A stretch of 64,000 nt of DNA from Actinomycetales bacterium Actino_02 (GTDB taxonomy: Bacteria > Actinomycetota > Actinomycetes > Propionibacteriales > Propionibacteriaceae): positions 1-64,000 of the forward strand of contig LUYM01000011.1 in the NCBI GenBank assembly GCA_001603275.1, given 5' to 3'. Below, in pieces: positions 1 through 64,000 of this stretch; positions within the stretch are counted from its first letter, which is position 1; each line of letters starts with the position of its first letter. A program made the position numbers and the translations under genes. The notes below the pieces were generated by a model. The model was not told where the DNA came from, did not search any database, and worked only from the letters and a program-made list of their open reading frames with translations.

Positions 1-715
1 GCGGCGGGCGGACGCTGGCCTGGGCCAGGACCTGGCGGGGGTCGCCGTGAACCAGGCGGCCGTCGCCGGGCAGCCAGATGATCGAGTCGGCGGCCTGCAT
101 CACTCGCTCGAGCCGATGCTCGGCCAGCACCACGGTAAGGCCAACCTCGTGGACCAGGGTCGAGATGGCCGCGAGGACGTCCTGGGCTGCGGTCGGATCC
201 AGCGCCGAGGTCGGCTCGTCCAAAACCAGCACCCGCGGCTGCGCGGCCAGCACGGCTGCGATGGCGACCCGCTGCTGTTGGCCACCGGACAACTCGATCA
301 GCGGACGCCGCCGCAGATCGGCGATCCCCATCAGGTCGAGGGTCTCCTCGACGCGCTTACGCATCGCCACCGGGTCGATGCCGAGCTGCTCCATGCCATA
401 GGCCACCTCGTCCTCGACGGTGTCGGTGACGAAGCCGCGCAGCGGATCCTGGCCGACGTAACCGACCACATCGGCCAGATCGCGGGGGCGGAAGCTGGCG
501 GTGTTCCGGCCGTCGACCAGCACGCGGCCGCGGAGCAGCCCGCCGGTGAAGTGCGGCACCAAGCCGTTGATCGCACCGAGCAGGGTGGACTTGCCCGAGC
601 CGGTGGTGCCGACCACCAGGCACAGGTCGCCTTCGGGCAGGACGAGATCGACCCGGTCGAGTACCGGGCTGGAGGCTTCGGCATAGGTGACCGACACCTG
701 CTCGAAGCGGATCAC
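1..715 (-). CDS. ECF transporter ATP-binding protein EcfA (3' part outside window)
   Basis: ATP-hydrolysing subunit of an energy-coupling-factor importer, working on the cytoplasmic face with the EcfT scaffold encoded just before it. The frame is open off the left edge, so about 238 residues are visible. Residues 36-44 read GTTGSGKST (Walker A), LSGGQQQR (ABC signature) starts at about 142, LVLDEPTSALDP (Walker B) lies near 160-172, and the AEHR switch histidine is of EcfA type. The GTG start (715-713) overlaps the EcfT stop as GTGA, so the two are translationally coupled. Being downstream of a cobalamin riboswitch, it probably energises corrinoid (less likely cobalt) uptake. No substrate-binding S component is visible; it may lie past the edge, as may a second ATPase or a fused ATPase half. 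Confidence 0.9.
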   Translation of the reverse strand, partial: MIRFEQVSVTYAEASSPVLDRVDLVLPEGDLCLVVGTTGSGKSTLLGAINGLVPHFTGGLLRGRVLVDGRNTASFRPRDLADVVGYVGQDPLRGFVTDTVEDEVAYGMEQLGIDPVAMRKRVEETLDLMGIADLRRRPLIELSGGQQQRVAIAAVLAAQPRVLVLDEPTSALDPTAAQDVLAAISTLVHEVGLTVVLAEHRLERVMQAADSIIWLPGDGRLVHGDPRQVLAQASVRPP

Positions 716-1866
716 TGCCGGACCAACTCCCGATCGACCCGTGGCCGCAGTGAGCGGACCTGGGTGTCGTTGCGCACCGACTCGGTCTGGACGGACGCCC
801 GGGCCCGGCTCAGCGGGATCGGCGCCAAGACCAGGCCGACCACCAGCAGCATCGGCAGGCTCAGCGCCGGCCAGGACAGCGGGTCGGTGGTCGGGAACAG
901 GGCGGACGGATCGAGCAGGCCGGCCAGGGCCGGGCTGAGCGTGTCCGGATTCAGCCAGCCCAAGCTGAGCACGGTCACCGCGGCCAGGGCGCCGCTGCCG
1001 GCGATCAGTGCATCCCGGCCGCGCCAGGGCATCGGCCGGTAGCTGGTCACATGCAGCCGGCGTCCGGCCAGGCGGAGACCGAGGGCTGAGCCGATCAGCC
1101 CGACTACCAGCAGCAGGCAGGCCAGCTGCCAGTAGTCGGTGCTGAGCAGCAGAAAGACCCCGATGGTGGCGGCCATCGAGGAGCTCAACATCAGCGGCAG
1201 AGTGCCCTTGGTGGGCAAGCCGCGGGTACGGGCGAAGCCTCGGGATTCCATGCCGGCTGCCAGTGACATCGATCGGTCGATGGCATCGGCCAGCACCGGC
1301 ATGGCGATCGTCGCCAGCGCCTTGAGGTTGGTCGAGGAGTCGCCGCGCAGTCGCCGGGCCCTGCGGACGCGCTGGACGCTCTCGATCAGCTGTGGAGCCA
1401 CGCTGAGCGCGATCACCACGGCTACGGATGCTTCATACAGGGCGGCGGGCACCGATCGCAGCGCCTGGCGCGGATTGGCCAGGGCGTTGGCCGCCCCGAT
1501 GGCCAGCAGCATCACGGCCAGCCGCAATGCGTCATACAGGGTGCCGGTGAGGGCTTCGGCGGTGACGGTGCCGCCCAGCTGAATGCCCACTGCCCAATCC
1601 GGCAATGGGATCCGAGGCAGTTCGATGATCACCGTCTCGCCGCGTCCGCTGCCCAGCACGATCTGGAAGAGCATCCGCATCCCGATCACGAACGCGCTGA
1701 GCAGCAGGTAGGCCCGGACCGAGCGCGCCCAGGGTGCATCGCTGCGCCGCAACATCACCACGGCAACCATGGCCGTGGCGATCAGGGCAAGCAGCAGCGG
1801 GTTGGTGGTGCCGCTGACGGCGATCCCGATTCCGATCGCCCAACACCACCACGCCCAGGGATGCAC
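712..1866 (-). CDS. ECF transporter transmembrane scaffold EcfT (CbiQ family)
   Basis: Integral-membrane T component coupling ATPases to a substrate-binding S subunit. The 384-residue protein begins with the HPWAWWCWAIG segment typical of actinobacterial EcfT, has about six hydrophobic helices, and carries ESRGFARTR near the middle; an Ala-Arg-Gly-type coupling-helix motif of this kind contacts the ATPases in the family. Its C-terminal half has further membrane spans, making it longer than simple CbiQ. I chose the GTG at 1866 because it follows the upstream stop by 5 nt and AGAGGA lies before it; the longer open frame reads back through the upstream gene. The EcfA gene overlaps its stop. Confidence 0.88.
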   Translation of the reverse strand: MHPWAWWCWAIGIGIAVSGTTNPLLLALIATAMVAVVMLRRSDAPWARSVRAYLLLSAFVIGMRMLFQIVLGSGRGETVIIELPRIPLPDWAVGIQLGGTVTAEALTGTLYDALRLAVMLLAIGAANALANPRQALRSVPAALYEASVAVVIALSVAPQLIESVQRVRRARRLRGDSSTNLKALATIAMPVLADAIDRSMSLAAGMESRGFARTRGLPTKGTLPLMLSSSMAATIGVFLLLSTDYWQLACLLLVVGLIGSALGLRLAGRRLHVTSYRPMPWRGRDALIAGSGALAAVTVLSLGWLNPDTLSPALAGLLDPSALFPTTDPLSWPALSLPMLLVVGLVLAPIPLSRARASVQTESVRNDTQVRSLRPRVDRELVRQ

Positions 1867-1871
1867 TCGGT

Positions 1872-2672
1872 TCAGCGGCGTCGTCCTCTCAGGAGCCACC
1901 AGCCGCCCAGGCCGCCGGCGGCGACCAGGATGGCGACTCCGGCGGCGATGGTGCCGACCGGGGTGCCGGAGGCGGGTGGGGGAGCGATGGCGGACGGCGC
2001 CTCGGCGACTACGGCCGAGACGTCTGTGCTGGGTGCGTCCGCCGTAGCGGAGGTGGCAGTCGCGGTCTGTGCAGGGCTGGGGGTCGGTGTGCTCGCCGCT
2101 GTGGGGGCGCTGCTGCGCGGTGTCGCTGTTGCTGAGGCGGACGTGGTCGCCCGGCTGGTGGCCTTCTTGGTTGGCTGGGTGCTGGCCTTGGTGGGGGTCG
2201 GCGATGGTTCGGCAGCCACCGCGGTTGGTGGGTCGGCCTGGGGTGCGGCCTTGCCTTCGCTCAGTGACTGGTAGCGCCAGCCCTCGGCATTGCCCTGGGC
2301 GGGGTGGTAGTCGTCGGCTCCGAGGTTGGAGTAGTCCCAGGCGGAGTAGCTGCCGTCTGCCTGCCGAGTGGCGTGCCAGTAGGACCAATAGGCCTTATTG
2401 GGGTCGGGGTTGCTCGGCTTTCCGCCGATCTTGGAGATGAAGCCGCCGTCGATCACCACCGAGAACCCGGCGCTGCGCAGCGCCTTCGTGCCGGTGCTGA
2501 AGCTGGTCGCGCACTTGGTGCTGGTACTGCCGAGTGCGCCGTAGTCGACGACCACCCAGACGCCGGTACACGTCACCGCGGCAGGCAGGGGTGCAGCCTG
2601 CGCGGGGACGGCCGCCATCGGGCCGACGGCGATCAGCGCCGCCAGCCCGATGGCGATCAGGTGATGCCTCAC
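1872..2672 (-). CDS. Cell-surface DUF4430 (transcobalamin-like C-terminal) domain protein
   Basis: 266 residues in four parts: a Sec signal peptide (residues 1-26, ending AQA), one DUF4430-type domain (about 33-135, from CTGVWVVVDYG to EGWRYQSL), a long Pro/Thr/Ser/Ala-rich linker (about 140-235), and a C-terminal membrane helix followed by RGRRR. It should sit outside the membrane on a flexible stalk. The domain is plainly homologous to the middle domain of the next upstream protein; DUF4430 resembles the C-terminal lid domain of animal transcobalamin and intrinsic factor. The GTG start overlaps the preceding stop (GTGA). Under the cobalamin riboswitch and before EcfT, it is a good candidate for a corrinoid-handing receptor; the ligand is inferred. 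Confidence 0.8.
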   Translation of the reverse strand: MRHHLIAIGLAALIAVGPMAAVPAQAAPLPAAVTCTGVWVVVDYGALGSTSTKCATSFSTGTKALRSAGFSVVIDGGFISKIGGKPSNPDPNKAYWSYWHATRQADGSYSAWDYSNLGADDYHPAQGNAEGWRYQSLSEGKAAPQADPPTAVAAEPSPTPTKASTQPTKKATSRATTSASATATPRSSAPTAASTPTPSPAQTATATSATADAPSTDVSAVVAEAPSAIAPPPASGTPVGTIAAGVAILVAAGGLGGWWLLRGRRR

Positions 2673-4246
2673 TTAGTGACCTTTGCCGAAGCCAGCGAGG
2701 TCTTGCTGACGGTCTGCAATCCCGCTCCACTGGCCGTGACCTTGACGGTGATCACCTTGTTCAGATCGCTCTTGCTGACCTTGTAGGTGCTCTTGGTGGC
2801 CTTCGAGATGGCCTTCCCGGAGCGGTACCACTGGATGGCCACCTTGTCCGGGGTGGGTGTCCACGTCCCGGGCGTGACCGTCAGCGTCTGGCCGACCTTC
2901 GGGGTGGTGTTGTCGATGGTCGGAGTCGGTGCGTCCGCGTAGCCCCTCGGGGGCTGGATGAACGACGCCGTCTCGGAGTAGCCGCCGTAGTACCAGCCCT
3001 CGACCGAACCCTTGACCGGGTGCGCGTCGGCGGCACCAACCTGGTACGACTCCCAGGCGTTCCAGGTTCCGTCGTCCTTCGGGGCGGCATGCCAGTAGCC
3101 CCAGTACTTCGACCAGCTCGTGTCGATGGTGTACGGGAAGCCCTGCACGCGGTTCACGAAGCCGTCCTTCGCCTCCACGCTGAACCCGGCGCTCTCCAGC
3201 GCCTCCAGACCGGTGGCGTACTTGGTGGCGCAGCGGACGGTCTCCTGGCCGTTGCCGCGGTCGACCACAACCCACACGCCGGTGCAGCTTGCGGTGGCCT
3301 TCGGCAGCGACGGCGGGTTCTTCGGGCACTTGCTGAGGTTCAGTGAGACATCGGACAGCGTCTTGCCGTTGATCAGCCACAGAGCGTCCGCCGTGGCCAT
3401 CAGGTTGCTGGTGCTGCCATCCCGGGTGGAGGCGAAGCCGCCGTCGGCCAGCTGCTTGGTGCCGAGCCAGGCCTTCGCGTCAGCGGACGAGGAGGTCTTG
3501 CCCACCTTGTTCAGCGCAGAGCCGAGCAGGCCGGCCGAGTCCACCGGGGAGTAGTCGTTCGGCCAGGAGCCGTCCTCGAGCTGGGCGCTGAGGGCCCAGT
3601 CGACGGCCAAGTCCAGCTGCGGGGCCAGGTTGCCGACCGCGTCCAGGCCGAGGATGGCCAGTGCCGTGGTGTCCGGGTCGGAGGTGAATCCGCCCATGTC
3701 GTAGCCGAAAGCACCGCTGCTGTCCTGCAGGCTGAGCAGCTTGGTGAGCACGGTGACCGGGGTCGTCGCGTCGGCCCGATCCAGCGCGATCAGGGCCAGG
3801 CTCTGGCTGAAGGCCGAATCGGCCGAGCCGATCCGTCCGTCCTTGGGCAGGCTCTTGGTGACCAGCGAGACCAGGTCGTAGCCGGCGAACTTGCGCGGGT
3901 TCAGGCCCAGCGCCTTCACGGTGATGGCCAGGTTGGCGGCGCGTGCCGGGTTCAGCTTCTTGCTCGGGTAGAGGTACCCCTTGGCGCCCTTCTCCAGTTG
4001 ACTGACCAGGGTGCGCAGCGCGGGCGCATAGGTGCAGTCACCGGACGTGGCCAGCCCCAGCGCCGCGGTGATGGCGGAGCCGACGCTGTCCTTGGGCAGG
4101 TTCTTGACGATGTAGTTGGCGGCCTTGGTGGCGTCGGCGGTGGCGGTCGGCGCGGCCTGCGCAGTCAGTGGGGCGGCGGTGAGGCCGACCAGAGCGACGG
4201 CCACTGCAGACCCGGCAGCCAGCCATCGGCGGAGAGAGTGGAACAC
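2669..4246 (-). CDS. Secreted transcobalamin-like protein: alpha/alpha toroid, DUF4430 and Ig-like domains
   Basis: 525 residues. A signal peptide (1-31, cleavage after AQA) precedes an all-helical repeat region (about 35-315) with prenyltransferase/cyclase-toroid signatures such as QDSSGAFGYD and DPDTTALAILGLDAV. A DUF4430 domain (about 325-430) and a C-terminal Ig-like module (about 440-525, with VGQTLTVTPGTW and IQWYRSGKAI) follow. Helical barrel plus DUF4430 is the arrangement of animal intrinsic factor and transcobalamin, which clamp B12 between the two. Start: GTG at 4246, with GAAAGGAC 4-11 nt before it; upstream in-frame codons lie inside the riboswitch. First gene of the riboswitch-led operon. 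Corrinoid binding is inferred from architecture and regulation. There is no anchor, so it may be released or bound to its anchored neighbour. Confidence 0.82.
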   Translation of the reverse strand: MFHSLRRWLAAGSAVAVALVGLTAAPLTAQAAPTATADATKAANYIVKNLPKDSVGSAITAALGLATSGDCTYAPALRTLVSQLEKGAKGYLYPSKKLNPARAANLAITVKALGLNPRKFAGYDLVSLVTKSLPKDGRIGSADSAFSQSLALIALDRADATTPVTVLTKLLSLQDSSGAFGYDMGGFTSDPDTTALAILGLDAVGNLAPQLDLAVDWALSAQLEDGSWPNDYSPVDSAGLLGSALNKVGKTSSSADAKAWLGTKQLADGGFASTRDGSTSNLMATADALWLINGKTLSDVSLNLSKCPKNPPSLPKATASCTGVWVVVDRGNGQETVRCATKYATGLEALESAGFSVEAKDGFVNRVQGFPYTIDTSWSKYWGYWHAAPKDDGTWNAWESYQVGAADAHPVKGSVEGWYYGGYSETASFIQPPRGYADAPTPTIDNTTPKVGQTLTVTPGTWTPTPDKVAIQWYRSGKAISKATKSTYKVSKSDLNKVITVKVTASGAGLQTVSKTSLASAKVTK

Positions 4247-4250
4247 CTGA

Positions 4251-4281
4251 GAGTCCTTTCGCGCGGGGCAAATGAGGACTC
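4251..4281 (-). promoter_or_regulatory. Shine-Dalgarno-sequestering hairpin of the riboswitch
   Basis: On the minus strand GAGTCCT (4281-4275) is exactly complementary to AGGACTC (4257-4251), which contains the AGGA ribosome-binding site of the gene starting at 4246. This gives a simple expression platform in which ligand binding would hide the site and stop translation. The pairing is seen directly; the switching direction is inferred from cobalamin riboswitches in general. Confidence 0.6.
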
Positions 4282-4344
4282 CGGCCCACGAAAGGCGCGT
4301 CCGGCTCACCCCGCATGCCTCGACGGGTTGATGTTGAGCCAAAA

Positions 4345-4450
4345 CCAGGCGGGCATTCCGACTTGGCCGGTCAAAGCCGGCGTCACGGCTGCGGGTCAGT
4401 CCCGGATTCTCACCGGGTTCCCCCACGTTGGTTCAGGTGGTGAAACCTTA
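4345..4450 (-). promoter_or_regulatory. Cobalamin riboswitch aptamer
   Basis: Read on the minus strand, 4420-4380 carries the B12-box pattern GAACCCGGTGAGAATCCGGG followed by ACTGACCCGCAGCCGTGA. About 15 nt further, 4364-4345 reads AAGTCGGAATGCCCGCCTGG, the usual 3' closing segment. The 5' flank (4450-4421) provides the outer pairing arm. It lies 100 nt before the first gene of the transcobalamin-like/ECF operon, so cobalamin should repress that operon. Confidence 0.92.
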
Positions 4451-4480
4451 GCCCAGATCTGTCCCGGTGCCGAGTGAGGC

Positions 4481-4513
4481 AGACAAAACGGGCACCGGCG
4501 AACCGGTGCCCGT
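4481..4513 (-). terminator. Intrinsic terminator after the small helical protein gene
   Basis: An 11-bp perfect stem (4488-4498 with 4503-4513) is closed on the minus strand by a UUCG tetraloop and followed by TTTTG. It lies 20 nt past the stop at 4533 and insulates the riboswitch operon from read-through. Confidence 0.8.
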
Positions 4514-4532
4514 CTCAGGTGGTGAGGGTGGG

Positions 4533-4835
4533 TTAGGACTGCGGTTTGTCCTCGCCATCGATCAGTCCCTTGATGGCGTTGGTGGCCTCATCGGCCGCCT
4601 TCTTGGCATTCTCGGGGAAGTCCGCGGCGAAGTCCTTGACTGCCGTGCTGGCGTCGTCTGCGAACTTCTTCGCATTCTCCGGGAGGTCTCCGGCCAGGTC
4701 CTTGGCCTTATCGACTGCCTCACCGGTGAATTCCTTGGCCTTGTCGAAGGCGTCTTCGGCGAAGTCGCCGGCCTTCCCGCCGAACTCCTTGGCCTTGTTG
4801 ATCAGGCCTCCCAGGAAGCCTTCGGTGTCACTCAT
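4533..4835 (-). CDS. Small amphipathic-helix repeat protein
   Basis: 100 residues with no signal peptide or membrane span, very rich in Lys, Ala, Asp and Phe. From residue 12 to 90 it is a run of degenerate 11-residue units (KAKEFGGKAGD, KAKEFTGEAVD, KAKDLAGDLPE, two related ENAKK units) that would form a long amphipathic helix, as in LEA-like or apolipoprotein-like proteins. GAGGTG precedes the ATG at 4835. It stands alone with its own terminator. Function unknown; membrane-surface or stress-protective binding would fit the composition but is a guess. Confidence 0.7.
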   Translation of the reverse strand: MSDTEGFLGGLINKAKEFGGKAGDFAEDAFDKAKEFTGEAVDKAKDLAGDLPENAKKFADDASTAVKDFAADFPENAKKAADEATNAIKGLIDGEDKPQS

Positions 4836-4875
4836 GCCGCACCTCAATTCGTGATGTGGAGAATCTAGCCCAATT

Positions 4876-5472
4876 CTAGGCGGTGCGGCGAACCTCCAGA
4901 AGACGGAAGCCCTTCGCACTGCCGATCCGTTGGCAGCGGAAGCCGGACTCAATCAGCCAGGTGTGCAGCGAATCGGCGCCGAGGTTGCGTCCGACCACCA
5001 GGACGGCGCGTCCGTTTGGGGTCAGCCGGGGCAGCCAGGTGAGGAGCAGCTCGTGCAGGGCCTGCTTGCCGATCCGGATCGGCGGGTTCGACCAGATCTC
5101 GTCGTAGCGGACGTCCGGATCGACCTGCTCGGGCAGCAGCGGATGCACCCGGTCGGCGACCTCATGCAGCTTCGCATTGGTTGCGGTCAGGGCGAGGGCG
5201 CGTTCGTTGACGTCCACCGCGTCCACCTCAACCCTGGGGACGGCGCTGGCCAGGGCGATCGCCAAGACGCCGTAGCCGCAGCCGAGATCCAGGGCGCGGG
5301 TGGCATTGCCGGGCGGAATCACCTCGCGCAGCAGAACGGCGGTGCCCTGGTCGAGGCCGTCGTAGGAGAAGACGCCGTCGGCTGTGGTGAACTCCCAGTC
5401 GGTGTCCCAGAAGTGGGCCGTGATCTGGCGGCGGTGCTCCGGCGTGGTCGGAGTCTGGAAGTAGTGGCTCAT
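4876..5472 (-). CDS. Class I SAM methyltransferase, RsmC/RlmG-like (MTS domain)
   Basis: 198 residues forming one methyltransferase domain. LDLGCGYGVLAIAL (about 62-75) is the SAM-binding motif I; DAVDVNERALALT follows; WSNPPIRIGK (about 129-138) is the NPP active-site motif of N2-guanine rRNA methyltransferases such as RsmC. Length matches the single-domain actinobacterial members rather than the two-domain E. coli RsmC. It is the third gene of trmB-truA-this gene, with ATGA overlap to truA, so an RNA substrate is likely; the modified base cannot be fixed from sequence. Confidence 0.82.
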   Translation of the reverse strand: MSHYFQTPTTPEHRRQITAHFWDTDWEFTTADGVFSYDGLDQGTAVLLREVIPPGNATRALDLGCGYGVLAIALASAVPRVEVDAVDVNERALALTATNAKLHEVADRVHPLLPEQVDPDVRYDEIWSNPPIRIGKQALHELLLTWLPRLTPNGRAVLVVGRNLGADSLHTWLIESGFRCQRIGSAKGFRLLEVRRTA

Positions 5473-6281
5473 CGGTCCTCCAAGCTGCGGCGGGCCTTCG
5501 CCTCGACCACTCGTGCGGCCAGCTCATCATCGCTGGGGTAGCCGACCTGCTCCAGAGTCAGGCCGTTGGCCGGCATCACCGGCACCTCGCAGCTGCGCTG
5601 CTCAGCGGACAGCAGGCCGGCCAGCCAGTCGGGGCTGCGCCGTCCGGTGGCCACCTCCACCAGGGCGCCGGTGAGAGAGCGGACCATCGAGTGGCAGAAG
5701 GCGTCGGCGCGGACGTGCAACTCCACTCGTCCATCCGGCAGTCGGTGGGCGGCCAGTTGCTGCAACTGCCGGACGCTGGTGGCACCCTCGCGGAATCGGC
5801 AGAAGGCGACGAAGTCGTGCAGGCCGAGCAGTGGCTGGGCGGCCCGGTTGAGCAGCTCGAGGTCGAGTGGCCGGGTGATCCGGGCTGTGGTGAGCCGGTC
5901 CAACGGGTCGAGGTCGGTGTCGGCGAGCCGATAGACGTAGTGCCGCCAGATCGCGGCGAACCGGGCGTCGAAGCCGTCCGGGGCGATCGAGACGCGCCGG
6001 ACCACCAGATCCTCGGGCAGGGCGCCTCGCAGCCGCCGCTGCAGGGTGGCCACCACCTGCTCGGGATCGGGCAGGTCGAGATCGAGGTGGGCCACTTGGC
6101 CGCGGGCGTGCACTCCGGCGTCGGTGCGGCCGGCGCAGGTGAGTTCGGGTGCCTCAGGCAGCCGCAGCACCCGGCCGATCCAGGTCTCCAGCTCGCCCTG
6201 GACGGTGCGCAGCCCGGGTTGGCCCGCCCAGCCGTGGAAGCCGGTGCCGTCGTAGCCGATGTCGAGGCGATAGCGGGTCAT
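5469..6281 (-). CDS. truA: tRNA pseudouridine(38-40) synthase TruA
   Basis: 270 residues. Isomerises uridines 38-40 of the anticodon arm to pseudouridine. The N-terminus RYRLDIGYDGTGFHGWAGQ is the TruA opening, and CAGRTDAGVHARGQ (about 50-63) contains the catalytic aspartate. GLHDFVAFCR and the late VRSLTGALVEVATGRR segment are also family-typical. ATG at 6281 overlaps the trmB stop as ATGA; the longer upstream frame lies in trmB. Co-transcribed with trmB and the following methyltransferase. Confidence 0.96.
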   Translation of the reverse strand: MTRYRLDIGYDGTGFHGWAGQPGLRTVQGELETWIGRVLRLPEAPELTCAGRTDAGVHARGQVAHLDLDLPDPEQVVATLQRRLRGALPEDLVVRRVSIAPDGFDARFAAIWRHYVYRLADTDLDPLDRLTTARITRPLDLELLNRAAQPLLGLHDFVAFCRFREGATSVRQLQQLAAHRLPDGRVELHVRADAFCHSMVRSLTGALVEVATGRRSPDWLAGLLSAEQRSCEVPVMPANGLTLEQVGYPSDDELAARVVEAKARRSLEDR

Positions 6282-6982
6282 CGTCGGTAGCTCAGGTCGA
6301 AGATCTCGCGGCCGGCCGTGCGTCCGCGCTGCTCGTACTTGGTGACTGGACGCAGCTCCCAGCGCGGCGCCCAGCCGTCGTGCTCGTTGACCAGGCTCGG
6401 CTCGGCGTCCAGCACTTCGCGCATGGCCTCGGCGTAGTCGGCCCAGTCGGTGGCCAGCCGCCAACGCCCGCCGGGGACCAGCCGCGAGCCGACGATTGCG
6501 GCGAACTCCGGGCTGACCAGGCGCCGCTTGTGGTGGCGGGCCTTGTGCCATGGGTCGGGAAAGAACGTCCACAGCTCGCTGATCGAGGCCGGTTCAAAGA
6601 CGGCGGTCAGGGCTTGGGCGCCGTCGGCGATCACCAACCGGACGTTGCCGACGCCGTGCCGGGCCAGTCGGCCCAGGGTGGACGCCACGGCGGGGGTGTA
6701 CACCTCGAAGGCGATTACGTTGGCCTGGGGGTGCGCCTCGGCCAGAGCGGTGACCGCGTGGCCGGTGCCCGAGCCGATCTCGACCAACAGTGGCGCTTCG
6801 CGTCCGAAGACGCCGGACCAGTCGATCTGCGCATCAGTGGCGATCGAGGTGACCCGCTCGCCGGCCGGCAGTTCGACAACCCAGTCGTCGTGGTAGAGGT
6901 CCCAGGCGCGCTGCTGGGCGGCGTTCATCCGTCCGCTGCGCCGGACGTAGCTGACCACGTCACGGTGGATGCGTTCGGACAT
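6278..6982 (-). CDS. trmB: tRNA (guanine-N7-)-methyltransferase TrmB
   Basis: 234 residues. Methylates N7 of G46 in the tRNA variable loop. VEIGSGTGHAVTALA is the SAM-binding motif, followed by FEVYTPAVAS, the FFPDPWHKARHHKRRL segment characteristic of TrmB, and the C-terminal TKYEQRG. Two in-frame ATGs exist (6991 and 6982). I chose 6982: TAGAAT ends exactly 7 nt before it, neither ATG has a Shine-Dalgarno sequence, and the mRNA then starts at the start codon. First gene of the trmB-truA-methyltransferase operon, divergent from the GntR operon. Confidence 0.95.
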   Translation of the reverse strand: MSERIHRDVVSYVRRSGRMNAAQQRAWDLYHDDWVVELPAGERVTSIATDAQIDWSGVFGREAPLLVEIGSGTGHAVTALAEAHPQANVIAFEVYTPAVASTLGRLARHGVGNVRLVIADGAQALTAVFEPASISELWTFFPDPWHKARHHKRRLVSPEFAAIVGSRLVPGGRWRLATDWADYAEAMREVLDAEPSLVNEHDGWAPRWELRPVTKYEQRGRTAGREIFDLSYRR

Positions 6983-6989
6983 GGCGGTC

Positions 6990-6995
6990 ATTCTA
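6990..6995 (-). promoter_or_regulatory. -10 box of trmB (leaderless)
   Basis: TAGAAT on the minus strand, 7 nt before the ATG at 6982. Confidence 0.6.
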
Positions 6996-7022
6996 GGGTG
7001 GCGGCCTGGTGTGCATACTGTT

Positions 7023-7038
7023 TATAGTGTCTATACAC
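7023..7038 (+). promoter_or_regulatory. Overlapping inverted repeats in front of the GntR/YtrA operon
   Basis: TATAG (7023-7027), TGT, CTATA (7031-7035) is a perfect inverted repeat; GTGT (7027-7030) with ACAC (7035-7038) makes a second, overlapping one. TATAGT also serves as a -10 box. Placed 19 nt before the regulator gene, it is the likely autoregulatory operator (inferred from YtrA-type systems). Confidence 0.55.
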
Positions 7039-7056
7039 AGACGTAGGGAGTCCTTG

Positions 7057-7437
7057 ATGCGGGTCGTCATCTCGAACACGGCGGAGAGCCCGCTGTACGA
7101 GCAGATCGCCGAGCAGGTGAAAGCGGCGATTCTGACTGGTGAGTTGACCGACGGTGACCAGCTCCCGTCGGTGCGCGGGTTGGCCCGCGACCTGCGGATC
7201 AGCGTGATCACCACCAGCCGGGCGTACGCCGAACTGGAGGCGTCCGGCTTCATCACCAATGTGCAGGGCCGCGGTGCCTATGTGCTCCCGATCGACTCAC
7301 AGCTGGTCCGCGAGCAGCTGCTGCGCCAGATCGAGACCGCCCTGGGGCACGCCGTCGATCACGCGCGGCTGGCCGGGCTGGATCGGGCCGACCTGGTGGC
7401 CATGCTCGACGCCCTGATGGCCGAGGAGGCGCACTGA
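7057..7437 (+). CDS. GntR-family regulator, YtrA subfamily
   Basis: 126 residues. A winged-helix DNA-binding domain fills the first 75: SPLYEQIAEQVKAAILTGEL, then LPSVRGLARDLRISVITTSRAY with the recognition helix, then FITNVQGRGAYVL as the wing. Only a short dimerising tail of about 50 residues follows, which defines the YtrA type that controls a linked ABC exporter. GGGAG lies 8 nt before the ATG at 7057, and an upstream in-frame ATG (7009) would overlap the promoter. ATGA overlap with the ABC ATPase gene. Confidence 0.9.
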   Translation: MRVVISNTAESPLYEQIAEQVKAAILTGELTDGDQLPSVRGLARDLRISVITTSRAYAELEASGFITNVQGRGAYVLPIDSQLVREQLLRQIETALGHAVDHARLAGLDRADLVAMLDALMAEEAH

Positions 7438-8291
7438 TGAGCGAGTATGCACTGCGCCTCGACGGCGTCCGGGTGCAACGGGGGAGCTTTGAGCTGCAGG
7501 TCGATCTGGAGCTTCCCGAGGGCTACATCATGGGCTTGGTCGGCCCGAACGGAGCTGGCAAGACCACCACCATCCGGACGATCCTGGGCATGCTCACTCC
7601 TGCCTCGGGCACCGTTGAAGTACTCGGTCAGCGGCTACCGGCCGCCGCCGGGTTGCGCGAGCAGATCGGGGTGGTGCTGGATCAGGCCAGCCTGGTCGAG
7701 CAGTGGCGGCTGAGCCAGGTGGAGGCTGCGCTCGCGCCGTTCTATCGAGCCTGGGATCGCAACAGCTACGCCGATCTGCTGAAGAGATTTGGGCTCAGTG
7801 CGTCCGCGCGAGTGGGGGAGCTGTCCCGCGGCATGACCATGAAACTGCAGGTGGCGATCGCCCTGTCCCACGATGCCCGGCTGCTGGTGCTGGACGAGCC
7901 GACCTCCGGCCTGGACCCGGTGGCTCGCGATGAGCTCACCGGGATTCTGGGGGAGTTCCTGGTTTCGGAGCGACACAGCGTGCTGTTTTCGACGCACATC
8001 ACCTCCGACCTGGAGCAGGTGGCCGACCAGATCACCTTCCTGCACGAGGGACGAGTCTGGTTCAGTGGCGCCACCGACGAGCTGCGGGACGCCTACCGGC
8101 TGGTCCGCACCGGGCCGGACGGCATCGATCCGGCGATCATCGAGTGCCACGGGCTGCGCCGTAGCCCAACCACGGCCGAGGCGCTGGTGCCGTCCGCCGA
8201 GGTGGGGCTGCTCGGCTCGGGAGCCGTGGTGGAGCGGCCCAGCCTGGATCAGATCGTGGTGCACCTGGCCAGCAAGGAGGTTGTGGCATGA
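7437..8291 (+). CDS. ABC transporter ATP-binding protein (YtrB-like)
   Basis: 284 residues. GLVGPNGAGKTTTIRTILGML is Walker A with its context, GELSRGMTMKLQVAIALS the signature region, LLVLDEPTSGLDP Walker B, and FSTHITSDLEQVAD carries the switch histidine. The C-terminal 80 residues are a variable extension. It pairs with the ABC-2 permease that overlaps its stop by 4 nt and is preceded by the YtrA regulator. In characterised YtrA systems such operons respond to cell-wall-active compounds; the substrate here is unknown. Confidence 0.9.
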   Translation: MSEYALRLDGVRVQRGSFELQVDLELPEGYIMGLVGPNGAGKTTTIRTILGMLTPASGTVEVLGQRLPAAAGLREQIGVVLDQASLVEQWRLSQVEAALAPFYRAWDRNSYADLLKRFGLSASARVGELSRGMTMKLQVAIALSHDARLLVLDEPTSGLDPVARDELTGILGEFLVSERHSVLFSTHITSDLEQVADQITFLHEGRVWFSGATDELRDAYRLVRTGPDGIDPAIIECHGLRRSPTTAEALVPSAEVGLLGSGAVVERPSLDQIVVHLASKEVVA

Positions 8292-8965
8292 GCGGCATTG
8301 CGTTGTCGGAGGTGCGCGATGGTGGCCTGCAGGGGCTGAGTGCGGCGATGCGGCTCGACCTGTGGGTGCTTCGTCCCTATGTCCGGCAATTGGGGGCCTT
8401 CGTGGCGGCCATGCTGGTCTTCGGGTTCTTCACCGGCTGGGGGAGCAATGGGCTGATCATCGCGGCCATCTATGCCGCACCGCTGGCCAGCTACCCATTC
8501 GCGGCTTCGGAGAAGAGCCGGCTGGAGACCATGTACGCCTCGCTCCCGGTGGAGCGGCCGACCTTGATTCTCTCGCGATATCTGGTCACCACCGGCATCT
8601 GGGTCGGCCTGACCGCGGCATTCGCGGCCTTGGGCTTGATCGGTGGATTGGGTGGCCGCACCGATGATCCGCAGGCGTGGGCGATGCTGCTCCCGCTGGC
8701 AGCGCTGCTCTATGCAGTGCTGGTCGGCATCCAGCTGCCGGTGATGTACCGCTATGGCTACACCAGCTCGCGGCTGTTCGCCTATCTGCCGCTGCTCCTG
8801 GTGGCCGCGGTCATCGGGTTCGCCGGTGCGGTCTCGCCGAAGCTCCTCGAAGGCTTCTTCGTGGGCTGGTCGGCGTTGCCGTCCTGGTTCGGCTGGCTGG
8901 TGGCAGTCGGGCTTCTGGCAGCCTCCTACGCCGTCTCGGTCCGCACCGCCCGGCTGTCTGGCTGA
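8288..8965 (+). CDS. ABC-2 type permease of the YtrA operon
   Basis: 225 residues with about six hydrophobic helices. MRLDLWVLRPYVRQLGAF opens the protein before the first helix, and PFAASEKSRLETMYASLPVERPTLILSRYL is the conserved cytoplasmic loop of the ABC2_membrane_5 type. The ATG at 8288 overlaps the ATPase stop. It should form the membrane channel with that ATPase. Last gene of a three-gene operon; repeats follow it. Confidence 0.83.
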   Translation: MSGIALSEVRDGGLQGLSAAMRLDLWVLRPYVRQLGAFVAAMLVFGFFTGWGSNGLIIAAIYAAPLASYPFAASEKSRLETMYASLPVERPTLILSRYLVTTGIWVGLTAAFAALGLIGGLGGRTDDPQAWAMLLPLAALLYAVLVGIQLPVMYRYGYTSSRLFAYLPLLLVAAVIGFAGAVSPKLLEGFFVGWSALPSWFGWLVAVGLLAASYAVSVRTARLSG

Positions 8966-9000
8966 GCTCGTCCTCGAGCCCTTCGCCTCTCCTGCCCGTC

Positions 9001-9033
9001 CGGGACGAAAGGGGACGGTTCCTGTTACGTCCC
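9001..9033 (-). repeat. Dispersed palindromic repeat, long form (copy 1)
   Basis: Read on the minus strand this matches the two copies at 10876 and 10919 in all but about three of 32 positions, with core AGGAACCGTCCCC flanked by GGGAC and GTCCC. It opens the 383-bp gap 8966-9348, in which I see only this, the next two repeats and a promoter. Confidence 0.8.
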
Positions 9034-9045
9034 AGGTGGATGAGC

Positions 9046-9067
9046 GGGGACGGTTCCTTTTTCGTCC
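9046..9067 (+). repeat. Dispersed palindromic repeat, short form (copy 2)
   Basis: Starts GGGGACGGTTCC and ends TTTTTCGTCC; 22 nt. Confidence 0.8.
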
Positions 9068-9088
9068 AACCTTGTCCGCCGGTTTCGT

Positions 9089-9110
9089 GGGGACGGTTCC
9101 TTTTCCGTCC
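9089..9110 (+). repeat. Dispersed palindromic repeat, short form (copy 3)
   Basis: Starts GGGGACGGTTCC and ends TTTTCCGTCC; differs from copy 2 by one base. Confidence 0.8.
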
Positions 9111-9336
9111 ACCCGGGTGGGGGTGCATCGCTCCGGCCCTCAGCCGCTGTGGTGGGTCTGGTGCCCACCCGGACGGATCGTTCTCGGCCTCCGTGGTCGG
9201 GTGGGTTGTGTGGGTGCGGTGGGGCGCAGCTCGGGGTCAAGGGATACGGCTGTCGAATGATCCGTCCGGGCTGGCACCTTTGGCTGGACGGACGGGGGAG
9301 GGTGCTGAGGATTGGCCGCGGACGACGGCTCGGATC

Positions 9337-9342
9337 TAGGCT
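9337..9342 (+). promoter_or_regulatory. -10 box of the marC-like gene (leaderless)
   Basis: TAGGCT, 6 nt before the ATG at 9349. Confidence 0.55.
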
Positions 9343-9348
9343 GACGGG

Positions 9349-9957
9349 ATGGTCTTCGACCTCAATCTGTTTCTCACCACCGCGGTGACGCTGTTCGTCA
9401 TCGTCGACCCACCCGGTCTCCTGCCGGTGTTCCTGGGCCTCACCAACTCCTTCACCGTCGAGCAGCGCAGGCGCGCCGGCGACAAGGCGTCCGCCGTTGC
9501 GTTCGGCGTGATCGCCCTGTTCGCCCTGTTCGGACGGCAGATCCTGGACTACCTGCAGGTCTCGGTTCCGGCCATGCAGGTCTCCGGTGGCCTGTTGCTC
9601 CTGCTGATCGCGCTGGAGCTGCTGATGGGCCACGGCGAGGACCCGGTGCTGCACGACAATGTGAATGTGGCGATCGTGCCGCTGGGCACTCCGCTGATGG
9701 CCGGGCCCGGCGCGATTGCGGCCAGCATGCTGGCCGTGCAGAAGGCGCCGGGGCTGGCCGGCTACGTCACCGTCGGGCTGGCCTTGGTCGTGGTGATGTT
9801 CCTGGTCTGGCTGTTCCTGCGCTTCGCCGAGAAGATCCGGGCCGTGCTGCGCGAAGGCGGCACGGTGTTGGCCTCGCGGATCGCAGGTCTGCTGCTGAGT
9901 GCGATTGCCGCGCAGATGATGGCCGACGGCGTGTTCGGCTTCATCGCCGCTCACTGA
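9349..9957 (+). CDS. MarC-family (UPF0056) membrane protein
   Basis: 202 residues, six predicted membrane helices. Family features include TLFVIVDPPGLLPVFLGLT near the start, the QILDYLQVSVPAMQVSGGLLLLLIAL stretch and the central NVAIVPLGTPLMAGPGAIAA loop with the PL(G/A)xPxxAGPGxI pattern. MarC was once linked to multiple antibiotic resistance, but that role has been withdrawn and the function is unknown. No Shine-Dalgarno sequence; the start is set by the adjacent -10 box. Single-gene unit flanked by repeats on both sides. Confidence 0.88.
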   Translation: MVFDLNLFLTTAVTLFVIVDPPGLLPVFLGLTNSFTVEQRRRAGDKASAVAFGVIALFALFGRQILDYLQVSVPAMQVSGGLLLLLIALELLMGHGEDPVLHDNVNVAIVPLGTPLMAGPGAIAASMLAVQKAPGLAGYVTVGLALVVVMFLVWLFLRFAEKIRAVLREGGTVLASRIAGLLLSAIAAQMMADGVFGFIAAH

Positions 9958-9971
9958 GCTCGGCGACGGGC

Positions 9972-9993
9972 GGGGACGGTTCCATTACCGTCC
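9972..9993 (+). repeat. Dispersed palindromic repeat, short form (copy 4)
   Basis: GGGGACGGTTCC...ATTACCGTCC; exactly the reverse complement of copies 33250-33271 and 33293-33314. Confidence 0.85.
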
Positions 9994-10011
9994 ACCTCGT
10001 CGGTTCTCCAG

Positions 10012-10048
10012 CCCGCAGAAAAAGGGGACTGTCCCACTTTTCTGCGGG
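10012..10048. repeat. Hairpin-type dispersed repeat between convergent genes (copy 5)
   Basis: CCCGCAGAAAA (10012-10022) pairs with TTTTCTGCGGG (10038-10048), and the centre is GGGGAC/GTCCC. Sitting between the convergent MarC and DsbA-like genes, it could also end both transcripts. Confidence 0.8.
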
Positions 10049-10061
10049 GCCAGAGGCCCGC

Positions 10062-10766
10062 TCAGCAGCCGTCGATCCCGCAGGACGGGTTGTCCGAGGC
10101 GACCGCCAGCGTGATCAGCGGCTTCGGGTTGAGTTCGTTCCACACCTGCTCGATGGCCTCCGCGAAGGCCTCGACCGGCTGGGCGCCGGAGACCCCGTAC
10201 TTGTCGGCGAAGACGAAGGTCGGCACCGCCCGGATGCCGAGTCGTCCGGCCTGGACGATGTCGTCCTCGACCTCGGCGTCCACCTCTTCGGAGTCGAGTC
10301 CGCTCAGGTCGCTCAGTCCGACCGAGGCGGCCAGGTTGTGCAGCACGTCTTCGTCCCAGACCGATTTGCCGTCGGCGAAGTGGGCGGTGAACAACGCCTT
10401 CTTCAGCGCCCAAGTGGTGGCCCCGGACGGGTCGTGGCGCTCGGCCAGGTGCAGCAGCCGGTGCGCACGCCGCGAGTTGGCGACGGCGAGATCATCGAAG
10501 GCGAACGGCAGGCCGTCCGCAGTGCCCACGGCGGCGACCTGGTTCATCATGGCTGCTGCCCGAGAGACGTCCAGCCCCTTGCTGGCGGCCAGGTACTCGG
10601 CCTCGCTGCCGTCGAACGACTCGGGCAACGTCGGGTCCAGCTGGAACGAGCGCAGCCGAACACTCACCCGATCGCGGTGTTCGAAGCCGTCCAGGGCCTG
10701 CTGGAAGCGGTTGAGCCCGATGTAGCACCACGGGCAGGCGATATCTGACCAGATCTCGATCTTCAC
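10062..10766 (-). CDS. DsbA-family oxidoreductase (FrnE-like)
   Basis: 234 residues, cytoplasmic (no signal peptide). The N-terminus IEIWSDIACPWCYIGLNRF holds the CPWC redox pair characteristic of the FrnE branch. A helical insert follows, and the thioredoxin fold resumes with GIRAVPTFVFADKYGVSGAQP, including the cis-proline (VPTF). The tail ends NPSCGIDGC with two extra cysteines. FrnE-like proteins act as disulfide isomerases in oxidative stress, or as 2-hydroxychromene-isomerase relatives in polyketide clusters; the isolated context favours the former. GTG start at 10766. Confidence 0.85.
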   Translation of the reverse strand: MKIEIWSDIACPWCYIGLNRFQQALDGFEHRDRVSVRLRSFQLDPTLPESFDGSEAEYLAASKGLDVSRAAAMMNQVAAVGTADGLPFAFDDLAVANSRRAHRLLHLAERHDPSGATTWALKKALFTAHFADGKSVWDEDVLHNLAASVGLSDLSGLDSEEVDAEVEDDIVQAGRLGIRAVPTFVFADKYGVSGAQPVEAFAEAIEQVWNELNPKPLITLAVASDNPSCGIDGC

Positions 10767-10875
10767 GCCGACAGCAACACCTGAGGGTCACCAGGGATTC
10801 CCGGTGCGGCGGGCATTTCTCCCGATCTGCCTATGACGTCAGCGAGTCTCTATGGCCGCGCCTGGGTCGGTGGGT

Positions 10876-10907
10876 GGGACGTAACAGGAACCGTCCCCTT
10901 ATGTCCC
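10876..10907 (+). repeat. Dispersed palindromic repeat, long form (copy 6)
   Basis: 32 nt, identical to copy 7 which begins 43 nt later; contains AGGAACCGTCCCC. Confidence 0.88.
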
Positions 10908-10918
10908 GGGCAGCGAGT

Positions 10919-10950
10919 GGGACGTAACAGGAACCGTCCCCTTATGTCCC
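10919..10950 (+). repeat. Dispersed palindromic repeat, long form (copy 7)
   Basis: Identical to copy 6, separated by 11 nt: a tandem pair. Confidence 0.88.
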
Positions 10951-10952
10951 GG

Positions 10953-10988
10953 GGTGCCGTCCCCACCCCCTAGGACAGGGACGGCACC
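10953..10988 (-). terminator. Hairpin after the EF-G2 gene
   Basis: GGTGCCGTCCC (10953-10963) and GGGACGGCACC (10978-10988) form an 11-bp perfect stem with a 14-nt loop, 5 nt past the EF-G2 stop. There is no U-tract, so termination is likely but not certain. Confidence 0.6.
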
Positions 10989-10993
10989 GGTCG

Positions 10994-13072
10994 CTAGTTT
11001 GCCTTGGCGAACTTCTCGGTGAGGTTGGCCGGCAGCGCCTCGTAGCCGTGGAACTCACGGGTGAACGATCCCGAGCCGTGCGCGATGCCGCGCAGGTCGA
11101 TGGCGTAGCGGGCCAGCTCCAGCTGGGGCACCAGTGCACGGATGATCGCCTTGTGCCCCTCGGAGTCGGTGCCGAGCAGCTGTCCACGGCGTCCGGTGAG
11201 GTCGTTCATCACCGCGCCCAGGTACTCCTCGCCGACGGTCACCGTGACCAGATCCAGCGGCTCGAGCAGGGCCACCGTCTTGGCATTGGCGGCTTCCTTC
11301 AGGGCCAGCGAACCGGCCAGCTGGAAGGCCATGTCGGAGGAGTCGACCGAGTGCGACTTGCCGTCGAACAGGGTGACCCGGACGTCCACCATCGGGAAGC
11401 CGGCCAGCACGCCCTTCTCCAACTGGGTGCGGACGCCCTTCTCGACCGACGGAATGAACTGCCGCGGCACCGCCCCGCCGACCACCTTGTCGACGAACTC
11501 GAAGCCGCTCCCGCGGGGCAGCGGCTCGATCTCGAGATTGCAGACCGCGTACTGGCCGTGGCCGCCGGACTGCTTCACGTGCCGGCCGAGCGCGGTCACC
11601 TTGGTGGTGAAGGTCTCCCGCAGCGGGATCTTCAGGTCCTCCTGCTCGACCTTCACCCCGTAGCGGTCAACCAGCCGAGCCAGCAGGAGATCGGCGTGGG
11701 CCTGACCGGTCGTCCACAGCACCAGCTGATCGCTGCCACCACGATCCAGCCGGACCGTGGTGTCCTCGACCGCCAGCCGCTGCAGGGCACCGGACAGCTT
11801 GTCCTCGTCGTTGCGGGTGGCCGCCCGGATCGCCAGCGGCAGCAGCGGCTCGGGCAGCGCCCAGGGCTCGACCAGTGCCGGGTGGTCCTTGGCCGAAAGG
11901 GTGTCGCCGGTCTCGGCGGTGGTCAGCTTGGGCACCATCACGATCTCACCGGCGATCGCGGTGTTGCGTGGCTTCAGTTCGGCGCCGACCGCGGCCTGAA
12001 TCAGACCGATCCGCTCCTCGTTGTCGTGATCGGGGTGCGCATCATCAGCGGACGCATGGTGGCCACTGACGTGCACCAGTTCTTCTGCCTTCAGAGTTCC
12101 GGAGAAGATCCGGACCATCGACAACCTGCCGGCGAACGGGTCGGTGGTGGTACGAATCACCTGGGCCACCAGCGGAGCCGACGGATCGGTCGGCGGATTC
12201 GGCAGCTCGCCACCGGACGGGGTGGTGGCCGACGGGTTCGGATGCAGCGACGGGGTCGGGAAGCCGTGTTCGATCAGCCGCAGCAGCTCCTCGACACCCA
12301 CGCCGGTGTTGGAAGCCACCGGCAGCACCGGGTACAGGTTGGCGGTGGCGACGGCCTTGCGCAGGTCGTCCAGCAGGTACTCGGTGTCCAGCTCCTCACC
12401 GGACAGGTAGCGATCCATCAGGGAGTCGTCCTCTGCCTCCTGGATGATCGCCTCAATCAGCGGTCCGCGCCAGGTCTCGACGTGCGAGTCGTCGGAGGTG
12501 AGCTTGCGGTTGACCACCTCGCCGCCGGAGTAGTCGTGTTCCTCCAGGCTGAGCAGCCCGATGTTGCCGGCGATCACGCCGGGCGCCGACATTGTGGGCA
12601 CGTGGGTGGGCAGGACGCCCTCGCCGAACTTGGCCTGGGCTTCGGCCACCGAGGCGTCGAAGTCGGCATGCCCGGCGTCCAGCTTGGTCAGCGCGATGAT
12701 CCGGGGCAGGTTGGCCGCCGTGCACTCCTCCCATAGGGCCTGGGCAGCACCGTCGATGCCGTCGGCCGCGGAGATCACGAAGATGGCCGCATCGGCGGCC
12801 CGAATACCGGCCCGCAGCTCACCGACGAAGTCGGGGTGGCCCGGGGCGTCCAGCAGGTTCACCAGGACGTCCCCGGTGACCAGACTGGCCAGGTAGAGCT
12901 GAGCGGCGCGCTCGGCGTCCTCCTTCTCGCCGCGGTAGCCGACAAGGCGAGACTTGAGGAGTTGCTCGAAGAGTGAGGTCTTTCCCGATCCTGCGTTTCC
13001 GATCAGGACCACGTTGCGGACGTCATCGGGACTGGACACCTGCAGGGAGGCAGCGCTCATCTTTGAACTCAT
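10994..13072 (-). CDS. Elongation factor G-like protein EF-G2
   Basis: 692 residues with the EF-G domain order. The G domain has GNAGSGKTS (P-loop, about 25-33), NLLDAPGHPDFVGEL (G3) and ALTKLDAGH (G4). Domain II follows (QVIRTTTDPFAGRLSMVRIFSG), then domains III-V with KQSGGHGQYAVCNLEIEPL and VDSSDMAFQLAGSLAL. The switch-I RGITI found in translocating EF-G is absent: EDAERAAQLYLASLVTGDVLVNL runs straight into G3. This matches the actinobacterial paralogue (M. tuberculosis FusA2 type), which is not the main translocase and whose role is unclear. Monocistronic, upstream of a strong hairpin. Confidence 0.9.
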   Translation of the reverse strand: MSSKMSAASLQVSSPDDVRNVVLIGNAGSGKTSLFEQLLKSRLVGYRGEKEDAERAAQLYLASLVTGDVLVNLLDAPGHPDFVGELRAGIRAADAAIFVISAADGIDGAAQALWEECTAANLPRIIALTKLDAGHADFDASVAEAQAKFGEGVLPTHVPTMSAPGVIAGNIGLLSLEEHDYSGGEVVNRKLTSDDSHVETWRGPLIEAIIQEAEDDSLMDRYLSGEELDTEYLLDDLRKAVATANLYPVLPVASNTGVGVEELLRLIEHGFPTPSLHPNPSATTPSGGELPNPPTDPSAPLVAQVIRTTTDPFAGRLSMVRIFSGTLKAEELVHVSGHHASADDAHPDHDNEERIGLIQAAVGAELKPRNTAIAGEIVMVPKLTTAETGDTLSAKDHPALVEPWALPEPLLPLAIRAATRNDEDKLSGALQRLAVEDTTVRLDRGGSDQLVLWTTGQAHADLLLARLVDRYGVKVEQEDLKIPLRETFTTKVTALGRHVKQSGGHGQYAVCNLEIEPLPRGSGFEFVDKVVGGAVPRQFIPSVEKGVRTQLEKGVLAGFPMVDVRVTLFDGKSHSVDSSDMAFQLAGSLALKEAANAKTVALLEPLDLVTVTVGEEYLGAVMNDLTGRRGQLLGTDSEGHKAIIRALVPQLELARYAIDLRGIAHGSGSFTREFHGYEALPANLTEKFAKAN

Positions 13073-13136
13073 GGGGACTACCTAACTACTCGGTTTCAGC
13101 CCCCGCAAGCACTTTTCGGGAAAGCGATGGACGCCC

Positions 13137-14417
13137 TCAGCCGCGGGCCTCCATCGGCACGTAGCGGCGGGTCTGATGGCCGGTGTAGATCTGCTTGGGC
13201 CGGACGATCTTCTGCTCCGGGTCGGTGATGAACTCCTGATACTGAGCGGCCCAGCCCGACGTCCGGGGCACCGCGAACAGCACGGTGAACATCTCCGGCG
13301 GGAAGCCGAGGGCCTCGTAGATCAGGCCGGAGTAGAAGTCGACGTTCGGGTACAGCCGGCGGGAAACGAAGTAGTCGTCCTCCAGGCCGTGCTTCTCCAA
13401 CTCCAGCGCCACCCGCAGCAGCGGGTTCACCCCGGTCACCTCGAAGACGTCCTCGACGCTCTTCTTGATGATCTTGGCTCGCGGATCGTAGTTCTTGTAG
13501 ACCCGGTGGCCGAAGCCCATCATCCGGGTCTTGCCGGCCTTGACGCCCTCAATGAACTCCGGCACCCGATCGACGGTGCCGATCTCGCGCAGCATCTTCA
13601 AGACGGCCTCGTTCGCGCCGCCGTGCAGCGGCCCGTGCAGCGCGCCGATCCCGGCCGAGCAGGAAGTGAACAGGTCGTTGCCCGAGCTGGCCACCGAGCG
13701 CACCGCATTGGTCGAGCAGTTCTGCTCGTGGTCGGCATGCAGGATGAACAGCACTTCCATGGCCCGGATCAGCCGCGGGTCGGCGTGGTAGCGGCGCTCG
13801 TTCTGCTTGAACAGCATCTGCAGGAAGTTGTGGCAGTATCCGTAGGAGTCATCGGGGTTGATGTACGGCTTGGCCTTGCCCTTGCGATAGGCGAACGCGG
13901 CCAGGGTCGGCATCTTGGCCACCAGCCGGGTGATGTTCAGGTAGCGCGCCTCGGGGTCGTCGAAGTTCTGCGCGTCGGGGTAGAAGGAGAAGAAGGCCGC
14001 CACCGAGGCCATCAGGATGGTCATCGGATGCGCGTCATAAGGGAATCCGGCCAACACCGTCTTCAGCTTGTCCGGCAGCATCCGGTGCTCGGTGACCTGC
14101 AGTTCCCATTCGGCAAGCTGGGTGGCATTGGGCAGTTCGCCGTGCAGCAGCAGGTAGGCGACTTCCAGGTAGGTGGAGTGCTCGGCCAGTTCCGCGATCG
14201 GGTAGCCGCGGTACTCCAGGACGCCGGCTTCGCCGTCGATGTAGGTGATCGAGGAGTGGCAGACAGCCGTGTTGACGAAGCCCGGGTCGAAGGTGGCTAG
14301 CGGCTCACCGTCGACGACGATTTTGCGCAATTCGGGCGCCTTGATCGTGGCCTCCGTGATCGCCAGGTCAGCCTCGACGCCCGTGGCGGGGTACCGGATC
14401 TGGAGAGTGTGTGCCAT
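13137..14417 (-). CDS. gltA: Citrate synthase
   Basis: 426 residues, the type II (hexameric) bacterial length. Condenses oxaloacetate with acetyl-CoA at the entry to the TCA cycle. FDPGFVNTAVCHSSITYIDGE is the N-terminal signature. The catalytic histidines lie in GALHGPLHGGANEAVL and MGFGHRVYKNYDPR, and the aspartate in NVDFYSGLIYEALG. NCSTNAVRSVASSG is also conserved. Start at 14417 (MAHTLQIRY) has GGTGA at a good distance; the in-frame ATG 12 nt upstream has nothing. Gene order and isolation suggest separate control. Confidence 0.95.
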   Translation of the reverse strand: MAHTLQIRYPATGVEADLAITEATIKAPELRKIVVDGEPLATFDPGFVNTAVCHSSITYIDGEAGVLEYRGYPIAELAEHSTYLEVAYLLLHGELPNATQLAEWELQVTEHRMLPDKLKTVLAGFPYDAHPMTILMASVAAFFSFYPDAQNFDDPEARYLNITRLVAKMPTLAAFAYRKGKAKPYINPDDSYGYCHNFLQMLFKQNERRYHADPRLIRAMEVLFILHADHEQNCSTNAVRSVASSGNDLFTSCSAGIGALHGPLHGGANEAVLKMLREIGTVDRVPEFIEGVKAGKTRMMGFGHRVYKNYDPRAKIIKKSVEDVFEVTGVNPLLRVALELEKHGLEDDYFVSRRLYPNVDFYSGLIYEALGFPPEMFTVLFAVPRTSGWAAQYQEFITDPEQKIVRPKQIYTGHQTRRYVPMEARG

Positions 14418-14680
14418 GGGTTTCACCATATGAGGTATCCGTTACGGTCAGGTGTCATCTTGCTTCGATGCTGGATCCGGGGCACCATGCCTGGTACAGG
14501 CGGAACGGATGGGTCATCGCCGGAGTCGGCTCAGGCCGATGGGGCCACTGCGGCTCGCTCGGTTTTGACCCCCTCGATCGTCCAGGGTAGCCTTAGGCGC
14601 TGTTGCGCTGCGGTCTGCCTTCGCCGGTCGACCCCGCACGATACGAAGCGATACAACTTATGGAAGCAGGTCACAGACCC

Positions 14681-15124
14681 GTGTCTACGTACAGCCCCAA
14701 GCCTGGTGAGATCACCAGGGCCTGGCACGTGATTGATGCCGAGGATGTCGTCCTTGGCCGGCTGGCCGTCACCGCGGCGACCCTACTGCGCGGCAAGCAC
14801 AAGCCGCAGTTCGCCCCGCATGTTGACGCCGGCGATTTCGTGATCGTGATCAACGCTTCCAAGATCGCCCTGACTGGCAACAAGGCCAAGGACAAGCTCG
14901 CGATCCGGCACTCCGGACGTCCGGGCGGCCTGAAGTCGGTGCCCTACGGCGAACTGCTGGCCAATGACCCGCGCAAGGCTGTCGAGCGTGCGGTCTGGGG
15001 AATGCTCCCCAAGAACAAGCTCAGCCACCAGCTGATCAGCAAGCTCAAGGTCTACGCCGGCCCGGAGCACCCGCACGCTGCGCAGAAGCCGCAGCCGTAC
15101 CAGATCACCCAGATCGCTCAGTGA
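14681..15124 (+). CDS. rplM: 50S ribosomal protein L13
   Basis: 147 residues, the standard L13 length. [18 protein letters not shown] near the start, [24 protein letters not shown] in the middle and [28 protein letters not shown] near the end are all diagnostic. I chose the GTG at 14681 (protein [10 protein letters not shown]...), with GGAAGCAGG upstream; an in-frame ATG at 14660 would add seven residues and cannot be excluded. The 250-bp leader from 14430 carries a TAGCCT -10-like box at 14588 and no other signal I can name. First gene of rplM-rpsI-glmM. Confidence 0.96.
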
Positions 15125-15138
15125 GCCAAGGAAACAAC

Positions 15139-15654
15139 GTGACCGAGACTGTCGAAGAGACTGCTGCCGACGAGGTCGTCCCCTTCGTTGAGGACGATCG
15201 TGAGATCGCTTACCGCGCCGAGGCTCAGGCCAGCGCCCCGCAGCCGGGTGGACGCCCGGCCGTGATCGCCGCTGCTGGCGCCACCGGTCGCCGCAAGGAG
15301 GCCATCGCGCGAGTTCGGATCGTCCCGGGTGACGGCAAGTTCTCGATCAACGGGCGCACGCTGGAGGACTACTTCCCCAACAAGCTGCACCAGCAGACCG
15401 TCAATGAGCCGCTGGTCACCGCCGGTGTCGTCGGCTCCTACGACGTGATCGCGACCATCGTCGGTGGCGGTGTCACCGGCCAGGCCGGTGCGCTGCGCCT
15501 GGGCGTGGCTCGTGCGCTGAACGCGGTCGACGCTGAGGCCAGCCGTCCGGCTCTGAAGAAGGCCGGTCTGCTCACTCGCGACGCGCGGGTCAAGGAGCGC
15601 AAGAAGGCTGGTCTGAAGAAGGCCCGCAAGGCTCCCCAGTACAGCAAGCGCTGA
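15139..15654 (+). CDS. rpsI: 30S ribosomal protein S9
   Basis: 171 residues: a 40-residue acidic actinobacterial N-terminal extension, then the S9 core with [46 protein letters not shown] and the basic tail ending RKAPQYSKR, which reaches the ribosomal P site. GTG at 15139 is preferred because AAGGA lies 7 nt before it; an earlier GTG at 15121 overlaps the rplM stop but has no such site. Co-transcribed with rplM. Confidence 0.95.
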
Positions 15655-15667
15655 TCCTGGTCGGGCG

Positions 15668-17023
15668 ATGGCTCGACTGTTCGGGACGGACGGGGTTCGC
15701 GGCACCGCGAACCTGGATCTGACTGCGGAAATCGCGCTGGAGTTGTCGATCGCGGCCGCCCACGTGCTGGCCGAGGCCGGCGTGTTCGGTGCGGGGCATC
15801 GTCCCTTCGCTCTGGTCGGACGTGACACCCGAGCCTCCGGAGAATTTCTGGAGGCGGCCGTGGTGGCCGGGTTGGCCTCGGCAGGGGTGGACGTGGTGCG
15901 CCTGGGCGTGATTCCCACTCCCGGTGTCGCCTACCTGGTTGGGGCTATGGGTGCCGATCTGGGCGTGATGCTCTCGGCCAGCCACAATCCGATGCCCGAC
16001 AACGGCATCAAGTTCTTCGCCCGCGGCGGGGTCAAGCTCGATGACGCCATCGAGGACATGATCGAGCAGCGGATGGGCGAGCACTGGGATCGTCCGATTG
16101 GTTCCGGGGTCGGTCGGGTCACCGAGGATCGCGGTGCCATCGAGGCCTACATCGCCCATCTGGTGGCCAGCCTGGGCACCGACGCCAGCCTGGAAGGGCT
16201 CAAGGTCGTCATCGACTGCGCCAACGGTGCAGCCCACCTGACCGCACTGGCCGCCTTCGACGCCCAGGGCGCGCAGGTCGTCCCGCTGCACGCGAGCCCG
16301 GATGGCCTGAACATCAACGACAACTGCGGTTCCACGCATCTGGGCCCACTGCAGGCGGCCGTGCTGGCCCACGGCGCCGATCTGGGGATCGCTCTGGACG
16401 GTGACGCGGACCGTTGCCTGGCCGTCGATCATCGCGGCGAGGTCGTCGACGGCGATCAGATCCTGGCAGTGCTGGCCCTGGCCATGCAGCAAGCCAAGAC
16501 GCTGCATTCGGACACGGTGGTGGCCACCGTGATGAGCAACCTCGGCTTCCTCAAGGCGATGAACGCCGCCGGAATCCGGGTCGACCAGACCAAGGTCGGT
16601 GACCGCTACGTGCTGGAGGCGATGAACGCCAACGGCTTCACCCTGGGTGGCGAGCAGTCCGGCCACGTGATCATGAGCGAGTACGCCACTACCGGCGACG
16701 GAGTGCTGACCGCCCTGCACCTGGCCGCCCAGCTGGCCCGGACCGGACGCCAGTTGCAGGATCTGGCTTCGGTGGTGACCCGGCTGCCGCAGGTGATGAT
16801 CAACGTCTCGAACGTCAACAAGGCCTGGGCCGGCATCGATCCGGTGGTGAACTCGGCAGTCTCGGCGCAGATCAAGGCCTTGGGCGATTCCGGACGGGTG
16901 CTGCTGCGTCCGTCGGGCACCGAGCCGCTGGTCCGGGTGATGGTCGAGGCCGACACCGAAGAACGCGCCCGCGAAGTGGCCGAGCAGCTGGCCGAAGTGG
17001 TCAAGGAGCGGCTCAGCCTCTGA
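15668..17023 (+). CDS. glmM: Phosphoglucosamine mutase
   Basis: 451 residues. Interconverts glucosamine 6-phosphate and glucosamine 1-phosphate on the way to UDP-GlcNAc. [13 protein letters not shown] opens it; [18 protein letters not shown] holds the phosphorylated serine; [13 protein letters not shown] is the metal-binding loop; GEQSGHVI and [15 protein letters not shown] bind sugar and phosphate. The start is 13 nt after rpsI in the widespread rplM-rpsI-glmM order. GlmS, which supplies its substrate, is encoded 1.5 kb downstream. Confidence 0.96.
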
Positions 17024-17054
17024 GCTCAGGCGGCGCGCCGCCGAGCGGGGGACG

Positions 17055-17462
17055 TCAGTCGATTCGGCGGCCCAGCACCACGCAGTACTGCGGGATGTAG
17101 CCCAGGTGGTCGTAGAAGGCCAGTACGGCGTCGTTCTCGGTACGCACCATGAACTGGATCTTGGGAGCTCCGGCCGCCTTCAGCCAATGCTCGGCAGCGG
17201 TCATCAGTTCCTTGCCCAGGCCGCGCCCTCGGTGCGATTTCGCGACCGCCAGGTAGTAGACCCAGCCGCGATGCCCGTCGTAGCCGACCATGGCCGTGCC
17301 GACCAGGCGTCCGCCGTCACGGATGCCCAGCACCGTCGAGGAGGGGGATTCCAGGGCCCTGCGGAAGTCGGCGGTGGCGTCGTTCCACGGCCTGGTGAGA
17401 TCGGCTTCCTGCCACAGAGCGACCGCTGTTTTGGCGTCGTCACCGCCGAGTGCCTCGATCAC
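17055..17462 (-). CDS. GNAT acetyltransferase (YpeA/RimI-like)
   Basis: 135 residues, one GNAT domain. VYYLAVAKSHRGRGLGKELM contains the acetyl-CoA pyrophosphate-binding RGxG motif, and MVRTENDAVLAFYDHLGYIPQYCVVLGRRI is the C-terminal part as in YpeA. GTG at 17462 follows the coaA stop by 1 nt with GAAAGGTG upstream, so it is the second gene of a coaA operon. Substrate unknown. Confidence 0.82.
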   Translation of the reverse strand: MIEALGGDDAKTAVALWQEADLTRPWNDATADFRRALESPSSTVLGIRDGGRLVGTAMVGYDGHRGWVYYLAVAKSHRGRGLGKELMTAAEHWLKAAGAPKIQFMVRTENDAVLAFYDHLGYIPQYCVVLGRRID

Positions 17463-17463
17463 C

Positions 17464-18441
17464 TCACACCTTTCGGATCCGCACCCAACTCACCTGATGG
17501 TTAGGACCTTTTCGAAGAATAGCGGTGGCTCGGCCCCGGGTGGGACGGATGTTCAGCTCGAGATTGGGACCGTTGATGGCGTCCCAGATGCCCCTGGCGG
17601 TCTCGATGGCGTCCGGCTCGCTGAGCGCGCCGTAGCGGGCGAAGTAGGAGTGCGGATCCTGGAATGCGGTTTGGCGCAGATGCAGGAAGCGGTTCACGTA
17701 CCAGTTGCGGACGTCGTCGGACGCGGCGTCGACGAACACCGAGAAGTCGAAGAAGTCGCTGACCGCCAGCCCGGTGGTGCCGTCGGAGCGACGTCGGGCC
17801 GGCTGCAGGACGTTGAGACCTTCGATGATCAAGATGTCCGGTCGGGAGACGACCGTCCGCTCGTCGGGAAGGATGTCGTAGGCGAAGTGGGAGTAGACCG
17901 GCGCGCTCACCTGGGGCGCCCCGGACTTCACGTCCATCACGAACTGCAGCAGCGCCCGCCGGTCGTACGACTCGGGATAGCCCTTGCGCTCCAGCAGTCC
18001 GAGTTCGGCGAGCTTAGCGTTGGGATAGAGGAAGCCGTCGGTGGTGACCAGGTCGACCCGCGGCGAGCCCGGCAGCCGGCGCAGCAACTCGGCCAGCAGC
18101 CGGGACGTGGTGGACTTGCCGACCGCTACCGATCCGGCCACTCCGATCACGAACGGTGTGCGCTGGCCGGACAGTCCCAGGAACTCGTGGCTGGCCTGGA
18201 ACAGGTCGCCGGTGCGCTCGGAGTAGAGGCTGATCAATTCGGTCAACGGGAGGTAGACCTCGCGCACCTCGCTGGCGTCGGTCGGGTCGCCGATACCGCG
18301 CAGCCGCTCGAGTGTTCCCTCGTCCAGATCGGCCGGACGGGTGGCTGCCAATGCCGCCCAATGTTGCCGGTCCAGGGTCAGGTACGGCCCGTACGGGTTG
18401 TCCTCCGGGGCCACGACGCCCTCGTCCACTGTGCCTGTCAT
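17464..18441 (-). CDS. coaA: Type I pantothenate kinase
   Basis: 325 residues, normal for type I CoaA. Catalyses the first, usually rate-limiting step of CoA synthesis. GVAGSVAVGKSTTSRLLAELL is the P-loop, VTTDGFLYPNAKL follows with the catalytic aspartate region, then KGYPESYDRRALLQF, and IIEGLNVLQPA. GGAG precedes the ATG at 18441. Operon with the acetyltransferase gene; divergent from glmS across about 60 bp. Confidence 0.95.
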   Translation of the reverse strand: MTGTVDEGVVAPEDNPYGPYLTLDRQHWAALAATRPADLDEGTLERLRGIGDPTDASEVREVYLPLTELISLYSERTGDLFQASHEFLGLSGQRTPFVIGVAGSVAVGKSTTSRLLAELLRRLPGSPRVDLVTTDGFLYPNAKLAELGLLERKGYPESYDRRALLQFVMDVKSGAPQVSAPVYSHFAYDILPDERTVVSRPDILIIEGLNVLQPARRRSDGTTGLAVSDFFDFSVFVDAASDDVRNWYVNRFLHLRQTAFQDPHSYFARYGALSEPDAIETARGIWDAINGPNLELNIRPTRGRATAILRKGPNHQVSWVRIRKV

Positions 18442-18491
18442 CGCCTCCGACTCCTGTTGGGCCAGTTGCCCTAGTGTGCCGGACTCGCCGG

Positions 18492-18497
18492 TACAGT
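18492..18497 (+). promoter_or_regulatory. -10 box of glmS (leaderless)
   Basis: TACAGT, 7 nt before the ATG at 18505. Confidence 0.6.
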
Positions 18498-18504
18498 GAC
18501 GCCT

Positions 18505-20345
<1,841 letters not shown>

Positions 20346-20349
<4 letters not shown>

Positions 20350-20696
20350 TCGTCGGCATCGGACTCGACCTGACCGAGGTGTTCCGGTTCTCCCGGGCCA
20401 TCGAGCGCAATGGCGTCCTGGAACGCCTGTTCACCCGGGCTGAGCTGAACAACGCACCCAAGGAGCGGCTGGCCGGCCGGTTTGCCGCCAAGGAGGCGAT
20501 CGCCAAGGCGATCGGGGCGCCCAAAGGTCTGGTGTGGACCGATGTTGAGGTTCTCGCTGACGAGTGCGGCCAGCCCTACATCACCTCGTCGGGGACGGTG
20601 GCGGCCCGGCTCGCCGAACTGGGCGTGACCAAGGTGTTCGTCTCGATCACGCACGACGCCGGAGTGGCGGCCGCCATGGTGGTCTGCGAGGCGTGA
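20346..20696 (+). CDS. acpS: Holo-[acyl-carrier-protein] synthase
   Basis: 116 residues. Transfers phosphopantetheine from CoA to the serine of acyl carrier protein. IVGIGLDLTEVFRF carries the magnesium-binding aspartate and RFAAKEAIAKAIGAPKG the glutamate. VFVSITHDAGVAAAMVV is the C-terminal strand. ATGA overlaps on both sides place it in the long glmS-tsaD operon. Confidence 0.95.
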
Positions 20697-22117
20697 TGGA
20701 CGGCTACCGGGTCGCACAGATTCGGGCCGCCGAGGCTGTGGCCTTTGCCAGCGTCGACCCCGACATTCTGATGCAGCGGGCCGCGGCCGGGCTGGCTGCA
20801 GCGATCCTGCGTCGCCTGGACGGGGTCTACGGCTCCCGGGCGTTGCTGGTGGTCGGCTCTGGTAACAATGGTGGTGACGCGCTGTGGGCCGGGGTTCGGC
20901 TGGCGCGCCGCGGCGTGAGCGTCCGGGCCTGGCGAACCGGGACGCAGGTCCACGCGGCCGGCTGGACGGCCTTCCTGGCCGCCGGCGGACGGGAGGTGTC
21001 CGCAGCCGAAGCGCTGGCCGACCTGGGTCGCTACCACTTCGTGGTGGACGCGGTGGCCGGGATCGGTTCGCGTCCGGGGCTGGACGAGCCGGTGGCCGGT
21101 TTCGCTGAGGACTGCCGGACGTCCGGGGCGCGAGTGGTCGCCGTCGACCTGCCCTCCGGGCTGGCCCCCGAACCGCCCTTCGTCGACGCGCCGCACTTCC
21201 GGGCGGCCCTCACCGTCACTTTCGGCGGCTACAAGCTCTGCCAGCTCACCGAGCCGGGACGTTCGGCCTGCGGCGAGGTGGAGCTGGTCGACATCGGGCT
21301 GGAGCTGGGTGAGCCCGAGGTTCATCAGTGGACGCCGGCCGAGGTGGCCGCCGCCTGGCCGGTCCCCGATCAGGCAGCCGACAAGTACTCCCGCGGCGTG
21401 GTCGGCCTGGACACCGGCTCGCCGGACTTCCCCGGCGCCGCCGTGCTGAGTGCTGCCGGTGCCATCCATGCCGGTGCCGGCATGGTGCGCCATCTCGGCC
21501 CACAGCCGGTGGTCACCCGCGTCCTGGACGCCTTCCCGAACGTGGTGGCCACCCAGGGCCGGGTGCAGGCGCTGGTGATCGGCTCGGGCTGGGGTCAGCG
21601 TAAGGACACCAAGACCGTGGCCAAGCTGATCGCCACCGGAGTGCCGCTGGTGATCGATGCGGACGCGCTGCGCCAGCTGCCCGAGACCGGACGTCCGACG
21701 GCCCTGCTCACCCCGCATGCCGGTGAGCTGGCCTATCTGCTCGGCATGGAGCGCTCGTCGGTGCTGGCCGACCCGTTGGCTGCCGTCCGGCGGGCCGCCG
21801 AGCGCACCGGCTGCACCGTGCTGCTCAAGGGCGCCACCCAGTACGTCGCTGGCCCCGAAGGCGGCACCGTCCAGCTGGCAGTGCCGGGACCTGCCTGGAC
21901 GGCACAGGCCGGCTCGGGGGACGTGCTGGCCGGGATCGCCGGCACCCTGCTGGCCGCCGGATTGGCCACGCCGACCGCGGCCGTCCTGGCCGCCTCGGTT
22001 CAGGCCGTGGCCGCGTTCCGCAGCCCCGGACCGGTGCCGCCGCAGCAGCTGGCCGCCACCCTGCCGACGGTGATCTCCGCACTGCTGGATGCCGGGCCGT
22101 CGGCGCGGTTGGCATAG
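20696..22117 (+). CDS. nnrD: Bifunctional NAD(P)H-hydrate epimerase / ADP-dependent dehydratase
   Basis: 473 residues, two domains. The N-terminal epimerase (about 1-210) has VVGSGNNGGDALWAGVRLARRG and VVAVDLPSGL. The C-terminal ribokinase-like dehydratase (about 225-470) has VIDADALRQLP, TALLTPHAGELAYLLG, TVLLKGATQYVAGPEG and TAQAGSGDVLAGIAGTLLAAG. Together they repair hydrated NADH/NADPH. The ATG at 20696 overlaps the acpS stop. The same neighbourhood (glmS-acpS-nnr-tsaE) is common in Actinobacteria. Confidence 0.93.
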   Translation: MDGYRVAQIRAAEAVAFASVDPDILMQRAAAGLAAAILRRLDGVYGSRALLVVGSGNNGGDALWAGVRLARRGVSVRAWRTGTQVHAAGWTAFLAAGGREVSAAEALADLGRYHFVVDAVAGIGSRPGLDEPVAGFAEDCRTSGARVVAVDLPSGLAPEPPFVDAPHFRAALTVTFGGYKLCQLTEPGRSACGEVELVDIGLELGEPEVHQWTPAEVAAAWPVPDQAADKYSRGVVGLDTGSPDFPGAAVLSAAGAIHAGAGMVRHLGPQPVVTRVLDAFPNVVATQGRVQALVIGSGWGQRKDTKTVAKLIATGVPLVIDADALRQLPETGRPTALLTPHAGELAYLLGMERSSVLADPLAAVRRAAERTGCTVLLKGATQYVAGPEGGTVQLAVPGPAWTAQAGSGDVLAGIAGTLLAAGLATPTAAVLAASVQAVAAFRSPGPVPPQQLAATLPTVISALLDAGPSARLA

Positions 22118-22161
22118 AATCGTGGGGTTCGCCCGGCGACCGCCAGGCGGGGAGGAACGTG

Positions 22162-23118
22162 ATGCAGCGCACCGTACTCGCTGAGAGTCTGCTCGGCGAC
22201 GGTCGCACCCTGCAGATCGTGACTGCCGAGCCGTGGGACGCGCAGACGCTGAGTGCGGTGATCCTGGACGCCTTCGGTCATCGGCCCGTGATCGACCCGC
22301 CGCCGCCTGCGCTGGCTGAGACCCCCGACACCGTCATCGCCGCCCTGGCCCAGGGCTTCGGCGTGCTGGCGCTGGTCGACAATGAACCGGCCGGGGTGGT
22401 GATCGTCAGCGTCGAGGGTGATGCTGCCGGGATTCACCGGGTGTCGGTACGTCCGTCCTTCCAGCGGCAGGGGATCGCCTCGGCCATGGTCGCTGTCGTG
22501 CTCGAGTCGCTGGCGCTGCGTGGCGTCCATCGGGTGGGGTTGATCGCGCGCGCCGAGTTCCCGCCGGTGGTGGCCTGGTGGCAGCGGCACGGCTTCGTTG
22601 AGATCGAACGAAACGGCACCTCGCTGCACCTGGCCCGGGAGTTGCCGGTCTGTGTGATGGCCCGAACCGCCGAGGAGACTCAGGACCTCGGTCGGCGCCT
22701 GGCCGGCCTGCTCCGGGCCGGTGACCTGATCATTGCCGCCGGCGACCTGGGTGCCGGCAAGACCACCCTGACTCAGGGGATCGGTGTGGGGCTCAATGTC
22801 TCCGGAGCGGTGATCTCGCCGACCTTCGTGCTCTCCCGGGTGCATCGGCCGCTGGCCGACGGCCCGGCCCTGGTCCACGTGGACGCCTACCGGCTCGGCT
22901 CCCCGGCCGAGCTCTACGACCTCGACCTGGACGCATCGGCCGCTGAGGCGGTCACCCTGGTCGAGTGGGGCACCGGGATCGCCGAGGGGCTGGCCGATGA
23001 CCGGCTGGAGATCGACATTCGGCGCAGCCTGGATCCCGAGGACGAGACCCGCTGGATCTTCCTGACCCCGATCGGCGAACGGTGGACCGCCGTCCGTTCC
23101 CTGCTGGAGGCGCTATGA
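22162..23118 (+). CDS. tsaE: GNAT domain-TsaE fusion (tRNA t6A complex ATPase)
   Basis: 318 residues in two parts. Residues 1-165 form a GNAT acetyltransferase domain (IHRVSVRPSFQRQGIASAMV with the acetyl-CoA loop). From about 170 comes TsaE, the ATPase that resets the TsaB-TsaD complex during t6A37 synthesis: AGDLGAGKTTLTQGIG (P-loop), ISPTFVLSRVH, LVHVDAYRLGSPAEL and TLVEWGTG. Normal bacterial TsaE is about 150 residues, so the first half is an addition. GGGGAGGAA precedes the ATG at 22162; a GTG 3 nt earlier is too close to it. The 44-bp gap with TAGAAT at 22115 may hold an internal promoter. Confidence 0.9.
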   Translation: MQRTVLAESLLGDGRTLQIVTAEPWDAQTLSAVILDAFGHRPVIDPPPPALAETPDTVIAALAQGFGVLALVDNEPAGVVIVSVEGDAAGIHRVSVRPSFQRQGIASAMVAVVLESLALRGVHRVGLIARAEFPPVVAWWQRHGFVEIERNGTSLHLARELPVCVMARTAEETQDLGRRLAGLLRAGDLIIAAGDLGAGKTTLTQGIGVGLNVSGAVISPTFVLSRVHRPLADGPALVHVDAYRLGSPAELYDLDLDASAAEAVTLVEWGTGIAEGLADDRLEIDIRRSLDPEDETRWIFLTPIGERWTAVRSLLEAL

Positions 23119-23768
23119 GTTCGATCGTGCTGGGCATCGACACCGCCACCGACGTTCGCGTCGGCCTAGCCGTGGACGGTGCCGTGGTGGCTTCGGCCGC
23201 CGTGGCTGACACCCGCGCCCATGCGGAGCAGCTGATGCTGCTGGTGCAGCAGGTGCTGTCCGAAGCCGGACGGACGGTGAGTGACCTCACCGGAGTCGTC
23301 GTCGGGATCGGGCCGGGACCGTTCACCGGGCTGCGGGTCGGAGTGGCGGCCGGCCACACCCTGGCCGCGGCGCTGGGCGTGTCCGTCCGCGGCGTGTGCA
23401 GCCTGGACGTGGTGGCTGCCGAGTGGGTGCGTCGGGGCGACGCCCCAGCCGAGTTCCTGATCGCCAGCGACGCCCGTCGTAAGGAGGTCTACTGGGCCCG
23501 CTATGACGGCTCCGGGCACCGCCTGGACGGCCCGTCGGTGAGTGCTCCGGCCGAGCTTCCGGCACTGCCCTTGGGTGGTCCGGGTGCACACCTGGTCGCC
23601 GCCGAGGTAGCCGGCCCGGACGCCATCGACGCCGGCCTGCTGGCCGCCCTGGACGTTCCCGACGCCGGGCTGGAGCCGCTCTACCTGCGCCGACCGGACG
23701 CAGAGGTGCCGACCCGGGTGAAATCGACGTTGCTGCAGCCGCGGCTGGCTGTGACGAGGCACAAGTGA
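23115..23768 (+). CDS. tsaB: tRNA threonylcarbamoyladenosine synthesis protein TsaB
   Basis: 217 residues of the ASKHA fold. VLGIDTATDVRVGLAVDG opens it, HAEQLMLLVQQVL and VVVGIGPGPFTGLRVGVAAGHTLA are TsaB signatures. It pairs with TsaD as the non-catalytic partner in t6A formation. ATG at 23115 overlaps the tsaE stop (ATGA) and its own stop overlaps rimI (GTGA). Confidence 0.94.
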   Translation: MSSIVLGIDTATDVRVGLAVDGAVVASAAVADTRAHAEQLMLLVQQVLSEAGRTVSDLTGVVVGIGPGPFTGLRVGVAAGHTLAAALGVSVRGVCSLDVVAAEWVRRGDAPAEFLIASDARRKEVYWARYDGSGHRLDGPSVSAPAELPALPLGGPGAHLVAAEVAGPDAIDAGLLAALDVPDAGLEPLYLRRPDAEVPTRVKSTLLQPRLAVTRHK

Positions 23769-24232
23769 TCATCTCCCACGCCACCGCCGCCGACCTGGAC
23801 GCCATCTGCGACCTCGAGGCCGTCGGCTTCGCCGAGTTCGAGCGCTGGTCGCGGCAGTCCTGGGCTGACGAGTTGGCCGGCGACCGTTGGGTGATCACCC
23901 GGCTGGATGCACACGCCCGGGTGATCGGAGTGGCCAGCTTCGGGGTGGCCGAGGAGATGGCCGACCTGTATCGGGTGGTCGTCGAGCCCGGCTCCCGCGG
24001 GCAGGGGATCGGCGCCTCGCTGGTGAACGCCGGCCTGGACTGGGCCGCCGCCGTAGGGGCTCGTCGGATGCTGCTGGAAGTGCGTCCGGACAACCCGGCG
24101 GTCGGGCTGTACCGGCGGCTGGGTTTTGAGGAGATCAGCATGCGCCGCGACTACTACGGGGCCGGTCACGACGCCCTGGTCATGCAGCGCGGCGTAGGCA
24201 GTGAAGACCGATGGGCGGTGGAGAGCGCATGA
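23765..24232 (+). CDS. rimI: Ribosomal-protein alanine N-acetyltransferase RimI
   Basis: 155 residues, one GNAT domain: [29 protein letters not shown] with the RGQGIG acetyl-CoA loop, then [29 protein letters not shown]. RimI acetylates the N-terminal alanine of S18 in E. coli, and in Actinobacteria it lies between tsaB and tsaD exactly as here. GTG start overlaps the tsaB stop. Target here not proven. Confidence 0.9.
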
Positions 24233-25272
24233 GTGGACCCTTGGTACTGGGCATCGAGTCGTCCTGCGACGAGACCGGGGTGGGCATCGTCCGCGGTCAC
24301 GAGCTGTTGGCCAACGAGGTGGCCTCCTCGGTGGAGGAGCACGTCCGCTTCGGTGGGGTGGTGCCCGAGGTGGCCAGCCGCGCCCACCTGCAGGCGATCG
24401 TCCCGGCCCTGCAGCGGGCGCAGGAGAAGGCCGGTATCGACTTGTCCGAGGTGGACGCGATCGCCGTGACCTCGGGACCGGGCCTGATGGGCGCCCTGGT
24501 GGTCGGCCTGGCCGCGGCCAAGGCGCTGGCCGTGGCGCTGAACAAGCCGCTGTACGGGCTGAACCACCTGGTTGGCCACGTGGCGGTCGACCTGCTCGAT
24601 CACGGCCCGCTGCCGATGCCGTGCGCGGCGCTGCTGGTCTCCGGCGGGCACACCTCGCTGCTGCACGTCCGCGACATCACTGGCGACATCACCGAACTCG
24701 GCGCCACCATCGACGACGCTGCCGGCGAGGCCTACGACAAGGTCTCCCGGCTGCTCGGCCTCGGCTACCCGGGCGGCCCGGTGATCGACAAGCTGGCCGC
24801 CGACGGCAACCCGAAGGCGATCGCCTTCCCGCGCGGCCTGACCGCCCAGAAGGACCTGGTCAACCACCGCTTCGACTACTCGTTCTCCGGCTTGAAGACC
24901 GCGGTTTCGCGCTGGGTGGAGACCCGGCGCCGCGATGGCGAAGAGGTGCCGATGGCCGATGTGGCGGCGTCCTTCCAGGAGGCGGTGGCCGACGTGCTGA
25001 CCGCCAAGGCCGTGGACGCCTGCGACTACCTCGGCGTGGACACCATCCTGCTCGGCGGGGGAGTGGCCGCGAATTCGCGGCTGCGCGGCCTGCTGGAGGA
25101 GCGGACGGCAGCCGCCGGCATCACCCTGCGCCGGCCGCGGCCGGGCCTGTGCACCGACAACGGTGCGATGATCGCCGTCCTGGGTGCCGAGGTGGTGGCC
25201 GCTGGACGCCGTCCGAGTTCGCTGGACATCGGCGCCGACTCGGGGATGCCGGTCGGCACCGTCGTGGCCTGA
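24229..25272 (+). CDS. tsaD: tRNA N6-adenosine threonylcarbamoyltransferase TsaD
   Basis: 347 residues. Transfers threonylcarbamoyl to A37 of ANN-decoding tRNAs. [16 protein letters not shown] is the N-terminal motif, NHLVGHVA holds the HxxxH metal ligands, [14 protein letters not shown] and [25 protein letters not shown] bind nucleotide, and [10 protein letters not shown] is the late conserved loop. GGAGAG lies before the ATG at 24229, which overlaps the rimI stop. The full bacterial set TsaB-TsaD-TsaE is present; TsaC is not in the window. Confidence 0.96.
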
Positions 25273-25751
25273 TGTACACCCCGATCGTCGGCACGCTGGG
25301 CTATCTGCTCAGCGACGACGGTGAGCGGGTGCTGCTCGTCCATCGCAGCCGGGACGGCGACGTCCATGCTGGCAAATGGAACGGCCTGGGCGGCAAGCTG
25401 GAAGCCGACGAGGACGTCTACGCCTGCCTGTGCCGGGAACTGCGTGAAGAGGCTGGCATCGAGGTCACGTCCGCCCGACTGCGCGGCACGGTCTCGTGGC
25501 CGGGCTTCGGCCCCGACGGCGAAGACTGGCTGGGTTTCATCTTCCTGGTCGACGCTTTCACCGGTGAGGTGCCCGATCGCAACGAGGACGGTCCGCTGGC
25601 CTGGCATCGGATCGACGAACTCGATTCGCTGCCGATGTGGAGCGGTGATCGGTACTGGCTGCCGCTGCTCTTCGATGACGGCCCGGCCTTCCACGGAGTG
25701 ATGCCGTACGAGAACGGCGAGCCGGTCTCCTGGAGCTGCAGCCGCCCCTGA
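25272..25751 (+). CDS. Nudix hydrolase (MutT/MTH1-like)
   Basis: 159 residues with a complete Nudix box: GGKLEADEDVYACLCRELREE followed by AGI, matching GX5EX7REUXEEXGU. LVHRSRDGDVHAGKWNGLGGKLE resembles 8-oxo-dGTP diphosphatases, and DWLGFIFLVDAFTGEV is the MTH1-type core. The ATG at 25272 overlaps the tsaD stop by one base, so it ends the glmS operon. Likely cleans oxidised nucleotides; exact substrate unknown. Confidence 0.86.
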   Translation: MYTPIVGTLGYLLSDDGERVLLVHRSRDGDVHAGKWNGLGGKLEADEDVYACLCRELREEAGIEVTSARLRGTVSWPGFGPDGEDWLGFIFLVDAFTGEVPDRNEDGPLAWHRIDELDSLPMWSGDRYWLPLLFDDGPAFHGVMPYENGEPVSWSCSRP

Positions 25752-25808
25752 TCGGCACTACTGCGGGCATCGCGGGCCGGGGCTGGCGAATTCCCCATCC
25801 CCGCGCCC

Positions 25809-25814
25809 TAGGGT
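25809..25814 (+). promoter_or_regulatory. -10 box of the Lgt-like operon (leaderless)
   Basis: TAGGGT, 6 nt before the ATG at 25821. Confidence 0.6.
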
Positions 25815-25820
25815 GCTGCC

Positions 25821-26588
25821 ATGATCGGGCTTCCCTTTGCCGGCAGTGGGCTGGTGCATGGCCTGTTCATGGGGCTGGGCATCCTGGCCGGGCTGGGGGT
25901 CTTCGCGTTCGAGGTGCGTCGGCGCCGGCTGGCTGATGACCGGCTCTGGGTGATCGCCGGAGTCACGGTGGCCCTGGGTGCGGTCGGATCGCGGCTGGGC
26001 ACTTGGTTCCAGTTCATCGATCCGCGGCAGAACGAGCCCATCGAACTGTGGTGGACCGACGGCAACCGCAGCGTGTTGGCCGGACTCTTCTTCGCCTGGA
26101 TCGGGGTGTATCTCGGCAAGCTGATCACCGGCTACCGCCCGTCCACCGGTGATCTGTTCGCCCCGGCCGTCGCGCTGGCCATGACCATCGGACGAATCGG
26201 CTGCCTGCTCACCGAGCTGCCCGGCCACCCGACCGGGGCCAACTGGGGGATCGTGCTTACCGCCGATCAGGCGGCCATTCTGGGCGGTCCGGCCGGCGTC
26301 GGCCTGCACCCGAGCTTCGCCTACGAGATCGTCTTCCAGGCCGTCGCCTTCGGCTGGTTGTGGCACAACCGGGAGCGGCTGCCGCGTCCCGGTGACCTGT
26401 TCTTGTGCTACGTGGCCGGCTATGCGGTGTTCCGGTTCGGCGTGGAGTTCCTCCGCGCCAACGAGCAGGTCTGGTTTGGGCTGACCCGCCCGCAATGGTT
26501 CCTGGCAGCGGGCATCCCGCTGCTGGCTTTTCGTGTCGTCCGGATCTGGCGGACGACCCCGGCAATGATCGGAGGATCTGATGACTGA
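25821..26588 (+). CDS. Lgt-like membrane protein (diacylglyceryl transferase paralogue)
   Basis: 255 residues, about seven membrane helices, same fold outline as prolipoprotein diacylglyceryl transferase. The signature that normally reads GRxGNFxN is here MTIGRIGCLLTELPGHPTGANWGI, keeping the GR but replacing the Asn region. HPSFAYEIVFQAVAFGWLWH and FRFGVEFLRANE near the end match the family, including the second arginine region. It is therefore unlikely to be the cell's lipoprotein Lgt. It heads an operon with a proline-rich membrane protein and a radical SAM enzyme; transfer of a glycerolipid group is an inference from fold only. Confidence 0.82.
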   Translation: MIGLPFAGSGLVHGLFMGLGILAGLGVFAFEVRRRRLADDRLWVIAGVTVALGAVGSRLGTWFQFIDPRQNEPIELWWTDGNRSVLAGLFFAWIGVYLGKLITGYRPSTGDLFAPAVALAMTIGRIGCLLTELPGHPTGANWGIVLTADQAAILGGPAGVGLHPSFAYEIVFQAVAFGWLWHNRERLPRPGDLFLCYVAGYAVFRFGVEFLRANEQVWFGLTRPQWFLAAGIPLLAFRVVRIWRTTPAMIGGSDD

Positions 26589-27138
26589 ACAGCCACCAGG
26601 ACCGGGGTACCTGCCACCCGGCCAGCAGCCGGCCGGACCCGGACCCGTGCCGCCACCAGGGCAACAGCCGCCCACCGGCCCCGGACCCGTGCCGCCAACC
26701 GGCCAGCAACCACCCATCGGCCCTGGTAGTCCGCCGCTGCCACCGCCGGGCTTCCCGCCCGGGGCGGGCCTGCCTCCTGGCCCTCCGGGCGTTCCGCCGT
26801 ACCCGCCGCAGGGGATGCCTGCCGGTCCGGCATTTCCGCCGAACCCATCGGCCCGGCGGCGTGGCCGTGGCTCGATCCTGCTCGGCATCGCGATCACCTA
26901 CGCCACCTTCGCGGCGGCCTGGTTCTCGTTCATGTACGCCTTCAGTTCCGACGTCTTGGCCGGGCCGTTGTCGACGCTGTCGGCGGTCCTGCCGCTGGCG
27001 TTGATCGTGGTCGGCATCGTCTTGGCCGCAATGCCGAAGACCACCAGGACCGGCGCCGGGATCCTCATCGGGATCGGCTCGTCGATCCTGATCGCCGGCG
27101 GGGTCTGTGTGGCGCTGCTGTCGGGGCTGGGCCAGTGA
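26581..27138 (+). CDS. Proline-rich membrane protein of the radical SAM operon
   Basis: 185 residues. Residues 1-95 are a cytoplasm-predicted low-complexity stretch of Pro, Gly and Gln repeats (units like PGQQPPTGPGPVPP). The rest holds three membrane helices (about 100-120, 128-148, 158-182). The start overlaps the preceding stop by 8 nt and its own stop overlaps the radical SAM start, so it is tightly co-translated. Proline-rich tails on small membrane proteins often scaffold partner enzymes; here the role is unknown. Confidence 0.72.
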   Translation: MTEQPPGPGYLPPGQQPAGPGPVPPPGQQPPTGPGPVPPTGQQPPIGPGSPPLPPPGFPPGAGLPPGPPGVPPYPPQGMPAGPAFPPNPSARRRGRGSILLGIAITYATFAAAWFSFMYAFSSDVLAGPLSTLSAVLPLALIVVGIVLAAMPKTTRTGAGILIGIGSSILIAGGVCVALLSGLGQ

Positions 27139-28745
27139 CGTCCGGCACGGTCGCCGGCACCACCCGGGTCGAGCTGCCGCTGCGGCCGGGGACGCTCGGG
27201 CCCGGCCAGCCGCTGCGCGGCGATCGGATCCACCGCTACGTCACCGCCTATTGCCCGGAATGCCACGACCCGGACGCCGAACTGGCCGACGTGCAGCGGC
27301 TGTCCGGAGCGCTGTTGGTTCGCGACGGCCGGGTCTGGTTGCAGCGGGCCTGCCCGATCCATGGCCTGGTCACCACCCTCTATGACGAGGATCCGCAGAT
27401 TCTGCGCTACCTCGAGCAGTGGCAGGCGCCGACGAAGGTGCACATCCCCGACCACGCCGACAACTTCCGTCCGATGCCTGAGGCCTTCGCCTATGGGCTT
27501 CCGGCCTTCCACACCCAGCACACCTGCATCCTGCTGGAGGACATCACCGAGCACTGCAATCTGAAGTGCCCGACCTGCTTCACCGCGTCCGGCCCGGCGC
27601 TGGTCGGGGTGGCACCGCTGGCCGAGGTGCTGGCCAACGTCGACGCCAAGCTGGCCCGCGAGGAGAACCGGCTGGACGTGCTGATGCTGTCCGGCGGCGA
27701 GCCGACGCTGTACCCGCAGCTGGCCGAACTGCTGGACGAGCTGGTGGCGCGCCCGATCGTCCGGATCATGCTGAACACCAACGGCCTGCTGCTCGCCCAG
27801 GACGACGCGCTGTTGGAGCTGATTGCCTCCCACCGGGACCGCCTGGAGGTCTATCTGCAGTACGACGGACCGTCCGCCGAGGCCTCGAAGCATCACCGCG
27901 GCGCCGACCTGACCCGGTTCAAGGAGGCCGCGATCGCCCGGCTGTCGAAGGCCGGCGTGTTCACCACCTTGGTGATGACCGCCGCGCTCGGGGTCAATGA
28001 CGGCGACATCGGGGCCGTGGTCCGCAAGGCACTGGACACCCCGTTCATGGGCGGGGTGGCCATCCAGCCGGTGTTCGGCTCGGGACGCGGCCAGGGGATC
28101 GACCCGCTGAACCGGCTCACCCACACCGGCGTGCTGTCCCGGCTGGGGCCGCAGACCGACGGTGTCGTCCAGTGGCATGACCTGACCGCTCTGCCGTGCT
28201 CACATCCGCACTGCTCATCGGTCGGCTACCTGCTCAAGGACGACTCCGGAGTCTGGCGCTCGCTGACCGCCCTGGTCGGCCACGACGAGCTGCTGCGCTG
28301 GCTCGAGTTGGATCCCGAATCGCTGGCCAACCGGGTCGCCGACCGTGACCTGCCGCTGCAGCTGCGGGAGTTGATGAAGAGCTCGCTGCTGGACTTGCTC
28401 AGCGAGCAGGCGGCGCTGAGCAGCCCGCGGACCGGCCAACTGTGGAAGAACATCTGCACCCAATGCGATCTGGGGATCAGCACGCTGGCCACGCTGGCCT
28501 CGTCCAAGCTGCCCGGCGGAGCGGAGCGGATGCGCAATCTGCTCGGCGAGCGGGTCAAGCGGATCACCATCAAGCCCTTCCAGGACATCTCGACGATGAT
28601 CGAGGAGCGGCTGATCCAGTGCTGCGTCCACGTCGGCACCACCAGCGATTCCGGTGATCATCAGTGCGCCCCGTTCTGCGCCGTCCAGGCGTGGGGCAAG
28701 CTGGGCGCACAACGGCTGAGCAACCCGAAGGGCGGACGGCGATGA
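27135..28745 (+). CDS. Radical SAM enzyme, COG1964 (Tes/MJ0619-like) family
   Basis: 536 residues. An N-terminal rubredoxin-like metal site (Cys40, Cys43 in AYCPECH; Cys73 in ACPIHG) precedes the radical SAM core, whose cluster cysteines are 141, 145 and 148 (HCNLKCPTCF), followed by MLSGGEPTLYPQL. Later cysteines (PCSHPHCSSVGY; ICTQCDLG; QCCVHVG; QCAPFCAVQ) could bind auxiliary clusters. Archaeal members include tetraether synthase Tes, which couples lipid tails, and MJ0619 (pterin methylation). GTG start overlaps the upstream stop. The Lgt-like neighbour points to a lipid substrate; this is inference. Confidence 0.82.
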   Translation: MTSGTVAGTTRVELPLRPGTLGPGQPLRGDRIHRYVTAYCPECHDPDAELADVQRLSGALLVRDGRVWLQRACPIHGLVTTLYDEDPQILRYLEQWQAPTKVHIPDHADNFRPMPEAFAYGLPAFHTQHTCILLEDITEHCNLKCPTCFTASGPALVGVAPLAEVLANVDAKLAREENRLDVLMLSGGEPTLYPQLAELLDELVARPIVRIMLNTNGLLLAQDDALLELIASHRDRLEVYLQYDGPSAEASKHHRGADLTRFKEAAIARLSKAGVFTTLVMTAALGVNDGDIGAVVRKALDTPFMGGVAIQPVFGSGRGQGIDPLNRLTHTGVLSRLGPQTDGVVQWHDLTALPCSHPHCSSVGYLLKDDSGVWRSLTALVGHDELLRWLELDPESLANRVADRDLPLQLRELMKSSLLDLLSEQAALSSPRTGQLWKNICTQCDLGISTLATLASSKLPGGAERMRNLLGERVKRITIKPFQDISTMIEERLIQCCVHVGTTSDSGDHQCAPFCAVQAWGKLGAQRLSNPKGGRR

Positions 28746-29092
28746 CTGAGGTTCCTGATCAGGCGGCCCGGATCGCGGCCGGGCCACGCCCGTCCGACTT
28801 CCTGCCGGGCGCCCCGGCCCCGGACGGAGCCGTCGAAGCCCCCTTCGATCCGCTGAAGCTGTGCATCTTCGCCACCATCGCCATGCTCGGCTGGATCTTC
28901 GGTCCGGCGGCCGTGGTGGTGTTCGCCGTGGTCGGGTTCGTTGGCTACTGGAAGGCGCACCAAGCCGGGCTCACCCGCTCGAAGTGCTACCTGCGCGACA
29001 CCCGGCTGGTGCTGGCCTATCTGGCCGCCTTCGTGGTGGCCGGACTGATCGGGGTCGGTCTGTTTGTCGCCCGCTGGCTGGGCTGGGCCTGA
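28742..29092 (+). CDS. Small two-helix membrane protein of the radical SAM operon
   Basis: 116 residues. About 40 polar residues precede two long hydrophobic stretches (about 43-66 and 88-112), with a basic loop AHQAGLTRSKCYLRDTR between. The ATG overlaps the radical SAM stop (ATGA). No family recognised. It ends the four-gene unit and meets a minus-strand gene 2 nt later. Confidence 0.65.
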   Translation: MTEVPDQAARIAAGPRPSDFLPGAPAPDGAVEAPFDPLKLCIFATIAMLGWIFGPAAVVVFAVVGFVGYWKAHQAGLTRSKCYLRDTRLVLAYLAAFVVAGLIGVGLFVARWLGWA

Positions 29093-29094
29093 GC

Positions 29095-29334
29095 TCAGGC
29101 CTGTGGCGCGACCGGAGCCTTGCGTGGACCGGCCAGGCCGAGCCCGGTGAAGAAGCCGCCGAGGATCCCGATCCCGAACGCCAGCCACAATGTGGGGTAG
29201 GGGTTGATCGGGTTGATGCTGTTCTTGGGCTGCATATTGCCCCATACGTCCAGCACGCCCCAGGCCATCAGTCCGATCGCGGCCAGCAGCCCGATCACGC
29301 CGATGGTCAAGCTGACCTTGGAGAGCACCTTCAT
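29095..29334 (-). CDS. Small two-helix membrane protein
   Basis: 79 residues: an N-terminal helix (LTIGVIGLLAAIGLMAWGVL), a polar loop NMQPKNSINPINPYP, and a second helix with FGIGILGGFFTGLGLAG. No family recognised. It has its own -10 box and no Shine-Dalgarno sequence. Confidence 0.65.
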   Translation of the reverse strand: MKVLSKVSLTIGVIGLLAAIGLMAWGVLDVWGNMQPKNSINPINPYPTLWLAFGIGILGGFFTGLGLAGPRKAPVAPQA

Positions 29335-29340
29335 AGGCTG

Positions 29341-29346
29341 ATCATA
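29341..29346 (-). promoter_or_regulatory. -10 box of the small membrane protein gene (leaderless)
   Basis: TATGAT on the minus strand, 6 nt before the ATG at 29334. Confidence 0.6.
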
Positions 29347-29414
29347 GGCATCGTCGCCGGTGTTGTGCTGGCACCGGACCGATCCGGTCGAGGCGAATGA
29401 GGTGGCCGACCGGC

Positions 29415-29420
29415 TAGGTT
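29415..29420 (+). promoter_or_regulatory. -10 box of the THUMP-like methyltransferase gene (leaderless)
   Basis: TAGGTT, 7 nt before the ATG at 29428. Confidence 0.6.
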
Positions 29421-29427
29421 TTGCCCC

Positions 29428-30561
29428 ATGGATCCGCAGTTGGCCGCCTGGCTGGTCTCCCCGGAGGCCGAGCCGGCACTGGTGGCAGCCGGGGCCGAGG
29501 CCGATCCCGACTCGCTGGCTGCCGCGCAGCGACTGCGCCGGTCCTTTCCTCCAGACCAGGCGGCGGCCGCACTGACCCAGGCTGCACTACGCCGCAAGGC
29601 GGTTGCCAAGTTCGGCGAGCGGGCCGGACGGCTCTTCTTCACTGCAGCCGGTCTGGAGCAGGCGACGCGGGCTGAGGTGGCCGCTTGGCGGGCATCCCGC
29701 TTTGTCGCGGCCGGCGCCACCCGCGTCGTCGATCTGGGCTGCGGGCTTGGCGCGGACGCCCTGGCCTTCGCTGATGCCAGGCTGGATGTGGTGGCCGTCG
29801 ACGCCGACCCGGTCACGGCGGTCTTCGCCTCGACGAACCTGGGTCGTCCGGTGGTCTGCGCGAAGGCCGAAGATGTCGCCGAGCAGCTGCTGACCGAGGC
29901 GGACGCCGTCTTCCTCGACCCGGCCCGGCGGACCTCGGCCGGACGCACCTGGCGACTGGGCGACCTATCGCCGTCCTGGGAGTTCGCCACCGGCCTGCTG
30001 GATGGACGACTCGGCTGCATCAAGGCCGCTCCTGGGCTGCCGTCCACGGCCATCCCGCAGTGGGCCGGGGCCACCTGGGTCAGCCACCGCGGTGACCTGG
30101 TAGAGACCTCGGTCTGGAGTTGGGGGAGTCGGGTCGCCGTGCTCCTGCCTGACGGCCTGGAGCTGGCGAGCGGGCCACCGCCGGTGCTCGGCGAACTGGG
30201 GCGGCACCTGTGGGAGCCGGATTCTGCGGTGATTCGGGCCGGTGCGGTCGGCCGGCTGGCCGAGTTGCTCGATGCTCGCTCGATCCAGCCGGGGATCGCC
30301 TACCTGACCGGCGATGCGGCGCTGACGTCCGGTTTTGCCACCGGCTTCGAGATTCTCGAGGTTCTCGCCTTTGATGAGCGGACGCTGCGGGCCTGGGTCC
30401 GCGAGCACGGCATCGGCATCCTGGAGATCAAGGTCCGCGGCCTCGACGTCGATCCGGCCGTGCTGCGCCGCCGGCTCAAGCCGTCCGGTGCCGGCTCGGC
30501 CACGGTCGTGCTGACCCCGACCCCGGCCGGCGCCCGGGCTCTGGTCGTCCGCCGCCTCTGA
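29428..30561 (+). CDS. Class I SAM methyltransferase with THUMP-like C-terminal domain
   Basis: 377 residues. RRKAVAKFGERAGRLFFTAAGLEQATR precedes the SAM-binding VVDLGCGLGADALAFADA (about 104-121), then VVAVDADPVTAVFA and AVFLDPARRTSAGRT. The C-terminal part (about 265-377) with LEIKVRGLDVDPAVLRRRLK and ATVVLTPTPAGARALVVRR matches the THUMP-like domain found on this group, suggesting an RNA substrate. Single-gene unit. The 229-bp gap after it (30562-30790) holds only the msiK terminator. Confidence 0.82.
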   Translation: MDPQLAAWLVSPEAEPALVAAGAEADPDSLAAAQRLRRSFPPDQAAAALTQAALRRKAVAKFGERAGRLFFTAAGLEQATRAEVAAWRASRFVAAGATRVVDLGCGLGADALAFADARLDVVAVDADPVTAVFASTNLGRPVVCAKAEDVAEQLLTEADAVFLDPARRTSAGRTWRLGDLSPSWEFATGLLDGRLGCIKAAPGLPSTAIPQWAGATWVSHRGDLVETSVWSWGSRVAVLLPDGLELASGPPPVLGELGRHLWEPDSAVIRAGAVGRLAELLDARSIQPGIAYLTGDAALTSGFATGFEILEVLAFDERTLRAWVREHGIGILEIKVRGLDVDPAVLRRRLKPSGAGSATVVLTPTPAGARALVVRRL

Positions 30562-30742
30562 GCGGCGCCGACTCGGAGGCCACGGGTTCGCGCCCGCGAT
30601 TCTCACATTCGCCCGGGAAGATCCGCGGGCGTCGGTGACATTCTGGGGCGTTCCTGGAGTCTGGAGGGCGTCTGTGGGGCGGCGGGCAGGATGTCGACGG
30701 GCCTAAGGTCGGACGGCCGGTCCGCGACCATCTCGGACGCAG

Positions 30743-30777
30743 AAAGGCCCGGCCGGAGCGAGTCCGACCGGGCCTTT
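30743..30777 (-). terminator. Intrinsic terminator of msiK
   Basis: AAAGGCCCGG (30743-30752) pairs with CCGGGCCTTT (30768-30777), extended by an inner CGGA/TCCG pairing, and on the minus strand is followed by CTGCG after a TTT run; 14 nt past the msiK stop. Confidence 0.85.
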
Positions 30778-30790
30778 CCGGTGAAGCGAA

Positions 30791-31888
<1,098 letters not shown>

Positions 31889-31901
31889 GCCAAATGATCC
31901 T

Positions 31902-31959
31902 TTCCACGGGCAGGTACGTGCCCGACGATCCGTAGTGGAATATGGCCGCTCCAGCGGCC
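31902..31959 (-). promoter_or_regulatory. Two-hairpin leader of msiK
   Basis: On the minus strand GGCCGC-TGGA-GCGGCC (31959-31944) is followed by TTCCAC pairing with GTGGAA (31940-31935 with 31907-31902), which encloses CGGGCA/TGCCCG (31924-31907). The ribosome-binding site follows directly. A conserved msiK RNA motif is known upstream of msiK genes in Actinobacteria; this may be an example, but I could not compare it with the published consensus. Confidence 0.5.
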
Positions 31960-32051
31960 GACTCCCATACTTGCACGCCGCCCGCACATTAGCGAGTGCG
32001 ATCTCGGTCCCTAGCCACCTGGTGATCAGATGGTGACCCTCCGGCACCGGG

Positions 32052-32057
32052 TAGGCT
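32052..32057 (+). promoter_or_regulatory. -10 box of the DedA-like gene (leaderless)
   Basis: TAGGCT, 7 nt before the GTG at 32065. Confidence 0.6.
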
Positions 32058-32064
32058 GCGCCGG

Positions 32065-32778
32065 GTGAGCGAAGCGCCGAATCCGGAGCCGGCTGCCGAA
32101 GCCGAGTGGTGGGACGATCCGTCCCTGCCATGGCGGCATCAGCCGACCAAAGCTGACATCGCCTGTTTCAGCTGGCTCGGAGTGGCCGGCGTCTACGGCC
32201 TGATCATGCTCTGGCTGCGCGTCGCCCTGATCGACCTGAGCCCCGAGACGCTGGCCTCCCTCGGCTCGTGGTCGGGGATGGTGCTGGTCGGTGCCGGGGC
32301 GGCGACCGGTGACCAGTGGTGGCCGCTGATCCTGTTCCTGGGCACTTTCGGCCTCGTCAAGTTCGACTGGATCTACTGGTGGGCCGGACGCCTCTGGGGG
32401 CGCAACCTGATCGAGGTCTGGTCGGGACGCTCGGCGCGAGCCCGGCGGGTCAATGAGTGGGCCGAGCGATTCGCCCGCAAGTACGACATCCTCGCCCTGA
32501 TCATTTCGATGATTCCGTTCGTCCCCGGACGCGGCGTGGTGGTGGCGGTGCTGGGCGAGGCCGGGACGAGCCTGCGCAAGTTCCTCACCGTTTCGATCCT
32601 GACCTCCGCCGTGGTGAATGCCGCGCTGTTGTGGCTCGGCTTCCAGGTCGGCAAGCCGGCGAAGGACGCCATGGACGTCTATGGCGGGTACCTCTTGTGG
32701 GTGTCCGGCGCCATGCTGATCGCCACCATCGTCATCGTCTACCGCCAGCAACAGGGCGCGCGGCAACGTCGCGGATGA
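32065..32778 (+). CDS. DedA-family (VTT domain) membrane protein
   Basis: 237 residues. A 30-residue acidic cytoplasmic start is followed by four to five hydrophobic helices. The loop ISMIPFVPGRGVVVAVLGEAG has the proline-glycine-arginine pattern of DedA proteins, and DWIYWWAGRLWGRNLIEVWSG matches the first half of the repeat. DedA members are implicated in recycling undecaprenyl phosphate and other lipid carriers and in proton-dependent homeostasis. GTG start without Shine-Dalgarno. Single gene. Confidence 0.82.
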   Translation: MSEAPNPEPAAEAEWWDDPSLPWRHQPTKADIACFSWLGVAGVYGLIMLWLRVALIDLSPETLASLGSWSGMVLVGAGAATGDQWWPLILFLGTFGLVKFDWIYWWAGRLWGRNLIEVWSGRSARARRVNEWAERFARKYDILALIISMIPFVPGRGVVVAVLGEAGTSLRKFLTVSILTSAVVNAALLWLGFQVGKPAKDAMDVYGGYLLWVSGAMLIATIVIVYRQQQGARQRRG

Positions 32779-32829
32779 ATTCTTGACGACACCTGGTCCC
32801 AACTGGCGAAGCTGCTCGGGAGTAGGCGT

Positions 32830-32835
32830 TACGCT
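32830..32835 (+). promoter_or_regulatory. -10 box in front of the structured RNA candidate
   Basis: TACGCT, the same form seen at 47147 and 52304; it would start transcription at about 32842, just before the first helix. Confidence 0.4.
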
Positions 32836-32841
32836 CACCTC

Positions 32842-33017
32842 ACGGCGGGGCACCCCACAGCTGGCTGAGACCTTCATTTCGGACCTTCGGGTCCGGGAGC
32901 CACTCGAGTCGAGGAAGGTCGAGGTCGGAACCCACCCTCCGGTGAGCGGGTGCCTGTCGATCGATCCCCCAACCTCCCTGGGCAGGCGCTGCAGACTCCC
33001 GGAGGGTGGGCTCAGCC
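32842..33017 (+). ncRNA. Candidate structured RNA of unknown class
   Basis: The gap between the DedA-like gene and tRNA-Thr is unusually rich in nested complementarity. P1 is GGCTGAG/CTCAGCC (32863-32869 with 33011-33017). P2 is ACCTTC/GAAGGT (32870-32875 with 32914-32919). P3 is CGGACC-TTCG-GGTCCG (32880-32895). P4 is a 12-bp perfect helix CCCACCCTCCGG (32931-32942 with 32999-33010), abutting P1. P5 is GCCTG/CAGGC plus wobbles (32949-32956 with 32983-32990). The UUCG tetraloop is only formed on the plus strand, giving the direction. It does not match the tmRNA, RNase P, SRP, TPP or cobalamin patterns I know. No coding frame is convincing. Confidence 0.5.
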
Positions 33018-33092
33018 GCACCGAGTCGAGAGTGATGCCGCGAGCGCGCGATGGGGACTCACCGGTCTGTGTGGTGGGGAAGCCTCGCTGGG

Positions 33093-33165
33093 AGCCTCCG
33101 ACAGGAATCGAACCCGCGACCGTCCGCTTACAAGGCGGGTGCTCTACCAACTGAGCTACGGAGGC
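33093..33165 (-). tRNA. tRNA-Thr (anticodon TGT)
   Basis: 73 nt. The acceptor stem GCCTCCG pairs fully with CGGAGGC, the D arm is GCTCAGTTGGTAGAGC, the T arm is CGCGGGTTCGATTCCTG-like, and the anticodon loop CTTGTAA reads TGT. The anticodon stem has one C-A mismatch at 27-43. Discriminator is T and CCA is not encoded. Confidence 0.95.
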
Positions 33166-33249
33166 AATGGGCGTGCGCCCGCGCTCATTGTGCCGGTTGC
33201 CGGACGTGACTGTCGAAAACGCCGCCGACGGGTGGCTCGCTGTACCGGT

Positions 33250-33271
33250 GGACGGTAATGGAACCGTCCCC
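33250..33271 (-). repeat. Dispersed palindromic repeat, short form (copy 8)
   Basis: Reverse complement of copy 4 without mismatch; plus strand reads GGACGGTAATGGAACCGTCC plus CC. Confidence 0.85.
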
Positions 33272-33292
33272 GCTGATCCGGCTGACCAGGGT

Positions 33293-33314
33293 GGACGGTA
33301 ATGGAACCGTCCCC
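33293..33314 (-). repeat. Dispersed palindromic repeat, short form (copy 9)
   Basis: Identical to copy 8, 43 nt further on, giving the same 43-nt period as copies 6 and 7. Confidence 0.85.
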
Positions 33315-33337
33315 GGGGTACCCCCGATGCGATCCAG

Positions 33338-33853
33338 TTAGCCGGGGATGACTAGGTCGGCGAGCAGCCAGGGCCGGTGATCCTGCCAGTGCGCGACCTC
33401 CTGGGCGGCCCATTCGTCCCAGTGGCCGGCGAACATCGCGCCATCGCGGGCCAGCGCCCGCCGCCGGCGCAGTGGCTCGTCCAGCTCGACCCAGATGGCC
33501 AGGCCGGCCAGCGCCCGGCTGGCCTCGGTGATGGCGCCGCATCCCTCGACAATGAGGGGCAATGTGCGGTTCAGGCCGCGCCGCGGGCCCGGACGTCCGT
33601 GCGCCCAATCCCACGTCGCGAAGCCGCTGCCCTTGATCAGCCGGGGCACCTCTGCGGAGCCGCGGGCCAGTCCCTGCCAGCCGGGGTACACCTCGTCCAG
33701 GCTGACGGTCTCGACCCGTCCCGGCCATTCGCCCGCGATCTCGGCGGCCAGCGTGGTCTTGCCCGATCCGGCGCCGCCATCGATCAGGACGACCGGACGA
33801 GCGCTGGCCGAGCGCAGCTGGGCCAGTTCCCGACGCAGGCTTGAGGTGAGCAC
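33338..33853 (-). CDS. P-loop kinase, uridine kinase-like
   Basis: 171 residues. PVVLIDGGAGSGKTTLAAEIAGEW is the P-loop region, VETVSLDEVYPGWQGLARG holds the acidic residue and lid start as in uridine kinase/AAA-17 families, LPLIVEGCGAI is Walker B-like, and IWVELDEPLRRRRALARDG is the arginine-rich lid. GTG at 33853 lies 1 nt after the manA stop, so the two are co-transcribed. A nucleoside or small-metabolite kinase; the substrate cannot be told. Confidence 0.8.
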   Translation of the reverse strand: MLTSSLRRELAQLRSASARPVVLIDGGAGSGKTTLAAEIAGEWPGRVETVSLDEVYPGWQGLARGSAEVPRLIKGSGFATWDWAHGRPGPRRGLNRTLPLIVEGCGAITEASRALAGLAIWVELDEPLRRRRALARDGAMFAGHWDEWAAQEVAHWQDHRPWLLADLVIPG

Positions 33854-33854
33854 C

Positions 33855-35036
33855 TCAGCGGACGCCGGCGGCGGTGACGAAGAGCAGGCCGTCCCCTTCG
33901 ATCGTCGGGGTCTCGTCGGCCGCCAGCAGGGCCGACTCACCGGAACCCAGCTCGAGGTCGATGCCGTCGGCGTGCAGCCGGGCTGATCCACCCACCATCA
34001 GCAAGACGCGCGCCGAGCCGGTGCCGGGCACCGGAGTCGGCAGCGGATTGGCTCGGATCCGCCACACGTCGAACTCGGGGCATTCGGTGGGGAAGTGCTC
34101 CACCCCCGGGGCTTCGACGACGGGCGCGAGCCGGGTTGGGGTGATCGCTTCGAACTCGACGACCTTGACCAGCTCGCCGACGTCGACATGCTTGGCCGTC
34201 AGGCCGCCGCGAATCACGTTGTCGGAGTTGGCCATCACCTCGACTCCGGTGCCGGAAAGGTGGGCGTGCATCCGTCCGGCGGGCACATAGGTGGCATCGC
34301 CGGGGGCCAGCACCACTCTGTTCATCAGCAGTGCAGCCAGGATTCCGGGGTCGCCGGGGAAGACCTCGTCCAGCTCAATGACCGTGCGGGCGAAGTCGCC
34401 GAGCTCGCCGGGGGCGTCCTTGTGCTTCATGGCGGCCGCGCAGACAAGCTCGGACAGCTCAGCGCGTTCACCGCTCAGACTCAGCACGTCCAGGAACACT
34501 TCGGCCATCGCTGCCGCGCCCTTGCGCTCGGTCAGCGGGCCGATCACCGAGGCCAACTCGGTGCTGACCCTGAGCTGGTCGAACAGCCAGGCTGTGCGGC
34601 TCGGCTCCCGAAAGCCATTCAGACTGTGGAACTCCGACAAGGCGACGAGCATCTCCGGCTTGGGCCAGTCGTCACGATAGGTGCGTTCCGGGGCGTCCAG
34701 TGCGATCCCGGCGGCATTCTCTTTGGCGAAGCCTTCGATGGCCTGCTCGCGGGAGGGGTGGACCTGCAGGGACAGTGCATGCCGGGCTGACAACACCTTG
34801 ACCAGGAACGGCAGCTGGTCGCCGAACTGTGCGCGGCTCGACTCGCCCAGAACCTCTGGACGTTCAGCCAGAATCTCGTCCAAGCGGCGACCGTCCACCG
34901 TGGCGGGAGCCAGCGGGTGGGCGCCCAACCAGTACTCGGCGACTGGCTCGCCATTGGCGGCGACGCCGAGCAGGTTCGGGATGGCGTCGGTGGTGCCCCA
35001 GGCATAGTGCTGGATTGCGCCGCTCAGCCGCTGCAT
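33855..35036 (-). CDS. manA: Mannose-6-phosphate isomerase, type I
   Basis: 393 residues, the type I length. Interconverts mannose 6-phosphate and fructose 6-phosphate. GAIQHYAWGTTDAIPNLLG opens it; FLVKVLSARHALSLQVHPSREQA contains the zinc-binding QVH segment; VPAGRMHAHLSGTGVEVMANSDNVIRGGLTAKHVD is the second metal-site and active-site region. The second of two ATGs (35036) is preferred because AAGGA lies 6 nt before it. Followed by the P-loop kinase gene. The 186-bp gap 35037-35222 shows nothing but a promoter at its far end. Confidence 0.93.
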   Translation of the reverse strand: MQRLSGAIQHYAWGTTDAIPNLLGVAANGEPVAEYWLGAHPLAPATVDGRRLDEILAERPEVLGESSRAQFGDQLPFLVKVLSARHALSLQVHPSREQAIEGFAKENAAGIALDAPERTYRDDWPKPEMLVALSEFHSLNGFREPSRTAWLFDQLRVSTELASVIGPLTERKGAAAMAEVFLDVLSLSGERAELSELVCAAAMKHKDAPGELGDFARTVIELDEVFPGDPGILAALLMNRVVLAPGDATYVPAGRMHAHLSGTGVEVMANSDNVIRGGLTAKHVDVGELVKVVEFEAITPTRLAPVVEAPGVEHFPTECPEFDVWRIRANPLPTPVPGTGSARVLLMVGGSARLHADGIDLELGSGESALLAADETPTIEGDGLLFVTAAGVR

Positions 35037-35210
35037 GGGCATTCCTTACTGTGGGGGGTGGCCCGGAACGAGCCCCAAAAGAGTCTAGCCACGCTGAGAT
35101 GGCCTAGTCCGAGTGGTTCGGCCAGGTTGTCCGGCTATCGACCGTCGCGCGGTGATGATCCGGTCCTGGCTGCCGTCATCATCTGAATGACACCGATGTG
35201 ATTCGCGGTC

Positions 35211-35216
35211 TAGAAT
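35211..35216 (+). promoter_or_regulatory. -10 box of the DUF3263 gene (leaderless)
   Basis: TAGAAT, 6 nt before the ATG at 35223. Confidence 0.6.
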
Positions 35217-35222
35217 CGGGAC

Positions 35223-35507
35223 ATGGCCGAACTGATGGCGATCACCACCGCTGAGTTGAGCGAGCAGCAGGCAGCCCTCCTCGAGTTCGAGAAGCAATGG
35301 TGGTCTTTGCCCGGTTCTAAGGAGACCGAGATCCGTGAGCGGTTCGACATCTCCCCGACGCGGTACTACCAGCTGCTCAACGCACTGATCGACTCCGATG
35401 CGGCTCTGGCTCACGACCCACTTCTGGTCAAGCGGCTGCGTCGGCAGCGGGTCGCGCGGCAGAAGGAGCGCACCGCGCGTCGGCTGGGCGTCAGCCTGCA
35501 CAGCTGA
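35223..35507 (+). CDS. DUF3263 protein
   Basis: 94 residues, an actinobacteria-specific family. LSEQQAALLEFEKQWWSLPGSKETEIRERFDISPTRYYQLLNALID is the diagnostic core and looks like a helix-turn-helix of sigma-factor region-4 type; a basic tail RLRRQRVARQKERTARRLG follows. Probably a DNA-binding protein, target unknown. Leaderless start. Convergent with the next gene. Confidence 0.88.
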   Translation: MAELMAITTAELSEQQAALLEFEKQWWSLPGSKETEIRERFDISPTRYYQLLNALIDSDAALAHDPLLVKRLRRQRVARQKERTARRLGVSLHS

Positions 35508-35514
35508 GCCATCC

Positions 35515-35985
35515 TCATCGCGGCGACGGCGATCGTCGCAGCGCGGACGTGATCCGGTGCAGCCCGGCGTTGTTGCGGGGTAGTTCGGGATAGCCCCCAC
35601 GGGCCAGATCCGCAGAGGATTCGAAGAAGTTCGCCGCAGCCGGATGCCCGGTCCGCAACCACGACCAGGCCGAGGCGAGCCCGTAGCCGACCAGGAACGG
35701 CAGGCCCAGGCAGTAACACCATTGCCAGGCGTGGACGGCCTCATGCGCGGTGGTTCCGGGACGCCGATCTTCCAGCTCGGCCAGGCTCCCGCCGGGCACG
35801 ATGATCACATTGCCCACGGTGAAGGCGCCGGCCTTCGGCACCCTCAGTGCGTACCCTTCGGCCAGCAGCAAGGCGTCTGGTCCGCGGTGGAAGCGGGCTC
35901 GTCCGGCCACGCCGACGAGCACTCCCAGCGGAGTGGACAGGTTCACCACATTCAGGGCGGCGCGGACGGCTGCAGCTGGCGACAC
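35515..35985 (-). CDS. Small membrane-associated protein with HEAVH motif
   Basis: 156 residues. RPGTTAHEAVHAWQWCYCLGLPFLVGYGLASAW contains HEAVHAWQ, an HExxH-like zinc-protease motif, followed at once by a hydrophobic helix; NFFESSADLARGG downstream offers a third acidic ligand. VGNVIIVPGGSLAEL precedes it. An arrangement like this is seen in small peptidase-like proteins of unknown role. I prefer the GTG at 35985 (GGAG 8 nt upstream) to the GTG 6 nt earlier. Confidence 0.62.
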   Translation of the reverse strand: MSPAAAVRAALNVVNLSTPLGVLVGVAGRARFHRGPDALLLAEGYALRVPKAGAFTVGNVIIVPGGSLAELEDRRPGTTAHEAVHAWQWCYCLGLPFLVGYGLASAWSWLRTGHPAAANFFESSADLARGGYPELPRNNAGLHRITSALRRSPSPR

Positions 35986-36058
35986 GGGCACCGCTCCATT
36001 GTGCCGGGCCGATGGTCGCAGGGGCTGTGGAAGTCGGGTTCGACAACCCGTCCGAACG

Positions 36059-36085
36059 TTTGCACTCTCTGGGTGCGAGTGCTAA
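36059..36085 (+). promoter_or_regulatory. CIRCE operator 1 (HrcA site)
   Basis: TTTGCACTC-N9-GAGTGCTAA, one mismatch from the consensus TTAGCACTC-N9-GAGTGCTAA. Confidence 0.9.
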
Positions 36086-36093
36086 ACATGTTG

Positions 36094-36120
36094 TTAGCAC
36101 TCTCGTCGTGAGAGTGCCAT
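36094..36120 (+). promoter_or_regulatory. CIRCE operator 2 (HrcA site)
   Basis: TTAGCACTC-N9-GAGTGCCAT; the left arm is perfect and the right arm matches 7 of 9. It begins 8 nt after operator 1. Confidence 0.85.
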
Positions 36121-36127
36121 TGTCTAG

Positions 36128-37864
<1,737 letters not shown>

Positions 37865-37925
37865 TCCGAACGTAGTTCGGCTGCTGCCGTCAATCGGCAG
37901 GGAGTCATCCCGCTGACACACATAG

Positions 37926-37955
37926 CGAGGGCGGTCCCATCCGGGGCCGCCCTCG
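37926..37955 (+). terminator. Terminator of groEL
   Basis: CGAGGGCGGTCCC and GGGGCCGCCCTCG form a 12-13 bp stem with one mismatch and a four-base loop, followed by TTGTGT; 61 nt past the stop. Confidence 0.75.
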
Positions 37956-37962
37956 TTGTGTC

Positions 37963-37997
37963 CCCGCTGGAAAGGGGACAGTCCCCTTTCTAGCGGG
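37963..37997 (+). repeat. Hairpin-type dispersed repeat (copy 10)
   Basis: CCCGCTGGAAAGGGGAC, one central base, then GTCCCCTTTCTAGCGGG: a 17-bp inverted repeat whose only mismatch can pair as G-U in RNA. It lies 33 nt before the MFS exporter start and 8 nt after the groEL terminator. Confidence 0.85.
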
Positions 37998-38030
37998 AAT
38001 GGAACTGTCCCTCGGATCGTTGGAGACCAG

Positions 38031-39515
38031 GTGAGTAGCGAAAGAGGCACGACTGTCGGGTTCCGCTCCGAACGAGGGGCGGTGCTGCTGGCGCTGATGC
38101 TGTCCACCGGGCTGATCGCCATTGATGCGACCATCCTGGCCACGGCGGTGCCGTCCGTGGTCGCCGAGCTGGGGGAGTTCAACCAGTTCCCGTGGCTGTT
38201 CTCGGTCTACCTGCTGGCCCAGGCTGTCTCGGTGCCGATCTACGCCAAGCTCGCCGACACCATCGGGCGCAAGCCGATCATCCTGGTCGGCGTCGGACTG
38301 TTCCTGCTCGGCTCGATCCTGGCCGGCTTCGCCTGGAGCATGACCGCATTGATCGGCTTCCGGGTGTTGCAGGGGCTGGGCGCCGGGGCAGTTTCGCCGA
38401 TGGCCATGACCATCGTCGGCGACATCTACACCGTTGCTGAGCGCGCCATGGTGCAGGGCTACATCGCCAGCGTCTGGGCGATCTCCTCGGTGGTCGGTCC
38501 GGCGCTGGGCGGCATCTTCTCCCAGTTCCTGTCGTGGCGCTGGATCTTCTTCGTGAACGTCCCGCTGTGCCTGATCGCCGGCTGGGCACTGATTCGCTCC
38601 TACCACGAGAGCATCGAGCGCCGCCGCCACCGGATCGACTTCGCCGGGGCCGGCCTGCTCACCCTCGGTCTGACTGCCGTGATCCTGGCCCTGTTGGAGG
38701 GCGGCAATGCCTGGGCCTGGACGTCCTGGCAAAGCCTGGCCAGCTTCGGCGTCGGCATCCTGGCGCTGGTGCTGTTCCCGCTGGTCGAGCGGCGGGCCAC
38801 CGAGCCGGTGCTGGAATTGTCGATCCTCACCCGTCCGCTGATTCTGACCACCACCCTGATCTCGCTGGGCATCGGTGCGCTGATGATCGGCATCACCAGT
38901 TACGTCCCGACCTACCTGGAGAACGCACTGAACGCCGTCCCGCTGGTTTCGGGAATCGCGGTCGCTGCGCTCACCCTCGGCTGGCCGCTGGCTGCCGCTC
39001 AGTCCGGACGGATGTACCTGCGCTACGGCTACCGGACAACGGTGCTTTCGGGTGGCCTGATCGCCTTGGTGGGTGCCATCGCGCTGGCCATCAGCGGCCC
39101 GTGGCCGTCGCCGTGGACCGTGGCGATCATCGCCTTCGTGATCGGCTTCGGCCTGGGTTGGACCGCGGCACCGTCACTGATCGCGGCCCAGGCCTCGGTG
39201 AACTGGGACGAGCGTGGCGTGGTCACCGGAGTGAACGTCTTCGCCCGCTCGGCCGGTAGTGCCGTCGGCGTGGCCATCTTCGGCGCCATCGCGAACCAGG
39301 TGATCAGTTCCGGCCGGGGCGAGCACGACTTCGCCACCATCGTCTCGGCCTCCACCTGGGTCTTCGTGGCCGTCGCTGTGGCCGCCGCATTGATGGTGCT
39401 GGCCAGTCTGTGGCTGCCCCGCGGTGGGGTGGACGCCCCGGCCTACTCGGTGGCGGCGGCGAGCCCGGACCTGGAGCCGGTCGGCATCGACGAGGCAGAG
39501 CCCGCCAGCGCCTGA
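38031..39515 (+). CDS. MFS multidrug exporter, DHA2 (EmrB/QacA) family
   Basis: 494 residues with 14 predicted membrane helices. LIAIDATILATAVPSVVAELGE is helix 1 with the D1-type motif; KLADTIGRKPIILVGVGLFLLGS is motif A; FRVLQGLGAGAVSPMAMTIVGDI is motif B; ASVWAISSVVGPALGGIFSQFLSWRWIFFVNVP is motif C, the antiporter signature. Substrate is unknown. The GTG at 38031 has TGGAG 6 nt before it; earlier in-frame codons fall in the repeat hairpin. Confidence 0.9.
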   Translation: MSSERGTTVGFRSERGAVLLALMLSTGLIAIDATILATAVPSVVAELGEFNQFPWLFSVYLLAQAVSVPIYAKLADTIGRKPIILVGVGLFLLGSILAGFAWSMTALIGFRVLQGLGAGAVSPMAMTIVGDIYTVAERAMVQGYIASVWAISSVVGPALGGIFSQFLSWRWIFFVNVPLCLIAGWALIRSYHESIERRRHRIDFAGAGLLTLGLTAVILALLEGGNAWAWTSWQSLASFGVGILALVLFPLVERRATEPVLELSILTRPLILTTTLISLGIGALMIGITSYVPTYLENALNAVPLVSGIAVAALTLGWPLAAAQSGRMYLRYGYRTTVLSGGLIALVGAIALAISGPWPSPWTVAIIAFVIGFGLGWTAAPSLIAAQASVNWDERGVVTGVNVFARSAGSAVGVAIFGAIANQVISSGRGEHDFATIVSASTWVFVAVAVAAALMVLASLWLPRGGVDAPAYSVAAASPDLEPVGIDEAEPASA

Positions 39516-39555
39516 GCGTCCGCCCGGGCTCGTCTCGCTGCGAACCAGGATCCTT

Positions 39556-39590
39556 CCGCAGGAAAAGGGGACTGTCCCCTTTTCGTGCGG
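39556..39590. repeat. Hairpin-type dispersed repeat (copy 11)
   Basis: GAAAAGGGGAC (39562-39572) pairs with GTCCCCTTTTC (39574-39584), and CCGCA/TGCGG extends the stem; located 41 nt after the MFS stop, where it may end that transcript. Confidence 0.85.
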
Positions 39591-39681
39591 CAGATCTAGG
39601 TGCGACCGACTCGGGCACCGCGCACCCGGGGCGCGGGCGTGTCGGGGGTCGGACGAACCTGCGTCGCCCCATCATTGAGCC

Positions 39682-40389
39682 ATGAGCGGTCTGCTCGAGG
39701 TGGTTGCGCTGAGCGTCGCCGACGCCGAGAGGGCGGAGGCTGGTGGCGCCGACCGCGTCGCCGTCCTCGGTGAACTCGATGACGGTGGGCTGTCGCCGAC
39801 CCCGAAGCTGGTCGCCGACATCCGGCGGGCCACCAGCATTCAGGTGCGGGTGATGGCGCGGCTGCGGGACGGCTACAGCACCGACGGCGGCGAAGCCGTC
39901 CGATTGCGCGGCCTGATGGCCAGCTACGCCGAAGCCGGCGCGGACGGGATGATTCTCGGCTTCCTCAACGGCTTGGGCGAGGTGGATGTCGCGCTGATCG
40001 AGGAACTGATCAGCGACGGAACCTGGCCCTGGACCTTCCATCGGGCCCTCGATGCCACCTTGGATCTCGATCGTTCCTGGCTGGCGCTGCACAGACTTCC
40101 ACGGCTCGACCAGGTGCTGACGGCCGGCTCGGCGCGCGACGTCGAGAACGGGCTGACCGAGTTGGTCGCGCGGGCTAAGGCCGATTCATGGGCGCGGGGC
40201 GTGATGATGGCCGGCGGTGGGCTGCGGGCCGAACACGTCCCCTGGCTGACCCGGGCCGGAGTGACCGCATTCCAGATCGGTTCGGCGGCTCGGCTGGGTG
40301 GCGACTACGACAACGGCGTGGACGAAGGCCTGGTGCGCTCCTGGCGCAGCCTGATCAGCCAGGAGTCGCGGCACCGCCCGTCCGGCTAG
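39682..40389 (+). CDS. cutC: CutC-family protein
   Basis: 235 residues of TIM-barrel type. LLEVVALSVADAERAEAGGADRVAVLGELDDGGLSPT is the CutC opening, followed by VRVMARLRDG and GADGMILGFLNGLGEVD, WTFHRALDAT, and GVMMAGGGL. The family was named for copper homeostasis in E. coli, but its biochemical role is unresolved. Its stop overlaps the end of the convergent CDF gene by 4 nt. Confidence 0.88.
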   Translation: MSGLLEVVALSVADAERAEAGGADRVAVLGELDDGGLSPTPKLVADIRRATSIQVRVMARLRDGYSTDGGEAVRLRGLMASYAEAGADGMILGFLNGLGEVDVALIEELISDGTWPWTFHRALDATLDLDRSWLALHRLPRLDQVLTAGSARDVENGLTELVARAKADSWARGVMMAGGGLRAEHVPWLTRAGVTAFQIGSAARLGGDYDNGVDEGLVRSWRSLISQESRHRPSG

Positions 40390-41309
40390 CTGCTCGCCGA
40401 CGGCATCGGTTCGATGTGGACGAAGGTGGTCGTCCCCGGCAGTGCGGCTTCGATGGCCGACTCGACCTCATCGGCCAGATCGTGGCTGTGCTGGACGGTC
40501 CAGTCGCCGGGCACCTCCACGGTGGCGTAGACGAAGCGCTGGCGCCCCGACTCGCGAGTGCGCAGCTCGGTGACCTCGGCCTTCGGGTCGGCGCAGGCGT
40601 GGGCCAACACTGCCGAGACGATGGCCAGCTCATCTTCGGGGAGCGCGGCGTCGAGCAGCCCCACCACCGAGCGACGCACCAACTGGTAGCCGGTGAACAA
40701 GATATTGATGCCGACACCGATGGCCACGATCGGGTCCAGCGGCATCCAGCCGGTGAGGGCGACCAGGCCGATCCCGACCAAGACCCCGACCGAGGTCCAG
40801 ACGTCGGTGAGCAGGTGCTTGCCGTCGGCCTCAAGGGTGATTGAGCGGTGGGCTCGACCGGCCCGCAGCAGGGCCAGGCCGACGCCCAGGTTCAGCAGAC
40901 TGGCCAGCACCGAGATGGCCAGGCCGATGCCGAGCTGTTCGAGTGGCTCCGGCTCCAGCAACCGGCCGATGGCCGAGTAGATGATGGCGGCGGCGGCCAC
41001 GAAGATCAGCGAGCCCTCGACTCCGGCCGAGACGTACTCGGCCTTACCGTGGCCGAAGTCGTGATTGTGGTCGGCGGGCTTGGCCGATAGCCGAATGGCC
41101 CAGGCTGCGACGAGCGCGGCGACCAGGTTCACGATCGACTCCGCGGCATCCGACCACAAACCCACCGAGTTGGTCAGGTACGCCGCCAGTGCCTTGATGG
41201 TCACTGTGGCCACGGCGGTCGCGACGGAAATCCAGAGGAATCGCTCGAGCAGCCGTTGGCGGTCTTCGGGATGAGGGTGGCTGGAGACGTCGGCTACCGG
41301 GGAGGACAC
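40386..41309 (-). CDS. Cation diffusion facilitator (divalent metal exporter)
   Basis: 307 residues, six membrane helices plus a cytosolic ferredoxin-like tail. Helix 2 SVGLWSDAAESIVNL and helix 5 HLLTDVWTSVGVLVG supply the paired Asp/His transport sites, and DHNHDFGHGKAEYVSAG is the His-rich loop of the family. VYATVEVPGDWTVQHSHDLADEVE lies in the C-terminal domain. Likely exports zinc, iron or manganese by proton exchange; the metal is not deducible. GTG start without a clear ribosome site, 4 nt after a Nudix gene, so co-transcribed. Confidence 0.9.
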   Translation of the reverse strand: MSSPVADVSSHPHPEDRQRLLERFLWISVATAVATVTIKALAAYLTNSVGLWSDAAESIVNLVAALVAAWAIRLSAKPADHNHDFGHGKAEYVSAGVEGSLIFVAAAAIIYSAIGRLLEPEPLEQLGIGLAISVLASLLNLGVGLALLRAGRAHRSITLEADGKHLLTDVWTSVGVLVGIGLVALTGWMPLDPIVAIGVGINILFTGYQLVRRSVVGLLDAALPEDELAIVSAVLAHACADPKAEVTELRTRESGRQRFVYATVEVPGDWTVQHSHDLADEVESAIEAALPGTTTFVHIEPMPSASS

Positions 41310-41313
41310 CGGG

Positions 41314-41832
41314 TCATTCTACCGGGACGCTGGACTCCTCGATGCGACCCAACTGCAGCGGAACGGGGGCGCCTCGGTGCGCGACCAGCCGCCCGATTCC
41401 GTCCGGCCACACCGGCTCCGGTAGCGAGTTCAGGTCATCCAGGCGGTGCCAGGCCCAGCCGTCCAGTCGCTGCTCCTCGGACGCGGTCAGCCCGGTCGGC
41501 GCCGGCTCGAACGGAGCGTCGACGACCAGAACGAAGAAGCTCTCCTCCTGGGTCAGGATTCGATCGGAGTAGCCATGGACGACCTCGCGCTGCGCCACCG
41601 GCCCGATCAACTTCTCCGGCTCGACCATCAGCCCGGTCTCCTCAGCCAACTCGCGGACGGCAGCCTGACGGTCGCTTTCACCCTGGTCGATCCCTCCGCC
41701 CGGAGTGACCCACCAGCGGCTGCCGCTGACCCCCGGGTCGGTATCGGCCAGCAGGAGTACCGACACCAGGTCGGTGACCACCACTCGAGTGCCGCGTCGT
41801 CGGTGCCGAGGTCGCGGATCAGGGCCGGTCAC
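41314..41832 (-). CDS. Nudix hydrolase
   Basis: 172 residues. GGGIDQGESDRQAAVRELAEE followed by TG forms the Nudix box. VVVTDLVSVLLLADTDPGVSGSRWWVTPGGGI and the following FFVLVVDAPFEP segment resemble broad-specificity NUDIX proteins rather than MutT. GTG at 41832 overlaps the upstream stop (GTGA). Third gene of a four-gene minus-strand run. Substrate unknown. Confidence 0.84.
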   Translation of the reverse strand: MTGPDPRPRHRRRGTRVVVTDLVSVLLLADTDPGVSGSRWWVTPGGGIDQGESDRQAAVRELAEETGLMVEPEKLIGPVAQREVVHGYSDRILTQEESFFVLVVDAPFEPAPTGLTASEEQRLDGWAWHRLDDLNSLPEPVWPDGIGRLVAHRGAPVPLQLGRIEESSVPVE

Positions 41833-42404
41833 GGTGCGCTCAGCTCTCGCTCGGCCACGCTGGCCAGGCTCTCATCCAGCAGCCCGATGGTGGCGGCACC
41901 GGCCGGAAGCGTGAAGCCGACCTGCCCGGTCACCCGGGAGCCGGCGGTCAGTTGATGGTGGGTGAGCGGCTGGGTGAGCCGAGGGCCGTAGCTCGGTCCG
42001 GTCCAGCCGCTGCTGGTCTTGGCCCTCAGCCACAGACCGTCGACTGCCAGGCTGCCCTTGCTGCACTCGATGTCCACGGTGATGATCAGGTAGCGCTTCC
42101 CCGGTGGCGGGGCCGTCTCGCCGTCAGTGGTCCACTTGGCCGCGGTGATGCTCAGCCAGCCGTTGCCGTTGCCGGTCGCGAAAGGTATGCGATCGCCCAG
42201 GTCGCCGCCGCTGAGCTCCTGGGACTGGCCGGTAGCCAGCGATGTGGCCAAAGAAGTGGCCCCGGCTGTTGCAGTGAGCTGTGGAGCCTGCTGCCGGACC
42301 GGAGCAACCCAGCCGGCGATCAGTACTGCGGCCAGCGCGATGACCAGGACGCCGGCCAGCGCGAGCAGCAGGGTGCCACGCCGGGTGAGCCGTGCCGGAC
42401 TCAT
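41829..42404 (-). CDS. Membrane-anchored extracellular protein, DUF4352-like
   Basis: 191 residues. An N-terminal basic stretch and one helix (LLLALAGVLVIALAAVLIAGW) anchor it; the rest is an Ig-like beta domain with RYLIITVDIECSKGSLAVDGLWLRAK and LTAGSRVTGQVGFTLPAGAATIGLL, the pattern of DUF4352-type surface domains. Overlaps the upstream membrane protein by 4 nt. Role unknown. Confidence 0.68.
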   Translation of the reverse strand: MSPARLTRRGTLLLALAGVLVIALAAVLIAGWVAPVRQQAPQLTATAGATSLATSLATGQSQELSGGDLGDRIPFATGNGNGWLSITAAKWTTDGETAPPPGKRYLIITVDIECSKGSLAVDGLWLRAKTSSGWTGPSYGPRLTQPLTHHQLTAGSRVTGQVGFTLPAGAATIGLLDESLASVAERELSAP

Positions 42405-43174
42405 CGGGATCGGAACGGCTTCTCGCCGGCCCGCAGGGCCGAGCCGACGATCAGAAGCAGAGCGACTGCAACGATCCAGCTGGCTACCTGGCAGGTGGTG
42501 GCCAGCGTCGCGAACAGGGCGTCCAGGTCGTTGCCCGCGCCGGCAATGCTGACCATGCCGATCGCCAGCAGTCCGAAACCGGTGAACTGCCAGGTGCGAT
42601 GGACTGCCTCACGCCGGTATCCGATCCGTGAGCTCAGCACGAAGGCGATGACCAAGGTGAACGGAGCCGCCCAGCCGAACAGCATGCCGATCGCCAGACT
42701 GATCGCCACTCCAGGGGTGAGCCCGGTCAGCAGCTCGCGGACGCCTGCGCGGGGCTGCTCCGCCGGGAATGAGCCCGGCGGCGGTGTGAACCACTGCGGA
42801 GTCCCCGGCGCCGGAAACGGGGTGGGGTTCACTCGCACCGCCGGTTGTGGGGTCGGCGGTGCCAGGTAGCCGCTGAGTGGGGCGCCGGCCACGCCGAAGG
42901 GCTCGGTGGGCTGGCGGGCCGCGGTGCTGGCCAACGGCGTCGTCTGCGAGACGAAAGGGAGATTCGGATTGCGTCCGGGTGCTGCGGACGGGGCGAGCGC
43001 AGCCAGCGCGGGCTGCTCCTGTTCAGGAGCGGTGAAGCGGGGCTCGTCGACCGGCATCGACGCCGACGGCGAGGGGGGAACGGGGTCGATCTGCAGCGGC
43101 TCGACATCTGGCATCACGAAAGCTGCCGGACGCACCAGCGGCGCGTACTCGGGTCCGTCCTGCCAGCTGGCCAT
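42401..43174 (-). CDS. Membrane protein with long proline-rich cytoplasmic N-terminus
   Basis: 257 residues. The first 145 are disordered and rich in Pro, Ala and acidic residues; four helices follow (about 150-255), with IGYRREAVHRTWQFTGFG between the pairs. No family recognised. First gene of the run ending at the CDF exporter, with a leaderless promoter. Confidence 0.68.
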   Translation of the reverse strand: MASWQDGPEYAPLVRPAAFVMPDVEPLQIDPVPPSPSASMPVDEPRFTAPEQEQPALAALAPSAAPGRNPNLPFVSQTTPLASTAARQPTEPFGVAGAPLSGYLAPPTPQPAVRVNPTPFPAPGTPQWFTPPPGSFPAEQPRAGVRELLTGLTPGVAISLAIGMLFGWAAPFTLVIAFVLSSRIGYRREAVHRTWQFTGFGLLAIGMVSIAGAGNDLDALFATLATTCQVASWIVAVALLLIVGSALRAGEKPFRSR

Positions 43175-43180
43175 GGCCCA

Positions 43181-43186
43181 ATAGTA
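43181..43186 (-). promoter_or_regulatory. -10 box of the proline-rich membrane protein operon (leaderless)
   Basis: TACTAT on the minus strand, 6 nt before the ATG at 43174. Confidence 0.6.
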
Positions 43187-43322
43187 GGCACAGTGGACCG
43201 CAGCGGGGTCGGGTCGGCAAGGTAGTGCTGCTCCCAGCGGTGTGCTCGCTGGCCGGGTATTGGTTAGGCTGGAGGCTGGTCGGGAAGTCGATCACCAGCA
43301 GGTTGTGGGAGTTGAGGCAAAA

Positions 43323-43709
43323 ATGCCAGTCGGCAAGGTGCGTTACTACGACGCGGAGAAGGGATTCGGGTTCCTCTCCAAGGATGAGGGCGGGGACGAC
43401 GTCTACGTCCGCGCTGCTGCGCTGCCTGACGGCGTGACCAGTCTCAAGCGCGGCCAGAAGGTTGAGTTCGGCGTCGTCGACGGAAAGAAGGGTGAGCAGG
43501 CACTGTCGGTGCGGCTGCTCGATCCGCCGCCGTCGCTGTCGAAGGCTGCCCGCAAGTCCCCGGAGGCGATGGCGATCATCGTCGAGGACCTGATCAAGAT
43601 GCTCGACAACGTCGGCAACGGCTACCGCAGGGGACGCCACCCTGATGCCAAGGTGGCCGGCAAGACCGCGGCGGTTCTGCGCGCGGTGGCCGATGAGCTG
43701 GAGCTGTAG
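43323..43709 (+). CDS. Cold-shock-domain protein with helical extension
   Basis: 128 residues. Residues 1-65 are a cold-shock domain: GKVRYYDAEKGFGFLSKDEGGDDVYV has the RNP1 motif, here KGFGFL, with RNP2 as DVYVR rather than VFVH. A helical C-terminal part of about 60 residues follows, as in the longer actinobacterial Csp group. It probably binds single-stranded RNA. GAGG 6 nt before the ATG at 43323. The DUF3027 gene overlaps its stop by one base. Confidence 0.9.
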   Translation: MPVGKVRYYDAEKGFGFLSKDEGGDDVYVRAAALPDGVTSLKRGQKVEFGVVDGKKGEQALSVRLLDPPPSLSKAARKSPEAMAIIVEDLIKMLDNVGNGYRRGRHPDAKVAGKTAAVLRAVADELEL

Positions 43710-44479
43710 TGGCTGCCACTTTGGAGTTGGACGCGGTCTGTGCCGCGGCTGTCGAGCTGGCTCGGGCCGCGGCGGTCCGTCGCGCCGGAGTGCTCGAGGT
43801 CGGCGAACACCTCGGAGTGGTTGCCGAGGACACGCGGGTTGCCACTCACCGGTTTGCCTGCCTGCATCCGGGCTACCCGGGCTGGCAGTGGGAAGTCACC
43901 GTGGTCCGGGCGGCCCGCGCCAAGGATGCGACCGTCAACGAGGTCACCTTGCTGCCGGGCGAGGGCGCATTGCTCGCGCCCGCGTGGGTGCCGTGGAGTG
44001 ACCGGATCGGTCCCAAAGACCTCACCCCTGGGGTTCTGGCTCCGACACCGGCCGAAGATGTCCGGCTCGAGCCGGGATACACCGGTGGCGAGCATGCCGC
44101 CGACGCGGATCCGGCCGAAGCCAGCCAGGTGCGGGCGTTGGTGGCCGAGTTGGGGCTGGGTCGCGAGCGAGTCTTGTCCGTTGTCGGACGAGACGATGCC
44201 GCCGAACGTTGGCTGGACGGTCCCGGCGGTGCCGACAACCCGATGACCCAGCAGGCGCCGGCCAACTGTGTCACCTGTGGCTTCTTCATCGGCCTGAGCG
44301 GCAGCCTGGGACGCGTCTTCGGGGTGTGCGCGAATGAACTGTCACCGGCCGACGGCTCGGTGGTGAGTGTCGATCACGGGTGTGGCGGCCATTCCGATGT
44401 CGTCGAACCGGCCCGGGGCGTGGATCTGTCAGTCCCGATCTGGGACACGATCCGAGTCGACTCCGAGATCTTCGACTGA
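43709..44479 (+). CDS. DUF3027 protein
   Basis: 256 residues of an actinobacterial family. HPGYPGWQWEVTVVRAARAKDATVNEVTLLPGEGALLAPAWVPWSDR is the diagnostic block. The C-terminal part has a CVTCGFFIGLSGSLGRVFGVCAN metal-type cysteine pattern and VDHGCGGHSD, suggesting a zinc site. Always found next to a cold-shock gene in relatives I know, and co-translated with one here. Function unknown. Confidence 0.85.
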   Translation: MAATLELDAVCAAAVELARAAAVRRAGVLEVGEHLGVVAEDTRVATHRFACLHPGYPGWQWEVTVVRAARAKDATVNEVTLLPGEGALLAPAWVPWSDRIGPKDLTPGVLAPTPAEDVRLEPGYTGGEHAADADPAEASQVRALVAELGLGRERVLSVVGRDDAAERWLDGPGGADNPMTQQAPANCVTCGFFIGLSGSLGRVFGVCANELSPADGSVVSVDHGCGGHSDVVEPARGVDLSVPIWDTIRVDSEIFD

Positions 44480-44761
44480 GTCGTCCGCGTCGCCCGACTC
44501 GGCGCCGGCACGTTTGCGGCGCTGAGAACGGAAGATGCCGAAGCTGAGCCCGAGGATGCCCATCCCGGTCCCGGTGGCGGCAACCCAGAGGTGCCAGAGC
44601 TGATCGGTGGCGGTCAGCTCGGGAATGGCCGTCCACAAGATGCCAGTGGCGACCGCAAAAGCGATCGTCCCGACGCTGACCACGGCGACGCCGTCCGGGT
44701 CCAGCGCGCGCACGGGCGCTTGCACCAACAAAGGCCGGTGGTGGTGGGCGTTTTCGATCAC
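44429..44761 (-). CDS. DUF2530 membrane protein
   Basis: 110 residues. LDPDGVAVVSVGTIAFAVATGILW and LWHLWVAATGTGMGILGLSFGIFRSQRRKR are the two helices typical of DUF2530. The start at 44761 (GTG) is set by TAGGGT 7 nt upstream; two earlier GTGs would overlap it. Its last 51 bp lie over the end of the convergent DUF3027 gene. Function unknown. Confidence 0.8.
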   Translation of the reverse strand: MIENAHHHRPLLVQAPVRALDPDGVAVVSVGTIAFAVATGILWTAIPELTATDQLWHLWVAATGTGMGILGLSFGIFRSQRRKRAGAESGDADDSVEDLGVDSDRVPDRD

Positions 44762-44768
44762 GGACACC

Positions 44769-44774
44769 ACCCTA
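44769..44774 (-). promoter_or_regulatory. -10 box of the DUF2530 gene (leaderless)
   Basis: TAGGGT on the minus strand, 7 nt before the GTG at 44761. Confidence 0.55.
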
Positions 44775-44793
44775 TGGCCTGGCTGAGAGCCCC

Positions 44794-44799
44794 TACCAT
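44794..44799 (+). promoter_or_regulatory. -10 box of the purine permease gene (leaderless)
   Basis: TACCAT, 6 nt before the ATG at 44806. Confidence 0.6.
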
Positions 44800-44805
44800 T
44801 CCGCC

Positions 44806-46311
44806 ATGGCGAACCCTGGTTCTTCGACGGTTACTCCGTCCTCTGCAAAGGTAAGCGGCTTCGACGCCTGGTTCGAGCTCACAAAGCGTGGCTCGAACCT
44901 GGGTCGTGAGATTCGCGGCGGCCTGGTGACGTTCTTCACCATGGCCTACATCATCGTCCTCAACCCCCTCATCATCGGCACCACTCCCGATGTCAACGGC
45001 AACCTGATCATCGGTCTTCCGGTCAGTGATGCTGCCACCCACGCCTCTGTCGGTGCAGTCGCGGCGGCAACGGCGCTTGTCGCGGGCATCCTGACGATCT
45101 TCATGGGAAGCTACGGGCGCTTCCCGATCGCCCTGGCTGCCGGCCTGGGCATCAATGCGGTGGTGGCCTACACCATCGCTCAGAAGATGAGTTGGGTCTC
45201 GGCCATGGGCCTGGTCTTCTGGGAGGGCCTGATCATCACGATCCTGGTCTTCACCGGCTTCCGCAAGGCGGTCTTCAACGCCGTCCCGCGCAACATCCGG
45301 GCAGCCATCTCGGTCGGCATCGGCCTGTTCATCGCCTTCATCGGTCTGGTCGATGGCGGCGTCATCCGTCCGGCAAAGGGCACCCCGGTCGAACTGGGCA
45401 TCTTCGGCAGCCTCAACGGCTGGCCGATCGCGATCTTCGTGATCACCCTGCTGCTGCTGATCGTCCTCTACGTCAAGCGGGTCAAGGGTGCGATCCTGAT
45501 CGCCATCCTGTCCGGCACGGTGCTGGCCGTGATCGTCCAGGCGATCGCCGGCATCGGGTCGAAGTCGGCTGACAACCCGACCGGCTGGATGTCGAACATT
45601 CCGGCCTTCGGTGGCTGGACCGGCGTCGATCTGAGCCTGGTCGGAAAGGCATGGCTGAACCCGGGCGAGTTCTTCTTCGGTGGCTTCGCCAGCCCGGTCG
45701 GCCCGATCGCAGTCGTCCTGCTGGTCTTCTCGCTGCTGCTGGCCGACTTCTTCGACACCATGGGCACCATCGTCGCTGTCGGCGCCGAGGGCGACATGCT
45801 CGAGGATGACGGCAACCCGCCGCACACCCAGGAGATCCTGATCGTCGACTCGGTGGCCGCCATGGTCGGCGGCCTCACCTCGACCTCGTCCAACACCTCC
45901 TACATCGAGTCGGCCTCCGGCGTCGGTGACGGCGCTCGGACGGGTATTGCCTCGATCACCACCGGCGTCGCCTTCCTGCTGGCGATTGTGCTGGCGCCGC
46001 TGGTCAACATGGTTCCGGCCGAGGCCGCCGCTCCGGCGCTGGCTTTCGTCGGCTTCCTGATGATGTCCCAGGTCGTCCACATCGACTGGTCCGACCCGGA
46101 GGAGGGCATTCCGGCCTTCTTCACCATCATCTTGATGCCGTTCGCCTACTCGATCACCGTCGGTATCGGCGTCGGGTTCATTCTGTTCGTCGCGATCAAG
46201 GCGATCGTCGGCAAGGCCAGCAAGGTGCACCCGCTGCTGTGGGCGGTGGCGGTGGCCTTCCTGATCTACTTCGTCCAGGGTCCGATCCTGGCTGCCGTGA
46301 TCGGCAAGTAG
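44806..46311 (+). CDS. NCS2-family nucleobase permease (AzgA/GhxP-like)
   Basis: 501 residues with 12-14 hydrophobic segments. REIRGGLVTFFTMAYIIVLNP opens the AzgA type; PIALAAGLGINAVVAYTIA, LLADFFDTMGTIVAVG and SNTSYIESASGVGDGARTGIASI are conserved NCS2-AzgA motifs around the substrate site. It should import adenine, guanine or hypoxanthine with protons. Encoded alone, with a strong terminator behind it. Confidence 0.9.
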   Translation: MANPGSSTVTPSSAKVSGFDAWFELTKRGSNLGREIRGGLVTFFTMAYIIVLNPLIIGTTPDVNGNLIIGLPVSDAATHASVGAVAAATALVAGILTIFMGSYGRFPIALAAGLGINAVVAYTIAQKMSWVSAMGLVFWEGLIITILVFTGFRKAVFNAVPRNIRAAISVGIGLFIAFIGLVDGGVIRPAKGTPVELGIFGSLNGWPIAIFVITLLLLIVLYVKRVKGAILIAILSGTVLAVIVQAIAGIGSKSADNPTGWMSNIPAFGGWTGVDLSLVGKAWLNPGEFFFGGFASPVGPIAVVLLVFSLLLADFFDTMGTIVAVGAEGDMLEDDGNPPHTQEILIVDSVAAMVGGLTSTSSNTSYIESASGVGDGARTGIASITTGVAFLLAIVLAPLVNMVPAEAAAPALAFVGFLMMSQVVHIDWSDPEEGIPAFFTIILMPFAYSITVGIGVGFILFVAIKAIVGKASKVHPLLWAVAVAFLIYFVQGPILAAVIGK

Positions 46312-46323
46312 TCGTCAACCAGC

Positions 46324-46358
46324 AACGGCGCCGTCCCCGGGTCGGGGGCGGCGCCGTT
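46324..46358 (+). terminator. Terminator of the purine permease gene
   Basis: AACGGCGCCG (46324-46333) pairs with CGGCGCCGTT (46349-46358), with CCCC/GGGG extending the stem; 13 nt past the stop. Confidence 0.8.
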
Positions 46359-46369
46359 GGCGTTCTCGC

Positions 46370-47005
46370 TCAGGGTTGGAAGACGGCAACCAGATCGGGG
46401 GACGGGTCGGGACCGGTCCAGCCGGAGTGGGCCTCCAGCCATTCCAGGACGGTACCGGCCAGCTGGCGACGGTCCTCGGCCAGCTCAGCCAGACAGATCC
46501 GCCAGGACGGCGCGATCAGGGCGGCCCGCTCAGCTGGCACCCAACCGGCCGCCCAGCCCGGGCCCGGTGCCAGCGGGATCCCCAGGCCGGTCTTCAGCAG
46601 GTCGGTCAGGCCGAGCCGAGACGGCACCCCGCTACAGGTCAGGTCGAAGTCAAACTCGCTCAGCTGGGCGGCGCTCACCGAGAGGGCGAGCGGATCCGGG
46701 GCCACCTCATCCAGCCAGGCGAGCAGCAACACCCAGGCGGCGCTGAGCCGGTCCGGCGGCAGATAGCGGCTGGCCAGGAGGGCGTCCACCTCAAGGGCCG
46801 TGGGCACGCCCGGGCGGATGATCGGGGCATCGGGCGGACGACGGAAGGCCGGGCCCAACTTGCCGAGCAGCCCCGGGGCGACCGCTGTCTGGTCGGCGAA
46901 CGTGTTGGCCGCCACGGTGCGCAGCCGGTCCGCGAGCGAGGGGTCCGCGCCGAAGATGCCGCGAACCTCGTCGATGTCCACTGCGTAGAGCCACAGTGTG
47001 CTCAT
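46370..47005 (-). CDS. Hypothetical protein
   Basis: 211 residues, soluble, no signal peptide or membrane segment. It opens STLWLYAVDIDEVRGIFGADPSLADRLR and has a WVLLLAWLDEVAPDPLAL stretch, reminiscent of small actinobacterial SMI1-free immunity-type or regulatory proteins, but I recognise no family. Leaderless start; convergent with the permease gene. Confidence 0.65.
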   Translation of the reverse strand: MSTLWLYAVDIDEVRGIFGADPSLADRLRTVAANTFADQTAVAPGLLGKLGPAFRRPPDAPIIRPGVPTALEVDALLASRYLPPDRLSAAWVLLLAWLDEVAPDPLALSVSAAQLSEFDFDLTCSGVPSRLGLTDLLKTGLGIPLAPGPGWAAGWVPAERAALIAPSWRICLAELAEDRRQLAGTVLEWLEAHSGWTGPDPSPDLVAVFQP

Positions 47006-47011
47006 GCATCA

Positions 47012-47017
47012 ACGGTA
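47012..47017 (-). promoter_or_regulatory. -10 box of the hypothetical gene at 46370-47005 (leaderless)
   Basis: TACCGT on the minus strand, 6 nt before the ATG at 47005. Confidence 0.55.
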
Positions 47018-47146
47018 GCGGCGGTGCCAACTCGTCGGACGGATCTGTGCCACCGGTGTGGCGTGAGCCGTCCGCACCCCCGAGTGCTGAGGACGGTGAC
47101 GCTGTTCAGTGGGATCGGCCGGTTCGTGAGTGTGAGGGGAGCCGGG

Positions 47147-47152
47147 TACGCT
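47147..47152 (+). promoter_or_regulatory. -10 box of the small secreted protein gene (leaderless)
   Basis: TACGCT, 7 nt before the ATG at 47160. Confidence 0.55.
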
Positions 47153-47159
47153 CGTCCCC

Positions 47160-47465
47160 ATGATGTCGGTGGTGCGCCGTGCGTTGGCGGGCGTTGTTGC
47201 AGCGGTGGTAGTGCTGCTGGGAGTGTCGGTCCCGTCCGTGGCTATGGCGCAGTCGCCGTCGCCGTCAGCGAGTGCGACGGCGGGGAGCACGCCCACAGCC
47301 AGTGCCACGTCGACCGCCACCGATGCCGCCGACGAGAGCGACGATGGCTCAGGTCCCGACGACAGCCAGGGCGCGGCACCCGATGATTCTCGTCAGGCGT
47401 GGGCACTGGGTGCGGCTGGGCTGCTGGCCGTGATCGCTGCCGCCGTCGTCCTGCTTCGCCGCTAG
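47160..47465 (+). CDS. Small secreted, membrane-anchored Ser/Thr/Asp-rich protein
   Basis: 101 residues: a signal peptide (1-30, ending AMA), a 45-residue low-complexity stretch of Ser, Thr, Ala and then Asp, and a C-terminal membrane helix ending LLRR. It is a stalk with no folded domain. It resembles the anchor half of the DUF4430 protein at 1872-2672, but shares no domain with it. Role unknown. Confidence 0.65.
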   Translation: MMSVVRRALAGVVAAVVVLLGVSVPSVAMAQSPSPSASATAGSTPTASATSTATDAADESDDGSGPDDSQGAAPDDSRQAWALGAAGLLAVIAAAVVLLRR

Positions 47466-47490
47466 CCACACCTCGCTGGCGGGCCGGCCG

Positions 47491-48132
47491 CTAGGCCAGG
47501 TCGTTCAGGGCGATCCGGAGCTGGCGGTAGCGCTCGCCGAAGTCGACCAGCACCGTCCGATTCGGGTCGGGGACGGCCCATACCGGTCCCATCCGTAGCT
47601 GTCGTAGTCCGGCGAACTCCTCGTGACCCAGAACTTCGTTGACCGCTGAGGCGTCGCCTCCGGCCACCACGGCGTCCAGTCGGCCGGCCTCTGGCAGCAG
47701 GAACTCGGCGACATCGGCGGACGCCTCGGCGAACGCGTGTCCGGCCTGGTTGGCCCGCCGCCGCGCGTAGCGCTGCTGAGACCAGCCGCCGGCCTTGGTT
47801 CGGCCCTGCACGTAGTGGCTGGCGTGATGCCCACTCACCAATGCGCTGCCTTCGAAGATGCCGACCGCATGGGCGCGACGCCGGACGATCACGGCACCCA
47901 CTCGCCGTGGCCGCTGCGAGTCGGCGATCAGCTCGGCCAGCGGGTCGATCCCGGCCAGCGGGCCCCAGGGCAGGTGGACGACGGCTCGAGCGCCGTCCGG
48001 AGCGTCCAACGCGATGGCTTCGGTGCTCAGGGTGACCTCCGGCTGGCCGTGTCGTTCGGCGAAGCCGGCCAGCCAGCCGGGGAGTCTTTGCGGAGCCACC
48101 AGTACCTGACGGCCCATTTGTGGGTGGGACAT
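47491..48132 (-). CDS. acVLRF1-family peptidyl-tRNA hydrolase-like protein
   Basis: 213 residues. The eRF1-like VLRF1 fold is indicated by VVHLPWGPLAGIDPLAELI, VGIFEGSALVSGHHASHYVQGRTKAGGWSQQRYARRRANQAGHAF, whose GWSQQRYARRR holds the catalytic glutamine, and AVNEVLGHEEFAGL. The group is the actinobacterial/chloroflexi version of Vms1/ANKZF1, which releases stalled peptides from tRNA. The start at 48132 (MSHPQMGRQ) is uncertain; 48117 is also possible. Confidence 0.83.
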   Translation of the reverse strand: MSHPQMGRQVLVAPQRLPGWLAGFAERHGQPEVTLSTEAIALDAPDGARAVVHLPWGPLAGIDPLAELIADSQRPRRVGAVIVRRRAHAVGIFEGSALVSGHHASHYVQGRTKAGGWSQQRYARRRANQAGHAFAEASADVAEFLLPEAGRLDAVVAGGDASAVNEVLGHEEFAGLRQLRMGPVWAVPDPNRTVLVDFGERYRQLRIALNDLA

Positions 48133-48135
48133 GGC

Positions 48136-48141
48136 TATAGT
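48136..48141 (+). promoter_or_regulatory. -10 box of the DtxR-family gene
   Basis: TATAGT, placing the transcript start near 48148 and leaving a 21-nt leader with GGGGAGGAG. Confidence 0.5.
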
Positions 48142-48168
48142 CTGGCTGGAATCGCGGGGAGGAGTCAG

Positions 48169-48855
48169 ATGAGCGATCTCATCGATACCACCGAGATGTA
48201 TCTGCGGACCATCTACGAACTCGGTGAGGAAGGCGTGCCGCCGCTGCGCGCCCGCATTGCCGAGCGGCTGAGCCAGAGTGGGCCGACGGTCTCGCAGACG
48301 GTCGCGCGGATGGAGCGCGATGGCCTGGTCTCGGTACATCCGGATCGACATCTGGAACTCAGCGAGCGCGGCCGTCAGCTTGCCGAACAGGTGATGCGCA
48401 AGCATCGGCTCGCCGAGCGGTTGCTGGTCGATGTGATCGGTCTGGATTGGCAGCTCGTCCACGAGGAAGCCTGCCGCTGGGAGCATGTGATCTCCGATCA
48501 GGTCGAACGCCAGCTCCTGGTGCTGCTGGACAGCCCGGTGCACTCGCCCTACGGCAACCCGATTCCGGGCCTGACTGCGCTGGGTGCGCCCGCTCCCGCC
48601 GAAGACTTCCTGGACGGCGTGGAACTGCTCTCCCTGCGGCTCGCCGATGGCCAGACCCATGAAGTGGTGTTCGCTCGGATGAGCGAGGCTCTGCAGGCCG
48701 ACGTCGAGCTCCTCGGGCAGCTCGCCGTACTCGGTGTGGCCGACAGGCGTCCGGTGACTGCGCAGCTGCGGGGCCGCAAGGTCGTCCTGGGTGATCAGGA
48801 GCAAGTGGTGCTCCCGGCCGAGTTGGCCGACCAGCTCTTCGTGACCGCGAACTGA
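48169..48855 (+). CDS. ideR: Iron-dependent repressor, DtxR/IdeR family
   Basis: 228 residues in three domains: winged helix (1-73), dimerisation (74-140) and an SH3-like tail (about 150-228). The residues numbered as in DtxR are kept: Met10, Cys102, Glu105, His106 for metal site 2 and His79, Glu83, His98 for site 1. Cys102 favours iron over manganese (MntR) sensing. SGPTVSQTVARMERDGL holds the recognition helix with Ser37, Pro39 and Gln43. GGGGAGGAG precedes the ATG at 48169. Divergent from acVLRF1; trxA follows. Target genes cannot be listed from this window. Confidence 0.9.
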   Translation: MSDLIDTTEMYLRTIYELGEEGVPPLRARIAERLSQSGPTVSQTVARMERDGLVSVHPDRHLELSERGRQLAEQVMRKHRLAERLLVDVIGLDWQLVHEEACRWEHVISDQVERQLLVLLDSPVHSPYGNPIPGLTALGAPAPAEDFLDGVELLSLRLADGQTHEVVFARMSEALQADVELLGQLAVLGVADRRPVTAQLRGRKVVLGDQEQVVLPAELADQLFVTAN

Positions 48856-48918
48856 TCGGCTGGAATAGCCCGCCGCCCGTCCGGCGTTATCCGTGACTGA
48901 AACCTACTGAAGGAAGCC

Positions 48919-49281
48919 ATGGCTACCACCACTCTGACTGCCGCCGATTTCGGCAAGACCATCGAGTCCGGCATTGTCTTCATCGACTTCTGGGCGACCT
49001 GGTGCCCGCCGTGCCGGATGTTCGGCCCGATCTTCGAGGCGGCTTCGAACAACCATCAGGACGCCGTGTTCGCCAAGGTCGACACCGACGCCGAAGGGGA
49101 GTTGGCCGGCGCCCTGGAGATCAGTTCGATCCCGACCCTGATGGCCTTCCGCGACGGCTATCTGGTGTTCCGTCAGGCTGGCGCGCTCAGCAAGTCGAGC
49201 TTCGAGAGCGTGATCTCGCAGGTCAAGGAACTCGATATGGACAAGCTCAAGGCGGAGGCTGCGGCCAGCGCGGCCGAATGA
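48919..49281 (+). CDS. Thioredoxin-like protein with WCPPC active site
   Basis: 120 residues, one thioredoxin fold. VFIDFWATWCPPCRMFGPIFEAAS carries the redox pair as WCPPC, where standard thioredoxin has WCGPC; the extra proline usually shifts the redox potential and partner choice. VFAKVDTDAEGELAGALEISSIPTLMAF has the cis-proline. GAAGGA precedes the ATG at 48919. It lies 63 bp after the IdeR gene, perhaps co-transcribed. A general reductase or a specialised one cannot be told apart. Confidence 0.86.
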   Translation: MATTTLTAADFGKTIESGIVFIDFWATWCPPCRMFGPIFEAASNNHQDAVFAKVDTDAEGELAGALEISSIPTLMAFRDGYLVFRQAGALSKSSFESVISQVKELDMDKLKAEAAASAAE

Positions 49282-49314
49282 GCTGCACGATTTCCCGCCA
49301 TGTCCCCCATAGGA

Positions 49315-49344
49315 GTGACATGGCCGCCGAGTATTGCCTATAGT
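49315..49344 (+). promoter_or_regulatory. Promoter before the 49353-49385 hairpin
   Basis: GTGACA (49315-49320), an 18-bp spacer and TATAGT (49339-49344) predict a start near 49351, directly at the hairpin. Confidence 0.5.
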
Positions 49345-49352
49345 TACGCGCA

Positions 49353-49385
49353 GGGTTCCTGCCCCATCCCCCCGGGCAGGAACCC
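49353..49385 (+). terminator. 12-bp hairpin with T-tract at the predicted transcript start
   Basis: GGGTTCCTGCCC (49353-49364) and GGGCAGGAACCC (49374-49385) form a perfect stem with a 9-nt loop followed by TTTCC. It could end trxA transcription or attenuate the next gene. The remainder of the 256-bp gap 49282-49537 has no other signal except GGAG before 49538. Confidence 0.65.
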
Positions 49386-49537
49386 TTTCCAATTTCGTCG
49401 GGCACTCTGGCCTCACTAGGGTTGTCACCCCGACTGGATGCGTGCGCCGATGGCGACCTGTACTCTCTGATCAAACGATTTAGCCACCACGTGGGACCGC
49501 CGGGGTCCCGCTCGGGCGTGGAGGCCAAGGAGAGCGC

Positions 49538-52135
49538 ATGACAGTCAGTTTCCCGGTCGTCAGCGACCTGTCTGCAATCCCCGTCGGCGACATGCCCGGG
49601 GACAAGGTGCAGATCAGCGAGGTTCACCTTAGCAAAGCCGAGCACATCTTCCCGCGGCTGATAGAGCTGCTGGCTCCCACTCTGCAGGCCGGACGCCGAG
49701 CCGTCGTCTCGGTCTGTGGGGGATCCGGCGTCGGCAAGTCCGAAACCGGTGCGCTCCTGGCCTACGGGCTGGCCCAGCAGGGCATCGGCTCCTACCTGCT
49801 ATCGGGCGACAACTATCCGCGCCGGTTCCCGGAGGCCAATGACGCTGAGCGGCTGCGCGTGTTTCGGGCGGCCGGGTTGCGGGGCCTGGTCGAGTCCGGC
49901 GCCTATGACGACCGCGTCCGCGACCTGCTGGCCGGGCTGCAGTCCGACGGCACCGACGCCGATCCGTCCCAGCTGTCCGCCCACCCGTGGCTGGCCGGCT
50001 ACCAGCGCGCCGGGCGGGCTGCCTTGACCGACTACCTGGGCACGCCGGCCGAGATCAACTTCGCCGAACTCAACGCGATCCTGGCCGACTTCCACGACGG
50101 TGCGGACGCGCTGATGCTGAAGCGGATGGGACGCGCCGAGGGCCAGCTCTGGTACGACCGGGTGGACTTCTCGTCGGTTGCGGTGCTGGTGGTGGAGTGG
50201 ACCCACGGCAACTCCGACCATCTGGTCGGCGTGGACGTTCCGATCCTGCTGAACAGCACTCCGGCCGAGACGCTCGCACATCGTCGCTCGCGTAGCCGCG
50301 ACGGTGCGGTCGACTCGGCGTTCACGACCATGGTGCTCGAGCTCGAGCAGGCCAAGCTGGCTGCTGCCGCGCACCGGGCCAAGATCATCGTGGCCCGCTC
50401 GGGTGAACTGCTCGATTTCGCGTCCTATCAGCGCTCGATGGGGCTGGATCTCCCGGGTGCCGGCCCGATGCTGAACGCCTATCCCGACAGCCTGGCCGGC
50501 CGGCTGGGTGGACTGGTCGGCTTCCTTCGCTCGCCGGAGGCGGATGGGGCCTTCGAGTCGGCCTATCTGCTGCCGAGCGTGTTCAACACCGACTTGGATC
50601 GCGGCTTCTCGGTGATCGACTACGAGCTCAGCCAGACCCTGGTCGGCCCGGACGACCTGCCCGCGCTGAACGAAGCCGGCATCGATCTGAAGCTCGACTT
50701 CATCCTGAATCACGCTTCGGTGCTCTCCCCGCAGTTCCAGGACATCCTGGCCCGCGGCGACCGTTCGCCCTATCTGGACTTCTTCATCGACTGGAACAAG
50801 TTCTGGGCCGGGCACGGCGACCTGACCGAGGGCGGCTACGTGCAGCCTGACGACTACCTGATCAAGGACATGTTCTTCCGCAAGCCGGGTCTGCCCATCT
50901 TGATGGTGCGCTTCCCGGACGGCCGGGAGGTGCCCTACTGGAACACCTTCTACCAGGAGGTCCGCTACCCGCTGCCCGACCCGCAGGACCTGATGACAGC
51001 CGCCGGCCTGCAGTATGGACGGGCCGAGCAGCTGGCCGCCCGGCTGGCCGCCACGCTGAGTTCCGGTGGTCGTCCCGGGGAGGCAGACTTCACCGGCTTC
51101 GAGGACGTCCGGGACGCCGTGGTGGACGCCGTCGAAGCCCGGCGGCGCTACCTGGGCCAGATGGACCTGAACATCACCTCGCCGCTGGTCTGGCAGTTCT
51201 ACGCCGACACCTTGGACAAATTGGCCGGCTACGGGGCCAAGATCGTCCGGCTCGACGCGTTCGCCTACGCGCCGAAGGCACCGGGGCAGCGCAACTTCCT
51301 CAACGAGCCGGGCACCTGGGAACTGCTGGCCAAGGTCAAGGACCTGGCTGATGCCCGCGGGCTGATCCTGCTCCCGGAGATCCACGCCAGCTACGCCGAA
51401 GGCATCCATGAACTGCTGGCCGGCAAGGGCTTCCTCACCTACGACTTCTTCCTGCCCGGGCTGCTGATCGATGCCTTCGAGAGTCGCGATGCCAGCACTC
51501 TGAAGCGCTGGATCACCGAACTGCTCAGCAAGGGGATCCACACGGTGAACATGCTGGGCTGTCACGACGGGATTCCGCTGCTCGATCTGGGCGGGCTGCT
51601 TCCGTCGTCGCGGATCGAGTCGCTGATCGAGACCGTGAAGGGCCGCGGCGGCTACGTGAAGGATCTGCACGGCGCGAAGAACATCTACTACCAGGTGAAC
51701 GCCACCTACTACAGCGCGCTGGGGGAGAGCGACGCCCGGCTGCTGCTGGCCCGGGCCATCCAGCTGTTCATGCCCGGCAAGCCGCAGGTCTGGTACCTGG
51801 ATCTGTTCGCCGGTCCGAACGACCATGCTGCCGTCGCGCGTGCTGGTGAGGGTGGGCACAAGGAGATCAACCGGACGAATCTGACCGCCGAGCAGGTGGC
51901 CGACGGGCTCACCCGTCCGGTGGTGCAGGCGCAACTGGAGTTGCTGAAGTTCCGCAACAGTTTCCCGGCCTTCGGCTTCGATGCCGAGTGCCACCTCGCC
52001 CAGACCGGTCCCGAGCAGTTGGTGATCACCTGGACCAAGGACGGAGCCAGCGCCACGCTGAGTGCCGACCTGGCCGCCGAGAGCTACCGGATCGAGGCAG
52101 TGGACGCCGCCGGCAACGAGGTTGCCTTCGGCTGA
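49538..52135 (+). CDS. P-loop kinase fused to a GH13_18 (sucrose-phosphorylase-type) domain
   Basis: 865 residues. The first ~300 form a P-loop kinase: VVSVCGGSGVGKSETGALLA (Walker A, about 57-76), LLSGDNYPRRFPEANDAERL, and VLVVEWTHGNSDHLVGVDVPILL. The rest is a GH13 subfamily 18 barrel: ITDY-free start GPMLNAYPDSLAGRLGGLVGFL, RLDAFAYAPK with nucleophile Asp573, LLPEIHASY with acid/base Glu614, and GCHDGIPLLDL with Asp677, so the triad is intact. GH13_18 enzymes release glucose 1-phosphate from sucrose, sucrose 6-phosphate, glucosylglycerol or glucosylglycerate. The kinase may phosphorylate the sugar or acceptor. GGAG lies before the ATG. Not part of an operon. Confidence 0.86.
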   Translation: MTVSFPVVSDLSAIPVGDMPGDKVQISEVHLSKAEHIFPRLIELLAPTLQAGRRAVVSVCGGSGVGKSETGALLAYGLAQQGIGSYLLSGDNYPRRFPEANDAERLRVFRAAGLRGLVESGAYDDRVRDLLAGLQSDGTDADPSQLSAHPWLAGYQRAGRAALTDYLGTPAEINFAELNAILADFHDGADALMLKRMGRAEGQLWYDRVDFSSVAVLVVEWTHGNSDHLVGVDVPILLNSTPAETLAHRRSRSRDGAVDSAFTTMVLELEQAKLAAAAHRAKIIVARSGELLDFASYQRSMGLDLPGAGPMLNAYPDSLAGRLGGLVGFLRSPEADGAFESAYLLPSVFNTDLDRGFSVIDYELSQTLVGPDDLPALNEAGIDLKLDFILNHASVLSPQFQDILARGDRSPYLDFFIDWNKFWAGHGDLTEGGYVQPDDYLIKDMFFRKPGLPILMVRFPDGREVPYWNTFYQEVRYPLPDPQDLMTAAGLQYGRAEQLAARLAATLSSGGRPGEADFTGFEDVRDAVVDAVEARRRYLGQMDLNITSPLVWQFYADTLDKLAGYGAKIVRLDAFAYAPKAPGQRNFLNEPGTWELLAKVKDLADARGLILLPEIHASYAEGIHELLAGKGFLTYDFFLPGLLIDAFESRDASTLKRWITELLSKGIHTVNMLGCHDGIPLLDLGGLLPSSRIESLIETVKGRGGYVKDLHGAKNIYYQVNATYYSALGESDARLLLARAIQLFMPGKPQVWYLDLFAGPNDHAAVARAGEGGHKEINRTNLTAEQVADGLTRPVVQAQLELLKFRNSFPAFGFDAECHLAQTGPEQLVITWTKDGASATLSADLAAESYRIEAVDAAGNEVAFG

Positions 52136-52303
52136 GTGGGTCTGGGCAAGCTAGGCCGAGCTGCCGTCGCCGGGTCCGCCGACCTACGAGCTACGCCGTC
52201 GGCCATGCTTGCTGTGGTCGGTCGGGTGAGCATCGCCGTCAGCGGTCTGTGCGGAGCTAACGCCGGCCAGGTGAATCGCGCTGAACCGGCCCTGACCCCT
52301 GGT

Positions 52304-52309
52304 TACGCT
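52304..52309 (+). promoter_or_regulatory. -10 box of the histidine kinase gene (leaderless)
   Basis: TACGCT, 6 nt before the GTG at 52316. Confidence 0.55.
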
Positions 52310-52315
52310 GTTGCC

Positions 52316-53560
52316 GTGCGGGTCCCTGGCGGCAGGTTGCGGCCGTTTCCCTGGCGGGAGACGGCCTATCTGGCGTCCGGCCTCGTGGTGGGGCTTCCGA
52401 TGCTCATCATGTTCGGGCTCGCCCTGCTGCTGAGTGCTCTGGTGGTCGTCCTCCCGGCCGCAGCACTGCCGGCGCTCGGCGGCGCGGTGTGGCTGGTCGC
52501 CCAGGAGCCCGCGCGGCTCGAAGCGCTGCTCGGCCATTTCCGCCCGGTGCCGCGCCCGATGCTGTCCGGTCCGGACGCCCGCACACAGTGGCACGCAGCG
52601 TTGGCAAACCAGCAGCTTCGCCGCTGGGTCGGCTATGCGATGCTGCGGCTCCCGCTCTCACTTCTGCAGACGCTGGTGATGGTCGTGGTTCTGGTGTGGC
52701 CGCTGATGCTGCTCGCGAGCCTGATCCGAATACCGCTCGCCGGAGATACTGCCGCCTCGGGGCCTCTTGCCGCCGGCTCCACTCACTGGCCGTGGCCGGT
52801 GGCCGCGGCGGCGCTGGGTGCACTCGCGGTGCTGATCCTGGTTGCGCCGCGGCTGATCCGGCTGCTCACGATCGGCGACGTTCGGCTTGTCCAGTGGCTG
52901 CTAGCCCCGCGCCCCACTGACGCCGTTGCCGAGACTGAGGGGACGCAACTGCCAGCAGACCGCGACTTGGCATCGGTCAAGGCGGAACGAGTTCGAATCG
53001 AGCGTGACCTGCATGATGGGGCACAGCAGAGGCTGATCGCCCTGGGTGTCTCGCTCGGACGGGCGGAGGCTCGGCTGCGGGACAGCTCCGACAACGACGC
53101 CCTGGAACTCGTGCGTTCAGCCAAGGCCGAGACGCTGGGAGTCGTTGCTGATATTCGGGCGTTGGCGAGAGGGCTGCGGCCCGCGGCATTGGCGGATCGT
53201 GGCCTGGGTGCAGCATTGGCCTCGGCGGCTGCGGGCCTGGCGTTGTCTGCCTCCTTCGAGGTGGACGTCGAGCACCTAGACCCCGCGACGGAGGCCGTCC
53301 TCTACTTCGCGGTGTGCGAGTGCCTCACCAATGCCGCCAAACATGCGCCGGGAGCCTCGGTTGCGGTTCGGGTCCAGCAGAGCGGCGCCAGGGTGTCCGT
53401 CGAGATTTGTGATGACGGCCCGGGTGGAGCAGTGACCCGCGCCGGTGGCGGTCTCGCCGGAGTGGCCCAGCGGCTCGCCGACTTCGACGGAGCTTTGCGG
53501 CTTGCAAGTCCGGCGGGCGGACCGACCGTCGTGAGAATGGAGTTGCCGTGCGGGTCGTGA
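52316..53560 (+). CDS. Sensor histidine kinase (HisKA_3, NarL-type partner)
   Basis: 414 residues. The N-terminal part has a putative sensor with four helices (about 20-190, actinobacterial sensor domain). The dimerisation helix RVRIERDLHDGAQQRLIALG contains the phospho-accepting His233, and the ATPase domain runs from about 300 (CECLTNAAKHAPG, N box; CDDGPGG, G1). It pairs with the LuxR-type regulator whose start overlaps its stop. I start it at the GTG 52316 because of the leaderless promoter; the frame is open for 60 codons before that. Confidence 0.88.
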   Translation: MRVPGGRLRPFPWRETAYLASGLVVGLPMLIMFGLALLLSALVVVLPAAALPALGGAVWLVAQEPARLEALLGHFRPVPRPMLSGPDARTQWHAALANQQLRRWVGYAMLRLPLSLLQTLVMVVVLVWPLMLLASLIRIPLAGDTAASGPLAAGSTHWPWPVAAAALGALAVLILVAPRLIRLLTIGDVRLVQWLLAPRPTDAVAETEGTQLPADRDLASVKAERVRIERDLHDGAQQRLIALGVSLGRAEARLRDSSDNDALELVRSAKAETLGVVADIRALARGLRPAALADRGLGAALASAAAGLALSASFEVDVEHLDPATEAVLYFAVCECLTNAAKHAPGASVAVRVQQSGARVSVEICDDGPGGAVTRAGGGLAGVAQRLADFDGALRLASPAGGPTVVRMELPCGS

Positions 53561-54192
53561 TCGCTGAGGACTCAGGCTTGCTCCGCGATGCTCTGGCCGG
53601 TCTGCTGGAAGATGCCGGGCACGAGGTGGTGGCGTCGGTCGCCAATGCTGACCGATTGTTGGCTGCGGTGGCAGAAGGTGGCGTCGATGCCTGTGTTGTC
53701 GATGTGCGGATGCCGCCGACCTTCACCGATGAGGGGCTGCGGGCGGCACTCGTGATTCGCGCGCGCTGGCCGCAGACCGGGGTGCTCGTGCTGAGCCAAT
53801 ACATCGAGGACGGGTACGCCACCAGGCTCCTCGCTGGAGGCGCAGGCAGTCTGGGCTATCTGGTCAAGGACAAGGTCACCGATGGGGACGAGTTCCTGGA
53901 CGCACTGGTTCGGGTGTCAAACGGGGGGACAGCACTGGATCCCGAGGTTGTGGCTCAGCTGGTGGGCCACGCTCGGCATCAATCGCCGCTGGATCGCCTC
54001 TCGCCTCGGGAGGGCGATGTTCTGGCTGCGATGGCGCAAGGCCTCACCAACTCCGGTATCGCCCGTTTGCTGCATGTCAGTGATGGCGCCGTCGAGAAGC
54101 ACGTGACAAGCATCTTCGCAAAGCTCGACCTCGGCGCCGAGCAGGGGCACCGCCGGGTGCAGGCCGTTCTGGCTTACTTGGAGGGCCGATGA
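53548..54192 (+). CDS. LuxR/NarL-family response regulator
   Basis: 214 residues. Receiver domain with RVVIAEDSGLLRDALAGLLE, phospho-acceptor Asp52 (VVDVRMPP) and GYLVKDKV (lysine). C-terminal helix-turn-helix: LSPREGDVLAAMAQGLTNSGIARLLHVSDGAVEKHVTSIFAKLDL. GTG at 53548 overlaps the kinase gene by 13 nt. Overlapped in turn by a membrane protein gene (4 nt), so the three form one operon. Confidence 0.9.
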   Translation: MRVVIAEDSGLLRDALAGLLEDAGHEVVASVANADRLLAAVAEGGVDACVVDVRMPPTFTDEGLRAALVIRARWPQTGVLVLSQYIEDGYATRLLAGGAGSLGYLVKDKVTDGDEFLDALVRVSNGGTALDPEVVAQLVGHARHQSPLDRLSPREGDVLAAMAQGLTNSGIARLLHVSDGAVEKHVTSIFAKLDLGAEQGHRRVQAVLAYLEGR

Positions 54193-54638
54193 CCGGGCGT
54201 CGGTCGGTCTGGTGGTTCCTGGCTGTGGTCGGGGCCGCGCTGGTCGTGTTCGCTGGCGCGCTCAGTGGGATCGCTCTTCTGCCCGTCACGGTGACCCATC
54301 ACTCGCAGGGTGCGATCCCCGATGGGATGGCGTTGCGGATCGACCTGGGGCCTGGGGTTCAGCTGCGCGTTGCGACGACTGCGACGCTCGGTGGGGCACC
54401 GCGCTATCAGTCGAGCGTTACCGCCGTCTATCCGTCCGCGGAGCCGGTTCTCTCCGGTCGGACGGTTTCGGCTCGTTGTGATCTGCCGGGCTGGCTCTCT
54501 GCGCTTGGACGAAGCTGCAGCGCCGAGCTGCTGGTCGTCGTGGACCAGGGACGTCCGGTTCGGCTCTACTCCGCCCAGGGCGCCGCCGAGGCCGACGTCG
54601 ATCCCGATGTCTTTCTCGAGGAGAGTCGCCAGGAGTAG
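54189..54638 (+). CDS. Membrane-anchored protein of the two-component operon
   Basis: 149 residues. An N-terminal helix (WWFLAVVGAALVVFAGALSGIALL) is followed by an extracellular beta-type domain with two cysteines (ARCDLPGWLSALGRSCSAEL) that may form a disulfide. No family recognised. Being co-translated with the response regulator, it may be the output or an accessory sensor of that system. Confidence 0.65.
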   Translation: MTGRRSVWWFLAVVGAALVVFAGALSGIALLPVTVTHHSQGAIPDGMALRIDLGPGVQLRVATTATLGGAPRYQSSVTAVYPSAEPVLSGRTVSARCDLPGWLSALGRSCSAELLVVVDQGRPVRLYSAQGAAEADVDPDVFLEESRQE

Positions 54639-54710
54639 GGGGTTTGCCCTACCTGTGTTGGGGGGCTGGCCCCGACGCGGGGCGTGGCCTCTGGGCACGA
54701 GGCTCCACTT

Positions 54711-56024
54711 GTGCCCCTCACCGATACGCGCTGCCGGCTTTGGACGCTTCTGATCGGCGGTGTGCTCATGGTGGCCGCGCTCAGCTTCCATATCGTCGCC
54801 ACCATCGCTCAGCCCGGCTGGCGCTGGGGGATGGCCGATCTTGAGGTCTATCGTGCGGCGGTTGCTTCGATGCTTCAGGCACAGCCCCTCTATCAGGAGG
54901 GGTTCACTCCGGCGAACCTGCCCTGGCTCTACCCTCCGTTCGCGGCCGTGCTGATGATGCCCTGGGCTGTGCTGCCGGAGGTTGCAGCCAAGACCGTGAT
55001 GACGGCGGCCAGCGTTGCAGCCTTGGTCCTGCTGATGGCGCAGAGCTGGGCCGCCACCGCGGTTCCACGGGCGTGGCGGCCCGGACTCGTCCTCACCTGC
55101 GCCGCGGTGGTGCTGGTGAGCGAACCGATGCAGCAGAACCTGATCATGGGCCAGATCAACGTCTTGCTTGCCGCCACAGTGGTGCACGACTTCCTGCGGC
55201 CTGCCGGAGACCGCCGCCGCGGTTGGCTGGTGGGGCTTGCTGCCGGCGTCAAGCTCACCCCGGCGTTGATCGTGATCTACTACGCCTTTCGCAGGGACTG
55301 GTCGGCCGTCCGCAATGCATCCTTGGCGTTCGTGGGCTCGGTGGTCATCGGCTTCGTCGTGGTGCCGGGGGAGAGCTGGACGTACTGGACGCGGGCGCTC
55401 TGGTCGTCCCGGATCGGCCCGGATCATTTGGGCAATCAGTCGCTGCTGGGCGCCCTGCTGCGCCTGGCAGCCAACACCGGCACCGGCGGAACCTGGACCT
55501 CGCTGTTCTGGTTGGTGTCGGCAGGGGGCGTTGCGGTGGCCGGCATATGGCTGGCAGTGCAGCGCCAAGCCGATCCGCTCGCCTCCTATTGCACGCTCGC
55601 CGCGGCAATCCTGCTGATCTCGCCGTTGTCCTGGACCCCGCATTGGATCTCGCTGTCGCCGGTCTTGGTGCTCGCCATGTCGCGCTGTCGCCGTCCGGCC
55701 GGTCTGATCAGTGTGCTGGCGGCCTATGGACTGTTCATGTTTGCCTGGCCAGTGGACGGAGTCTGGTCGGGGCTGATTTGGACGGTCTACTCGGCCGACT
55801 TCTGGCCCGAAGTCCCGCCAAGCCTGCGCGTTGCTGGACGGATCCTCGTCGGCAGCTCCTACACAGTTCTGGGGCTCGCGGTGCTCGCCGTCGGGTTCCG
55901 TAACGGTAGGCAAGGTCCCGCAGGTCTGAGCTGCGCCGCCGTCGGTTCGCCGAGATTGCTGGGCGAAGCGGACGGGCTCAGCTGGCGACCCCAGCAAGAT
56001 TCGAACTTGCGACACAAGGTTTAG
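54711..56024 (+). CDS. GT87-like (DUF2029) membrane glycosyltransferase
   Basis: 437 residues, about ten membrane helices. The loop MADLEVYRAAVASMLQAQPLYQEG carries the acidic residue of the mannosyltransferase-like GT-C fold; PWLYPPFAAVLMMPWAVLP, NLIMGQINVLLAATVVHDFLR and GLAAGVKLTPALIVIYYA are DUF2029 motifs. It probably uses polyprenyl-phosphate sugars. I prefer the GTG at 54711 (GAGG 9 nt upstream) over 54684. The frame has no stop before the tRNA-Arg gene on the other strand and ends inside it, so the last ~14 codons are antisense tRNA. Confidence 0.8.
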   Translation: MPLTDTRCRLWTLLIGGVLMVAALSFHIVATIAQPGWRWGMADLEVYRAAVASMLQAQPLYQEGFTPANLPWLYPPFAAVLMMPWAVLPEVAAKTVMTAASVAALVLLMAQSWAATAVPRAWRPGLVLTCAAVVLVSEPMQQNLIMGQINVLLAATVVHDFLRPAGDRRRGWLVGLAAGVKLTPALIVIYYAFRRDWSAVRNASLAFVGSVVIGFVVVPGESWTYWTRALWSSRIGPDHLGNQSLLGALLRLAANTGTGGTWTSLFWLVSAGGVAVAGIWLAVQRQADPLASYCTLAAAILLISPLSWTPHWISLSPVLVLAMSRCRRPAGLISVLAAYGLFMFAWPVDGVWSGLIWTVYSADFWPEVPPSLRVAGRILVGSSYTVLGLAVLAVGFRNGRQGPAGLSCAAVGSPRLLGEADGLSWRPQQDSNLRHKV

Positions 56025-56058
56025 GAAACCTCTGCTCTATCCCCTGAGCTATGGGGCC
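55983..56058 (-). tRNA. tRNA-Arg (anticodon CCT)
   Basis: 76 nt with an encoded CCA. Acceptor GGCCCCA pairs with TGGGGTC (one G-U), D arm GCTCAGGGGATAGAGC, anticodon stem GAGGT/ACCTT with loop TTCCTAA reading CCT, T arm GCAAGTTCGAATCTTGC; discriminator G. Decodes AGG. Confidence 0.95.
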
Positions 56059-56215
56059 AGGCCTCGCTGAGGAGGCTGAGCAAGCCTAGCGCCTCAGCCG
56101 GGTCGGTCGCCGGAGCGGTAGGGCGCCCACCGAACCTGGCCGTAAGCTGTGAGCTTGCCCTCAATGTGGCCCTCCGAGTTTTCATTTCTCCCTAGCTTCC
56201 GCTAAGGTCGGTAAC

Positions 56216-56300
56216 GAGAGTGACGCACGCGATGTTGTCTCCTGGGGGTGGGTAGACGGCTTAATGCCCTTCGAAGTGCGTCACTCTCACTTTGTTTTCT
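56216..56300 (+). ncRNA. Candidate small RNA: long hairpin with terminator-like tail
   Basis: GAGAGTGACGCAC (56216-56228) is exactly complementary to GTGCGTCACTCTC (56276-56288), enclosing 47 nt that include CCTGGGGGTGGG, and is followed by ACTTTGTTTTCT. A TAAGGT box at 56203-56208 could be its -10. It sits in the 334-bp gap 56059-56392 with no coding frame. A mobile inverted-repeat element is an alternative. Confidence 0.45.
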
Positions 56301-56303
56301 GAC

Positions 56304-56333
56304 CAGGCCCTCGGCGTTCTCGCCGGGGGCCTG
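56304..56333 (+). terminator. Hairpin between the small RNA candidate and UGPase
   Basis: CAGGCCC...CGGCG pairs with CGCCG...GGGCCTG (13 pairs, one G-U, loop TTCT). Insulates the UGPase promoter from upstream transcription. Confidence 0.55.
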
Positions 56334-56379
56334 TGGTCTTGTTCCCGCTGCCGGTGAACCCACGCATCCCCGCCTTGGC

Positions 56380-56385
56380 TAGCAT
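56380..56385 (+). promoter_or_regulatory. -10 box of the UGPase gene (leaderless)
   Basis: TAGCAT, 7 nt before the ATG at 56393. Confidence 0.6.
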
Positions 56386-56392
56386 TCTTGGC

Positions 56393-57745
56393 ATGAGCGC
56401 AGACGCCCTCCAAGAGTGCTTGGACAAGATGGTGACCGCGGGTATCAGCCAGCTGGCCATCGACAACTTCGCCCACTATTGGCGCCAATGCGCCGACGGG
56501 GTGACCGGGGTGATCCCGGAGGCCAGCATCCGCCCATTGACCGATGTGGCCAGGCTGGCCGAGATCGAACTCAGTGACACCGACGCGGCGGACGCCCTGG
56601 GCAAGACCGTCATCATCAAGCTCAATGGCGGCCTGGGTACCTCGATGGGGTTGGACCAGGCCAAGACGCTGCTGCCGGTCCGGGACGGCAAGAACTTCCT
56701 CGACCTGATCATCGAGCAGGTCCGCAGCGCCCGCCGGACCCATGGTGCCCGGCTGCCCTTGGTGTTCATGAACAGCTTCCGGACCCGGGATGACACCCTG
56801 GCTCATCTGGCCGGCTATCCGGATCTGGCGGTGGACGGCTTGCCGCTGGACTTCCTGCAGAACGCCGAGCCCAAGATCCGTACCGACGATCTGAGCCCTG
56901 TCCAGTGGGCCGAGGATCCCAGTCTTGAGTGGTGTCCGCCCGGTCACGGCGATATCTATCCGGCACTGTGGGGCAGCGGCCTGTTGGATGCGCTGATCGC
57001 AGCCGGTTTCCGCTATGCGTCCATCGCCAACGGGGACAACCTGGGTGCTGCCCCGGATGCCAAGTTGGCCGGCTGGTTCGCGGCCAGCGGTGCCCCGTAC
57101 GCCGCAGAGCTCTGTCCGCGCACGGTCAACGACCGCAAGGGTGGGCATCTGGCCGTCCGGATCGCCGACGAGCAGCTGATCCTGCGCGACACCGCCCAGA
57201 CCGCACCCGAGGAGATGGACTACTTCACCGACGAGTTCCGCCATCCCTACTTCCACACCAACAATCTGTGGGTGGAGCTGGTCGCGCTGCGCGACCTGCT
57301 CGAGCAGCGGCGCGGAGTGCTCGGGCTGCCGCTGATCCGCAACGACAAGACCGTCGATCCGGCAGATCCGACGTCGACGAAGGTCTACCAGCTGGAGAGC
57401 GCGATGGGCGCCGCCATCGAGGTTTTTCCCGGCTCGACGGCCATCGTGGTCGGCCGAGAGCGGTTCCTGCCGGTGAAGACCACCAATGAGCTGATGCTGC
57501 TCCGCTCAGACCTGTTCGAGTTGGCCGCGGACGGACGGCTGGTGGCTCAGGCGCCGATTCCGGGGATCTCGCTGGACGGTCACTACAAGCTGGTCGACGA
57601 CTTCGAGCGACTGGTGCCCGTGGTGCCCTCGCTGCGCGAAGCCACCTCGCTGGTCGTGAAGGGGGAGTGGCACTTCGACGCCCCGGCGGCCGTGGTGGGC
57701 GAGGTCGTCCTCGAAGACGCCGGAGAGCCGCGGCAGTTCCGATGA
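56393..57745 (+). CDS. UTP-glucose-1-phosphate uridylyltransferase, UGP2-type
   Basis: 450 residues of the eukaryote-like UDPGP family, much longer than bacterial GalU (about 300). Makes UDP-glucose from UTP and glucose 1-phosphate. KTVIIKLNGGLGTSMGLDQAKTLLPVR is the nucleotide-binding motif; LVFMNSFRTRDDTLAHL, EWCPPGHGDIYPALWGSGLLD, IANGDNLGAAPD and FHTNNLWVELVAL follow as in UGP2. A homologous enzyme works in the Leloir route of bifidobacteria. Leaderless start. The next gene overlaps its stop. Confidence 0.88.
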   Translation: MSADALQECLDKMVTAGISQLAIDNFAHYWRQCADGVTGVIPEASIRPLTDVARLAEIELSDTDAADALGKTVIIKLNGGLGTSMGLDQAKTLLPVRDGKNFLDLIIEQVRSARRTHGARLPLVFMNSFRTRDDTLAHLAGYPDLAVDGLPLDFLQNAEPKIRTDDLSPVQWAEDPSLEWCPPGHGDIYPALWGSGLLDALIAAGFRYASIANGDNLGAAPDAKLAGWFAASGAPYAAELCPRTVNDRKGGHLAVRIADEQLILRDTAQTAPEEMDYFTDEFRHPYFHTNNLWVELVALRDLLEQRRGVLGLPLIRNDKTVDPADPTSTKVYQLESAMGAAIEVFPGSTAIVVGRERFLPVKTTNELMLLRSDLFELAADGRLVAQAPIPGISLDGHYKLVDDFERLVPVVPSLREATSLVVKGEWHFDAPAAVVGEVVLEDAGEPRQFR

Positions 57746-58104
57746 GCTCACGCTGGCAGGCCGCAGTGGGCTTTGCCCTGGTCGGAGTCGAGCTGGCCAT
57801 GGATGAGTCGGGTCGTCCCGATCCGGAGGCGCTGGTTGAGGCCTTGAGCCAGGCCGGATGGACGGCCGATCGGATCGGTGATCACGCCCGCTCGCTGGTG
57901 GCCGCCGAGCAGGTTTGGCCGCACCCGGTTCCCGCGGCGCTGCGTTCGGGTTGTGGAGCCGCCCAATTCGCCGCGGCGTTGGGCCGAACCCGGGCGCTGC
58001 TCGGACTGACCACCCTGGAGACCAGGGCCCCGTCCACCCGGACCACCTACAACGCCGACGAGTTGCGGTTGCTGCGCGAGGTGCCGCCGCACCACGGCTC
58101 CTGA
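57742..58104 (+). CDS. Hypothetical protein co-translated with UGPase
   Basis: 120 residues, soluble. AAVGFALVGVELAMDESGRPDPEALVEALSQAGWTADRIGDHARSLV is the first half and LRLLREVPPHHGS the end. No family recognised. The ATG overlaps the UGPase stop (ATGA), so the two products are made together. Confidence 0.6.
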   Translation: MSSRWQAAVGFALVGVELAMDESGRPDPEALVEALSQAGWTADRIGDHARSLVAAEQVWPHPVPAALRSGCGAAQFAAALGRTRALLGLTTLETRAPSTRTTYNADELRLLREVPPHHGS

Positions 58105-58107
58105 GCC

Positions 58108-58731
58108 TCAGCGCAGCGCGAAGCTGACCCCTCCGAGCGAGGCCGCCGCCAGAATCGCGGATGCCTGCGTTGCGTCGACCTCGAGCAGAACCGGTCCGGC
58201 CTCGGCACCTCCGAACGGCCCGGACGCCGCCGCATCGGCCACCACGGTGATCACTCGCACATCGGCAGCCACCACCTGGTAGCCGCCGCTGCCGCCCTGC
58301 GGGCCGAGAACGTCGATCCGGATCCCGGTACTGAGCAGGGCCACCGCCTGGCTGTGCTCGAACTGAACCGGAAGCGCCAGTCGGCCTGCCCCGAGCCCGC
58401 CTTCGCCGCCGAGCAGATCGGATTCCACGATCACCCGACGGCCGGGTAGCGCGGCCTTGGTGGTCTTTCCCAGCAGCAGTGCCGGATCGGTGAGCGCACC
58501 CTCGGGCACCGCATCGGGCGGCAACTGCGCCAACCGCAGGTCGGCCGCGGCCAAGGTGGCGCCTCCGGTGATCGAGCGAGCGGCCACCACGACTTCGCGG
58601 CGATCCGTCTCCTGGGCGTTGATGGCGTTCAGGCCGGCGAGCACCGCGATCGCCGCGAAGACGGCGGCGAACCAGCGTCGATGCCAGCGAAAGGCGCGCA
58701 GCAGGGGAGTGACGACACGTGACTGCTTCAT
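58108..58731 (-). CDS. SAF-domain protein (CpaB/RcpC-like)
   Basis: 207 residues. A basic start and one membrane helix (WFAAVFAAIAVLAGLNAI) are followed by a SAF domain: VVVAARSITGGATLAAADLRLAQLPPDAVPEGALTD, then LLGKTTKAALPGRRVIVESDLL, and GRLALPVQFEHSQAVALLSTGIRIDVLG. Such proteins help assemble Flp/tad pili, but no other tad genes are near, so the assignment is to the domain only. It follows a single-gene unit. Confidence 0.78.
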   Translation of the reverse strand: MKQSRVVTPLLRAFRWHRRWFAAVFAAIAVLAGLNAINAQETDRREVVVAARSITGGATLAAADLRLAQLPPDAVPEGALTDPALLLGKTTKAALPGRRVIVESDLLGGEGGLGAGRLALPVQFEHSQAVALLSTGIRIDVLGPQGGSGGYQVVAADVRVITVVADAAASGPFGGAEAGPVLLEVDATQASAILAAASLGGVSFALR

Positions 58732-58780
58732 GCCCTCACAGTGGGCATCGGCGGACGGAGTTGTTCAGTCGTCCACAGCC

Positions 58781-59056
58781 TCAGGCTGCGGTGGTCGACC
58801 CTGTGGACGGCGTGCTGGCGGTCGCCTTGCTGTCGACGGGCTTGGGCTCGGCCGGCTTGGCGGCGTTCAGCTTGCCCTTGGAACGGTTGTCAGTGGCGTA
58901 GAAACCCGAACCCTTGAAGACGACGCCGACGGCGTTGAACACCTTGCGCAGGTTGCCGTCGCACTGGGGGCAGACCGTGAGCGGGTCGTCGGTGAACTTC
59001 TGGACGACTTCCAGTTCCTCATTGCACGAGGTGCAGCGGTACTGATACGTGGGCAT
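58781..59056 (-). CDS. FmdB-family zinc-ribbon protein
   Basis: 91 residues. PTYQYRCTSCNEELEVVQKF and LTVCPQCDGNLRKVFNAVGVVFKGSGFYATDNR form the CxxC...CxxC zinc ribbon of the FmdB type, followed by a disordered Lys/Ala/Pro/Ser/Thr tail. FmdB-type proteins are thought to be regulatory but lack a settled role. In many actinobacteria it neighbours the cyclo-ligase gene as here. Confidence 0.85.
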   Translation of the reverse strand: MPTYQYRCTSCNEELEVVQKFTDDPLTVCPQCDGNLRKVFNAVGVVFKGSGFYATDNRSKGKLNAAKPAEPKPVDSKATASTPSTGSTTAA

Positions 59057-59129
59057 GCGTTCTTCCTGGGAAGTTGCGGTTTCATTCGGATTCTACCGTC
59101 GCCGGTACCAACGCTCGAATCGGCGTCCG

Positions 59130-59729
59130 CTATTCCGCGCCGACCCGGATCGTCCGGCACTCGGTGACCAGGAGGTCCACCGGAAGATCCCAGCTCTGGG
59201 TGGGCACCTCGGCCCGCACTTCGCGGTCGAACAGCAGCAGACCGCGGACGGCGTTGGACCGGGCCTGGCCCAAAGCCCGGTCGTACCAGCCTCCGCCGGT
59301 ACCGAGCCGGCGCCCATCGGCGGTTCCGGCCATTCCGGGCAGCCAGATCCAGTCGGCCAGGCCCAGCGCGGAGCCGCCCAGCCCCGGCCCGGGCGGTTGC
59401 CGAATCCCGTGGGGGCCGGCGACCAGCTCGTCGAAGCCGGTGAACCAGGCCCAGTCCGGATCGCGCCGCAGCACTGGCACCAGGACACCGACACCGTCGG
59501 CCACCAGCTGGTGCAGCAAGTCGGTGGTATCGGGCTCTTCCGGACGGGACAGATAGCAGGCCACCACTGCGGCCCCGGCGCAGGCGTTCAGCGCCCGAGT
59601 CGTCCGCGCCTGGCTCGCGGCGGCCGTCTCGGCGTGGTCAGCCCGAGCTGCCGCCAATTCAGCACGCAGGAGATTCTTCGCCGGGTCGACACCCGCGCGC
59701 GGCTGGCCTTCCGTCCCGGGAACCTGCAT
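59130..59729 (-). CDS. 5-formyltetrahydrofolate cyclo-ligase
   Basis: 199 residues. Converts 5-formyl-THF to 5,10-methenyl-THF with ATP. The folate/ATP site region GTADGRRLGTGGGWYDRAL holds the GRRLGxGGGYYD motif (here GGGWYD), and VDLLVTECRTIR is the C-terminal strand. The start at 59729 is chosen because a longer frame runs into the neighbouring divergent gene. Divergent from glp with the promoters overlapping. Confidence 0.88.
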   Translation of the reverse strand: MQVPGTEGQPRAGVDPAKNLLRAELAAARADHAETAAASQARTTRALNACAGAAVVACYLSRPEEPDTTDLLHQLVADGVGVLVPVLRRDPDWAWFTGFDELVAGPHGIRQPPGPGLGGSALGLADWIWLPGMAGTADGRRLGTGGGWYDRALGQARSNAVRGLLLFDREVRAEVPTQSWDLPVDLLVTECRTIRVGAE

Positions 59730-59734
59730 TGACC

Positions 59735-59740
59735 TATGGT
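59735..59740 (+). promoter_or_regulatory. -10 box of the Glp gene (leaderless)
   Basis: TATGGT, 6 nt before the ATG at 59747. Confidence 0.55.
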
Positions 59741-59746
59741 AAATCC

Positions 59747-61021
59747 ATGCCTTTGTTTGCCCGCCCCAAGCGCAATCCGGAGCCGGAGGCCGCCGCCTCT
59801 GTTCACGACTCCGCCCGGATCGCCGCCGTTGCCGAGCGCTCGATCGCGGATTACCGCGACTATCTCCTCGGTGAGGTGGTGCCGCTGCGTCCATTCGGAA
59901 TCGGTCTGATGGACGCGGCTGGACTGAACTTGTGCGAGTCTCTGTCGGCCGATCTGGACCTGCCGATTCGTAGCTTTGCCACCGCCTCCGGATGGGGAGT
60001 CCGTGCGGCCAACATCGTGGGGGCCAGCCCCGATCATCCGGTGGCGCTGCCGGTGCTGGACGAGATCGGCGTCGGCGAGCTCCCCGGTGAGCCGTTGCCC
60101 CCGGGTGCTGCGGTGAAGGTTGCGGCCGGTGCGCCGATTCCGCACGGGGTGGACGCCGTGATCCGCGACGACATCGCCACCGTAGTCGGCGAGACGATCC
60201 GGGTCACCGGAGAGGCGCGGGTTCAGCAGAATCTGGTGTTGGCCGGTTCCCGGATTCTCGACGGTGATCGAATCCTCGACAACGGCACCGAGCTCAGCCC
60301 TCGGGCCCTCGGCTTGATCGCCGAAGTGGGCCACGACAAGGTGCTGGCCCGGCCCAAGCCGCGAGTGGTCGTGGTGTCGATCGGGGACAGCCTGGTTGAG
60401 CCGGGGCTGCCGCTGACCCGCATCGACCAACGCTACGACGCATCCACTGTGATGATCGCTGCCGCGGCCCGCGCCGACGGTGCGCACACCTATCCGGCCG
60501 GAATCCTGCCGACCAGCTCCGACCAGATCGCGACCAGCCTGGGCGAGCAGCTGGTCCGTGCCGACCTGGTGCTGGTGAACGCCGAGATCGGGCCGGCTGT
60601 GCGGGACGCGCTGGCCGAGCTGGGCCGCTTCGAGGTCTGCCGGGTGGACGGCTTCGGGAGTGCTTTCGCGTTCGGCCTGGCCGGAGCTGAGCAGGTGCCG
60701 ACACTGGTGCTGCCGGGCGATCCGGTGGCCGGCTTCCTCGGCTACCAGCTGTTCGCCCGGCCGCTCGTCGAGCAGCTGGCTGGACGTTCCCTGTCCGAAC
60801 CCGAGCAGGTGTCGGCGAGGCTGGCTGTCGACGTGGCGGCAGACCCGCAACGCGCCACGATCGTCCTGGCCGACTACACCGGCGAGCTGGTTCGCCCGCT
60901 GCCGGCTTCCGGTGAACAAGGTGCCATCGAGCTGGCTGCGGCCAACGCGGCGATCCTGGTGGGTCCGGCATCGGCACCGATCGCCGCACAGTCCGACGTG
61001 GATTGCTGGTTGCTGAGCTAG
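59747..61021 (+). CDS. glp: MoeA/gephyrin-like protein, probably the divisome protein Glp
   Basis: 424 residues in MoeA domain order: DYRDYLLGEVVPLRPFGIGLMDAAGLNLCESL, then domain II, the MPT-like domain (VVVVSIGDSL), and a C-terminal beta domain. Molybdate-inserting residues are missing: SAMDGYA reads TASGWGV, TGDEL reads SIGDSL, and the GGxSxGDxD region reads VNAEIGPAVRD. In Corynebacterium a gephyrin-like paralogue, Glp, binds FtsZ and the receptor GlpR. The gene for a GlpR-like protein follows one gene later, supporting this role here. Leaderless start. Confidence 0.8.
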   Translation: MPLFARPKRNPEPEAAASVHDSARIAAVAERSIADYRDYLLGEVVPLRPFGIGLMDAAGLNLCESLSADLDLPIRSFATASGWGVRAANIVGASPDHPVALPVLDEIGVGELPGEPLPPGAAVKVAAGAPIPHGVDAVIRDDIATVVGETIRVTGEARVQQNLVLAGSRILDGDRILDNGTELSPRALGLIAEVGHDKVLARPKPRVVVVSIGDSLVEPGLPLTRIDQRYDASTVMIAAAARADGAHTYPAGILPTSSDQIATSLGEQLVRADLVLVNAEIGPAVRDALAELGRFEVCRVDGFGSAFAFGLAGAEQVPTLVLPGDPVAGFLGYQLFARPLVEQLAGRSLSEPEQVSARLAVDVAADPQRATIVLADYTGELVRPLPASGEQGAIELAAANAAILVGPASAPIAAQSDVDCWLLS

Positions 61022-61024
61022 TCT
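61019..61024 (+). promoter_or_regulatory. -10 box of the RimJ-like gene (leaderless)
   Basis: TAGTCT, whose TAG is also the glp stop, 7 nt before the GTG at 61032. Confidence 0.5.
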
Positions 61025-61031
61025 GCGCTGC

Positions 61032-61664
61032 GTGGGGAGAGCCACCTGGCCGGTGCGCCTGACGCATCGGGAGATCACTTTGCGGCCACTGCGCCGGCGC
61101 GATGAGGCTGCCTGGGCGCAGATCCGAGACCGCTCACCGCAGTGGTTCCGGCCCTGGGACTCCACCCGTCCGCGGGACTCGCAGGAGCCGGCGCTGACCT
61201 TCAGCCAGCTGGTCAGTTCGTTCAGCGAACGGGCTCGGCGCGGACTGCTGCTGCCCTGGGCGATCGAGTATCAGCCGCCGGAGGCGCGCCGCCCGGTGTT
61301 CGCCGGCCAGCTCACCGTCTCCGGGATCACCTATGGGTCGGCCGGCTGGGCGCATGTGGGCTACTGGATCGATCCGCAGTGGGCCGGGCGCGGCATCGTC
61401 CCCACCGCCACGGCCATGGCGATCGACTACTGCTTCGACGTCCTCGGACTGCATCGGATCGAGATCGCCATCCGCCCGGAGAACACCAACAGCCTGGCAG
61501 TGGTTCGCAAGCTCGGGCTGCGCTACGAGGGACGCCGGGAGCGCTACATGCACGTCGACGGCGACTGGCGTGACCACGAGGTCTTCGTGGCCACCCCCGA
61601 AGAGATCCCCGGTGGTCTGCTGGCCCGCTATGAGCAGCGCCATGGCTTGTCTTCCTGGAGTTGA
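61032..61664 (+). CDS. RimJ/RimL-like GNAT acetyltransferase
   Basis: 210 residues. VGYWIDPQWAGRGIVPTATAMAIDYCFDVLGLHRIEIAIRPENTNSLAVVRKLGLRYEGRRERYMHVDGDWRDHEVF is the RimJ/RimL pattern, with GRG in the acetyl-CoA loop. Such proteins acetylate the N-terminus of ribosomal proteins. In actinobacteria this gene conservedly follows glp. GTG start at 61032 set by the -10 box. Confidence 0.85.
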   Translation: MGRATWPVRLTHREITLRPLRRRDEAAWAQIRDRSPQWFRPWDSTRPRDSQEPALTFSQLVSSFSERARRGLLLPWAIEYQPPEARRPVFAGQLTVSGITYGSAGWAHVGYWIDPQWAGRGIVPTATAMAIDYCFDVLGLHRIEIAIRPENTNSLAVVRKLGLRYEGRRERYMHVDGDWRDHEVFVATPEEIPGGLLARYEQRHGLSSWS

Positions 61665-61712
61665 TTCACCGACACTCCGCCGCTGGTGGCTGGGATCACC
61701 GAGCCGGACACA

Positions 61713-61718
61713 TACCGT
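61713..61718 (+). promoter_or_regulatory. -10 box of the GlpR-like gene (leaderless)
   Basis: TACCGT, 6 nt before the ATG at 61725. Confidence 0.6.
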
Positions 61719-61724
61719 TGCCCC

Positions 61725-62453
61725 ATGGGTCTCACCGGTCTGATCTTCGGCGCCATTGCGGCGATCTGGCTGGTATTTCTGGTCCCGTATTTCCTGCGTC
61801 AGCGTGGCGACGATGTCGAGTCGGGCGAGTCGGAGGCTCCGTTCAGCGACGCGGTCACCATCGTGACTCCGGGCGCCTCGCTGGCTGAGGCCGACCCTGG
61901 CACGGCCGAGGTATCCACGCCGCTCACTCGTCGCGCCCAGCTTCGCGAGCTGGCACAGGTGGACGCCCGGGCAGCGTTGCGTCGTCGCCGGGTGCTGCTG
62001 GTACTGCTGCTGGGACAGTTGGTGGTGGCCACCTTGGTGCTGCTTCAGATCCTGCTGTGGTGGACGACGCTGATCCCGGCCGGGTTGGTGGCAGCCTTCT
62101 TGGTGGTCGCCCGGTTCAGCGTCCGGGCCATGCGTGCCGATCTCGCGCGCCGGGCTGCGGCGATCAGGGAATGCCCGACCGAAGACACCATCGCGATCTC
62201 GCTCAGCCCCGCTGACGTCGCTACCCACGCCCACGCCGTTGAGCTCACCGGGCCGATCACTCCGGTGGGATCGCTGTGGGAGCCGATCCCGATCACTCGT
62301 CCGACCTATGTCTCCAAGCCGCTACCGGCCCGGACTGTGCGGACCGTTGATCTGTCTGCTCCGATCCTGGCTCCGGCGCTTCCGGTGACTGCCGATCCCA
62401 TCGTGGCTCCGGCCGCCGCTGAGCCGACCATCACCCAGGAAGATGTCGGCTGA
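61725..62453 (+). CDS. glpR: GlpR-like membrane receptor of the gephyrin-like protein
   Basis: 242 residues. An N-terminal helix (LIFGAIAAIWLVFLVPYFLRQRG), a cytosolic stretch, two close helices (about 90-135), and a tail containing LWEPIPITRPTYVSKPLPARTVRTVDL, the W-P-x-P repeat with TYV characteristic of GlpR. In Corynebacterium GlpR is the membrane receptor for Glp at the division septum. The spacing of the genes, one apart, agrees. Start from the leaderless promoter. Confidence 0.78.
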   Translation: MGLTGLIFGAIAAIWLVFLVPYFLRQRGDDVESGESEAPFSDAVTIVTPGASLAEADPGTAEVSTPLTRRAQLRELAQVDARAALRRRRVLLVLLLGQLVVATLVLLQILLWWTTLIPAGLVAAFLVVARFSVRAMRADLARRAAAIRECPTEDTIAISLSPADVATHAHAVELTGPITPVGSLWEPIPITRPTYVSKPLPARTVRTVDLSAPILAPALPVTADPIVAPAAAEPTITQEDVG

Positions 62454-63024
62454 GTCGGGGGCCTCGGACGACGCAGCGTTCGGCGGGGTCCGTCCGCCCG
62501 AACTGATCGACCTGGGCACCGTCCAGCTCTACCGGGTGCGCTCCCAGGACGGCCCGGCCATGGCGTCGGCGACCAGGGTGAACCAGGCACACATCGGCCG
62601 GCACATTCGCTGGGGCACGATCGAGGGCACATCGCTGGAGCACCAGCAGGAACGCTGCGATCAGGCAGAGCAGGGCTGGCAGGACGGTTCGCTGCTCGCG
62701 TGGTCCATGCGGGAACAGGCCGGCGGTCCGATCATCGGCACCTTCAGCCTGCACGCCCGAGTGGGGCCGGGAGCCGTGGAGATTGGCTACTGGCTGGACG
62801 CCGGGCATGGCGGCCGCGGCCTCGCCACGGCCGGAGCTCGCGCGTTGACTGAGGCTGCCCTTGCTCTACCGGGGATCACCCGGGTCGAAGTGCATACCGA
62901 CGAAGCCAACCTGGCCAGTGCGGCGATTCCCCGGCGGCTGGGCTACCGCCTTGCCGAGACCCGTGATGCCGAGCCGTGGGGAGCCGAGGACTCCGGCCGG
63001 GTGCAGATCTGGGTCACTCCGTAG
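62443..63024 (+). CDS. GNAT acetyltransferase (RimJ/RimL type)
   Basis: 193 residues. GAVEIGYWLDAGHGGRGLATAGARALTEAALALPGITRVEVHTDEANLASAAIPRRLGYRLAET is the GNAT core with the GGRGLA loop. IDLGTVQLYRVRSQDG opens it. ATG at 62443 overlaps the GlpR gene by 11 nt. Substrate unknown. Confidence 0.82.
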   Translation: MSAESGASDDAAFGGVRPPELIDLGTVQLYRVRSQDGPAMASATRVNQAHIGRHIRWGTIEGTSLEHQQERCDQAEQGWQDGSLLAWSMREQAGGPIIGTFSLHARVGPGAVEIGYWLDAGHGGRGLATAGARALTEAALALPGITRVEVHTDEANLASAAIPRRLGYRLAETRDAEPWGAEDSGRVQIWVTP

Positions 63025-63065
63025 CCGAGCGCGGTCTCTCGCTGGGACCAGGACGGCCTCTGGCG

Positions 63066-63071
63066 TAGTCT
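63066..63071 (+). promoter_or_regulatory. -10 box of the 59-residue gene (leaderless)
   Basis: TAGTCT, 7 nt before the GTG at 63079. Confidence 0.55.
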
Positions 63072-63078
63072 TCGGCAC

Positions 63079-63258
63079 GTGGAACCGCGCACCCAAGTCA
63101 TCTCGTACCTCGTTCTCGGCGTGCTCGCGCTGTTCGGCGGCGGCTTTCTGGTGATCACCCAAGGCGGCCAGCTGCTGGACTGGCTGCTGGTTGCCGGCGG
63201 GGCCATCTCGATCTACCTGGGGATCCGCGACGGCCTCCGGATGCGCCGCGAGGGCTGA
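63079..63258 (+). CDS. Small two-helix membrane protein, 59 residues
   Basis: Reads EPRTQVISYLVLGVLALFGG, helix to about residue 26, then a second helix (LLDWLLVAGGAISIYLGIRD) and a basic end RMRREG. Evidence for a real gene: a leaderless promoter at exactly the right distance, a hydrophobic pattern that is not a shadow of either neighbour, and a fit between two genes leaving only 3 nt to the pyruvate carboxylase stop. No family recognised. Confidence 0.6.
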   Translation: MEPRTQVISYLVLGVLALFGGGFLVITQGGQLLDWLLVAGGAISIYLGIRDGLRMRREG

Positions 63259-63261
63259 CCG

Positions 63262-64000
63262 CTAGCCGATCTCGAGCAGCAGGTCGCCGCCTTCGACGGC
63301 CTGCGCGTGGCCGATGGCCAACCGCTTCACCGTGCCGGTGACCGGGCTGGTGATCGCCGCCTCCATCTTCATGGCCTCGATGGTGGCCACCTGCTGGCCG
63401 GCGGCAACCTGATCGCCGACCTCGACGATCAAGGTGACCACACCGGCGAACGGAGCCGGCACCTGTCCGGGGATCTTCGGGTTGGCCTGCTCGGCGGTTG
63501 CCACTGTCGAGGTGACCGACTCGTCGCGGACCGAGATCACCCGCATCTGGCCGTTCACCGTGCAGATCACCTGGCGCATGCCGCGGTCGTCCGGGTCGCC
63601 GATCGCCGAGATGCCGAGCAGCAGCGACTTGCCGCGCTCGATCCGCACCTCGACCTCTTCGCCCTGCTTCACGCCGTGCAGGAACTCCTTGGTCGGCATT
63701 GCGGTCAGCCCGGAGTAGGCCTCGAAGGACTCCTCATAGTCACGCAGCGGGCCGGGGAAGAGCAGCCGGTTCAGGGTCCGTCGTGGGTTGGACTCCAGAT
63801 CGGCGGCCTCCTCGTCAGTCAGCTCGCTGACCACAGGCTTCGGTGTGCGTCCGGCCAGCGCCTTGGTCCGGAACGGCTCGGGCCAGCCACCGGGCGGATC
63901 GCCGAGATCGCCGTTGAGGAAGCCGATCACCGAGTCCGGGATGTCGTACTTGTCCGGGTTCGCCTCGAAGTCGGCCGGGTCGGCGTTACGTCCGACCAGA
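63262..64000 (-). CDS. pyc: Pyruvate carboxylase, C-terminal part (5' end outside window)
   Basis: The last ~246 residues of the ~1,130-residue enzyme that turns pyruvate into oxaloacetate. Visible are the end of the carboxyltransferase domain (PDSVIGFLNGDLGDPPGGWPEPFRTKALAGR), the linker ESNPRRTLNRLLFPGPLRDYEESFEAYSGL, and the biotin carrier domain with EAMKMEAAITSPVTG, whose Lys carries biotin. The frame is open through 64000. It feeds C4 acids and so fits the citrate synthase gene. The B12-related operon at the left edge suggests, but does not prove, a methylmalonyl-CoA route. Confidence 0.93.
   Translation of the reverse strand, partial: LVGRNADPADFEANPDKYDIPDSVIGFLNGDLGDPPGGWPEPFRTKALAGRTPKPVVSELTDEEAADLESNPRRTLNRLLFPGPLRDYEESFEAYSGLTAMPTKEFLHGVKQGEEVEVRIERGKSLLLGISAIGDPDDRGMRQVICTVNGQMRVISVRDESVTSTVATAEQANPKIPGQVPAPFAGVVTLIVEVGDQVAAGQQVATIEAMKMEAAITSPVTGTVKRLAIGHAQAVEGGDLLLEIG

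Follow-up and report, generated by a model that had tools for sequence, protein, structure and literature searches.

A cobalamin riboswitch-linked operon with transcobalamin-like predicted folds and an ECF transporter in an actinobacterial genome

What is taken up by an operon that lies behind a cobalamin riboswitch, encodes two surface proteins and the parts of an ECF transporter, and is left without a function by automatic annotation? Such an operon occupies the minus strand of positions 1-4471 of the window, i.e., the 64,000 nucleotides of actinobacterial DNA that we analyzed. With a probability of roughly 80%, we interpret it as a riboswitch-repressed system for the capture and ECF-mediated import of a ligand that is probably a corrinoid (B12-type). 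If this reading is right, the operon would represent a B12 importer of many actinobacteria.

The operon and its leader

The features of the operon are as follows.

4331..4471, minus strand: cobalamin riboswitch aptamer (RF00174, 54.3 bits, gathering score 31.5, E 1e-10)
4251..4281, minus strand: hairpin covering the Shine-Dalgarno sequence, candidate translational expression platform (by reading)
2669..4246, minus strand: P1, 525 aa, toroid, beta domain and Ig-like domain
1872..2672, minus strand: P2, 266 aa, beta domain, stalk and C-terminal helix
712 to about 1899, minus strand: EcfT (CbiQ family), membrane subunit (PF02361, 39.1 bits)
1..715, minus strand: EcfA, first half of a fused A1A2 ATPase (TIGR04520, 188.8 bits)

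An initial sequence-only reading had described a B12 riboswitch followed by an overlapping operon for a secreted P1, a stalked P2, EcfT and EcfA, and this layout was confirmed by gene calls and profile searches. The RF00174 match scores above the gathering threshold and precedes, in the same orientation, the gene that it would regulate, the P1 and P2 genes share a GTGA overlap, and EcfT, the start of which was placed by reading, overlaps P2 by about 28 bases. This genome contains two further RF00174 matches, both in a cluster for B12 synthesis and cobalt transport. When cellular B12 is low, the leader riboswitch would allow expression of the operon.

A Shine-Dalgarno sequence (AAGGA, 4258-4254) precedes the GTG start of P1 at 4246, and a hairpin with arms GAGTCCT and AGGACTC would cover it. 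By script, the best covering stem in the window was CCTTTCGTG/CGCGAAAGG rather than this hairpin, with 9 of 500 shuffles as good. The GAGTCCT/AGGACTC hairpin was the best stem in the homologous locus L036 (0 of 500 shuffles as good), and was weaker or absent in the 11 leaders other than these two. For the covering stems of L066 and L052, 28 and 31 of 500 shuffles, respectively, were as good, as were at least 78 in five leaders, and four of the 13 leaders tested had no such stem. Given this shuffle test across 13 leaders, the hairpin is not claimed as a general, conserved expression platform. A scan of positions 4240-4900 for sigma-70-type promoters found none.

Predicted structures of the two surface proteins

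P1 begins, by reading, with a signal peptide, after which come an alpha/alpha toroid (helices at about 39-292) and, in the predicted structure, a transcobalamin-type beta domain at about 324-421 and a C-terminal Ig-like domain at about 454-516. Neither a C-terminal membrane helix nor a sortase motif was found in P1. The earlier description of P1 as a toroid joined to a second domain therefore stood, the latter having a transcobalamin-type fold, while the additional Ig-like domain had been missed. When the structure model (pLDDT 91.5) was compared by Foldseek with 350,542 PDB chains, transcobalamin took ranks 1-12 and haptocorrin rank 13, with E values of 1.0e-12 for transcobalamin 8ixu and 7.1e-9 for haptocorrin, followed by a squalene-hopene cyclase at 3.3e-6. 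This ranking bears out the two-domain plan of transcobalamin proposed for P1, and the model combines an alpha/alpha toroid with a beta-grasp domain that has a hairpin insert after its helix. Superposition of the ligand-free model on the transcobalamin chains nevertheless gave rmsd values of 16.2-17.0 Å and TM-scores of 0.34-0.38 by query length, so that the predicted domain arrangement differs from that of the closed carrier; this counts against our interpretation.

P2 starts, again by reading, with a signal peptide, followed by a transcobalamin-type beta domain (about 38-136), a stalk rich in Pro, Thr, Ser and Ala, and a C-terminal helix (248-262), in agreement with the proposal of a second beta-domain protein on a stalk. 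In Foldseek, transcobalamin held ranks 1-13 and haptocorrin rank 14 for the P2 model; the E values were weak, however, the best being 1.8e-3 and none passing 1e-3, which counts against our interpretation. P2 also matched the isolated transcobalamin beta domain 5np4 with a TMt of 0.64.

Searches of PDB sequences gave a different picture, with toroids of cyclases rather than transcobalamin leading the matches to P1, and only three weak and unrelated matches, none of them transcobalamin, for P2. Nor did the DUF4430 domains that had been assigned to both proteins withstand a profile search. At E ≤ 1e-3 the Pfam profile (PF14478) matched nothing anywhere in the genome, at E ≤ 1 it matched neither P1 nor P2, and DUF4430 was absent from the families matched by 20 members of the P2-type alignment (E ≤ 1). 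These missing matches rule out the Pfam profile as proof of kinship with transcobalamin; the kinship indicated by the models is structural, not profile-based.

The toroid and beta domain might instead bind some other ligand, or else a surface polymer, with the riboswitch merely reporting B12 status. The sequence kinship of the toroid with squalene-hopene cyclases would fit this, as would the GH76 mannanases and complement proteins further down the Foldseek list of P1. We regard it as improbable, because the best transcobalamin E value is about six orders of magnitude below that of the best cyclase, and because P2, which lacks a toroid, also ranks transcobalamin first. Under the corrinoid interpretation, P1 would be secreted to the cell surface and clamp its ligand between toroid and beta domain, as transcobalamin does, and the P2 beta domain, held near the membrane by its stalk, may take over the ligand or help to position it. 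Clamp closure, hand-over and ECF uptake would presumably follow one another in that order.

The ECF transporter and the nature of its substrate

Both transporter genes named in the sequence-only reading were recovered. EcfT exceeds the cut-off of the CbiQ profile (25 bits), and EcfA, the reading frame of which is open at base 1, matches TIGR04520 with a score below the model's cut-off of 315. The S component is missing from the window because the contig ends there. The first 106 bases of a second contig of the same genome (C15) coincide exactly with the window's end, and this contig encodes the second ATPase half (G000:C15:1-975) and an ECF S component (G000:C15:975-1751); both EcfA2 and EcfS thus lie beyond position 1, as the sequence-only reading had considered possible for the S component. 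In relatives, the fused A1A2 ATPase is about 530 aa long, and in L036, L034 and other loci the complete ECF operon is continuous. An operon that encodes EcfT together with two EcfA domains and an S component corresponds to a group I-type ECF transporter with a module of its own, which would import the corrinoid with ATP. Overall, the sequence-only reading is supported, since the structure comparison favours transcobalamin and the S component does lie outside the window.

The S components of all three relatives submitted to Pfam matched PF12822 above its cut-off. S components diverge widely, and a profile of this family had no match among PDB sequences up to E 10; with only a weak match to the folate family (FolT) in 10 of 11 members, sequence leaves the vitamin class undecided.

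Cobalt importers are often under the control of cobalamin riboswitches, and in this genome, too, a riboswitch precedes CbiM. Together with the membership of EcfT in the CbiQ family, this could suggest that the transporter imports cobalt in the manner of CbiMNQO and that the surface proteins serve something else. We consider this very unlikely, as the same genome has a separate CbiM gene within its B12 cluster, the S components of the three relatives tested belong to the PF12822 type and not to CbiM, and the S component persists in relatives that lack a CbiC match.

The host genome carries corrin-synthesis genes, which counts against a corrinoid importer. Within its own genus, the S component was detected at E < 1e-100 in 23 of 30 genomes, 18 of which had no CbiC match; when only the 13 of these 23 that are at least 90% complete were considered, nine were without one. 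Genomes with the S component but without a CbiC match would need uptake.

A narrower form of our interpretation, with odds that overlap its own, is that the imported compound is not finished B12 but a precursor or an incomplete form of the corrinoid (cobinamide, cobyrinate a,c-diamide), taken up for salvage. The riboswitch fits any corrinoid-supply gene, and both an adenosyltransferase and a cobyric acid synthase are encoded in the host genome. In addition, cbrUVT appears in a review under 'cobyrinate diamide uptake' (PMC8123684), and the characterized ECF-CbrT also takes up cobinamide (PMC5997447). However, the beta-hairpin insert of transcobalamin stacks on the base of cobalamin (PMC1796856), and the P1 and P2 models show strands at this place. 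On balance, we view restriction to precursors as possible but doubtful.

Conservation and relation to known systems

The gene-order survey that had been suggested for actinobacterial genomes showed that the riboswitch link recurs. Of 20 related loci, 17 carry a cobalamin or AdoCbl-II riboswitch that reaches the gathering score, which is more than chance association, the other three having no match at the operon. Each of these riboswitches lies upstream of the toroid gene on the same strand, as read against the gene calls; in L047 it overlaps the called toroid start, which may have been called too early. At the class level, we examined a selection of 20 of the 142 genomes with a related toroid gene, locating the domains by six-frame search (including in L116, L117 and L119). 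Toroid and beta domain were found on two adjacent proteins in all 20, and an RF00174 match lay just upstream in 18 (ten above and eight below the gathering score), which also argues against a different ligand; the remaining two lacked any riboswitch match there. These two gaps, the three among the related loci and the eight matches below the gathering score count against our interpretation. Of the 18 genomes with a match, 13 had no other RF00174 match among the 76 first-look candidates scored per genome. In a toroid tree the architectures clustered, with four changes against a shuffled mean of 16.1; the tree is rooted at the midpoint only and does not tell whether fused or separate carriers came first.

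Like animal transcobalamin, haptocorrin and intrinsic factor, P1 is a predicted secreted protein in which, according to a high-confidence model, an N-terminal alpha/alpha toroid is followed by a beta-grasp domain with a post-helix hairpin. Identity to the animal carriers is low, however (15-18% in the Foldseek alignments), and the operon adds the Ig-like domain, a stalked paralogous beta domain and the ECF transporter, while the class-level loci place the two domains on two proteins. The core scheme, i.e., B12 scavenging by a toroid and a transcobalamin-type domain together with CbiO and CbiQ, was already predicted for other bacteria by Burroughs, Balaji, Iyer and Aravind (2007), who described bacterial transcobalamin-like SLBB proteins in CbiO/CbiQ operons (PMC1796856). 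Their clade likewise has a second paralogous extracellular protein, Ig-fold fusions and cell-wall anchors, but it was described from low-GC Gram-positives and planctomycetes, more rarely from euryarchaea, and B12 synthesis genes are usually absent from its bearers (PMC1796856). The present host has such genes. In a word search of the main text of that article, riboswitch, ECF, split, Streptomyces and Propionibacter did not occur, and 'actinobacteria' occurred for ComEA only. New relative to that work are the family in actinobacteria, its association with a riboswitch, the complete operon and the split arrangement. No experiment on a bacterial transcobalamin-like protein was found in the portion of the literature covered by our search.

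ECF-CbrT of Lactobacillus delbrueckii similarly joins an ECF module to a B12-specific S component, but it uses a shared group II module, and its report, as far as consulted, describes no surface capture protein (PMC5997447). A crystal structure has been reported for ECF-CbrT (PMC5997447), whereas the S components found here have no PDB sequence match; given how widely S components diverge, the two may nonetheless be related. For ECF predictions, both this paper and the review cite Rodionov et al. 2009 (PMC8123684, PMC5997447).

If our interpretation is right, bacteria possess an equivalent of the animal two-domain carrier that cooperates with an ABC-type pump, often as two proteins. Both the transfer of a large ligand from an extracellular clamp to an ECF S component and the possible origin of the animal carrier would then become testable questions. 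The NCBIfam families SCO2321 and SCO2322, whose names carry no function, were matched by 15 and 13, respectively, of the 24 rows of the P1 alignment (E ≤ 0.01), and class-level loci found through SCO2321 have the same gene order, although the window's own proteins fall far below the curated cut-offs (43 vs 300 and 18 vs 85 bits). Among the literature records retrieved, only one paper mentioned any of SCO2321-SCO2325, by its title a study of a skin-delivery peptide. We give an even chance to a class-wide 'split transcobalamin', in which toroid and beta domain are neighbouring surface proteins that close on a corrinoid, with the ligand as glue, before handing it on to a dedicated ECF transporter. 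Many actinobacteria would then have it as a main B12 importer, P1 and other fused carriers would be rearrangements within the family, and SCO2321 and SCO2322 would gain a function. The toroid and beta-domain surface proteins at the class level often carry sortase motifs or membrane helices.

A riboswitch-led operon interrupted by a contig end

The Actino_02 genome comprises 3.05 Mb in 31 contigs, and base 1 of the window is a contig end because the window consists of bases 1-64000 of contig C11. Next to this end, four successive minus-strand genes, with short overlaps between them, lead away from a cobalamin riboswitch.

Features of the operon within the window
4331-4471, minus: cobalamin riboswitch (RF00174, 54.3 bits)
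2669-4246, minus: P1, secreted toroid, beta-domain and Ig-like protein; first gene after the riboswitch
1872-2672, minus: P2, second beta-domain protein, on a stalk; after P1
712 to about 1899, minus: EcfT (CbiQ match, 39.1 bits)
2-715, open-ended, minus: EcfA (ECF ATPase family, 188.8 bits, below the model cut-off of 315)

The sequence-only reading had seen no S component and had suggested that it might lie beyond the cut end. It was located on another contig of the same genome, C15, where an ATPase half (1-975; 87% identity), the second of the two, is followed by an S component (975-1751; 88% identity). Bases 1-106 of C15 exactly repeat the sequence with which the window's minus strand ends, and the absence of the S component from the window is an assembly break. 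Among 20 related stretches, an ATPase homologue was present in 17 and a called EcfT within the same region in 16; where complete, the ATPase was mostly a single A1A2 fusion about 530 aa long. In L036, L034 and L048, the gene directly after the ATPase encodes an ECF S component, and all three exceeded the PF12822 cut-off when run against Pfam. On C15, two genes 3' of the S component (1784-2428 and 2508-3623) correspond in position and size to those for superoxide dismutase and a G5/transglycosylase protein in L036, from which alone the Pfam assignments come. Immediately upstream of the riboswitch, the window (4533-4835, minus) encodes a small repetitive protein with AKEF- and DKAKDLAG-like repeats; genes similar to it in size and place alone occupy this position in several relatives.

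Predicted structures of P1 and P2

The AlphaFold2 model of P1 (24-row alignment; pLDDT 91.5, pTM 0.82) shows, from N to C terminus, a helical toroid, a beta-grasp-like domain whose helix is followed by two short strands, and an Ig-like domain. In Foldseek searches of this model against 350,542 PDB chains, transcobalamin occupied ranks 1-12, with a best E of 1.0e-12, ahead of haptocorrin at rank 13 (7.1e-9) and then a squalene-hopene cyclase (3.3e-6), in agreement with the likeness to transcobalamin proposed earlier. The ligand-free model deviated from transcobalamin by an rmsd of 16-17 Å, and its domain placement therefore differs from that of the closed carrier. For P2, the model was reliable in the beta domain alone (block means of 92-98 over residues 41-140, against 69.6 overall). 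Its Foldseek matches were transcobalamin (ranks 1-13), haptocorrin (rank 14) and the Ruminococcus protein RUMGNA_00854 (ranks 15-16), with weak E-values (1.8e-3 at best) and a fair TM-score of 0.64 against the isolated transcobalamin beta domain. The Pfam DUF4430 profile matched neither P1 nor P2, so that the DUF4430 name given to both in the sequence-only reading holds as structural likeness to the transcobalamin type, but not as a profile match. The Ig-like module of P1 (residues about 430-525), which may be a surface-binding module, turns up again in numerous reading frames across the genus, often very long ones.

Judging from folds, anchors and gene order, P1 would capture the ligand, P2 would mediate its hand-over and the ECF transporter would import it. 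Several of these elements are shared with proteins described by Burroughs et al. (2007; PMC1796856), who reported bacterial proteins in which a toroid is fused to a transcobalamin-type domain, along with a paralogous second protein at the surface, fusions to Ig folds, anchors to the wall and operons with CbiO/CbiQ; they proposed a role in scavenging B12 and raised the idea of a transfer to animals. The main text of that paper contains no mention of riboswitches, ECF transporters, a split arrangement or Streptomyces, and mentions actinobacteria for ComEA only. B12 import by an ECF transporter has been proven for ECF-CbrT (PMC5997447), and a review (PMC8123684) lists cbrUVT among the ECF systems for corrinoids. 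What is new here is an actinobacterial family unrecognized by the Pfam profile and with a conserved riboswitch, together with the split arrangement and the part of the operon that lies past the break between contigs.

Distribution, riboswitch association and carrier architecture

P1 matched 97 of 146 relatives at E <= 1e-3, many of those listed spanning the Ig-like module alone. A named scan yielded 16 loci, all in records bearing the names Propionicimonas, Micropruina, Propionibacteriaceae or unclassified actinobacteria; these loci partly duplicate the genomes of 20 nearer loci and are left out of further counts. At class level, SCO2321, an NCBIfam family without function in its name, was matched (E <= 1e-3) by 142 of 296 genomes, 26 of them above its cut-off; 20 of the 142 were picked for strong matches and family spread, and the results describe strong matches.

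The order of riboswitch, beta domain and EcfT noted in the sequence-only reading recurred in this sample. In 18/20 genomes, the toroid match was preceded on the same strand, at a distance of 60-557 bases, by an RF00174 match (10 above the gathering score), in 13 of the 18 the sole one reported for the genome; G163 and G361 had RF00174 matches elsewhere only. A beta-domain frame came after the toroid frame in 20/20 loci (17 by the first beta profile; all 20 recovered by a second-round profile including those 17), EcfT was present in 17/20 and an S component among the called genes in 15/20. An LPxTG-like sortase motif was found near the C-terminus of 8 of the 19 called toroid proteins. Of the 20 nearer loci, 17 have a riboswitch of the cobalamin or AdoCbl-II family that reaches the gathering score, and neither was found at that score in L034, L045 and L049. 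Riboswitches of this class repress when B12 is plentiful; in the window and L036 the Shine-Dalgarno sequence could be covered by a hairpin, which is not general among the leaders tested. In Micropruina glycogenica (L035, same region as L064), two consecutive riboswitches (5181-5312 and 6526-6619), which belong to separate Rfam families, RF00174 and AdoCbl-II (RF01689), each precede their own toroid gene.

P1 of the window is a fused carrier. Among the proteins compared, the toroid-beta-Ig form was confined to the window's genus, Micropruina and Micropruina relatives, and the same family also has toroid-beta and beta-toroid orders; the remaining called toroid proteins, including those of the class-level loci, are without a beta domain. 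In a toroid tree of 43 rows, 4 changes suffice to explain the architectures, versus a shuffled mean of 16.1; with this tree rooted at its midpoint, either the fused or the separate state may be the older.

B12 synthesis in the host and genus

The genome's two other riboswitch matches lie on contig C5, within a cluster encoding precorrin methyltransferases, CbiC, CobBC, an adenosyltransferase, cobyric acid synthase and CbiM. The strain is therefore probably a B12 maker as well as a corrinoid importer. Positions 14001-34000 of C5 hold this large synthesis cluster, including its CbiM gene and both riboswitches. Across 30 genomes of the genus, the S component was matched in 23 at E < 1e-100 and in 28 at E < 1e-40, of which four, with E-values between 1e-73 and 1e-77, may represent a paralogue. 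CbiC was matched in 5/30; 18 of the 23 had no CbiC match, as did 9 of the 13 among them that are at least 90% complete. Elsewhere in the window, an msiK RNA (RF01747) occurs at 31892-31950 on the minus strand, scoring 59.2 bits (gathering score 33).
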